A DNA stretch of 39,220 bases. Source: Anaeromusa acidaminophila DSM 3853 (GTDB taxonomy: Bacteria > Bacillota > Negativicutes > Anaeromusales > Anaeromusaceae). The notes under the pieces were generated by a model that worked only from the letters and a program-made list of their open reading frames with translations, had not been told where the DNA came from and searched no databases. The DNA is taken from assembly GCF_000374545.1 (NCBI RefSeq), contig NZ_KB894589.1, positions 1 through 39,220 of the forward strand, read 5' to 3'. How positions within the stretch are numbered: position 1 is the stretch's first letter; every line of letters begins with the position of its first letter. The position numbers and the translations under genes were made by a program. This document shows positions 1 to 39,220 of the stretch, piece after piece.

Positions 1-1
1 G

Positions 2-166
2 GGAATACTGAAGCGCGAGATGTACTATGGCCGGAAATTTACCAGTAGAATGGAATTGATACATGCAATCCGCAGCTATATCCACTACTACAACTTTGAC
101 CGATTACAACGAAAGCTGGGCGTTATGACACCTTATGAATACCACGAACACTACAGCGCTGCATAA
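2..166 (+). CDS. IS3-family transposase OrfB, C-terminal fragment (cut by window edge)
   Basis: The open frame from base 2 to the TAA at 164-166 encodes 54 residues. They are typical of the end of the DDE integrase-type transposase of IS3/IS150 elements, with the pattern SYIHYYNFDRLQRKL followed by MTPYEYHEHY (rve_3-type tail with YYN, R and the G-M-T-P-Y-E-Y motif). The catalytic DDE residues lie upstream of the window, so whether this copy is intact cannot be judged. The reading frame is open up to the edge, so there is no sign of decay in the visible part. Confidence 0.85.
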   Translation, partial: GILKREMYYGRKFTSRMELIHAIRSYIHYYNFDRLQRKLGVMTPYEYHEHYSAA

Positions 167-171
167 GAAAA

Positions 172-197
172 ACAGCTCATCCAAACGGATGAGCTGT
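172..197 (-). terminator. Perfect 11-bp stem-loop inside the IS; intrinsic terminator for minus-strand transcription
   Basis: ACAGCTCATCC (172-182) pairs perfectly with GGATGAGCTGT (187-197) around a 4-base loop. On the minus strand the stem is followed directly by a run of five T residues. On the plus strand it is followed by AAAGG. The arrangement therefore fits a terminator for transcripts entering the transposase gene antisense. It lies between the transposase stop and the IS end. Confidence 0.6.
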
Positions 198-278
198 AAA
201 GGAACTCTTTATATTGTTTGATTGTCCTATTGACGGGGAGCACACCAGCATTTCTATGCAGCGGGCTTTTTTGTTGGC

Positions 279-303
279 AGGAAAAACGAAGGAAATGGCG
301 AAT
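279..303 (+). promoter_or_regulatory. Sigma-H-type promoter upstream of cheW
   Basis: AGGAAAA (279-285), 14 bases, then GAAT (300-303). This matches the sigma-H class of Firmicutes (AGGAWWT-N14-GAAT, as in the B. subtilis spoVG promoter) in sequence and spacing. It is preceded by GGC, as in another copy of the motif at 19057. It lies between the IS end and a separate sigma-A-like promoter. Confidence 0.55.
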
Positions 304-329
304 TTCCATGATGTGGCATATAGATTGCT

Positions 330-358
330 TTGAATTTAGCCGTAGAATCACCTATAAT
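330..358 (+). promoter_or_regulatory. Sigma-A promoter of the cheW-ispE-gntR operon
   Basis: TTGAAT at 330-335, a 17-base spacer, and a perfect TATAAT at 353-358, about 50 bases before the cheW start. Sequence and spacing are those of a vegetative promoter. Confidence 0.65.
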
Positions 359-410
359 AAAGCGTATAGTGAATATTTCTGTAAAGAACAAAAGACAGGA
401 GGGCTGTGCC

Positions 411-896
411 ATGGAAGAAGTTCAAGTCAATCAAGAACTGAAGCTCGATGAATTACAGATGGTGATCTTCCGTTTGGCCAATGAGGAATATGCTTTACCC
501 ATTACCAAAGTGCAAGAGATCAATCGTTTAGTGCCGATTACCAAAATGCCGCAGACTCCTTCCTTTGTGGAAGGAATCATTAATTTACGAGGACGCATTA
601 TTCCTGTTTTGGACATGCGCAAGCGATTTCAGTTGGAAGCAGGAGCCTATAATGACGATACTCGTATTATTATCGTGGAAGTATCCGGGCAGACTATTGG
701 CGTAATTGTTGATGCGGTAGCCGAGGTAATTCGCCTGTCGCAATCGGAAATTGAACCGCCGCCGCCATCCTTTGTGTTAGATGCGAAATATATACAAGGC
801 GTTGGCAAAGTGGATGGACGACTACTCATCTTACTGGAAATTGACAGCATCATTACCTCTGATGAAGAAATAATGCTGAAGCAAATTAACGCATGA
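411..896 (+). CDS. cheW: Chemotaxis coupling protein CheW
   Basis: This 161-residue protein is a single CheW domain, the soluble adaptor that links chemoreceptors to the histidine kinase CheA. Features seen are the opening strand LQMVIFRLANEEYALPI, the segment EINRLVPITKMP, the conserved NLRGRIIPVLDMRKRF stretch (about residues 67-82), and VIVDAVAEVIRLSQSEIEPPP. The frame is open further upstream, but the start at 411 is chosen because GACAGGAGGG lies just before it. The stop overlaps the start of ispE by four bases (ATGA), so the two are translationally coupled. No CheA, CheY or receptor gene is nearby, so this is a stand-alone cheW in a housekeeping operon. It could serve the flagellar system encoded at the other end of the window or a different pathway. 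Confidence 0.9.
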   Translation: MEEVQVNQELKLDELQMVIFRLANEEYALPITKVQEINRLVPITKMPQTPSFVEGIINLRGRIIPVLDMRKRFQLEAGAYNDDTRIIIVEVSGQTIGVIVDAVAEVIRLSQSEIEPPPPSFVLDAKYIQGVGKVDGRLLILLEIDSIITSDEEIMLKQINA

Positions 897-1771
897 GCGA
901 AGCCATGATTCTTCACGGAAACGCCAAGATCAATCTTTCTCTTGATGTGTTGGGTAAGCGTCCGGACGGGTATCATGAAGTGTCTATGATTATGCAAAGT
1001 GTTAGTTTGGCGGATGAAATCATTTTGCAAGAAGCACAAGATATTTCACTGCAGGTAAACGTCCCCGGATTGGAAGCGGACTCAAGAAACTTGGCTTGGC
1101 GCGCGGCGGAGCTTGTGCGGCAGAAATGCGCTATTACGAAAGGCGTAGCTATTACCTTGAAAAAGAAAATCCCCTTAGCGGCTGGCTTGGCTGGAGGCAG
1201 CGCTGATGCGGCGTCTGTCTTGCGCGGTGTGAATAAGCTATGGCAAGCGGGGCTGACGCAGCAGGACCTTTTGGAATTAGGAGCTCAGTTGGGTTCGGAT
1301 GTTCCCTTTTGTTTGCTAGGCGGCACACGTCTTGCAACTGGCAGAGGGACGGAACTCGAAGAATTGCCGGCAATGCCTGAATGCGGCGTCGTATTGGCAA
1401 AGCTGCCTGTGGCTGTTTCAACAGCTTGGGTGTACGGGCATTTTGCAGCGACGAAAGTAAAGAAAAGGCCGGATTTGACAGGCTTAAAAACAGCGCTGCA
1501 AAAGGGGAGCTTAGAAGGCATAGCTTCGCGATTGTGCAATGTTTTAGAATCGGTTACAATTAGCGAACACCCGGAGATTCAGAAACTGAAAGAGGATATG
1601 CTGCGCCAGGGTGCGATGGCTTCCTTAATGTCCGGCAGCGGACCTACAGTATTTGCTTTGACGGAAAATGAAGAGGCAGCGGGTGACGTAGCAGAGCGGC
1701 TCCGTCGTAGCTGGGGCGATAGAGTCTCGATTTTTACAGCAAAGACAGTGAGGAAAGTGGATGGTGAGTGA
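893..1771 (+). CDS. ispE: 4-(cytidine 5'-diphospho)-2-C-methyl-D-erythritol kinase
   Basis: GHMP-family kinase of the non-mevalonate (MEP) isoprenoid pathway. It phosphorylates the 2-hydroxyl of CDP-methylerythritol using ATP. The 292-residue product has the N-terminal substrate-binding segment KINLSLDVLGKRPDGYHEV (about 12-30), the ATP-binding glycine loop PLAAGLAGGSADAA (about 94-107) and the C-terminal GHMP motif MSGSGPTVFAL. The length is normal for the family. The ATG at 893 overlaps the cheW stop; a second in-frame ATG at 905 (MILHGNAKINL) is also possible. The gene is followed without a gap by a GntR regulator, an arrangement also typical of the ispE-purR-glmU neighbourhood of Firmicutes. 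Confidence 0.96.
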   Translation: MSEAMILHGNAKINLSLDVLGKRPDGYHEVSMIMQSVSLADEIILQEAQDISLQVNVPGLEADSRNLAWRAAELVRQKCAITKGVAITLKKKIPLAAGLAGGSADAASVLRGVNKLWQAGLTQQDLLELGAQLGSDVPFCLLGGTRLATGRGTELEELPAMPECGVVLAKLPVAVSTAWVYGHFAATKVKKRPDLTGLKTALQKGSLEGIASRLCNVLESVTISEHPEIQKLKEDMLRQGAMASLMSGSGPTVFALTENEEAAGDVAERLRRSWGDRVSIFTAKTVRKVDGE

Positions 1772-2471
1772 TATGGAACGGAGATTGTTGCCGGTAAAAT
1801 TAGACAGCTACCAACCTTTGCGGGAAGTGGTGTGTGAAACATTACGGGAAGCGATTATTAGCGGTGTATTGCGCCCGGGAGAACGTTTAATGGAAATTCA
1901 GTTGGCCGAGGAGCTGGGTGTAAGCCGGACTCCGGTTCGCGAAGCAATTCGTAAGCTGGAGCTGGAAGGTTTTGTGATTATGATTCCGCGCCGAGGCACC
2001 TATGTGGCGGATTTGTCCATTAAAGACATCAATGAAGTATTCGAAGTGCGTTCCGCGTTGGATTCGCTGGCCAATGGCTTGGCGGCGGAACGCATTACAG
2101 AAGAAGAACTAGAGCAGATGGAACGCTTGTTGGTGCAAATCAGCGCTTGCGTAGATAATGGCAATATGGAAAAAATCGTGGAACTAGACGGTCAGTTTCA
2201 TGATATTTTGTACCGAGCCAGCCGCAATGACCGCCTAGTTGGCATTATCAACAACTTGCGAGAGCAGCTAACACGTTTCCGGACTATCTCCATGGCCTAT
2301 CCGGGACGTTTGAAAAAAACAATCGAAGAACATACGCAGTTGGTGGAAGCCATTGCGGCGCGCGATGTCGATTTGGCTCAGCAATTGGCAGTGGAGCATA
2401 TGGCTAACTCAGAGCAGACGCTGCTACAGGATATCAATGAGCGTCGGCAGCAGCAAAACAAAGATCGCTAA
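1761..2471 (+). CDS. GntR-family transcriptional regulator, FadR/FCD subfamily
   Basis: A 236-residue DNA-binding regulator. Residues about 15-80 form the GntR winged helix (REAIISGVLRPGERL, then the helix-turn-helix LAEELGVSRTPVREAIRKLE and the wing RRGTYVA). Residues about 85-225 form a helical FCD ligand-binding domain with the metal-ligand-like residues typical of that fold (D near FHDIL, H in EEHTQLVEAI, H in VEHMANS). FCD regulators usually sense small organic acids; the ligand here is unknown. The start at 1761 overlaps ispE by 11 bases and has AGGAAAG before it; ATG 1773 is an alternative. It is the last gene before a strong terminator, so it belongs to the cheW-ispE operon. Confidence 0.9.
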   Translation: MVSDMERRLLPVKLDSYQPLREVVCETLREAIISGVLRPGERLMEIQLAEELGVSRTPVREAIRKLELEGFVIMIPRRGTYVADLSIKDINEVFEVRSALDSLANGLAAERITEEELEQMERLLVQISACVDNGNMEKIVELDGQFHDILYRASRNDRLVGIINNLREQLTRFRTISMAYPGRLKKTIEEHTQLVEAIAARDVDLAQQLAVEHMANSEQTLLQDINERRQQQNKDR

Positions 2472-2480
2472 GTAGACTTG

Positions 2481-2512
2481 AAAAGCATGGCATTTTGATG
2501 CCATGCTTTTTT
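2481..2512 (+). terminator. Intrinsic terminator after the GntR gene
   Basis: AAAAGCATGGCA (2481-2492) pairs with TGCCATGCTTTT (2499-2510) around a 6-base loop, and the T-run extends to 2512. The A-run on the left makes it potentially bidirectional. Confidence 0.85.
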
Positions 2513-2519
2513 GATACAC

Positions 2520-2940
2520 CATTATAAGTTTTGAGAGGCTAAGACAGGAGGAATAGAGCGGGTTTGTGAGAACGACAAATCAAATTTCGCGATTTTCGCG
2601 GTTGGATAATAAAATCGAGAAACGTTGCTAACGAATCACGAAATACACGAAAGACGCGAAAGGGGGGCAAGATTATGTGGTATGAACGGAGGCATAACTG
2701 TATTTGAGACAAGATTTTCGCGCGCCTCGCCAAAACAGGAGTCGACAGCAGTTCCGCGAACTCACTGGCGCTTAGACATACGGAACTTTTCTCCGCCGCC
2801 TCCTGCTTTTGCGTCCCGCGGACCGTCTTGCTTCCCAAAAGTCTCAAATACAATCACGGCCGCCGTGGCCTCATTCATTCCCACATGTTACTCCTTTGGC
2901 TTTTCTCTGTTGTTCTGTGTGTTCCCCCTTCTAAGAAAAA
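2520..2940. repeat. Non-coding gap filled by a large nested imperfect palindrome
   Basis: No credible gene lies in the gap of about 550 bases between the GntR gene and purR. It holds nested complementary segments: 2674-2680 with 2881-2887, 2682-2693 with 2868-2878, 2699-2710 with 2841-2852 (12 of 12 bases, TGTATTTGAGAC), 2736-2741 with 2800-2805 and 2750-2756 with 2781-2787. They all fold in register around a loop near 2757-2780. An extra small palindrome (CACGGCCGCCGTG, 2855-2867) sits in the right arm only. On the left flank 2585-2591 pairs with 2655-2661, enclosing reiterated CACGAAA-like units. The layout suggests a dispersed repeat or structured RNA, not a gene. Confidence 0.6.
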
Positions 2941-2954
2941 TTTTCCCAAGACGA

Positions 2955-2982
2955 TGAAAAAGCGTAAGATGAATGGTATAAT
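2955..2982 (+). promoter_or_regulatory. Probable purR promoter
   Basis: A perfect TATAAT at 2977-2982 lies 44 bases before the purR start. The -35 region (TGAAAA at 2955-2960, 16-base spacer) is weak. Just downstream, the minus strand reads TTCCCGAATATT around 2988-2999, which resembles the CCGAAC core of a PurBox but has a mismatch and no clear partner. Autoregulation by PurR is therefore only a guess. Confidence 0.45.
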
Positions 2983-3025
2983 TGAACTTAATATTCGGGA
3001 ATAAATGCGAATGGGAGGAACCGTA

Positions 3026-3835
3026 GTGGAAAAAGTACGGAGGATTGAGAGGGTGGTGGCATTAACCAAGCTTCTCGTGGATATGCCAAGCCGTCTTTTC
3101 CCGTTAAGCTATTTTAGTGAACGCTTTGGCACCGCCAAATCAACGCTGAGCGAGGATATGGTGACGATCAAGCAGGCGTTGCAGCAGTTTGGTTTAGGAA
3201 CGCTGGAAACCGTTGCTGGCGCAGCCGGAGGCGTGCGCTTCTTGCCTCGTCGCGAAGGCGAGCGAGAACAGGCTATTTTGCAGGAACTGGCTTTGCGTTT
3301 GAAAGAACCGGAACGCATTATTGCAGGCGGTTTTTTGTATATGACTGATTTGCTGTTTCAACCGGCTTTGATGGCGCAGATCGGCGAAGTTTTTATGACT
3401 AAGCTGGCTCATTTGCGGCCAGATTATATTATGACGGTAGAGACCAAGGGAATTCCGCTGGCTTTTATGACGGCTCGAGCATTTGATTTGCCCTTGGTCA
3501 TTGTGCGTCAAGGAAGCAAAGTAACTGAAGGGCCTTCGGTGAGCATTAACTATGTCAGTGGCTCTACACGACGCATTCAGACTATGTCGCTGCCGAAGCG
3601 CGCTTTGCCTGTAGGAGCGCGCGTTCTTTTAATTGATGATTTTATGAAAGCTGGCGGTACGGCTAAAGGCATGGCTGATTTGGCGATGGAAGTAGGAGCG
3701 GAGGTAGTTGGCACTGGCGTGCTGATTGCCACAGCCGAGCCGCAGCGCAAGCTTGTGGAAGGCTATACAAGCTTACTTATGCTTCATGAAGTAGACGAGT
3801 GGAGCAAGAAAATAGATATTCGTCCTATTGAATGA
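3026..3835 (+). CDS. purR: Purine operon repressor PurR
   Basis: A 269-residue PurR of the Bacillus type, a repressor of purine biosynthesis genes that uses a phosphoribosyltransferase fold as a PRPP sensor. The N-terminal winged helix is seen as RRIERVVALTKLLVDMPSRL, with SYFSERFGTAKSTLSEDM as the recognition part (about 5-50). The C-terminal domain carries the PRPP-binding loop VLLIDDFMKAGGTAKG. GTG 3026 is taken as the start because GGGAGG at 3013-3018 is correctly spaced; the frame is also open from 3005. Normal length for the family is about 270-285. It stands directly upstream of glmU and prs, the latter making the PRPP that relieves its repression. Confidence 0.95.
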   Translation: MEKVRRIERVVALTKLLVDMPSRLFPLSYFSERFGTAKSTLSEDMVTIKQALQQFGLGTLETVAGAAGGVRFLPRREGEREQAILQELALRLKEPERIIAGGFLYMTDLLFQPALMAQIGEVFMTKLAHLRPDYIMTVETKGIPLAFMTARAFDLPLVIVRQGSKVTEGPSVSINYVSGSTRRIQTMSLPKRALPVGARVLLIDDFMKAGGTAKGMADLAMEVGAEVVGTGVLIATAEPQRKLVEGYTSLLMLHEVDEWSKKIDIRPIE

Positions 3836-3848
3836 AAGATGTAAAACG

Positions 3849-3908
3849 AAGCATCCTTGCCGAAAAAAAGAGATATTGCTACTAAAGAGCGAAGAATGCT
3901 TGTTTTTA
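3849..3908. terminator. Stem-loop with T-runs on both sides, likely bidirectional terminator
   Basis: AAGCATCCTT (3849-3858) pairs with AAGAATGCTT (3892-3901) with one mismatch, across a long loop. The right arm is followed by GTTTTTATT on the plus strand, and by CGTTTTA on the minus strand. It would end purR transcription and also any minus-strand transcript of the small frame at 3909-4001. The large loop makes this less certain than the other terminators. Confidence 0.45.
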
Positions 3909-4001
3909 TTATAATATACGGGCGGCTTTGACTTGCTTTTTCCGCGAAATTCGTGTAGCTTTTTTACCATGGGCTTTTTTGCGCTGGAACTGGCGATACA
4001 T
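3909..4001 (-). CDS. Possible 30-residue highly basic small protein
   Basis: A minus-strand frame starting at ATG 4001 encodes 30 residues beginning MYRQFQRKKAHGKK and ending KQVKAARIL. Twelve of the 30 residues are Lys or Arg. The stop is immediately followed by the stem-loop at 3849-3908, as expected for a real small gene. Against it, there is no visible ribosome binding site, and the plus strand is T-rich here, which by itself makes Lys codons on the other strand. I do not recognise a family. It occupies the gap between purR and glmU where many relatives carry spoVG. Confidence 0.3.
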   Translation of the reverse strand: MYRQFQRKKAHGKKATRISRKKQVKAARIL

Positions 4002-4059
4002 AGAGAGACTAACATGGTTGTAAAACAAGTGTTGGTCGAGGAGAAATGGGGGTAAAACA

Positions 4060-5424
4060 ATGGGGGAATTGGTAGCTGTAATTTTGGCAGCTGGCAAAGG
4101 GACCCGGATGAAATCCGCTTTACCAAAGGTTTTGCACGAAGTAGGCGGCAAACCTATGGTGCAGCATGTGCTGGATGCAGCTCGCAAGGCTGGGTGTTCA
4201 CGCAGCGTAGCGATTATCGGGTTCGGCAGTGAAAAAGTGCAGACCTTACTGGAAGGTCAAGCGGAAACAGTGCTGCAAGAAGAACAATTGGGAACCGGTC
4301 ACGCGGTATTGCAAGCGCAAGGGCTGTTGGAAGGGCATCGAGGTTCGGTACTTGTATTATGCGGCGACACGCCGTTGGTTACGGAAGAAATGCTGCAACA
4401 GCTTTGCGAAGCGCATGCTTCCGCAGGAGCAGCAGCGACGGTTTTGACGGCCATCATGCCGGACCCGACTGGTTATGGGCGGGTGATTCGCAATGCAGCT
4501 GGCGATGTGGTGAAAATTGTCGAGCAAAAAGATGCGAATGCAGACGAATTGGCAGTGAATGAAATTAATACAGGCATGTATTGCTTTGATAGCACGTCTT
4601 TATTTCAGGCGTTGCAGCAGGTAAATTGCCAGAATCAGCAAGGCGAGTATTACTTGACAGATGTCATTGGCATTTTAGGCGGTCAAGGAAAACGCGTTTG
4701 GGCCTATAGTACAGAGGATCATGAAGCGACGCTTGGTATTAATTCCCGGCAGCAACTAGCGCAAGCGGAAAAAATCCTGCGTCGGCGCAAAGTAAATGAG
4801 CTGATGGTTGCCGGTGTGACGGTGATGGATCCGGACAGCACCTTTGTGGATGCAGAGGTTAGCGTCGGCGCGGATACCGTATTGTACCCGTTTACCTGGT
4901 TGGAAGGAAAAACGGTCATCGGTGGCAACTGTACTATCGGCCCGAATACGCGGCTGACGGATGTACAAGTTGGCGATGGCAGTACGGTGCACTTCACCTA
5001 CGCCCATGAATGTGCCATGGACGAAGGCGTGACAGTGGGGCCTTATGTGCATTTGCGGCCGCATACACAGTTGCAGGCAGGCGTCAAAGTAGGGAACTTT
5101 GTGGAAGTCAAAAATTCGGTGATAGGACCTGGCAGCAAGCTGCCGCATTTGAGCTATATTGGCGATACCGATATGGGCGGTGGCGTAAACATCGGCTGCG
5201 GTACGATTACAGTAAATTACGACGGTAAAAAGAAGCATCGTACGACCATTGAAGACGAGGCTTTTGTCGGCTGTAACAGCAATCTGGTGGCGCCAGTGAC
5301 GGTGGGAGCCGGCGCTTATGTGGCGGCAGGCTCTACGATTACAAAAGACATTCCTGCCAGTGCTTTGGGCGTGGCCCGGGCGCGACAGGCGAATATTGAC
5401 GGTTGGGCGGCAAAACGTAAATAG
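4060..5424 (+). CDS. glmU: Bifunctional N-acetylglucosamine-1-phosphate uridyltransferase / glucosamine-1-phosphate acetyltransferase
   Basis: GlmU makes UDP-N-acetylglucosamine, the precursor of peptidoglycan and of outer-membrane or other glycans, from glucosamine-1-phosphate, acetyl-CoA and UTP. The 454-residue protein has the nucleotidyltransferase signature LAAGKGTRMKSALPKVL (about 9-25). The C-terminal left-handed beta-helix (about 255-440) has hexapeptide repeats and the acetyltransferase segment VNYDGKKKHRTTIED. The length equals the usual 450-460. The start at 4060 follows a G-rich site. Two enzymes encoded later in the window use its product: MurA (31105) and UDP-GlcNAc 2-epimerase (22429). 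Confidence 0.98.
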   Translation: MGELVAVILAAGKGTRMKSALPKVLHEVGGKPMVQHVLDAARKAGCSRSVAIIGFGSEKVQTLLEGQAETVLQEEQLGTGHAVLQAQGLLEGHRGSVLVLCGDTPLVTEEMLQQLCEAHASAGAAATVLTAIMPDPTGYGRVIRNAAGDVVKIVEQKDANADELAVNEINTGMYCFDSTSLFQALQQVNCQNQQGEYYLTDVIGILGGQGKRVWAYSTEDHEATLGINSRQQLAQAEKILRRRKVNELMVAGVTVMDPDSTFVDAEVSVGADTVLYPFTWLEGKTVIGGNCTIGPNTRLTDVQVGDGSTVHFTYAHECAMDEGVTVGPYVHLRPHTQLQAGVKVGNFVEVKNSVIGPGSKLPHLSYIGDTDMGGGVNIGCGTITVNYDGKKKHRTTIEDEAFVGCNSNLVAPVTVGAGAYVAAGSTITKDIPASALGVARARQANIDGWAAKRK

Positions 5425-5457
5425 CGCAAAGACGCAGGAAAGGCAGGAAGAAAAAAC

Positions 5458-6411
5458 ATGGTATTGCAAGGCAGTGAAGACATTTGTTTGTTTGCGGGGA
5501 ATTCCCATCCGGAGCTGGCTCATGAGATGGCCAGCTATATGGGGATTAAGGTAGGGGATGCCTTTGTCGGGCATTTTAACAATGGAGAAACGCAGGTTAT
5601 GATTGACCAAAGCGTACGAGGTAAATCGGTTTTTATTGTACAACCTACTTGCGGACCCAACATTAACGATCATGTCATGGAACTGCTCATTATGGTAGAT
5701 GCGGTGAAACGCGCCTCGGCTCGCTCTGTGACGGCCGTCGTGCCGTACTATGCATATGCGAGACAAGATCGCAAAACCAGAGGCCGGGAACCTATTTCGG
5801 CTAAATTGATGGCTAATTTGCTTACGACAGCCGGAGTAGATCGGGTCATTACCATGGATCTTCATGCTGGCCAAATTCAAGGGTTCTTTGATATCCCCTT
5901 GGATCATTTACCAGGTGTGCCGATTTTAGCAGACTACTTGAAAACAAAAAACCTACAGGATTTGGTAGTCGTTTCACCAGACTTGGGTGGCGTAACGAGG
6001 GCGCGCCAACTGGCGGATCGCTTGCATGCGCCGATCGCCATCATTGAAAAGCGCCGTCCGATGCCGGGCGTAGCGGAAGTAATGAATCTGATTGGCAATA
6101 TTGACGGCAAAAATGCAGTCATGGTTGACGATATTGTCGATACAGCCGGCTCGCTGACGGAAGGCGCTAGAGCACTGCAGCGTTTGGGCGCTAAGTCGGT
6201 TTTGGCTTGCTGCACCCATGCCGTGCTGAGCCCCCCGGCGGTACAGCGTATTAAGGACTCTAACATTGAAGAATTAATTATTACTAATACAATTCCCTTG
6301 CCTCCGGAAAAGAAATTAGATAAAATCAAAGTATTATCGGTGGCGCCTATGTTTGGAGAGGCCATGATTCGTATTTACAAGCAGCTTTCAGTCAGTTCCT
6401 TGTTTGACTGA
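5458..6411 (+). CDS. prs: Ribose-phosphate pyrophosphokinase (PRPP synthetase)
   Basis: Transfers pyrophosphate from ATP to ribose-5-phosphate, giving PRPP for purine, pyrimidine, histidine and NAD synthesis. The 317-residue product has the class I length and motifs: ARQDRK (101-106), DLHAGQIQGFF (134-144), the flexible-loop EKRRP (about 197-201) and the PRPP-binding loop VDDIVDTAGS (223-232). ATG 5458 is preceded by an AGGAAG site. It lies 33 bases behind glmU, so the two are probably co-transcribed. PRPP is the signal for PurR (3026) and the substrate for Upp (18315). Confidence 0.98.
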   Translation: MVLQGSEDICLFAGNSHPELAHEMASYMGIKVGDAFVGHFNNGETQVMIDQSVRGKSVFIVQPTCGPNINDHVMELLIMVDAVKRASARSVTAVVPYYAYARQDRKTRGREPISAKLMANLLTTAGVDRVITMDLHAGQIQGFFDIPLDHLPGVPILADYLKTKNLQDLVVVSPDLGGVTRARQLADRLHAPIAIIEKRRPMPGVAEVMNLIGNIDGKNAVMVDDIVDTAGSLTEGARALQRLGAKSVLACCTHAVLSPPAVQRIKDSNIEELIITNTIPLPPEKKLDKIKVLSVAPMFGEAMIRIYKQLSVSSLFD

Positions 6412-6429
6412 GAAAAAACTCTTTCAATA

Positions 6430-6485
6430 AGAGAAAACAGAGTTGGCAGAGGTGAAGCGGATCCTCTGTTTACTCTGTTTTCTCT
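6430..6485. repeat. 56-base palindromic element, possible terminator of glmU-prs
   Basis: A perfect 14-bp outer stem (6430-6443 with 6472-6485, AGAGAAAACAGAGT) encloses a 6-bp inner stem (CAGAGG 6447-6452 with CCTCTG 6463-6468) separated by three-base bulges. There is no long T-run directly after it, so it may be a repeat of the palindromic type and not a classical terminator. The ACAGAGT and CAGAGG units recur in the stem at 32380-32455. Confidence 0.7.
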
Positions 6486-6542
6486 ATATCTTATTCAATT
6501 TCTATTTTGCGTATGGCGGCTAGTCATGCAGGAGGCAAGAGT

Positions 6543-7370
6543 GTGGACGGTTTTTTTTGGCGTATGGAAGATTTGGCCGGTTGGTTCACTGTGCTTATTG
6601 TGCTCGGCTTGGTCTTAGAGTATAAAGGGTGGGGGAAAAAGCGGCTGCGCCATGGCGGTCTAGTGCTGGCAGGGCTGGCATGCGTCGCTCTTATGGGGAC
6701 GTTCGCTTGTACTATACTGCCGGAGGCAGACTTTTTTCATACGGTTTGCTCGCAAAAAGGAACATCCGATAAATTGGTGGCGTTGACCTTTGATGATGGG
6801 CCGGATGCGGTCTTTACGCCGCAAGTGTTGCAAATTTTACGCGAATATGGCGTAACGGCGACCTTTTTTCTTTTGGGGCAAAATGTAGAGCGCTACCCGG
6901 AACTAGCGGCTTCTTTAGTCCAAGATGGGCATCAACTGGGAAATCATACGTTTCGTCATTCGGACTTGCTAAAATCCAGCCGGGAAGAGTTGGCTGAGGA
7001 GCTGGATCATACCAACCAGGCTATTTTTGCGGCTACCGGGGTCAAACCGACAGTCTTTCGCCCGCCTCATGGTTTTCGCGATGCAGCGGTTCTGCATGCC
7101 GTCAATCAACGGGGCATGCGTATTATTGATTGGTCCGTTATGAGCTGGGATTGGGAGCGAATTAATGCGGAAACTATTGCCAGGCGTACCTTGGAGCAGG
7201 TCAAGCCGGGGGCGATTATTTTGCTTCATGACGGTGAAGGCTTGAGTAGTAAGGCAGACCGCTCGCAGACCATAGCGGCGCTGCGGCGTATTATTCCGGA
7301 GCTCCAGGCGCAGGGGTATCACTTTGTGACAGTAGAAACTTTATTAGCTCGATCGGGGGAAGCGCGTTGA
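6543..7370 (+). CDS. Membrane-anchored polysaccharide deacetylase (NodB family)
   Basis: Carbohydrate esterase family 4 protein, expected to remove acetyl groups from a surface polysaccharide or peptidoglycan. GTG 6543 is preferred because AGGAGG at 6530-6535 lies seven bases before it; ATG 6513 and TTG 6507 are in-frame alternatives. The 275-residue protein has two N-terminal hydrophobic segments (about 13-28 and 39-58). The NodB domain follows with all five motifs: TFDDGPD (82-88), HTFRH (145-149, metal ligands), RPPHG (183-187), DWSVMSWDW and LLHDG (237-241). Catalytic residues are present, so it should be active. It overlaps pth by three bases. Confidence 0.92.
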   Translation: MDGFFWRMEDLAGWFTVLIVLGLVLEYKGWGKKRLRHGGLVLAGLACVALMGTFACTILPEADFFHTVCSQKGTSDKLVALTFDDGPDAVFTPQVLQILREYGVTATFFLLGQNVERYPELAASLVQDGHQLGNHTFRHSDLLKSSREELAEELDHTNQAIFAATGVKPTVFRPPHGFRDAAVLHAVNQRGMRIIDWSVMSWDWERINAETIARRTLEQVKPGAIILLHDGEGLSSKADRSQTIAALRRIIPELQAQGYHFVTVETLLARSGEAR

Positions 7371-7924
7371 AGTTGATTGTCGGCTTGGGAAATCCAGGCA
7401 GAGAATATAGCGAAACTAGGCATAACATTGGCTGGCTGGTATTGGATGAGCTGGCTAAGCGGTGGGAAGGAAACTGGCGGTTCAAGGACAATGCAGAGGT
7501 CTTGGAAGCGCGTTGCGATGGAGAGGCGCTGCTTCTCGTTAAACCGCAGACCTATATGAACCTCAGCGGCGAGGCGGTGGCGCCTTTGGCCCGTTTTTAT
7601 AAAGTGGCGATGGAAGACATCATTGTAATCTATGATGATATGGATTTGCCTACCGGAAAGCTGCGTCTGCGGATGAAGGGCGGCAGCGGCGGACATCGAG
7701 GAATTGAATCGCTCTTGTGTCATTTGGGACAGGATGCGTTCAATCGAGTTCGTCTGGGCATAGGACGTCCCCCGGCTGGCTGGGCGGTGCCGGACTATGT
7801 ATTGAGCCGCTTTCACCAAGAGGAACAAGAAGAGCTAAAAGCTGTATTGGAAAAAGCGGCGGATGCTGTAGAGGGAATTTTAAAATTGGGTATGTCGAAC
7901 GCCATGAATCGATTCAATCGCTAA
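7367..7924 (+). CDS. pth: Peptidyl-tRNA hydrolase
   Basis: Releases peptides from peptidyl-tRNA that dropped off the ribosome. It is 185 residues, the usual length. Visible motifs are GLGNPGREY (6-14), the catalytic His in TRHNIGW (His19), KPQTYMNLSGEAV, IYDDMDLPTGKLRLR with the catalytic Asp, and GGSGGHRGIESL. The start is TTG 7367, overlapping the deacetylase stop (TTGA). In Bacillus the gene also follows prs, so its place here is conserved even though a deacetylase has come between them. Confidence 0.97.
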   Translation: MKLIVGLGNPGREYSETRHNIGWLVLDELAKRWEGNWRFKDNAEVLEARCDGEALLLVKPQTYMNLSGEAVAPLARFYKVAMEDIIVIYDDMDLPTGKLRLRMKGGSGGHRGIESLLCHLGQDAFNRVRLGIGRPPAGWAVPDYVLSRFHQEEQEELKAVLEKAADAVEGILKLGMSNAMNRFNR

Positions 7925-7947
7925 AAGCTGGGGTTAGCCCAGCTTTT
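7924..7947. terminator. Bidirectional intrinsic terminator between convergent genes
   Basis: AAAGCTGGG (7924-7932) pairs with CCCAGCTTT (7938-7946) around a 5-base loop, followed by T residues. The stop codon of pth ends at the left edge, and the stop codon of the convergent gene (7934-7936) lies in the loop. One hairpin therefore serves both transcripts. Confidence 0.85.
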
Positions 7948-8269
7948 TTTCATAGGCTTCGCCAGCGGCGGTAACGTGCGCTTGGGATAAATCCACTCCG
8001 GCAGGGTAGGGATTATCCTCCTCGTAGGTATAGATAACGCCTTCCAGATGCCCTTGCTTTTCTAAGTGCTTTAAGGCCATGGAGAAGATGCGAGGATCAA
8101 AGCCCAAGGCAGCGGCGGTTATGGCTGAAAAATCTTGCTGCTTTTGCTGAGCTTGGCAAAGGCGAATTAAAATGAGATCATGGGGGCCGGTGAGGGACAC
8201 GTTTTCCCAAGGGCCGTCTTGGTTTTCTATATGAGTTTGTGTGAGCTTTAACAGTAAATCCGAACGCAT
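7934..8269 (-). CDS. YjcQ-like winged-helix protein
   Basis: A 111-residue protein on the minus strand, with AAGGAGG correctly spaced before ATG 8269. The pattern resembles the YjcQ family of small winged-helix proteins. It has a helical N-terminal part, a helix pair with the stretch FSMALKHLEKQGHLEG, a beta wing (VIYTYEEDN), and the ending VDLSQAHVTAAGEAYEKKLG, close to the 'I-T-x-x-G-x-x-y' end common in such proteins. Its role is unknown. Winged-helix proteins of this kind are common in mobile or accessory DNA. I am fairly sure it is a gene and less sure of the family. Confidence 0.7.
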   Translation of the reverse strand: MRSDLLLKLTQTHIENQDGPWENVSLTGPHDLILIRLCQAQQKQQDFSAITAAALGFDPRIFSMALKHLEKQGHLEGVIYTYEEDNPYPAGVDLSQAHVTAAGEAYEKKLG

Positions 8270-8301
8270 AATTGATCCTCCTTAATTCCTCATGTAAATG
8301 T

Positions 8302-8329
8302 TTTGTAAAAAAATAGGCTTATTTTGCAA
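8302..8329 (-). promoter_or_regulatory. Probable promoter of the YjcQ-like gene
   Basis: On the minus strand TTGCAA (8329-8324), a 16-base spacer and TACAAA (8307-8302) lie about 35 bases before the start of the gene. Each box matches 4 or 5 of 6 consensus bases. Confidence 0.4.
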
Positions 8330-8335
8330 TACTGC

Positions 8336-8360
8336 AGGAGATGACTGACCAAGGGCGAAT
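8336..8360 (+). promoter_or_regulatory. Sigma-H-type promoter upstream of the DJ-1/PfpI gene
   Basis: AGGAGAT (8336-8342), exactly 14 bases, GAAT (8357-8360), preceded by GC. Sequence and spacing are the same as at 279 and 23736. A small hairpin (GACAG/CTGTC, about 8370-8386) follows in the leader. Confidence 0.5.
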
Positions 8361-8422
8361 CCAATGAAAAGACAGAAAAAACTGTCTGATTCTAAGTGCA
8401 TAACCTGAAGGAGGGCATGACT

Positions 8423-8989
8423 GTGAAAAAGATTTTACTCTTGGCGGGAGATTGTGCGGAAGATTACGAAGTAAAAGTTCCGCAGCAGGCGCTGCAAATG
8501 CTGGGGTACGAAGTGGTTGTTGTGGCTCCTAATAAAAAAGTAGGCGAAACGCTGCAATTGGTTGTACATGATTTTATCGGGCTGGATACATACGTGGAAC
8601 TGACTGGCCATCGTATTCCAGTTGACGCAGCCTTGGAAAGCGTAAAGGCTGCCGATTTTGTGGGCCTCGTAGTTCCTGGAGGACGCGCTCCTGAGTATGT
8701 GCGCATGTATCCTCAGGCTATTGCCATTGTGAAAGAATTTTTTGCGCAAGGTAAGCCTGTGGCTGCCATTTGTCACGGACCGCAGCTTTTGGCGGCTTGT
8801 GAAGTGATGAAGGGTAAAAAAGTAACGTCCTATCCGGCTTGCGCCGCAGAATGTCGCTTAGCAGGCGCTTCTTGGGAAGACGCTCCGGTTGTGACGGACG
8901 GGCAGTTGGTTACCGCCCAAGCTTGGCCTAACCATCCGGAATGGCTGCGCTCTTTTGTAGAACTTTTGGGCGCTAAAATCAGCATCTAA
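8423..8989 (+). CDS. DJ-1/PfpI family protein (class I glutamine amidotransferase-like)
   Basis: A 188-residue protein of the DJ-1/PfpI superfamily, whose members act as deglycases, chaperone/proteases or stress proteins. The nucleophile elbow is AAICHGP with Cys117 followed by His118. An acidic residue near GDCAEDYE (about 10-16) fits the Glu that assists the Cys. GTG 8423 is chosen because AAGGAGGG at 8408-8415 is eight bases before it; ATG 8417 would be too close. The activity cannot be told from sequence. The gene is monocistronic, between its own promoter and a strong terminator, next to a universal stress protein gene, which fits a stress role. Confidence 0.9.
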   Translation: MKKILLLAGDCAEDYEVKVPQQALQMLGYEVVVVAPNKKVGETLQLVVHDFIGLDTYVELTGHRIPVDAALESVKAADFVGLVVPGGRAPEYVRMYPQAIAIVKEFFAQGKPVAAICHGPQLLAACEVMKGKKVTSYPACAAECRLAGASWEDAPVVTDGQLVTAQAWPNHPEWLRSFVELLGAKISI

Positions 8990-9003
8990 TAGCAGTACTT
9001 GCT

Positions 9004-9041
9004 CAGCAGGCCGTCGGCATTTGCCGGCGGCCTGCTGTTTT
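9004..9041. terminator. Strong intrinsic terminator after the DJ-1/PfpI gene
   Basis: CAGCAGGCCG (9004-9013) pairs with CGGCCTGCTG (9028-9037), with CGGC/GCCG continuing the stem above a mismatch, followed by TTTT. The stop codon of the minus-strand frame at 9040-9237 abuts it, so it may work in both directions. Confidence 0.85.
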
Positions 9042-9237
9042 AATCTGTACTTTTTTCGTTTTTCTTCTTAGATAAGGAGACCAATGGTTTCATGAACACT
9101 CCGGCAAAATGAAGAGTTTTTTCGTCAGGAGAGAAAGGAAACACAGGATAGCAGAGCTTTTCCGAGTCTTTCAGACGATGTATGGCAGAAAAAGAATCGT
9201 TTTGTCGAGAGATGTGAATGGACCGGTGGTTCCCTAA
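9040..9237 (-). pseudogene. Open frame without a normal start, possible gene remnant
   Basis: The minus strand is open from the stop of the universal stress gene down to a TAA at 9042-9040, about 65 codons. The predicted peptide reads like real protein, with segments RLKDSEKLCYPVFPFSPDEK and TLHFAGVFMKPLVSLSKKK. The stop codon touches the terminator, as for the neighbouring YjcQ-like gene. However, no ATG, GTG or TTG with a ribosome binding site precedes it; ATT 9219 is the only candidate near the beginning. I do not recognise a family. It may be the 3' end of a deleted gene, a small gene with a rare start, or chance. Confidence 0.3.
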
Positions 9238-9238
9238 A

Positions 9239-9667
9239 TTATTTTACGATAAGCACCGGGATCGGCGAATAGGTCACAAGCTTGTGGGCTACGCTGCCGA
9301 GCAGCAGGCCTTCAAAGCCGCCGGCGCCGCGGGTGCCGCTGATTAAAAAGGTAAAACCGCCTTCGCTGGCATGCTCAATTAAGGTATCGACAATATGTCC
9401 TTCCAAAAGAGCGGTAGTAGCCGTTTGGCCTCGTTCTTGGCAGTGGGCGGCTGCTTTTTCCAGCATAGTTTGGCCGTTTTTACGATTGACCTCCATCAGC
9501 GCGTACGTATCTGTCGGAAAATCGGCGAAGAGGCTGGGGAATGGAGGAATTACCGTGACGATTTCCAATTCGTACAGTAATTGCGCATTGAGGTCCAGCG
9601 CCCAATCTAACGCACGCTGGCTGTGTTCGGAACCGTCATAAGCTAACATCAATTTTTTGTTTGCCAT
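9239..9667 (-). CDS. Universal stress protein (UspA family)
   Basis: A 142-residue single-domain UspA protein. It begins KKLMLAYDGSEHSQRALDWA, the first strand with the ATP-contacting Asp. Near the C terminus it carries the nucleotide-binding signature G-x2-G-x9-G-S (GTRGAGGFEG through LLLGSVAHKL, about 111-130), followed by PIPVLIVK. An ATP-binding type is therefore expected. The start at 9667 is set by GAGGTG spaced seven bases before it; the frame is open further upstream to 9688. It is transcribed opposite to most of the window. Confidence 0.94.
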   Translation of the reverse strand: MANKKLMLAYDGSEHSQRALDWALDLNAQLLYELEIVTVIPPFPSLFADFPTDTYALMEVNRKNGQTMLEKAAAHCQERGQTATTALLEGHIVDTLIEHASEGGFTFLISGTRGAGGFEGLLLGSVAHKLVTYSPIPVLIVK

Positions 9668-9800
9668 GTGTATCCACCTCGCATTCAAAATTCCTTGCTT
9701 TATTTAATTGTAACGAATGCTATGAAAAAAGAAAAGGAAAAAGACGCAATACTCGGGCGGTAATTATGCAAGGCAAAGTCATGCTGCAACGAGTGGAACA

Positions 9801-9809
9801 TGATATAAT
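9801..9809 (+). promoter_or_regulatory. Extended -10 promoter of the radical SAM gene
   Basis: TGATATAAT (9801-9809) is an extended -10 element with a perfect TATAAT, 33 bases before the start codon. No good -35 box is seen at the expected place, which is common for extended -10 promoters. Confidence 0.5.
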
Positions 9810-9841
9810 GGCTGCAGAACCAGATAAAGGAGAACGAAAGC

Positions 9842-11092
9842 ATGCTTACAGCATTATATGCCGCTCCGGACGGGGAAATCTTTGATGCGCCGGGGCAGGC
9901 GGCGGTGGCTCGCCATGGTCAGCGGCAGCGATTACTCAGAGAAGACGAAGTCATGCCGCTGCCGGAGGGTGCGGAATTGTGCCTTTTGCCAGGACGGCGG
10001 GCGGTTACAATGAATGAGGCTGGTCAAGTGGAGCGCCTAGGTCCGGGCTTATTGGCGGTTGCCGCCATTTTGCCGATGGGCTATACGCGCACTCTTGTGC
10101 CCGCTTTTGAACGGGAGGAGAAGGCGCCGCTATTGCCGCTTTTTGGCTATGCGGCGGTAGCGCTAAAGGGCGAAGAACTGGTTGTGGCGGCGGTACCGGG
10201 CGACGATAATGAGAAATGGCATCCATATCGCTACAATACTAAAGACTTACGAAAAAAAGTAAAGACCGTTACGGCAGCGCTGCCGCAAAACCGAATTGTA
10301 AAACAATTAGGAGACTGCTCGCTGAAATGGCATTGCTGTACGGCGCAGAATTTGTTTTACCGCCGCTGGGAAGCGGGAATTCCCACTTCGCCCACGTGCA
10401 ATGCGCAGTGTCTGGGATGCATCTCGCTGCAACCGGCGGAGTGCTGTCCTTCGCCGCAAAGTCGTATTGCTTTTGCTCCTACAGCAGAGGAGATTGCCCA
10501 GGTTGGTTTGTATCATTTGGAAACGGCGCCTGACGGGATTATCAGCTTTGGTCAAGGGTGCGAAGGCGAACCGGCTTTGGCCTATGAACGTATTGCGCCG
10601 GCTATGCGGCAGATTCGAGCGCAATGCAGCAAAGGTCAGATCAATATCAATACCAATGCCGGTTGTACGAAAGGCATTAAGGCGCTTGTCGACGCGGGCC
10701 TTGACAGTATGCGCGTCAGCATTATCAGCGCTCGCGAGGCGGTCTATCAGGCATACTATCGGGCGGAAAACTACACGCTGCAGGATGTGGAGGAATCTAT
10801 CCTATATGCGAAAGCGCATGGCGTCTATGTATCTCTAAATATGCTGTTTTTTCCGGGCCTTAATGACAGACCCGAAGAAGTAGAGGCTTGGGAAGGATTT
10901 CTAGAACGAACCGGCGTGGACATGATTCAACTGCGCAACCTTAATATTGATCCGGACTGGTTATTGGAGACGCTGCCGCCGCAGCAAGCAGAGCCAATCG
11001 GCGTACCCGCCTTTTTACAACAAGTGGCGAAACGGTTTCCAGCCTTGGTATTGGGCAGCTTCAGCCATTATGTGAAAAGCGAAGAAGATTGA
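9842..11092 (+). CDS. Radical SAM protein of unknown function
   Basis: A 416-residue protein with the cluster-binding motif C-x3-C-x2-C (Cys186, Cys190, Cys193 in TSPTCNAQCLGC). It ligates a 4Fe-4S cluster that cleaves S-adenosylmethionine. Around 245-255 FGQGCEGEP, and later NINTNAGCTKGIKAL and LDSMRVSII, fit the partial TIM barrel. The motif is preceded by an unusual N-terminal region of about 180 residues with WHPYRYNTKDLRKK and a Cys-rich patch (Cys159, 165, 166); further Cys pairs follow at 201-202. The substrate is unknown. AAAGGAG precedes the start. It stands alone upstream of rpmE, with its own promoter. Confidence 0.9.
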   Translation: MLTALYAAPDGEIFDAPGQAAVARHGQRQRLLREDEVMPLPEGAELCLLPGRRAVTMNEAGQVERLGPGLLAVAAILPMGYTRTLVPAFEREEKAPLLPLFGYAAVALKGEELVVAAVPGDDNEKWHPYRYNTKDLRKKVKTVTAALPQNRIVKQLGDCSLKWHCCTAQNLFYRRWEAGIPTSPTCNAQCLGCISLQPAECCPSPQSRIAFAPTAEEIAQVGLYHLETAPDGIISFGQGCEGEPALAYERIAPAMRQIRAQCSKGQININTNAGCTKGIKALVDAGLDSMRVSIISAREAVYQAYYRAENYTLQDVEESILYAKAHGVYVSLNMLFFPGLNDRPEEVEAWEGFLERTGVDMIQLRNLNIDPDWLLETLPPQQAEPIGVPAFLQQVAKRFPALVLGSFSHYVKSEED

Positions 11093-11116
11093 CATGGAAA
11101 AATAGAGGGAAGGATC

Positions 11117-11159
11117 TTGCAGTTTCTCTATTGACTATGCTATACTAATCGGGTACAAT
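11117..11159 (+). promoter_or_regulatory. Two overlapping sigma-A promoters of rpmE
   Basis: TTGACT (11131-11136), 17 bases, TACAAT (11154-11159) is an almost ideal promoter. Overlapping it, TTGCAG (11117-11122), 18 bases, TATACT (11141-11146) forms a second candidate. Both would give a leader of about 50-65 bases containing the palindrome CCCTAGGG (11190-11197). Confidence 0.75.
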
Positions 11160-11218
11160 CAGCTGATTTTTGTTTGGCGATGAGTCAATCCCTAGGGTAA
11201 AGAGAGGTGTATGCTTCG

Positions 11219-11416
11219 ATGAAAGAACAAATTCATCCGGATTATCAGGAAGTGAAAGTGACCTGCGGTTGCGGGAACACCTTCATGACCGGCTCGGTGA
11301 AAAAAGAATTGCGCGTGGACGTTTGCTCCAAATGCCATCCCTTTTACACCGGTCAGCAGCGTAATATTACGGCTGGCGGTCGGATCGAAAAATTCAACAA
11401 GCGTTACGGAAAGTAA
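11219..11416 (+). CDS. rpmE: 50S ribosomal protein bL31, zinc-binding type
   Basis: A 65-residue ribosomal protein starting [16 protein letters not shown]. It has the four cysteines of the zinc-binding (C+) form: Cys16 and Cys18 in CGCG, and Cys36 and Cys39 in [10 protein letters not shown]. The C terminus [11 protein letters not shown] is standard. ATG 11219 is chosen by homology; GAGAGGTG at 11202-11208 is 10 bases before it. As in many Firmicutes it precedes the DUF1385-prfA-prmC group. Confidence 0.98.
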
Positions 11417-11428
11417 TAGGACGCAATT

Positions 11429-11458
11429 CTGTAGCAGAGCAGCGATGCTCTGCTACAG
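11429..11458 (+). terminator. Perfect 13-bp stem-loop after rpmE
   Basis: CTGTAGCAGAGCA (11429-11441) pairs with TGCTCTGCTACAG (11446-11458) around GCGA. Only TT follows, not a long T-run, so it may act as a partial terminator or 3' stabiliser that sets the high rpmE output apart from the next gene. Confidence 0.6.
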
Positions 11459-11494
11459 TTATAAGTAGCACCTGTTTGCATAAAGGAGATTCCT

Positions 11495-12403
11495 ATGAGC
11501 AAGAAGCCGACAATTGGCGGTCAGGCAGTCATTGAGGGCGTGATGATGCGCGGGCCGGGGTATCTGGCTACGGCAGTCCGGCGGCCTGACGGCGGTATTG
11601 AGTTAAAAAAAGAGCCTTTTTCTTCTATCAACGAGCGGTATCCAGTTTTAAAGCTTCCTTTTGTACGAGGCACGGTAGCGCTGGTGGAATCCTTGGTTTA
11701 CGGGTTGCAGGCGTTGTCTTTTTCGGCGCAAGCTGCCGGTGAGGAAGAAGAACAACTGAGCACCAAAGAATTGGTGCTGACGATGCTGGTTTCCTTTGTA
11801 CTGGCCATTGGCTTATTTGTCGTACTGCCAACCTTTGCGGCCAAATATATTCATGAAGCCGTGACTGATCCGGTTTGGCTTAATTTGCTGGAAGGCGCTT
11901 TGCGGTTGATTCTGTTTTTCGGCTATGTAGCGGCTATTTCTTCGATGAAAGACATTCAACGCGTGTTTCAATACCATGGTGCGGAGCATAAGACCATTTA
12001 CGCCTATGAAGCAGGCGAAGAACTGACTGTAGAGAATGTGCGGAAACATAGCACGCTGCATCCGCGATGCGGAACGAATTTTCTTTTAATCGTTATGGTG
12101 GTCAGTATCTTGCTTTTTGCTTTCTTAGGCTGGCCGGATTTATGGCTGCGTATTACTTCGCGCATTGTGCTGCTGCCGGTGGTAGCTGGAATTGCTTATG
12201 AAATCATTCGCTATGCCGGGCGTCATGTGGGCGAACAGGCGCTGATGAGCGCCATTGTATTGCCAGGCATGTGGCTGCAAAAGCTGACTACTCGTCAGCC
12301 GGATGACTCGCAGATTGAAGTAGCCATTGCAGCGTTGCAAGCGGTGCTTCCGGAACAAGAACCGACAGTAAAAGAAAAAGAGAACGAGCCTGCGGCAGGC
12401 TGA
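11495..12403 (+). CDS. DUF1385 (YqhQ-like) integral membrane protein
   Basis: A 302-residue membrane protein starting KPTIGGQAVIEGVMMRGPGYLATAVRRP, the hallmark of the DUF1385 family. The central signature QYHGAEHKTIYAYE and HPRCGTNFLLIVM is present. Hydrophobic helices lie at about 90-113, 130-150, 193-215 and 222-240; the tail is charged (KEKENEPAAG). The function is unknown. In Firmicutes the family is consistently placed between rpmE and prfA, as here, which suggests a translation- or envelope-related role but does not prove it. AAAGGAG precedes the ATG. Confidence 0.92.
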   Translation: MSKKPTIGGQAVIEGVMMRGPGYLATAVRRPDGGIELKKEPFSSINERYPVLKLPFVRGTVALVESLVYGLQALSFSAQAAGEEEEQLSTKELVLTMLVSFVLAIGLFVVLPTFAAKYIHEAVTDPVWLNLLEGALRLILFFGYVAAISSMKDIQRVFQYHGAEHKTIYAYEAGEELTVENVRKHSTLHPRCGTNFLLIVMVVSILLFAFLGWPDLWLRITSRIVLLPVVAGIAYEIIRYAGRHVGEQALMSAIVLPGMWLQKLTTRQPDDSQIEVAIAALQAVLPEQEPTVKEKENEPAAG

Positions 12404-12454
12404 AAAGCGCAGATTGCGTAAGAGTTAAGGAATAGAAGGAGCGAATGCAGGTTC

Positions 12455-13522
12455 ATGCTGGAAAAATTGCAGGCAATTGAAGATAAATATCAGGAATTGG
12501 AAGCCATGATCAGCGATCCTAATGTGATGGCGGACATGCAGCGGTGGCAGCAGCACACTCGGGCCCATGCCCGACTGACTCCCTTGATTACGGCGTTTCG
12601 TACGTATAAGGAGACGTTGCAGGCGGTGACGGAAGCCCGGGAAATTTTGGCGGAAGAAAGCGATGCGGAAATGCGGGAGCTGGCCAAGGCTGAACTGGAG
12701 GAACACCAGGATAAGCTGCCGGAGATGGAGCAGGAACTCCGCGTACTGATGCTGCCCAAGGATCCCAATGACGAAAAGAGCGTTATTGTGGAAATTCGCG
12801 GCGGCGCTGGCGGGGATGAGGCAGCGCTCTTTGCGGGCGATCTGTTTCGCATGTATACACGCTATGCTGAAGGCCGGGGCTGGCGCACAGAGGTCTTGGA
12901 CGGCAATCCCTCGGACTTGGGCGGCTACAAGGAAATCGTTTTTGTCATTGACGGCGACGGCGCTTACAGCCGCCTGAAGTTCGAGAGCGGCGTGCATCGG
13001 GTGCAGCGTGTGCCTGTGACCGAGTCTGGCGGTCGTATTCATACTTCAACTGTGACGGTGGCGGTTTTGCCGGAAGCGGAAGACGTAGATATCGATGTGA
13101 ATCAAAACGATTTGAAAATTGACACCTATTGCGCCAGCGGCGCCGGCGGTCAGCACGTTAATAAGACGGAGTCGGCCATTCGAATTACCCATTTGCCTAC
13201 GGGCGTAGTGGTTACCTGTCAGGACGAAAAGTCTCAGCTTAAAAATAAAGAAAAAGCGATGCGGGTGCTGCGCGCGAAACTGCTGGAACAGGCACAAGCA
13301 GAGCAGCATGCGGCGGTGGCGGCGGACCGGAAAAGCCAAGTTGGCACAGGTGACCGCAGCGAGCGCATTCGAACGTATAATTTCCCCCAAGGGCGCGTGA
13401 CCGATCATCGCATCGGCCTGACGCTGCATAAGCTGGATTTTGTGCTCAACGGCGAGTTGGAAGAATTGATTGAGGCTCTCATTGCAACGGAGCAGAGCGA
13501 GAAATTGAAACAAATGGAGTGA
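12455..13522 (+). CDS. prfA: Peptide chain release factor 1
   Basis: RF1 terminates translation at UAA and UAG. The 355-residue protein shows the codon-recognition tripeptide PVT (187-189, in [14 protein letters not shown]) that distinguishes RF1 from RF2, and the peptidyl-transferase motif GGQ (231-233, in [15 protein letters not shown]). Length is normal. It is followed by prmC, whose product methylates the glutamine of this GGQ. The AAGGAG site at 12437-12442 is 12 bases from ATG 12455, a slightly long spacing. Confidence 0.98.
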
Positions 13523-13524
13523 GA

Positions 13525-14394
13525 ATGGACGTGGACAAAGATCGCTGGACTATCGGCCGCGTTCTGTCCTGGACCAAGCAGTACTTTGCGGACAAAGGCG
13601 TCGAACAGGCGCGTTTGGATGCGGAAGTACTGCTTTCCCATGTCCTCGGCATGGACCGGTTACACTTATATGTGCGTTTTGATCAGCCTTTGCTGCCAGA
13701 GGAACTGGCTACTTTTAGGGCTATGGTGCTGCGCAGGGCGGCAAGAGAGCCTGTAGCGTACATTTTAGGTTGTAAGGAATTCATGGGCTTGGAATTTTTT
13801 GTTTCCCCTGATGTATTGGTGCCGCGACCGGATACGGAACTATTGGTAGAAGCTTGTGAGACTAGGCTGCAGGAAACGCAAGAAGCGAGCATTTTGGAGA
13901 TTGGGCCTGGGAGCGGCGCAGTGGTGATCAGCTTATTGAAGCGACAACCTCAGTGGCAGGCTGCAGCGGTGGAGTTGTCGCCGCGAGCCGCGCAAATGGT
14001 GCGGAAAAATGCCAAGCGCCATGAAGTGGAAACAAGGCTGCAACTTTATGAGGGAGATCTATTCGCCCCTGTGGCAGGGCGGCAATTTGACGCGGTTGTT
14101 TCCAATCCGCCGTATATTCCCGAAGCGGACTTGGAGGGTTTGCAGCCGGAAGTGCATTGCGAGCCCCGAATGGCGTTGGCTGGCGGGATTGATGGGCTGG
14201 ATTTTTATCGAAGGCTGGTGCAAGAAGGCGGCGACTATGTGCGCCCCGACGGCTGGCTGCTTCTGGAAGTCGGTATTGGACAAGCTAAAGAGGTAGCGCA
14301 ACTGGGAGCGCGGTCCGGGTGGCTGGTCGAGGCTATTTTGTCTGATTACGCCGGTATCGAGAGGGTTGTGGCTTTGCGCAAGCAAGGGAGTTGA
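13525..14394 (+). CDS. prmC: Release factor glutamine methyltransferase
   Basis: S-adenosylmethionine-dependent methyltransferase that modifies the GGQ glutamine of release factors. The 289-residue protein has an N-terminal helical domain, the SAM-binding loop ILEIGPGSGAVVI (about 123-135) and the catalytic NPPY motif (184-187). ATG 13525 has GGAG five bases upstream. GTG 13519, overlapping the prfA stop, is the alternative. The prfA-prmC pairing is widely conserved. Confidence 0.96.
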   Translation: MDVDKDRWTIGRVLSWTKQYFADKGVEQARLDAEVLLSHVLGMDRLHLYVRFDQPLLPEELATFRAMVLRRAAREPVAYILGCKEFMGLEFFVSPDVLVPRPDTELLVEACETRLQETQEASILEIGPGSGAVVISLLKRQPQWQAAAVELSPRAAQMVRKNAKRHEVETRLQLYEGDLFAPVAGRQFDAVVSNPPYIPEADLEGLQPEVHCEPRMALAGGIDGLDFYRRLVQEGGDYVRPDGWLLLEVGIGQAKEVAQLGARSGWLVEAILSDYAGIERVVALRKQGS

Positions 14395-14400
14395 GCAGAT

Positions 14401-15486
14401 ATGGATAGCTTAAAAAAAGAAACAGTATGGTGGCGTGTGGATGCCGAAAAACCAGACGTGGAAATTATTAAGTCAGCTGCGAAACTGCTTCGAGAGGGAA
14501 AACTAGTGGCGTTTCCTACAGAGACTGTATATGGCTTAGGCGCTAACGGTTTGGATGCGGAGGCTTCCGCTTCGATTTACCAGGCAAAAGGGAGACCCTC
14601 GGATAATCCTTTGATTTTGCATATTGCCGATTTCGAAGCTTGGGAGCCATTAGTGCAGCAGATTCCGCCAGTAGCTAAAACACTAGCGGAGCGTTTTTGG
14701 CCGGGGCCGTTGACAATGATTTTACCGCGGAGCTTCCGCGTTCCTGATGTGGTTACAGGCGGCTTGGAAACAGTGGCAGTGCGTATGCCGGCTGCCGCTG
14801 TAACGCGCGAATTGATCCGCCAGGCGGGCGTGCCTGTGGCAGGTCCGAGCGCTAATACCTCCGGCAAGCCTAGTCCGACCACAGCGGAGGCTGTCTGGGA
14901 GGACTTACATGGTCGTATTGATGCCATTTTAGACTGCGGCCCCTGCGCGGTAGGATTGGAGTCTACGGTAGTGGATCTTAGCGGTGAGGCGCCGATGCTC
15001 CTGCGCCCGGGCGGTTTGACGGTGGAAGCGCTGCGCGAGGTCATTCCCAATCTGCAATTGGACCCGTCCTTGGCTGGAGCTAAGGTTGCGATTCCCAAGG
15101 CGCCGGGTATGAAGTATCGCCATTACGCGCCGAAAGCGGCTGTGGAGGTATGGGAAGGTCCGGAAGATCTGGTTGCTCAGGCCTTTTTGGAGGCTTGGAA
15201 GCAGGATATCGCTGGGGAAACTGGCTTTTTGGTAACGGAGGAGTTGGCGGAACGATTGCCGCCTTCGTCTAGAGTGATCATCTATGGGCAGCGCAGGCGG
15301 CCTCAGAGTTTGGCGGCAGGTTTATTTGCCGCGTTGCGGCGCTTTGACTCGTTGCCAGTTCGCAGCATTTTGGCGGAAGGCGTAGAGGAAGCTGGTTTAG
15401 GACAAGCCGTGATGAATCGGCTGCGCAAGGCCGCCGGTCAGCGCGTGCGCCGTTTTGCAAAAGGAGAGCAGAAATGCGAGTCTTGA
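14401..15486 (+). CDS. sua5: L-threonylcarbamoyladenylate synthase (Sua5/YwlC type)
   Basis: Makes threonylcarbamoyl-AMP from threonine, bicarbonate and ATP for the t6A modification at position 37 of ANN-decoding tRNAs. The 361-residue length marks the two-domain Sua5 form. The YrdC/TsaC domain comes first (GLGANGLDAEASASIYQAK, then GRPSDNPLILHI, SANTSGKPSPTTAE). A linker with PGMKYRHYAP follows, then the C-terminal Sua5 domain. B. subtilis ywlC sits at the same place in the order prfA-prmC-ywlC-ywlE. It overlaps the next gene by 13 bases. Confidence 0.95.
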   Translation: MDSLKKETVWWRVDAEKPDVEIIKSAAKLLREGKLVAFPTETVYGLGANGLDAEASASIYQAKGRPSDNPLILHIADFEAWEPLVQQIPPVAKTLAERFWPGPLTMILPRSFRVPDVVTGGLETVAVRMPAAAVTRELIRQAGVPVAGPSANTSGKPSPTTAEAVWEDLHGRIDAILDCGPCAVGLESTVVDLSGEAPMLLRPGGLTVEALREVIPNLQLDPSLAGAKVAIPKAPGMKYRHYAPKAAVEVWEGPEDLVAQAFLEAWKQDIAGETGFLVTEELAERLPPSSRVIIYGQRRRPQSLAAGLFAALRRFDSLPVRSILAEGVEEAGLGQAVMNRLRKAAGQRVRRFAKGEQKCES

Positions 15487-15962
15487 TGGTTTGTACGGGA
15501 AATACTTGTCGCAGCCCCATGGCGGCGGCGCTGTTGCAAGAAAAGATACGCCAAGCCGGAGCCGAAGGTTTAGTTACCGTGGCATCCGCCGGCTTAATGG
15601 CGGCGGCGGGAGAGCCTATGTCAGCGCCGGCGCAAGCTGTGTTGAGGCAAAAAGGCTTGTCTGGTCAAGAACATCAAGCGACGCTTTTGACTAGGCCGGA
15701 GCTCGCGTCTTATGATTTGATTTTAACCATGACCATGCAGCATAAGCGATTGTTGCTTGCTGCGCCGGAAGCAAAGCGGGAGCGTATTTATACGTTGCGC
15801 GAGTATGCGGGAGAAACTGGCGATATTAGCGATCCGTACGGCGGCGATGAAAGAGTATATGCTGCTTGCGCTTTGGAATTAGAACGGCTTTTAAACAAGG
15901 TGTGGGAGAAAATAAATTTTTTGGCAGGAAAAAAGCAAGTATTGGCGAAGAAAAACGAATGA
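15474..15962 (+). CDS. ywlE: Protein-arginine phosphatase (YwlE-like, low-molecular-weight phosphatase fold)
   Basis: A 162-residue LMW protein-tyrosine-phosphatase-fold enzyme. The P-loop is CTGNTCRSP with nucleophile Cys7 and Arg13; the general acid is in DISDPYGG (Asp120). The residue at position 11 is Thr, as in B. subtilis YwlE, where it selects phosphoarginine; tyrosine phosphatases of this fold usually have Ile or Leu there. It is therefore expected to reverse McsB-type arginine phosphorylation. The mcsB gene is not in the window. AAAGGAG precedes the ATG. The last 25 residues are Lys-rich and look longer than in YwlE. Confidence 0.9.
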   Translation: MRVLMVCTGNTCRSPMAAALLQEKIRQAGAEGLVTVASAGLMAAAGEPMSAPAQAVLRQKGLSGQEHQATLLTRPELASYDLILTMTMQHKRLLLAAPEAKRERIYTLREYAGETGDISDPYGGDERVYAACALELERLLNKVWEKINFLAGKKQVLAKKNE

Positions 15963-15987
15963 TTATTGGCAGAAGGAGGGAATGAAT

Positions 15988-16425
15988 TTGAAAATTGCGA
16001 TCGGCAGCGATCATGGCGGATTTCGGCTTAAAGAGGAGATTAAGGATTACCTGCGTCAGCAGGGGGTAGAGCATACGGATTTTGGGACGTATTCCACCGC
16101 CTCTGTGGATTATCCGGATATTGCCCAGACCGTGGGTGAAAAGGTGGCGGCCGGAGAATTTGAACGCGGTATTTTAATTTGCGGTACTGGGATTGGCATC
16201 TCCATTGCAGCTAATAAAGTTCCCGGCGTCCGTGCGGCTTTATGCGGCGATGTATTTTCCGCGCGCATGTCGCGGGAGCACAATGACGCAAACATCCTGG
16301 CTCTTGGCGAGCGGGTGCTCGGTTCCGGCTTGGCTCTGATGATCGTTCAGACCTGGCTGGAAACGGAATTTGCCGGCGGGCGTCATGCGCGGCGGGTGGA
16401 AAAAATCGGCGCTCTGGAGAAATAG
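15988..16425 (+). CDS. rpiB: Ribose-5-phosphate isomerase B
   Basis: Interconverts ribose-5-phosphate and ribulose-5-phosphate in the pentose phosphate pathway, feeding Prs. The protein begins KIAIGSDHGGFRLK and has the conserved ILICGTGIGISIAANK segment with the active-site Cys, then NDANILALGERV. It has 145 residues from TTG 15988, which is eight bases behind GGAGG at 15975-15979. ATG 15982 is also in frame but only two to three bases from that site. In many Firmicutes it stands at this place between ywlE and glyA. Confidence 0.95.
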   Translation: MKIAIGSDHGGFRLKEEIKDYLRQQGVEHTDFGTYSTASVDYPDIAQTVGEKVAAGEFERGILICGTGIGISIAANKVPGVRAALCGDVFSARMSREHNDANILALGERVLGSGLALMIVQTWLETEFAGGRHARRVEKIGALEK

Positions 16426-16482
16426 TAGTTAGCGTTGTTTCAAAGCTTATAGGCAGGCGAGGATGTACAGGAGGCGGAGCAT

Positions 16483-17046
16483 ATGGAGGCGGCCATAGAG
16501 GAGCAGGCTGCAGCGGCGTTGCAGGAACTGATTGTCCAAGGAGAAGTGCGGCAAGGCTCACTGATTGTGATTGGCTGCAGTACCAGTGAGGTAATTGGCC
16601 GCACTATTGGGACTGCTGGTTCACAGCCGGCGGCGCAGGCACTACTGGCAGGGCTGCGCCGAGTAGCTGCAAGGGAAAAAATAGCGTTGGCAATTCAGTG
16701 CTGCGAACATTTGAATCGAGCTTTAGTGGTGGAACGGAAAATGTTGCAACAACTGGGTTTAACGGAGGTTTCCGTCTTTCCGGTACCCACAGCTGGCGGC
16801 GCTTTAGCGGCGCAGGCTATGCTTCAATTTGCAGAACCGGCTGTGGTGGAGGAACTCCAGGCGGATGCCGGATTGGATATCGGCAATACCTTGATTGGCA
16901 TGCATTTAAAACGTGTAGCCGTACCCTTGCGGTTGCAGAACAACCGTATTGGCGAAGCAAATGTAGTGGCTGCCCGGACGCGGCCCAAACTGATTGGCGG
17001 CTGCCGGGCTGTATATAGCCGTCCTGTAGACGGAATGGACAAATAA
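16483..17046 (+). CDS. ywlG: TIGR01440/DUF436 family protein (YwlG-like)
   Basis: A 187-residue protein of the conserved YwlG family of unknown function. Typical segments are [23 protein letters not shown] (in two parts, about 25-47), [15 protein letters not shown] (about 73-87) and [19 protein letters not shown]. The conserved Cys-Ser and Cys-Cys-Glu-His residues suggest an enzyme active site, but I know of no proven reaction. AGGAGG lies before ATG 16483. The order rpiB-ywlG-glyA-upp is that of B. subtilis. Confidence 0.92.
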
Positions 17047-17060
17047 AGGAGGCAAAAATC

Positions 17061-18299
17061 ATGAACTATTTGCAGACAGTAGATCCGGAAATCGCCGCAG
17101 CCATTGCGCTAGAAAAAGGACGGCAGCAGAACAAACTGGAACTGATTGCTTCGGAAAACTTTGTTTCTCCGGCAGTGATGGAAGCCCAAGGATCCGTGCT
17201 GACTAACAAATATGCTGAAGGCTATCCGGGCAAGCGTTATTACGGGGGCTGTGAGCATGTAGATGTGGTGGAGCAGTTGGCGATTGACCGAGCTAAAGAG
17301 CTCTTTGGCGCTGAGTTTGCCAATGTGCAGCCGCATTCAGGGGCGCAGGCCAATACGGCTGTTTATTTCGCGCTGCTTAAGCATGGCGATACTATTTTGG
17401 GTATGAATTTGTCTCATGGCGGCCATTTAACCCATGGCAGCCCGGTGAATTTGTCGGGCGTGTATTTCAATGTAGTTCCGTATGGTGTTGATGCCGAGAA
17501 CCATCGCATTGATTATAATGAACTGGAGAAGCTGGCAAAAGAGCATCGCCCTAAGATGGTTGTCGCTGGCGCCAGCGCATATCCTCGAATTATCGACTTT
17601 GAACGGATGGCGGCCATTGCTCACAGCGTAGATGCGCTGCTCATGGTGGACATGGCTCATATTGCCGGCTTGGTGGCGGCGGGTGAACATCCGTCTCCGG
17701 TGGGGCATGCCGATATTGTGACGACGACGACCCATAAAACACTGCGGGGACCGCGCGGCGGCCTAATTCTCTGCAGCGCCGCTATGGGGCCTGTCATTAA
17801 CAAAGCCATTTTCCCTGGCATTCAGGGCGGCCCGCTGATGCATGTCATTGCGGCTAAAGCGGTGGCTTTCAAAGAAGCGATGAGCGACGAATTCAAGACG
17901 TATCAGAAGCAAATTGTAAAAAATGCTAAAGCGTTGGCGGCGGAACTGATGGCCCAAGGCTTTACCTTGGTATCTGGCGGCACGGACAACCATCTGATGC
18001 TGGTGGATGTGCGCGCGCAGAACCTGACTGGCAAGGTAGCGGAGCAGCTGTTGGACGATGTGGGAGTAACGGTGAATAAAAACACCATTCCTTTTGATCC
18101 GGCCAGTCCTTTTGTAACCAGCGGCGTACGGATCGGCACGCCAGCGTTGACCAGCCGCGGCCTGCTGGAAGCCGACTTCCGTGAAGTTGGCGCAATTATT
18201 GCGTTAGCCCTGCAAAATCCTGACTCCGAAGAGAGCAAGGACGAAGCGCGGCGGCGCGTTGCGGCGCTTTGCGCCAAATATCCTTTATATGCAGAGTAA
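17061..18299 (+). CDS. glyA: Serine hydroxymethyltransferase
   Basis: Pyridoxal-phosphate enzyme that converts serine and tetrahydrofolate to glycine and 5,10-methylene-tetrahydrofolate, the main source of one-carbon units for purine and thymidylate synthesis. The 412-residue protein has the cofactor-binding lysine in [14 protein letters not shown] (Lys226), [12 protein letters not shown] near the N terminus and [19 protein letters not shown] perfect AAAGGAGG precedes the ATG. It is co-transcribed with upp, 15 bases downstream. Confidence 0.98.
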
Positions 18300-18314
18300 T
18301 AAGGAGGACCATTC

Positions 18315-18941
18315 ATGCAAGTAAAAGTTATTGATCATCCCTTGATTCAGCACAAACTGACCCATATTCGCGACGTGACGACTGGAACTAAGGAATTCCG
18401 TGAGTTACTCGATGAAATTGCGATGCTAATGACCTATGAGCTGACACGCAATTTGAATCTGGAAGAAGTGGAAATACAGACGCCGGTGGCGAAATGCAAA
18501 GCCAAAGTGCTCGCAGGCAAAAAGATGGGGGTTATTCCGATTTTGCGTGCTGGCTTGGGCATGGTAAACGGCGTACTCAAAATCATTCCCGCCGCTCGCG
18601 TGGGCCATGTAGGCCTGTATCGCGACCCGCAGACGCTGCAGCCGGTGGAATACTACTGCAAGCTGCCTACGGATGTGCAGGACCGGGATATGATCGTGAT
18701 TGATCCGATGCTGGCTACGGGCGGTTCGTGCGTGGCGGCAATTGATTTGGTGAAAAAACATGGCGCTCGTAACATCAAGCTCATGTGCTTGGTAGCTGCT
18801 CCAGAAGGCGTACAAGCTGTGAATGATGCGCATCCGGATGTGGAAATTTACGCCGCTTCCGTAGATGAATGCCTGAATGATCATGGCTATATTATTCCTG
18901 GTCTCGGCGATGCCGGGGATCGCATTTTCGGAACCAAATAA
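18315..18941 (+). CDS. upp: Uracil phosphoribosyltransferase
   Basis: Salvages uracil by joining it to PRPP, giving UMP. The 208-residue length and sequence ([13 protein letters not shown] at the start, [12 protein letters not shown], the PRPP loop [12 protein letters not shown] and the C-terminal uracil-binding [17 protein letters not shown]) are standard. AAGGAGG is well placed. It is the last gene of the operon starting at 11495 and is followed by a strong terminator. Confidence 0.98.
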
Positions 18942-18948
18942 AATGACG

Positions 18949-18988
18949 GCTGCTTCTTATAGGAATACCTATAGGAGGCAGCTTTTTT
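18949..18988 (+). terminator. Intrinsic terminator after upp
   Basis: GCTGCTTCTTATAGG (18949-18963) pairs with CCTATAGGAGGCAGC (18968-18982), with G-T pairs, around AATA and is followed by six T residues. Confidence 0.9.
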
Positions 18989-19058
18989 CTGTTCCCCCTA
19001 TTACGCTGGATTCCGTTCTCTATTCTTCTTCGTTTGAAAAGATGAGCGTAAAGTTGGC

Positions 19059-19084
19059 AGGAAAGAGCCGATGGTTTGGAGAAT
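19059..19084 (+). promoter_or_regulatory. Possible sigma-H-type promoter upstream of the dCMP deaminase gene
   Basis: GGC-AGGA (19059-19062) and GAAT (19081-19084) lie 18 bases apart, against 17 in the three best copies of this motif in the window. Upstream context (GGCAGGAAA) is the same as at 277-284. Confidence 0.4.
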
Positions 19085-19129
19085 GTAAGGATGCTATAAG
19101 AGAATTGGAAAATAGGGGAAATACATAGT

Positions 19130-19597
19130 ATGAAGCAATTACAAAGACCCAATTGGGATGAATATTTTTTAGAGATGGCTCAAGTGGCGGCTAAGCGGTC
19201 TACTTGCCTGCGCCGACAGGTAGGCGCCGTTTTGGTGAAGGATCGGCGCTTGCTGGCTACTGGTTACAATGGAGCGCCGCAAAAATTAAAGCATTGCGGC
19301 GAGATTGGCTGTTTGCGAGAAGCGATGGGCATTCCGTCGGGCGAGCGCCACGAGCTTTGCCGCGGTTTGCATGCCGAACAGAATGCGATCATTCAAGCGG
19401 CAGTACATGGCGTGGCTATTGAAGGCGCCACGTTATATTGTACCCATCATCCATGTTCTGCTTGTACGAAGATGCTGATCAATGCAGGAGTTTTAAGGAT
19501 TGTTTATTTGGATGGCTATCCGGACGAACTGTCGGCAGCTTTGCTGACGGAAGCGCGAGTGCCAACCGAACAGGCAGTGAAGCAGGAAGAAAAATAA
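19130..19597 (+). CDS. Deoxycytidylate (dCMP) deaminase family protein
   Basis: Zinc-dependent cytidine/deoxycytidylate deaminase fold, 155 residues. It has the metal and catalytic motif HAE (His81, Glu83 in [11 protein letters not shown]) and P-C-x-x-C (Cys109, Cys112 in [11 protein letters not shown]). The length and the segment [22 protein letters not shown] match the ComEB/dCMP deaminase group, which converts dCMP to dUMP for thymidylate synthesis. The ribosome binding site is weak (AGGGG, 11 bases before ATG). In many Firmicutes it lies between upp and the UDP-GlcNAc epimerase gene, as here. Confidence 0.93.
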
Positions 19598-19660
19598 AGT
19601 ATAGATAGGCATGGCCGGGGGACAGAAGAATCGGCCTGAATTTTCAAAGGAGGTGCAGGC

Positions 19661-20557
19661 ATGTTTCTTTCCGCAACGTCATTACAACAATTATTGGCTT
19701 CCATGGGCGACGGGGTTTGCATGTTAGATATGGAAGGAATCTTAATTCACTGGAACAGCAGCGCGGAAATTTTGAGCGGCTATCAAGGTAATGAATTGTT
19801 GGGGCGGCCATGTCCGGGCCCGTTATTGCAGGGACTTTTGGGTATGGAACGCACGGTGGAATTATCGCGTTTAGCCGGGTTGTTGTTGCAGCGAAAAGAG
19901 AGCCGTGTGGTGCAAGGAACGCTGCCTCATAAAAAAGGACACTTGCTGGCAGTGGAAACAACCGCTTTTCCCCTTTACGATCCCTTGGGCTTGCAATTGG
20001 GGGCGTGTTTGTTATTTCGCCAGAAAAATCAAGGTTACAATAAGGAACAAGTAGTGCAATTAGCCAAAATGGCGTACTTTGACAGCGTGAGCAGCACCTT
20101 TAGCCGACCTTACGGGGAAATGAAACTCGGGGCGGCTTTGGCGGAGATGCAACAAACCAATGTGCCTGCAGGCATGCTGTTAGTGCAACTTCATAATCTA
20201 AAGGAAGTAAACGATTCATATGGACACATCGCAGGCGATCATCTTTTGCAGGTAGTAGGAAAAACGGTTTCGTCTTTACTGGAAGGAACCGATATTGTGG
20301 TTCGCTGGCAAAGCGCTACGTTCTTTATTCTTTGCTATAACGGCAAGAAGAGCCTGCTTCTGCTTTTGGCCGAACGGATCCGTACCTTGTTGGCTCAAAT
20401 TCAGCCAACTTTTAATGGTCAAGAACTTCCGTTAGAAGTAATTGTTTGCGGGGCGGTGGCGGATGTGAACGACACAATAGAATCGTTGGTGGGGAAGGCG
20501 GAGCGAGCGTTGCTGCAAACAGACACCAATCGAGTGTTGGTGGCCGATGCCAAATAA
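19661..20557 (+). CDS. PAS domain protein with a degenerate GGDEF domain
   Basis: A 298-residue cytoplasmic sensor-like protein. Residues about 5-120 form a PAS domain (LLASMGDGVCMLDMEG, WNSSAEILSGY, TTAFPLYDPLG). Residues about 135-295 follow the GGDEF fold, including the well-kept helix VNDSYGHIAGDHLL (193-206). The active-site loop is replaced: where RxGGDEF is expected the sequence reads RWQSATF (Arg215 to Phe221), so diguanylate cyclase activity should be lost. It may bind GTP or act by protein contact. AAAGGAGG lies before the ATG. It is followed without a gap by the MazG-like gene. Confidence 0.85.
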   Translation: MFLSATSLQQLLASMGDGVCMLDMEGILIHWNSSAEILSGYQGNELLGRPCPGPLLQGLLGMERTVELSRLAGLLLQRKESRVVQGTLPHKKGHLLAVETTAFPLYDPLGLQLGACLLFRQKNQGYNKEQVVQLAKMAYFDSVSSTFSRPYGEMKLGAALAEMQQTNVPAGMLLVQLHNLKEVNDSYGHIAGDHLLQVVGKTVSSLLEGTDIVVRWQSATFFILCYNGKKSLLLLLAERIRTLLAQIQPTFNGQELPLEVIVCGAVADVNDTIESLVGKAERALLQTDTNRVLVADAK

Positions 20558-20567
20558 GGAGGCGGCT

Positions 20568-21197
20568 ATGGTAACTACAATTGCCTTGCCGAAGCTGGAT
20601 GGGCTGCAGCCAACTCCGCATTCCACATTGCTGAAGCTGGTGGAGGAAGCTGGCGAACTTTCGCGGGCTATTTTGCAGTTAGGACAAAATCCGGATGACC
20701 CATCTTTGCTGACGGAAGTGGTAGGAGAACTGCTGGATGTAGCTCAAACCTGCGTGACTATGATTTTTGTGATGGAAGAATTGCAAGGCGTGTATATTGA
20801 TTCGCTGATTGACGCTCATTTAGAAAAATTGGATGCGAAAGGCTATGCCTTTGATCATACCTTGAGCTATGCGATTTTTACAAAAGGACGTTTTAAGTAC
20901 ATGGCGTTGCCGCAGTTGGAGCTTCCGGAAGTGGATCTTTTGCGAACGGTTTGCAAGATTCAAGAAGAACTGGGAGAATTGACGCAATTCCTTGGTAAGC
21001 GCCAAGGGGCGTCAGGAGAAAACGCGGATCTGTCTGGAGTGGAAGCGGCGCGCGGCTGCGCCTTAGAACTTTTAGATGTGGCGCAATGCTGCTTTACCAT
21101 GATGTATCTTTTAGCTGCGCGCTATCAAGTGGACCTAAAACAAGCTGTGGATCAGCATGTGCGCAAGCTTTGCCGCAAAGGCTATTGTCGCATGTAG
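20568..21197 (+). CDS. Tandem-duplicated MazG-like nucleotide pyrophosphohydrolase
   Basis: A 209-residue protein made of two copies of one helical unit. Copy 1 (about 19-93) has EEAGELSRA and GELLDVAQTC; copy 2 (about 119-206) has EELGELTQF and LELLDVAQCC. Both end in a similar helix (HLEKLDAKGY and HVRKLCRKGY). The acidic pattern E-E-x-x-E followed by E-x-x-D is that of the MazG/all-alpha NTP pyrophosphohydrolase metal site, so each copy could bind magnesium. Substrate unknown; house-cleaning of abnormal nucleotides would fit its place beside dCMP deaminase. GGAGG is five bases before ATG 20568. Confidence 0.8.
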   Translation: MVTTIALPKLDGLQPTPHSTLLKLVEEAGELSRAILQLGQNPDDPSLLTEVVGELLDVAQTCVTMIFVMEELQGVYIDSLIDAHLEKLDAKGYAFDHTLSYAIFTKGRFKYMALPQLELPEVDLLRTVCKIQEELGELTQFLGKRQGASGENADLSGVEAARGCALELLDVAQCCFTMMYLLAARYQVDLKQAVDQHVRKLCRKGYCRM

Positions 21198-21204
21198 AAG
21201 CTAT

Positions 21205-21233
21205 TTGACAAGGTGCAGTGGCTGGGCTACAAT
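21205..21233 (+). promoter_or_regulatory. Strong sigma-A promoter of the WecA/TagO-like gene
   Basis: Perfect TTGACA (21205-21210), 17 bases, TACAAT (21228-21233). It lies about 45 bases before the start codon and just after the MazG-like stop codon. Confidence 0.85.
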
Positions 21234-21276
21234 AGAAAAAGATTGTGCAAGTGTAAGAAAAAGAGGTGCATATATT

Positions 21277-22311
21277 ATGCCGACATATATGTTGGCTTTT
21301 GTGGTCGCTTTGTTTGTTACCTATCTCTTGACGCCTCAGGTAATGAAGCTGGCAGTGAAGGCGGGCGCTATGGATGCGCCGGATGCTCGTAAGGTGCACA
21401 CAAGTCCGATTCCGCGGATGGGCGGCTTGGCCATTTTTGCGGGATTCGTATTTGCCGTGTTGGCTAGCATGCATGTGAGTCGTGAGATTTTAGGCTTATT
21501 AGTTGGCGGCACGGTGATCGTGATGGTTGGTATTGTCGATGACATGAAACCGCTTTCCGCTAGGGTTAAACTGATAGGGCAAATAGCGGCGGCTTTGGTT
21601 ATGGTCGGCTTTAATGTGCGCATTGATTGGCTTAGTAATCCATTTGGCGAGGAAATGCTGTATTTGGAGATGTTTTCGGTTCCTTTTACGGTATTGTTTA
21701 CCGTCAGCATGATCAATGTTGTGAATCTGATTGATGGCTTAGACGGACTGGCCGCTGGGGTTTCCAGTATTGCAGCGGTGACCATTCTGCTGGTGGCTTT
21801 GCAACAGAACATTTGGGTTGTTGCAATTTTAACAGCGGCTTTGGCGGGCAGCTCTCTTGGTTTTTTACATTATAATTTTAATCCGGCTCGGATTTTTATG
21901 GGCGATACAGGCAGTATGTTTTTGGGCTTCATGCTGGCGGGAATTTCTGTTCTGGGAACGGTAAAAAGCGCTGCTACGATTGCCTTGATTGTGCCGGTTG
22001 TGGCAATGGGTTTGCCTATATTGGATACTGCTTTTGCAATTATTCGTCGTTATACTAATGGCCAACCGATTTTTAAGCCGGACAAAGGACATTTGCATCA
22101 TCGTCTTCTGGCGTTGGGGCTTAGCCAGCGGCAGGCGGTGCTACTGATGTATGCCATTAGCGGTTGCTTAGGCGTGAGCGCGATAGTCTTGACAGAAGTT
22201 AGTTATGTATTGGGTGTTGCAATTGTAGTTTCCTTGCTCGGAATCGCCTGCTACGGGGCTCGTCGCCTAGGGGTGCTTTCTTCGGGAGAGTCGTCGCACA
22301 GTCATTCCTAA
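21277..22311 (+). CDS. wecA: Undecaprenyl-phosphate GlcNAc-1-phosphate transferase, WecA/TagO-like (MraY family)
   Basis: Polytopic membrane enzyme of 344 residues with about ten hydrophobic helices. It transfers a sugar-1-phosphate (probably GlcNAc-1-P) to undecaprenyl phosphate, the first step of a cell-surface glycan. MraY-family motifs are seen in order: RKVHTSPIPRMGG, GIVDDMKPLSARVKL (Asp-Asp), NVVNLIDGLDGLAAG, ARIFMGDTGSMFLG and the HLHHRLL loop. Sugar-type transferases lack the extra features of MraY, so WecA/TagO is preferred. AAGAGGTG precedes ATG 21277. The neighbouring epimerase suggests both serve one polysaccharide. Confidence 0.9.
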   Translation: MPTYMLAFVVALFVTYLLTPQVMKLAVKAGAMDAPDARKVHTSPIPRMGGLAIFAGFVFAVLASMHVSREILGLLVGGTVIVMVGIVDDMKPLSARVKLIGQIAAALVMVGFNVRIDWLSNPFGEEMLYLEMFSVPFTVLFTVSMINVVNLIDGLDGLAAGVSSIAAVTILLVALQQNIWVVAILTAALAGSSLGFLHYNFNPARIFMGDTGSMFLGFMLAGISVLGTVKSAATIALIVPVVAMGLPILDTAFAIIRRYTNGQPIFKPDKGHLHHRLLALGLSQRQAVLLMYAISGCLGVSAIVLTEVSYVLGVAIVVSLLGIACYGARRLGVLSSGESSHSHS

Positions 22312-22334
22312 AAATTGCATGGTTTTATTATTGT

Positions 22335-22354
22335 GACGGGCTTTCGAGCCCGTC
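22335..22354 (+). terminator. GC-rich hairpin after the WecA/TagO-like gene
   Basis: GACGGGCT (22335-22342) pairs with AGCCCGTC (22347-22354) around TTCG. The T-run after it is interrupted (TTCGTTTGT), so termination may be partial. Confidence 0.55.
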
Positions 22355-22428
22355 TTCGTTTGTCGGATTGCGGCGGTAGGCGCGAAAAGCGTTGGTGCCG
22401 TCTAAACTGAGGTATAAGGAGCTGGACT

Positions 22429-23601
22429 ATGTCACGCATCAAGGTAATGACCGTATTCGGCACGAGGCCGGAAGCCATAAAAATGGCGCCAGTAGTGTTG
22501 GAATTGCAAAAGCATTCGGAGCACATTGAGCCGGTGGTAGCGGTTACCGCTCAGCATCGGGAGATGCTGGATCAAGTTCTTGATTTATTTGCGATTAAGC
22601 CGGATTATGATTTGGATATTATGGCGCAAGGACAAACGCTTTTTGATATTACCGGGCGGGCATTACAGGGCTTAAATACAGTGCTGGCGGAAGCGAAGCC
22701 GGATTTGGTGCTTGTACATGGCGATACGACAACTACCTTTGTGGGGGCGTTGGCGTCGTTTTATCATCAAATTGCAGTCGGTCATGTGGAAGCGGGCCTG
22801 CGGACGCGCAATAAATATTCGCCGTATCCGGAGGAAATGAACCGCAAGCTGACCGGTTCGTTGGCGGATATGCATTTTGCTCCTACGAAAACGTCTGCAG
22901 CAAACTTGCAGGAAGAAGCAGTAGCAAAAGACGATATTTTTATTACCGGCAATACGGTCATTGACGCCTTGCTGAACACGGTGCAAGACGATTATGTCTT
23001 TGAGGATGAGCTGTTGTCTCAAATCGACTATCAACGTCGACGGATTGTGTTGCTGACGACGCATCGCCGAGAAAATTTGGGAGAGCCTATGCGGCATGTA
23101 TATCAGGCGTTACGGCAGATTGTAGAAGAATTTCCGGATGTAGAAGTAGTATTTCCGGTGCATCGCAATCCTAAAGTGCGCGAAGTAGTAAGCCAAGAGC
23201 TAGGCGGAATTGCAAGAGTGCATTTAATTGATCCTTTGGAATACCAGCCTTTTGCTAATTTAATGGCTCGCTCCTACTTGGTGCTGACCGATTCCGGCGG
23301 TATTCAGGAAGAGGCTCCGTCCTTAGGCAAGCCTGTATTGGTACTGCGGGATACAACGGAACGTCCGGAGGCTGTGGAAGCGGGGACGGTCAAACTCATT
23401 GGTACGGAAAAAGATCGGGTGTACAGCGAGACGCATAGTTTGCTAGCGGATACGGAAGAATACCGGCGCATGGCGACGGCCTGTAATCCTTACGGAGACG
23501 GGTTTGCGGCGAAGCGGATTGTACAGACCATTCTTTGGAGACATGGGTGTTTCGCTCAGATGCCGACTATGTTTGGTCAAGACGGAAAAAACTGCAAATA
23601 G
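22429..23601 (+). CDS. wecB: UDP-N-acetylglucosamine 2-epimerase (non-hydrolysing)
   Basis: Interconverts UDP-GlcNAc and UDP-ManNAc for surface glycan synthesis. The 390-residue protein begins IKVMTVFGTRPEAIKMAPVV and has VHGDTTTTFVGALASF, HVEAGLRT, YPEEMNRKLTGSLAD, TTHRRENLG and DSGGIQEEAPSLGKPVLVLRD with TTERPEA, all hallmarks of WecB/MnaA. AAGGAG precedes the ATG. It uses the product of GlmU (4060). It closes the gene group before the ATP synthase operon. Confidence 0.96.
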   Translation: MSRIKVMTVFGTRPEAIKMAPVVLELQKHSEHIEPVVAVTAQHREMLDQVLDLFAIKPDYDLDIMAQGQTLFDITGRALQGLNTVLAEAKPDLVLVHGDTTTTFVGALASFYHQIAVGHVEAGLRTRNKYSPYPEEMNRKLTGSLADMHFAPTKTSAANLQEEAVAKDDIFITGNTVIDALLNTVQDDYVFEDELLSQIDYQRRRIVLLTTHRRENLGEPMRHVYQALRQIVEEFPDVEVVFPVHRNPKVREVVSQELGGIARVHLIDPLEYQPFANLMARSYLVLTDSGGIQEEAPSLGKPVLVLRDTTERPEAVEAGTVKLIGTEKDRVYSETHSLLADTEEYRRMATACNPYGDGFAAKRIVQTILWRHGCFAQMPTMFGQDGKNCK

Positions 23602-23610
23602 CGCCTTGGT

Positions 23611-23651
23611 AAGCTGTGAAAAATGGTTAAACCGTTTTTCACAGCTTTTTT
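23611..23651 (+). terminator. Intrinsic terminator after wecB
   Basis: AAGCTGTGAAAAA (23611-23623) pairs with TTTTTCACAGCTT (23635-23647) with a short inner GG/CC pairing, and T residues follow to 23651. Confidence 0.88.
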
Positions 23652-23735
23652 ATTCGTTTTTCTTAATTTTATTATTTTTGAAGTAATTTAGGCATTTAGC
23701 ATAGCTAATTGTCATAAGAATACAAGGTAAACAGC

Positions 23736-23760
23736 AGGAGATCTTGGGGCTTTGGAGAAT
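23736..23760 (+). promoter_or_regulatory. Sigma-H-type promoter in front of the ATP synthase operon
   Basis: AGGAGAT (23736-23742), exactly 14 bases, GAAT (23757-23760), preceded by GC and located 32 bases before atpZ. It has the same layout as the copies at 279 and 8336. A vegetative promoter further upstream is possible (TTGAAG near 23679 with a weak -10), but the AGGA/GAAT pair is the clearest signal in the region. Confidence 0.55.
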
Positions 23761-23791
23761 TACTTTACTTATGCGGTAGGAGGGATTCTGC

Positions 23792-24004
23792 ATGGCCGGG
23801 AAACAAGAATGGTGGCAATTTTTGTCCTATGCGAGTTCGCTGGGGCTGCAAATGGCGGCTTGCGTAGTCGTTGGCGTCTTTAGCGGCAGGTTATGGGACG
23901 ATTGGATGGAAACAGCGCCTTGGGGGACTGTTTTCGGTATTGTTCTTGGCTTTTTGGCGGGTATGTGGTCTATTTACCGTAAGATTGTCAACAGACAGGA
24001 GTGA
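23792..24004 (+). CDS. atpZ: AtpZ/AtpI-type small membrane protein
   Basis: A 70-residue protein with two hydrophobic helices (about 14-31 and 44-61) and the glycine-rich pattern GVFSGRLWDDWMETAPWGTVFGIVLGFLAG typical of AtpZ in two overlapping parts. In Firmicutes AtpZ stands with AtpI at the head of the atp operon and the two are proposed to form a divalent cation channel or assembly factor. AGGAGGG precedes the ATG. Four bases separate it from atpI. Confidence 0.85.
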   Translation: MAGKQEWWQFLSYASSLGLQMAACVVVGVFSGRLWDDWMETAPWGTVFGIVLGFLAGMWSIYRKIVNRQE

Positions 24005-24007
24005 GGC

Positions 24008-24379
24008 ATGGAGACGGTTTTTTCCATTCGACGCACCTTGACCGGTATGTTTGTCTGGGGAACGTGCTTTACGGCGCTGACTTGGGTTGCTGGCGAGGAA
24101 GATTGGGCCAGAGGATTTTTGCTGGGCTGGCTGGGGAGTTTGGTATACTATCTGTTATTATGTCGCCGGGTGCAAAAAGCAGTGGATTTACCGGTGGCGC
24201 AGGCGGTGCGTTCCATGCGCGTAGGCTGGCTGGTTCGTTTGGCCTTCTTAGTGTTACTATTGCTGCTTTCGCTAAAAGTGCAGGGTGTTTCTTTTTGGGC
24301 TTCCGTTGTGGGGCTGTTTTCCTTGCAAGGAGTGCTGGTTCTTTTTTTTGTTTTCTTTGCAGTGAAACGAGGATCTTAG
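24008..24379 (+). CDS. atpI: ATP synthase subunit I (AtpI)
   Basis: A 123-residue membrane protein with four hydrophobic segments (about 13-29, 34-51, 72-90, 95-117). Subunit I helps assemble the c-ring in some bacteria and is poorly conserved, so the call rests on size, topology and position between atpZ and atpB. CAGGAGTGAGGC lies just before the ATG. Confidence 0.85.
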   Translation: METVFSIRRTLTGMFVWGTCFTALTWVAGEEDWARGFLLGWLGSLVYYLLLCRRVQKAVDLPVAQAVRSMRVGWLVRLAFLVLLLLLSLKVQGVSFWASVVGLFSLQGVLVLFFVFFAVKRGS

Positions 24380-24467
24380 AGACCTATGCACAGGAGGAAG
24401 TGTTCGAAACCTATTGAGGTAGTCATAATGCTGCGCCGGAGTGGCGCAAAAGAAAGGAGGGAATACA

Positions 24468-25438
<971 letters not shown>

Positions 25439-25519
25439 TCCCGGCCTGTTGTTAAAAACAAAACCGTTACATCCGTTTGGCGGTGTGCGGAGTCATTTTG
25501 CAGATAGGAGGTGCCGGGA

Positions 25520-26023
25520 TTGATTGATTTGAACGCGACGCTGCTAATACAGATTTTCAACTTTCTTTTGTTAGTGGCTTTGTTGACGAAATTTGCTTAT
25601 AAACCGCTTATGTCCATGTTGGCGGAACGGGAGCAGCGCATTGCAGGCAGCTTGGAAGCAGCTGAGCAAGAACGTCAGGAAGCAGCTAAGCTGAAAGAAG
25701 AATACTTGAAAGAGCTGGCTGCAGCTAGAAATCAGGCCCAGCAGATTGTAGAGAAAGCCAACCGTTTAGCTGAGCAAAACAAAGAAGAACTGCTGCGTGC
25801 GGCTAAGGAAGAGCATGCGCGTCTTTTGAAAGCGACCCAGGAAGAATTGGCTCGGGAGCGGGAAAAGGCGCTGCAAGATTTGCGCAGCGAAGTAGTTGCG
25901 TTGTCGGTGGCTGCGGCGGGTAAGATTCTTTCGCAGCAGTTGGATGAAGCAGCTCATGCCCAATTGGTAGACGATTTCATCGGAAAATTGGATCGTGAAA
26001 AAACAGGTGGTTTGCCATGCTGA
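25520..26023 (+). CDS. atpF: ATP synthase Fo subunit b
   Basis: Peripheral stalk subunit of 167 residues. It has one N-terminal membrane helix (about 7-28, LLIQIFNFLLLVALLTKFAY), then a long charged coiled coil rich in Glu, Lys, Ala and Gln. TTG 25520 is eight bases behind AGGAGG (25506-25511); GTG 25511 overlaps that site and is unlikely. It overlaps atpH by seven bases. Confidence 0.94.
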   Translation: MIDLNATLLIQIFNFLLLVALLTKFAYKPLMSMLAEREQRIAGSLEAAEQERQEAAKLKEEYLKELAAARNQAQQIVEKANRLAEQNKEELLRAAKEEHARLLKATQEELAREREKALQDLRSEVVALSVAAAGKILSQQLDEAAHAQLVDDFIGKLDREKTGGLPC

Positions 26024-26582
26024 ATGCAAGGCTAGCGCAAAAATATGCGCAGGCGCTGTATGAATTGGCGCAGGAACAAAACTGCCTGACGGAAACGTTG
26101 CAAGAATTGGAAAGTGTGGCCACTAGCGTGCAGGCGCAAAAAGAGCTTTCCGTATTTCTTTTTCACCCGCGTGTAGACGGGGCAATCAAAAAAGAGACGT
26201 TACAACAGGTGTTCGGTGAAGTAAGCGAGCTAGTGCATAAGTTTATCTCTTTGTTGATTGACAAGCGGAGAGAATCTTTGTTGCCAGCTATTGCCGCTGA
26301 ATTTCGCCTGTTGGCGCATGCGGCGCAGAATATGGTAGAAGCGGACGTTGTGACGGCGGTTCCGTTGCAGGAAAAGCAAAAAGAAGCCTTGGCTGCGCGT
26401 TTGGGCCAATTGACGGGTAAAACGGTGCTGCTTCGTCAGCGCCAAGATGCATCACTGATTGGCGGTTTGATGGTATATATTGGCGGCAAACGCATTGACG
26501 GCAGCGTCAAAGGGCAATTGGAACGTCTGAAGCGCAACCTGGCCATTCAGGACGCGATGAAGAGTGGGGTGAGCGAACGGTT

Positions 26583-26586
<4 letters not shown>
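26017..26586 (+). CDS. atpH: ATP synthase F1 subunit delta
   Basis: A 189-residue subunit that joins the peripheral stalk to the F1 head. It starts [19 protein letters not shown] and ends with the family signature [25 protein letters not shown] (in two parts, about 146-170). It overlaps atpF and atpA, showing translational coupling. Confidence 0.95.
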
Positions 26587-28100
<1,514 letters not shown>

Positions 28101-28107
28101 GTAGGGT

Positions 28108-30401
<2,294 letters not shown>

Positions 30402-30405
30402 CTCC

Positions 30406-30813
30406 ATGGCGAAAACCATCCGCCTGGAAGTGGTCAGCCCCGAACGTCTGGTCTTCCAGGAAGACGTGCAAATGGTCATTGCCAGAACGACTGGCGGCGA
30501 CATTGGTGTGCTTCCCGGCCATGCCCCGCTTTTGGCGGGCTTGGAAATCTGGCCTGTGCGTATCATGCGTGAAAGCGGGGAGTTTTCCCTTGCTGTTTGC
30601 GGCGGTATTATTGAGGTGCTGCCGGAACGCATTACGCTGTTGGCCCAGTGTGCCGAGCTTCCGGAAGAAATTGATTTGGCACGGGCGGAGGCGGCTAAAG
30701 AACGGGCTGTCTGCCGGATCCGGGAAACAGGAGCAGACATTGATCATGTACGTGCTGAACTGGCTTTGAAACGGGCCATTATGCGTATTCGCGTAGCCCA
30801 GCACAAATTATAA
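30406..30813 (+). CDS. atpC: ATP synthase F1 subunit epsilon
   Basis: A 135-residue regulatory subunit with the N-terminal beta-sandwich (IRLEVVSPERLVFQEDV, GDIGVLPGHAPLLAGL) and a C-terminal pair of helices from about residue 88 that can inhibit ATP hydrolysis. Last gene of the operon. Confidence 0.96.
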   Translation: MAKTIRLEVVSPERLVFQEDVQMVIARTTGGDIGVLPGHAPLLAGLEIWPVRIMRESGEFSLAVCGGIIEVLPERITLLAQCAELPEEIDLARAEAAKERAVCRIRETGADIDHVRAELALKRAIMRIRVAQHKL

Positions 30814-30835
30814 CTCACACTTTTATACGTATTAA

Positions 30836-30870
30836 AAAGAGACTGCGGTTTAATTGGCCGCAGTCTCTTT
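30836..30870 (+). terminator. Intrinsic terminator of the ATP synthase operon
   Basis: AAAGAGACTGCGG (30836-30848) pairs perfectly with CCGCAGTCTCTTT (30858-30870) around a 9-base loop. Only three T residues end the stem, but the A-rich and T-rich flanks fit a terminator. Confidence 0.85.
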
Positions 30871-31104
30871 ATGCTTGTGTAACGGTTCTTTCTTGGTTGC
30901 AACCTATATCTCGGAACCCTATGATGTATCCTCGGTTTCTCCGCCTTTTGGCCTTATCTTCATTTGAAAACCAATTTTTTTCTGACAGATGCGCTGAGCC
31001 TCTTGCGAAGGAGGAAAGGAGGATGATAAACTATAGGATAGTCAGAAATAGATCGCACTACCATGAAAAGAAAGAATGCGCAGGCATTCCGGCTGGAGGA
31101 AAAA

Positions 31105-32364
31105 ATGGAGAAACTGGTCATTCGCGGTGGTAATCCCTTGCGAGGTACTGTAAAGGTAAGCGGAGCAAAAAATGCAGTCCTGCCTTTGATTGCAGCTACT
31201 CTTTTGGGACAAACACCGAGTGTTATTGAAGAAGTGCCGAACCTAGAGGATGTGCGGACGTTTGCTTTGGTGTTGGAACGGTTGGGCGTTCCTGCGCATC
31301 GTGATGCGGAAGGACGGCTGGCAGTAGACAGCACAATCATAGGAAATCATGATGCGCCGTATGAGTTGGTGCGCAAAATGCGGGCGTCTTTTTTAATTAT
31401 GGGACCCCTTTTAGCTCGTTTGGGAAAATCTCGCATTTCGCTGCCTGGCGGCTGCGCCATTGGCACGCGGCCGATTGATTTGCATTTAAAGGGTTTTGAA
31501 GCTCTTGGGGCGCAAGTGGAAATTGGACACGGGTATGTAGAAGCCACGGCTCCCCATGGTTTGAAAGGCGCTAGAATTTATTTGGATTTTCCCAGCGTAG
31601 GCGCGACGGAAAACATTCTAATGGCTGCTTGTATGGCAGAGGGGCAGACTATTTTAGAGAATCCGGCTCATGAGCCGGAAATTATCGACTTGGCCAACTA
31701 CTTGAACATGATGGGGGCTAAGATTCGAGGCGCCGGAACGAATGTGATTAAAATCGAAGGCGTTCCGGCATTGAAGGGCTGTACCTATACGGTAATTCCG
31801 GATCGTATTGAAGCGGGAACCTATATGGTGGCGGCTGCTATGACCGGCGGCGACGTGTATGTAGAAGGCGCGTTAACGGAGCATTTGAAACCAGTGGTAG
31901 CGAAACTGAAAGAAGCCGGTGTTGGCATTGAAGAAGACGTGAATGGCATTCGCGTCTTTAGTACTGGCCGCGTAAAGGCTGTAGACGTTAAAACGCTGCC
32001 CTACCCTGGCTTTCCGACAGATATGCAGGCGCAGTTTATGGCTTTAATGACAGTGGCGGAAGGTACTGGCGTAATTACGGAGACTGTATTTGAAAACCGC
32101 TTTATGCATGTAGATGAGCTGAAGCGCATGGGCGCTAATATTAAAATCGAAGGGCGAAGCGCCATTGTCGAAGGGACCCCCTGTTTGACTGGCTGCCCGG
32201 TTAAGGCGACTGATTTGCGTGCTGGTGCGGCTTTAGTGCTGGCTGGCTTAGTGGCGGATGGACAGACGGAAGTCGGCTATTTGCACCACATTGACCGCGG
32301 CTACGAAGATTTGGTAGGCAAGCTGCGCAGCTTGGGAGCGCAAATTGATCGTGTTCCTTCGTGA
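31105..32364 (+). CDS. murA: UDP-N-acetylglucosamine 1-carboxyvinyltransferase
   Basis: First committed step of peptidoglycan synthesis, adding enolpyruvate from PEP to UDP-GlcNAc. The 419-residue protein begins [21 protein letters not shown] in two parts. It has the active-site cysteine Cys117 in [11 protein letters not shown], the residue attacked by fosfomycin; Cys, not Asp, predicts sensitivity. GGAGGA at 31095-31100 is four bases before ATG 31105; the frame is open from 31063. Its position between atpC and mbl is as in Bacillus. Confidence 0.97.
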
Positions 32365-32379
32365 GTTGAAAGCTTAAAA

Positions 32380-32455
32380 ACAGAGTAACCGAGTGACCAG
32401 AGGGGAGTAGAGTCGGAAAGTTTCTAGAACCCCCTGATCACTTTGTTACTCTTGT
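32380..32455. repeat. Imperfect inverted repeat with AGAGTAAC units
   Basis: ACAGAGTAACCGAGTGACC with AGAGGGG (32380-32405) pairs imperfectly with CCCCCTGATCACTTTGTTACTCTTGT (32429-32454; written here as two halves of one arm: CCCCCTGATCACTTT and GTTACTCTTGT). The stem is about 20 bp with G-T pairs. The units ACAGAGT and CAGAGG also build the palindrome at 6430-6485, suggesting a dispersed repeat family. Confidence 0.55.
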
Positions 32456-32522
32456 TCCGTCATTGGGTCTTTTTCAGTGCCGGGATGGAACGCATCTGTT
32501 AATGGTCCTCGTTACCTAGGAG

Positions 32523-32550
32523 TCTTTTCTCTTGTTTTTCTTACAAGAAA
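32523..32550 (+). terminator. A/T-rich hairpin upstream of mreB
   Basis: CTTTTCTCTTG pairs with CAAGAAAAG (32524-32552 region) leaving one bulge, ending just before the AGGA box at 32554. It may terminate read-through from murA before the mreB promoter. Confidence 0.35.
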
Positions 32551-32553
32551 AGC

Positions 32554-32578
32554 AGGATTTTTTCAAATTTTGTGGAAC
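32554..32578 (+). promoter_or_regulatory. Sigma-H-like promoter upstream of mreB/mbl
   Basis: AGGATTT (32554-32560), exactly 14 bases, then GAAC (32575-32578). The -35 half is a full consensus match and is preceded by GC; the -10 half has C for the final T of GAAT. It lies about 40 bases before the start codon. Confidence 0.4.
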
Positions 32579-32618
32579 AAATTTATTTTAGTGTGTGCCT
32601 ATTGAAAGGAGTATATCT

Positions 32619-33659
32619 ATGTTTTTTGGAATGTCTACCGATATCGGTGTTGATTTGGGAACGGCCAATGTGCTGGTATATGTAAAAGGAAAAGGAATTG
32701 TACTGCGGGAGCCATCCGTAGTCGCTATTGATAAGGACAGTAATCGGGTTTTGGCGATTGGTGAAGAGGCGCGCCGCATGCTGGGACGTACGCCCGGGAA
32801 TATTGTTGCCATCCGTCCCTTGCGGGAAGGCGTTATTGCCGACTATGACACGACGGAGAGCATGCTGCGTCATTTTATTCGTAAAGTGGCAGGGAAGAGC
32901 CTTTTCTTTAAACCTCGCATCATGGTCTGCATTCCGTCAGGCGTGACAACTGTGGAAAAGCGTGCTGTTTTAGAAGCCGCTATGCAGGCGGGGGCGCGAA
33001 AGACCTACCTTATTGAAGAACCTTTAGCGGCCGCTCTTGGCGCAGGACTCGATATCGCCGAACCTTGCGGAGCTATGGTGGTGGATATTGGCGGCGGTAC
33101 TACTGATGTTGCCGTTTTGAGCTTGGGCGGGATTGTCGTAAGCGAGTCTTTGCGTATTGGCGGAGACCGTTTTGACGAATCGTTGGTGAGTTTTGTGAAA
33201 AAAGAATACAAAATTATGATCGGCGAGCGCACGGCCGAAGAAATGAAAGTGCAGATTGGCACGGCATTTCCGAATAGCCGCAATGAGACCATGGAAGTCC
33301 GCGGCCGGGATTTGTTATCTGGTTTGCCGAAAACCGTTCGGATTACTTCGGAAGAAACGAGAGAGGCGCTGGCGGAACCGGTGTCGCTGATTGTGCAGTG
33401 CGTTAAATCGGTGCTGGAGAATACGCCTCCCGAATTGGCGTCGGATATTATGGATCGTGGGATTGTCATGACTGGCGGCGGTTCGCTGTTGCACGGCTTG
33501 GATCGTTTAATCCAGGAAGAAACCGGCATTCCTACTTATTTGGCGGAAGATCCGCTGTCCTGCGTGGCTTTGGGGACGGGGAAAGCATTAGAGTCTTTGG
33601 AAAGCTTAGAAGAAAGTCTGCTGACGTTAAATAAAAACAGCGTTTTGCAGGAACGATGA
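32619..33659 (+). CDS. mreB: Rod shape-determining protein, MreB/Mbl family
   Basis: Bacterial actin that guides lateral wall synthesis. The 346-residue protein begins FFGMSTDIGVDLGTANVLVYV, here split by the phosphate-1 motif. It has EPLAAALGAGLD, the phosphate-2 motif MVVDIGGGTTDVAVLSLGG and the adenosine motif GIVMTGGGSLLHGLD. AAAGGAG is seven bases before ATG 32619. The neighbours (murA before, flagellar rod genes behind) are those of B. subtilis mbl, so Mbl is the likely orthologue. The C-terminal 20 residues (ESLEESLLTLNKNSV) are a little longer than usual. Confidence 0.95.
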   Translation: MFFGMSTDIGVDLGTANVLVYVKGKGIVLREPSVVAIDKDSNRVLAIGEEARRMLGRTPGNIVAIRPLREGVIADYDTTESMLRHFIRKVAGKSLFFKPRIMVCIPSGVTTVEKRAVLEAAMQAGARKTYLIEEPLAAALGAGLDIAEPCGAMVVDIGGGTTDVAVLSLGGIVVSESLRIGGDRFDESLVSFVKKEYKIMIGERTAEEMKVQIGTAFPNSRNETMEVRGRDLLSGLPKTVRITSEETREALAEPVSLIVQCVKSVLENTPPELASDIMDRGIVMTGGGSLLHGLDRLIQEETGIPTYLAEDPLSCVALGTGKALESLESLEESLLTLNKNSVLQER

Positions 33660-33661
33660 GC

Positions 33662-33689
33662 TAAGTTGGGACTAATGGTCTGCCGAAGA
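33662..33689 (+). promoter_or_regulatory. Candidate sigma-D/FliA promoter for the flagellar rod operon
   Basis: TAAG (33662-33665), 16 bases, GCCGAAGA (33682-33689), compared with the flagellar sigma-28 consensus TAAA-N15-GCCGATAA. Three of four and six of eight positions match. It lies about 85 bases before flgF. Confidence 0.35.
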
Positions 33690-33772
33690 AGCCACTATTC
33701 TCCCTGATGAAAAGAAAAAGTTTTCACGATATATATGAAGACGTAAAGTTTCATGATTAAAGGAGAGACGGT

Positions 33773-34555
33773 ATGATTCGAGGGATCTATGCAGCAGCAT
33801 CCGGCATGATTGCGGAAGGTCTGCGTACCGATGTTACAGCGAATAACCTGGCCAATGTCAGTACGATGGGATTTAAGAAAGAGATTGCCGTCAATAAAGA
33901 CTTTGAAAAAATGCTATTGTGGCGCATTAACGATGGCATGGAGACGCCACAAATCGGTTCGGTCGGCGCTGGGGCGGCAGTCGATCAGATTGTGACCGAC
34001 CATAGCCAAGGAGCGACGCGTAGTACGCAAGGCTCGTTGGATGTAGCCATTGAGGGGGACGGCTTTTTCGTTGTGCAAACTCCCCAAGGACAGCGATATA
34101 CCAGGGCGGGAGCTTTTGCAATTGGACCGAACAATCAACTGGTGACAATGCAAGGGTATGCAGTATTAGGAACAGACGGACAGCCAATCACTATCGAAGG
34201 CCCCGGCGGAGCTAGCCGTATTAATATTACCAGTGATGGCATAGTAGAGCTGAATCCTACGGAAGCTGGCGGTGTTCCTACAGAAGCAGGACGGTTGCAG
34301 GTGGTTTCTTTTGCTGATGCTAAGCGCTTGGCGAAAGAGGGACAAAACTTGTTTACCGCTCCAGGAGGAGATCGCCCGCAGCCCATGGCAACGCCAGCGC
34401 TTCGGCAGGGATATTTGGAAATGTCTAATGTTAATGCGGTGCAGGAAATGGTGAATTTGATTACAGCGTACCGCGCTTATGAAATTGATTCCAAAGCAGT
34501 GCAATCAGAGGACTCATTGCTGGATAAAGCGGTCAATGAAATTGGCCGGGCGTAA
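33773..34555 (+). CDS. flgF: Flagellar basal-body rod protein, FlgF/FlhO type
   Basis: A 260-residue rod protein. The N-terminal helix and signature GIYAAASGMIAEGLRTDVTANNLANVSTMGFKK (several short blocks) and the C-terminal NLITAYRAYEIDSKAVQSEDSLL are typical of the FlgB/C/F/G family. It is the first of a rod pair, matching B. subtilis flhO (proximal rod). AAAGGAGAG precedes the ATG. The central variable domain is short. Confidence 0.93.
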   Translation: MIRGIYAAASGMIAEGLRTDVTANNLANVSTMGFKKEIAVNKDFEKMLLWRINDGMETPQIGSVGAGAAVDQIVTDHSQGATRSTQGSLDVAIEGDGFFVVQTPQGQRYTRAGAFAIGPNNQLVTMQGYAVLGTDGQPITIEGPGGASRINITSDGIVELNPTEAGGVPTEAGRLQVVSFADAKRLAKEGQNLFTAPGGDRPQPMATPALRQGYLEMSNVNAVQEMVNLITAYRAYEIDSKAVQSEDSLLDKAVNEIGRA

Positions 34556-34573
34556 AGAAGGGGGTAAACGCGT

Positions 34574-35365
34574 ATGATGCGGGCACTTTGGACGGCAGGT
34601 ACGGGCATGCGGGCCCAACAGAGTAATTTGGATGTAATCTCTAATAACTTGGCAAACGTGAATACTACCGGCTTTAAAAAACAGCGGGCGGAGTTTGAAG
34701 ATTTAATGTATCAAACAGAGCGTCAGCCTGGCATGACAAGCAGCGGTAATAACAATATGCTGCCAACAGGCGTGCAACTCGGTCATGGTGTGCGTTTGAC
34801 GGCAACGGCTCGTGATTTTTTTCAAGGGAACTTTCAGTCGACAAGCAATCCAATGGACATGGTTATAGAAGGAGACGGATTTTTCCAGATTACCATGCCG
34901 GATGGAACGTTGGCGTATACACGTAATGGCGCGTTTAAGCTAGACGGCAATGGCAATGTGGTTACTTCCGAAGGCTACCTGCTGGAACCGGCGATTCAAG
35001 TACCGGAAGGCTCTACTGACTTTGGCGTATCTCGTGACGGAATTGTAACGATTACGCCTGCTGGCCAAACAACACCGCAGGAAATCGGACAAATTACGAT
35101 TGCTCGCTTTATCAATAATGCAGGTTTGAAGAGTATAGGCAAGAATTTGTATACCGAGACGGTCGCTTCTGGAGCGCCGGTAGTCGGCAATCCGGGAGAT
35201 AATAATTCCGGCACGATTGTTACAAATTTTATTGAAATGTCCAACGTTCAGGTTGTAGATGAAATGGTGAATATGATTGTGGCGCAGCGCGCTTATGAAA
35301 TGAATTCTAAAGCCGTGACCACTGCCGACTCTATGCTGGAAGTGGCCGCTGGGTTGAAACGCTAG
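34574..35365 (+). CDS. flgG: Flagellar distal rod protein FlgG
   Basis: A 263-residue rod protein beginning MRALWTAGTGMRAQQSNLDVISNNLANVNTTGFKKQRAEFEDLMYQ in short family blocks. It ends VDEMVNMIVAQRAYEMNSKAVTTADSML. The length and QRAYEMNSKA ending match FlgG, the distal rod. GGGGG lies before the start; ATG 34574 and 34577 are both possible. Confidence 0.96.
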   Translation: MMRALWTAGTGMRAQQSNLDVISNNLANVNTTGFKKQRAEFEDLMYQTERQPGMTSSGNNNMLPTGVQLGHGVRLTATARDFFQGNFQSTSNPMDMVIEGDGFFQITMPDGTLAYTRNGAFKLDGNGNVVTSEGYLLEPAIQVPEGSTDFGVSRDGIVTITPAGQTTPQEIGQITIARFINNAGLKSIGKNLYTETVASGAPVVGNPGDNNSGTIVTNFIEMSNVQVVDEMVNMIVAQRAYEMNSKAVTTADSMLEVAAGLKR

Positions 35366-35376
35366 GTAATAGGGCT

Positions 35377-36102
35377 ATGAAACGCCTACTAAATTGGATG
35401 TTGGCAGGGGCTTTTTTTCTCCTGCCTTTTTGTTCCGTAGCAGAAGCTCGCATAATTGATGCGAGCGAAGTTGCAAGCGCAGCAGTGGGGGAAGTATATC
35501 GCCAGGCAGATGTACAACCGGGAGATGAACGCTTGCAGGTGCGTGTGGTTTCGTTGCCGGAACGATTGGAAGTTCCAGATGGCGAAATCAAACTGCAGGT
35601 GGATTTGCTCTATGGGCTGCGTTACAATGCGCCGACCGTGGCGCGGGTAGTAGCCATGCAAGATACGCAAAAAGTAGGTCAAACAATTTTGCGCTTGGAT
35701 GTGCGGCAGTATCAAGAAGTGGTTGTGGCATCGCGTATGTTGCCGGGGAAAACCTTGTTGCAGTCGAGTGACTTGAAGCGGTTGCGCCTGGAAACGGGGC
35801 GCTTGCCGGACGGTTTTTTAGTAGATCCGGCAAAAGCCATTGGGCAGCAGTTGCAAAGGCCGCTGCGGAGCGGGGACATACTTATGGAGTCGATGTTGTT
35901 GCAGCCCATTATCATGCGGCGAGGAGCGGCTGTAACCCTTCAGGTTCGGCAGGGTGAAATGCTTATCAGTGTTGCTGGAGAAGCGTTGCAAGATGGGAGT
36001 ATTGGGCAGCGCATACGTGTGAAAAACTTGTTGTCGAAGCGAATCGTTACAGCGAAAGTAATTGATGAGGCTACAGTGGAAGTAACTGCATCCAGGAGGT
36101 AA
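35377..36102 (+). CDS. flgA: Flagellar P-ring assembly chaperone FlgA
   Basis: A 241-residue periplasmic protein that helps FlgI assemble the P-ring in the peptidoglycan layer. The signal peptide (about 1-24, LLNWMLAGAFFLLPFCSVAEA) is clear. The C-terminal half has a SAF-type fold (VVASRMLPGKTLLQSSDL, GQQLQRPLRSGDIL, GQRIRVKNLLSKRIV). P-ring chaperones are expected only in diderm bacteria. It starts 12 bases after flgG. Confidence 0.93.
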   Translation: MKRLLNWMLAGAFFLLPFCSVAEARIIDASEVASAAVGEVYRQADVQPGDERLQVRVVSLPERLEVPDGEIKLQVDLLYGLRYNAPTVARVVAMQDTQKVGQTILRLDVRQYQEVVVASRMLPGKTLLQSSDLKRLRLETGRLPDGFLVDPAKAIGQQLQRPLRSGDILMESMLLQPIIMRRGAAVTLQVRQGEMLISVAGEALQDGSIGQRIRVKNLLSKRIVTAKVIDEATVEVTASRR

Positions 36103-36106
36103 GGCA

Positions 36107-36691
36107 ATGCGGAACACCAAAAAATGGTTGCCGGCAATGGTAGTAGTGCTATTGTCTTGCTGGCTGATTCCCGCGGTTCATGCGGATTCATTATGGAATG
36201 ACCGTTCCATGTTTGCCGATCGGCGAGCGCAGGCGGTAGGGGACATTTTGACGATTGTTATCAGCGAAAATTTTAGCGCCACTCGTTCTGATTCCAACTC
36301 GAACGGCAAGAAGAGCAGTGGTTCGGCTAGTGCTGGAAGTGGCAGTTTTTTGAGCTGGATTACGGCGCATAGCTATGACATGAAAGATAGCTTTTCGGCA
36401 AATGGCAGTATTACGAATAAGAATGTTGTCACGGCCAGAATGACGGCAACGGTGACCGCAGTGCAGCCGAATGGCAATTTGGTCATCAAAGGGACGCAAT
36501 CAATCAAGCAAAACAATGACGAACAGATCATTAGCTTGGTAGGGACTATTCGTCCAGATGATATTACGACAAGCAATACGGTTGCTTCCTCAGCCATGGC
36601 GGATGCGCAAATATTTGTGAATGGCAAAGGGCCGCTTGCGCAAAAGCAGAAACAGGGTATTTTGAGTTCCATATTTGATTTCCTGTTTTGA
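36107..36691 (+). CDS. flgH: Flagellar L-ring protein FlgH
   Basis: A 194-residue outer-membrane ring subunit. It has DSLWNDRSMFADRRAQAVGDILTIVISE at the start of the mature part and the C-terminal ring fold (NLVIKGTQSIKQNNDEQ, LVGTIRPDDITTSNTVASS). The proteobacterial FlgH is a lipoprotein. Here the only N-terminal Cys (in LLSCWLIPAVHA) lies in the hydrophobic core, before a type I cleavage site AVHA-DS, so it is probably not lipidated. Its presence implies an outer membrane. Confidence 0.94.
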   Translation: MRNTKKWLPAMVVVLLSCWLIPAVHADSLWNDRSMFADRRAQAVGDILTIVISENFSATRSDSNSNGKKSSGSASAGSGSFLSWITAHSYDMKDSFSANGSITNKNVVTARMTATVTAVQPNGNLVIKGTQSIKQNNDEQIISLVGTIRPDDITTSNTVASSAMADAQIFVNGKGPLAQKQKQGILSSIFDFLF

Positions 36692-36713
36692 GTTCGATAT
36701 AGGGGGAACGTTG

Positions 36714-37835
36714 ATGAGACGATTAACGGCTCTGCTGCTTTGCTTTTGTTTTTTGTGTTCCTTGGCGCCATCCATGAGCGAGGCGGCTTGGGGCGGCAGC
36801 GCAGCGACACGAATTAAAGATGTGGCTAAAATCCAAGGCGTGCGCAATAATCAATTGGTAGGCTACGGCTTGGTTGTTGGTTTGGCTGGGACTGGTGATT
36901 CGGATAAAATCAGCCAGACGATCCAATCCATAAAGAATATGTTGATGGGTTTTGGCGTTATGCCTTCTACAACACAAATGAAACCGAAAAACGTGGCGGC
37001 AGTTATGGTAACGGCTACATTGCCGGCATTTGCTAAGCCTGGTGATACAATTGACGCGACCATCTCATCGATGGGGGATGCAAAAAGTCTGCAAGGCGGA
37101 GTGCTTTTGCAAACACCTTTGAAAGCGGCTAACGGGCAGGTCTATGCGGCTGCGCAGGGACCTGTTTCTACAGGCGGTTTTGTAGCTGGCGGCGGCGGCG
37201 CCAGCCAGCAAAAGAACTTTCCTACTGTCGGCATGACGCCCAATGGAGCGATTGTTGAAAAAGAAGTTGCCTTCAATTTAGGTGGGAATGGTACGTTGAC
37301 TCTTTCCTTGGCTCAACCTGATTTTACAACGGCAAGCCGAATTGTAGAGGCTTTAGATGGACGGTTTGGTTCTATAAGCCGAGCGAGGGATGCTGGTACC
37401 ATTCAGATTCAAGTCCCGCCATATTATGACAAAGATTTGGTTAGTTTTATTGCTTCGGTGGAGGAACTGCCCATTGTGCCGGATGCGATAGCTAAGGTCG
37501 TTATTAATGAGCGCACCGGAACGGTTGTTATGGGATCTAATATCACCGTTGACGAAGTTGCAGTAGCGCAGGGCGGCTTGAGTATAAAAATTACCAAGAG
37601 CGCTGGCGTATCTCAACCTCCGCCGTTTTCCGGCGGCAGTACTGTAGTGGTACCCAATACAACTGTGGATGTAAAAGAGGAAAATCGCAATATGCTGCTG
37701 TTGCCTGCAGCCTCTAGCGTGGGAGATGTGGTGAATGCCTTGAATTCCGTAGGGGCGACTCCGCGGGATGTAATTTCGATCTTGCAAGCTATGAAAGCAT
37801 CCGGGGCGTTGCACGCAGACTTACAGATCATCTAA
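36714..37835 (+). CDS. flgI: Flagellar P-ring protein FlgI
   Basis: A 373-residue periplasmic ring subunit with a signal peptide (about 1-24). Then come the family segments ATRIKDVAKIQGVRNNQLVGYGLVVGLAGTGD (short blocks), PKNVAAVMVTATLPAF and, at the end, VGDVVNALNSVGATPRDVISILQAMKASGALHADL. AGGGGGAACG precedes ATG 36714; the frame is open from 36675 into flgH. Together with flgA and flgH it completes the diderm bushing. Confidence 0.97.
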   Translation: MRRLTALLLCFCFLCSLAPSMSEAAWGGSAATRIKDVAKIQGVRNNQLVGYGLVVGLAGTGDSDKISQTIQSIKNMLMGFGVMPSTTQMKPKNVAAVMVTATLPAFAKPGDTIDATISSMGDAKSLQGGVLLQTPLKAANGQVYAAAQGPVSTGGFVAGGGGASQQKNFPTVGMTPNGAIVEKEVAFNLGGNGTLTLSLAQPDFTTASRIVEALDGRFGSISRARDAGTIQIQVPPYYDKDLVSFIASVEELPIVPDAIAKVVINERTGTVVMGSNITVDEVAVAQGGLSIKITKSAGVSQPPPFSGGSTVVVPNTTVDVKEENRNMLLLPAASSVGDVVNALNSVGATPRDVISILQAMKASGALHADLQII

Positions 37836-37886
37836 AGGAACCACTGATTTATTTACATCTCACACAGAAACAGATCTTTTTCTGTC

Positions 37887-37905
37887 AGGCTTTGTCAGAA
37901 AGCCT
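37887..37905. other. Hairpins between flgI and the flgJ-like gene
   Basis: AGGCTTT (37887-37893) pairs with AAAGCCT (37899-37905). A second weaker hairpin ACAGAAA/TTTCTGT lies just upstream (about 37864-37885). Neither has a T-run, so this may be an RNA-processing or stabilising structure within the operon. Confidence 0.4.
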
Positions 37906-37986
37906 CGGCATAGGAGAGAAATTGGACGGAGGGTTACGGAACTTGTCTTTGAAGTCTGTTACTTTTCTAACTAGGAGGCTGGTCAA

Positions 37987-38400
37987 ATGCGGATAGAACC
38001 AATTGGACAGAGCGGCGTTCAAGCGGGCCTGGGCGCTAATGCGCAGACGACGGCGGCTGTGGCTGGAGATGCGGTATTTGCCGATCAACTGCGGCAAGCG
38101 GAAAGCGCGGCAAAACTCAAAGGACAGTCAGGCGACGAGGCGAAGCTGAAACGCGTGTGTCAGGAAATGGAATCTGTGTTTTTGAATATGCTGCTGACAA
38201 CGATGCGTTCGAGCGTGCCCAAAACCGGTTTGACTGGCGAAGATTCTCATGGAGAAGAGATTATGCAATCCATGTTGGATCAGGAATTGAGCAAGAACAT
38301 GTCCCAGGCGGGGGGCATTGGCTTAGCAGATATGATGTATAGGCAATTAAGCATGACTAATAGCGCCAGTGTGAAAGCAAACAGCCAGCCATCCCGTTAG
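37987..38400 (+). CDS. flgJ: FlgJ-type rod-binding protein without muramidase domain
   Basis: A 137-residue protein matching only the N-terminal rod-binding part of FlgJ (KRVCQEMESVFLNMLLTTMR, GLTGEDSHGEEIMQSMLDQELSKNMSQAGGIGLADMMYRQL in short blocks). The glucosaminidase domain that lets proteobacterial FlgJ drill the wall is absent, so another hydrolase must do this. CTAGGAGG precedes ATG 37987. Confidence 0.9.
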   Translation: MRIEPIGQSGVQAGLGANAQTTAAVAGDAVFADQLRQAESAAKLKGQSGDEAKLKRVCQEMESVFLNMLLTTMRSSVPKTGLTGEDSHGEEIMQSMLDQELSKNMSQAGGIGLADMMYRQLSMTNSASVKANSQPSR

Positions 38401-38418
38401 GGGAGGCTGGCTGCCACT
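38382..38418 (+). terminator. Terminator-like hairpin overlapping the flgJ stop
   Basis: CAGCCAGCC (38382-38390) pairs with GGCTGGCTG (38405-38413), with CCC/GGG inside, followed by CCAC and a T-run (38418-38422). The left arm lies in the coding end of flgJ. Confidence 0.7.
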
Positions 38419-38443
38419 TTTTCGTTGTTTGGGGAGGATTATC

Positions 38444-39220
38444 ATGAAACAGATAGCTCGAATTTTTCTTATGCTGTGGCTGGGATTATGGGTGGCGACA
38501 GCGGCGGTTTGGGCTGGAGCGGCGCAGCCAGCGCCTGTTGTGAGCGGAGTTCGCTATAGTTCGGGAGCGGATTTGTTGCGAGTCGTTGTAGATGCAGATC
38601 GTCCCATGACGGCGGATTGGAAGGTAGACGAAGCCAATAACTTGCTGATTGTCTCGTTTCCAGGTCGCTTGGGGGCGAATGCGCCCAACAACGTAGATTT
38701 TAAAGATGATGTTGTGGGGGATTTGAAACTGACGGCTTTGGCTGGCAAGGTTGAATTAAGGCTGCCGTTGAATACGGCCACTGTCGAGAAGGTATTTTCG
38801 TTGCAGGGGCCGGATCGTTTGGTTATTGATATTCGTAAAGCCAAAGATACAAAACTTGAGCAAACGTTGCAGGACGGAGTAATCTATCGCTTTTGGCAGC
38901 GGGCGACAGCTAGAGGGCCGGTGAGTATTTATATGTTAGAGATGGATACTAAGAAGGCTAAGCTGCAAGCTGTTTTATCACAAGACCAAATTCCTGGGCT
39001 GGAAACGGTTTCTTCTATGACGGCACGAACCGGGGCATTGGCCGCCGTGAATGGCGGATATTTTGAACCGGATGGGGAAATTATTGGTTTGATGAAAATG
39101 AATCAAGAAATGGTCAGCCTTTCTTACATACCGAGGACGGCGGTAGGCCTTTATAATGATGGCATGGTGCGAATCGGTAAACCGGACGATTACGTCGGTA
39201 CGGTGAAGCTGCCTAATGGC
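38444..39220 (+). CDS. AMIN domain plus phosphodiester glycosidase (NAGPA) family protein, 3' end outside window
   Basis: The open frame begins at ATG 38444, behind GGGGAGGA (38431-38438), and runs to the window edge, 259 codons. There is a signal peptide (about 1-25, IFLMLWLGLWVATAAVWA). An AMIN-like beta domain follows (about 34-145: VVSGVRYSSGADLLRVVVDAD, LVIDIRKA). From about 165 it reads as the NAGPA/DUF2233 phosphodiester glycosidase family (LAAVNGGYFEPDGEIIGL, RTAVGLYNDG). AMIN domains bind peptidoglycan or target to periplasmic complexes. The role is probably surface polymer or wall processing; the substrate is unknown. Confidence 0.85.
   Translation, partial: MKQIARIFLMLWLGLWVATAAVWAGAAQPAPVVSGVRYSSGADLLRVVVDADRPMTADWKVDEANNLLIVSFPGRLGANAPNNVDFKDDVVGDLKLTALAGKVELRLPLNTATVEKVFSLQGPDRLVIDIRKAKDTKLEQTLQDGVIYRFWQRATARGPVSIYMLEMDTKKAKLQAVLSQDQIPGLETVSSMTARTGALAAVNGGYFEPDGEIIGLMKMNQEMVSLSYIPRTAVGLYNDGMVRIGKPDDYVGTVKLPNG

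Follow-up and report, generated by a model that had tools for sequence, protein, structure and literature searches.

Several classes of bacterial repeats share features with the locus described here. REPs are 21-65 nt long, carry a 5' GT[AG]G foot and go with a RAYT gene (PMC6006769). ERIC-type and other catalogued bacterial stem-loop repeat families are intergenic, span 50-300 bp and are possibly transcribed (PMC2267715, PMC1590033). The window analyzed is a stretch of 39,220 nucleotides from Anaeromusa acidaminophila DSM 3853 (contig NZ_KB894589.1), in which the gap between a GntR/FCD regulator gene and a PuR_N purine repressor gene (purR) is occupied by palindromic DNA. This feature is best read as a mosaic of non-coding, hairpin-forming interspersed repeats lying in the space from the terminator of one gene to the promoter of the following one. 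M3, the core of the mosaic, is most likely non-autonomous selfish DNA, a reading held with little better than even confidence.

The upstream gene, gntR-FCD, ends in an intrinsic terminator (AAAAGCATGGCATTTTGATGCCATGCTTTTTT, positions 2481-2512, plus strand; arms 2481-2510 are self-complementary in a blastn self match), which is also kept in the orthologues of the congeners G001 and G002, and is potentially bidirectional, given the A-run on its other side. The mosaic begins directly behind it, and stretches from 2514 to 2920, comprising M1, M2, M3 and a pyrimidine-rich tail. M1 is a left flank repeat (2514-2584, plus strand; consensus TATACCAGAATTTATAAGTTTTGAGAGGCTGAGACAGGAGGAATAGAGCGG..., also written TATACCAGAATTTATAAG...), and residues 2522-2584 are 98% identical to the M1 consensus derived from other post-terminator sites. 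M2 (2585-2664, plus strand; TTTCGCGATTTTCGCGGTT...AACGAATCACGAAATACACGAAAGACGCGAAAG) is an 80-bp imperfect hairpin repeat, of which more than 15 further copies, 77-94% identical and many of them without M3, reside in the A. acidaminophila genome. The CACGAAA-like units assigned to the left flank of a large palindrome in a sequence-only reading of this DNA are present, but make up the right arm of this separate hairpin.

M3, the large nested palindrome and core of the finding, corresponds to a profile match at 2686-2870 (plus strand), and is represented by 56 copies from four genomes in alignment A1. The outer stem is an exact 12-bp pair (2699-2710/2841-2852), the middle stem lies within segments matching at 75% (2721-2744/2797-2820), and the apical stem is exact (2750-2756/2781-2787), in agreement with the nested pairs first noticed. 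In contrast, the outermost pair proposed (2674-2680/2881-2887) matches at 6 of 7 positions only and is not conserved across the family alignment, and is thus probably peculiar to this copy. The apical loop (2757-2780, plus strand) is nearly invariant in A1; the motif found here, AACTCACTGGCGCTTAGACA (2759-2778), differs by two changes from the family consensus AACTCGCTGGCGCTCAGACA. A small hairpin, GTCC-CGC-GGAC (2813-2823, plus strand), is hosted in the right-hand internal loop, and is helix 5 of the consensus structure, with 98.7% of cells paired. The extra small palindrome reported in one arm is CACGGCCGCCGTG (2855-2867, strand not assigned), read directly from the sequence in the right arm; many copies in A1 have its GGCCGCC part, but the complete palindrome is not common among them. 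The pyrimidine-rich right tail (2868-2920, plus strand; ...ACTCCTTTGGCTTTTCTCTGTTGTTCTGTGTG) is M4/M5-like, residues 2891-2920 being 93% identical to the tail repeat, and tails related to it form the right arm of further palindromes elsewhere. The palindrome seen by the sequence-only reading at 2585-2900 is therefore real and larger than described, but the unit is a composite of separate repeats rather than a single palindrome. Coding is unlikely, as stated in that reading, because the region has no ORFs other than an opposite-strand pair starting at TTG, and one-base indels separate family members. At the start of the window, positions 1-166, read by eye, seem to encode the C terminus of an IS3-type transposase (...YYNFDRLQRKLGVMTPYEYHEHYSAA).

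A search of the A. acidaminophila genome with 2585-2900 returned at least 40 matches (all copy counts are lower bounds), splitting into two kinds, copies of 2585-2664 (M2) and copies of about 2665-2890 (M3), the one often occurring without the other. Many more copies reside in three congeners (G001-G003), while 36 other genomes of the class Negativicutes hold no copy at the DNA level. Where a single copy without compensatory change would have spoken against a repeat, the result was the reverse: parts of the element occur at least 40 times in A. acidaminophila, and 12 pairs are compensated; of the three options raised from the sequence, a mobile or selfish structured repeat is supported by these two results. 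M1 and M4/M5 repeats also surround M2 and M3, M4/M5 arms pairing as palindromes elsewhere, and many copies are preceded by an intrinsic terminator, with the mosaic starting a few bases after the T-run. Plasmid records gave no M3 match, and a plasmid origin of M3 was rejected on this ground. A 23-base M2 piece was noticed in an Acidobacteria MAG (L070:1475-1541), within a near-perfect intergenic CACGAAA-type hairpin.

The content of orthologous sites turns over. PurR is 99% identical across the four genomes, and both the terminator and the purR promoter are conserved; the DNA in between differs, being M1-M2-M3 in A. acidaminophila, M3 in G003 (the contig begins inside M3), a truncated copy from a different M3 subtype in G002, and M4 palindromes only, their arms pairing with each other and M3 missing, in G001. 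At three further orthologous sites (L058, L034, L044) M3 is missing from A. acidaminophila and present in congeners, and at a fourth (L050) it is only partial in A. acidaminophila. Simple ORF finding was used to call genes around the loci. Other modules occupy the orthologous sites, a clean empty site with a target-site duplication being seen at none of them, and neither a TSD nor a TIR boundary was found for M3; insertion is thus deduced from presence and absence, not from junctions. As a search for an M3 transposase was equally negative, mobility is a property that we infer.

M3 elements are oriented with respect to replication. In G002, a complete genome in a single contig, all 29 M3 matches (three of them weak, 73%) fit two switch points, lying on the minus strand up to 633 kb, on the plus strand from 654 kb to 1.97 Mb, and on the minus strand again from 2.59 Mb, and the local GC skew changes sign in step. 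Over all loci, 60/63 M3 copies and 20/21 copies of M2 only have flanks with positive GC skew, measured on the strand of the element. The upstream gene is co-oriented with the element in about 80% of cases, so that a location behind leading-strand genes explains part of the bias; we calculate that this rate would yield 29 of 29 in about 0.2% of cases. The orientation observed makes the M3 plus strand the lagging-strand template, which is the strand usually used in single-stranded DNA transposition.

Folding, suggested earlier as a check, set the core apart: residues 2690-2862 do better than all 200 shuffles as plus-strand RNA (z -3.2), as DNA (z -3.2) and as minus-strand RNA (z -5.6), the wider stretch 2600-2960 reaching z -1.6 only. 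RNAalifold on A1 yielded 35 consensus pairs, 12 of which show double-sided compensatory change. On the named consensus structure 96.6% of cells pair, a figure lowered to 36-53% by sliding the partner by 1-3 columns; both sides are changed in 83 cells vs. 22 in shuffles, none of 500 shuffles scoring as high, although these counts are not independent events, as the copies are related. M3 subfamilies differ in loops and arms, truncated copies exist, and stem bases shift together between subtypes (TTTGAGAC/GTCTCAAA vs. TTTGCGAC/GTCGCAAA, and CAGTTCCG/CGGAAC vs. CAGTTTC/GAAACTG). Such covariation denotes a maintained hairpin and is not proof of an RNA role, since template switching is known to generate hairpins and preserve them (PMC8794818, PMC7202029) and can give double changes in quasipalindromes. 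Compensatory changes alone therefore fail to separate a DNA from an RNA reading. One orthologous pair from another Negativicutes family has 13 arm pairs with both sides changed, 10 broken by a change on a single side, and no G-U intermediates; few double changes were seen in a second element of that family and in the genus Anaeromusa. Judged from these alignments, the 13 two-sided changes fit a putative correction of arms at the DNA level. Compensatory changes in long hairpins may accordingly arise in DNA, which matters for covariation-based RNA discovery.

The M3 loop motif, AACTCGCTN(0-3)GCTCARACA, reaches well beyond the genus. The pattern AACTCGCTN{0,2}GCTCARACA, allowing 0-2 bases between the halves, was found in 16 of 398 genomes of the phylum Bacillota, belonging to 13 of the 267 genera sampled, multicopy, with up to 37 sites per genome; the reversed pattern, used as control, had 0 matches in the 398 genomes. 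The search undercounts the commonest M3 subtype, which has three bases between the halves. Nearly all sites inspected are long palindromes having the motif as apical loop, with arms unrelated between genera; the loop is 19-20 nt long, and non-paired bulges are also conserved across unrelated genera. GCGNAGC or GCGNNAGC, which forms an unusually stable DNA mini-hairpin, occurs in the loop complement and offers a lead. Internal loops of L189-L196, L149 and L150, all from one Negativicutes family, feature CGCTN(1-2)CGCT (6 found vs. 0.2 expected), echoing the apex; a recurrent CGCTNCGCT in internal loops was discarded as a feature of the whole class, being clear in that family only.

Exact matches to the motif lie in 87 stretches of IMG/VR contigs. 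Of the 80 inspected, roughly 23 form strong hairpins, among them a site between the small terminase and head-completion genes of P2-family prophages. In filamentous-phage contigs bearing Zot (L216:2800-2818; related L230, L236, L242-L244, L249, L251, L254, L258, L269) the motif marks an edge between variable left and conserved right sequences, possibly an attachment junction. A text search of open-access papers with the loop and its complement returned only unrelated matches, apparently primers, and no description of this repeat was found in that literature. Hairpins sharing this apex appear to be selfish repeats of a widespread type not described before. M3 may represent a genus-level branch of such a cross-phylum class, endowed with variable self-complementary arms and with an apical loop serving, in chromosomes and prophages alike, as recognition signal for a widely distributed nucleic-acid enzyme; we put this forward tentatively, as a proposal somewhat more apt to fail than to hold. 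If true, the keeping of the apex across families of the phylum, a P2-family prophage and viral contigs, in spite of unrelated arms, would mean that a conserved factor reads the apex, and the loop would be a concrete, searchable signature for finding it.

A structured RNA is a serious rival of the selfish DNA reading, though one to which we assign a rather low probability. The transcript would most likely come from the minus strand (loop UGUYUGAGCGN(1-2)AGCGAGUU) and end at the bidirectional terminator, or else M3 would be a 3'-UTR element reached by read-through; as part of the same doubtful proposal, the copy number would reflect a duplicated RNA gene family. Covariation exceeding both shuffles and slid controls agrees with it, as does the higher stability of the minus strand in 107 of 117 hairpins and in all 10 groups (104 of 117 after replacement of the loop by A10). 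Outside the genus Anaeromusa, A-C mismatches, which are G-U on the minus strand, outnumber plus-strand G-U, and internal loops are conserved within families. An RNA thus accounts for the strand bias and for bulge conservation. Yet within Anaeromusa plus-strand G-U exceed A-C (65 to 31), arms of the orthologous pair mentioned above changed without G-U intermediates, many copies are truncated or replaced at orthologous sites, no promoter was recognised by eye beside the element, and no Rfam family matches the element in the window, 20 related loci or the other loci searched. The stability bias suggests that one strand acts as RNA or single-stranded DNA, yet, given the orientation, it is the plus strand that serves as lagging-strand template. 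The same double changes, outnumbering the broken single ones, would suit a by-product of DNA mechanics, according to which quasipalindromes are kept and extended by template switching, spread by recombination between repeats, and tolerated only between terminators and promoters, with neither dedicated machinery nor function; modules do swap at the same sites. We regard this as improbable; it leaves the high copy number unexplained, as well as a conserved 19-20-nt loop and conserved bulges across unrelated genera.

The least probable of the explanations weighed, and one to which we give very little credit, makes M3 a REP/BIME or PATE, dependent as a satellite on a Y1 (HUH) transposase of the IS200/IS605 or RAYT type. 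The element is intergenic, palindromic, abundant and oriented by replication, and the A. acidaminophila genome has IS605-type TnpA genes. However, loci L059-L066, surrounding Y1 genes, contain none of the modules, M3 is several times longer than a REP, and three genomes (G395, G103, G281) carry the motif with no match to PF01797, a general Y1 model rather than a RAYT-specific one, by which Y1 genes are not enriched either (13 of 16 carriers vs. 25 of 34 non-carriers). By the tests run, M3 is thus not a REP/RAYT or IS200-type satellite, nor are Y1 transposases the loop-reading factor in general; the suggestion of a REP drawn from the sequence does not hold in the strict sense, on account of both length and Y1-free carriers. 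One IS605-like pair, in A. acidaminophila contig 13 (L059:251-1875), consists of an IscB-like ORF (419 aa) that contains HNH, with a Y1 transposase (133 aa) behind it. Other candidates were dismissed. CACGAAA-type repeats suggested an association with GxxExxY/PDDEXK_3 genes, of which the A. acidaminophila genome has none; a retron was discarded because the motif is not found near either RT gene; and attC-like RYYYAAC/GTTRRRY boxes, judged by eye, do not fit.

Selfish DNA remains the reading preferred for M3, as it explains the copy number and the orientation, the subfamilies with their truncated copies, and the turnover, and the conserved apex suggests recognition by a factor. In the mechanism proposed, the M3 hairpin would extrude as single-stranded DNA at the replication fork, a candidate enzyme would recognise the apical loop, and then copy or move the hairpin; recombination between dispersed copies would swap modules at the same sites.

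Set against known systems, M3 shares with group IIC introns the position just behind intrinsic terminators, a niche which may reflect only tolerance. M3 differs in having neither a group II match in Rfam nor an encoded RT: group II catalytic RNA domains were absent from 2450-3050 in a search that detected a real intron in L288, and derivation from a group IIC intron was rejected, the insertion niche alone being in common. That intron (L288:756-2672, A. acidaminophila contig 4; Rfam group-II-D1D4-3 and D1D4-1) includes an RT ORF and sits just behind the enolase terminator; M4-type palindrome arms come after its 3' end. Like PATEs and MITEs, M3 is non-autonomous, hairpin-bearing and oriented in step with replication, but its sequence is conserved at the apex and not at the ends, which have nothing in common with those of IS605-type elements of the A. 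acidaminophila genome. Like REP/BIME with RAYT, it is intergenic, palindromic, present in many copies, often on the 3' side of genes, and placed in a single-stranded DNA and replication context; the M3 unit, however, is about 185 bp, and several carriers of its motif lack a Y1 transposase. ERIC-type families, likewise intergenic stem-loop repeats, are to our knowledge clade-specific by sequence, whereas the M3 class has a loop, and not the arms, common to different genera and prophages. High-copy intergenic palindromes are already known; here, arms unrelated between genera stand under a shared apex.
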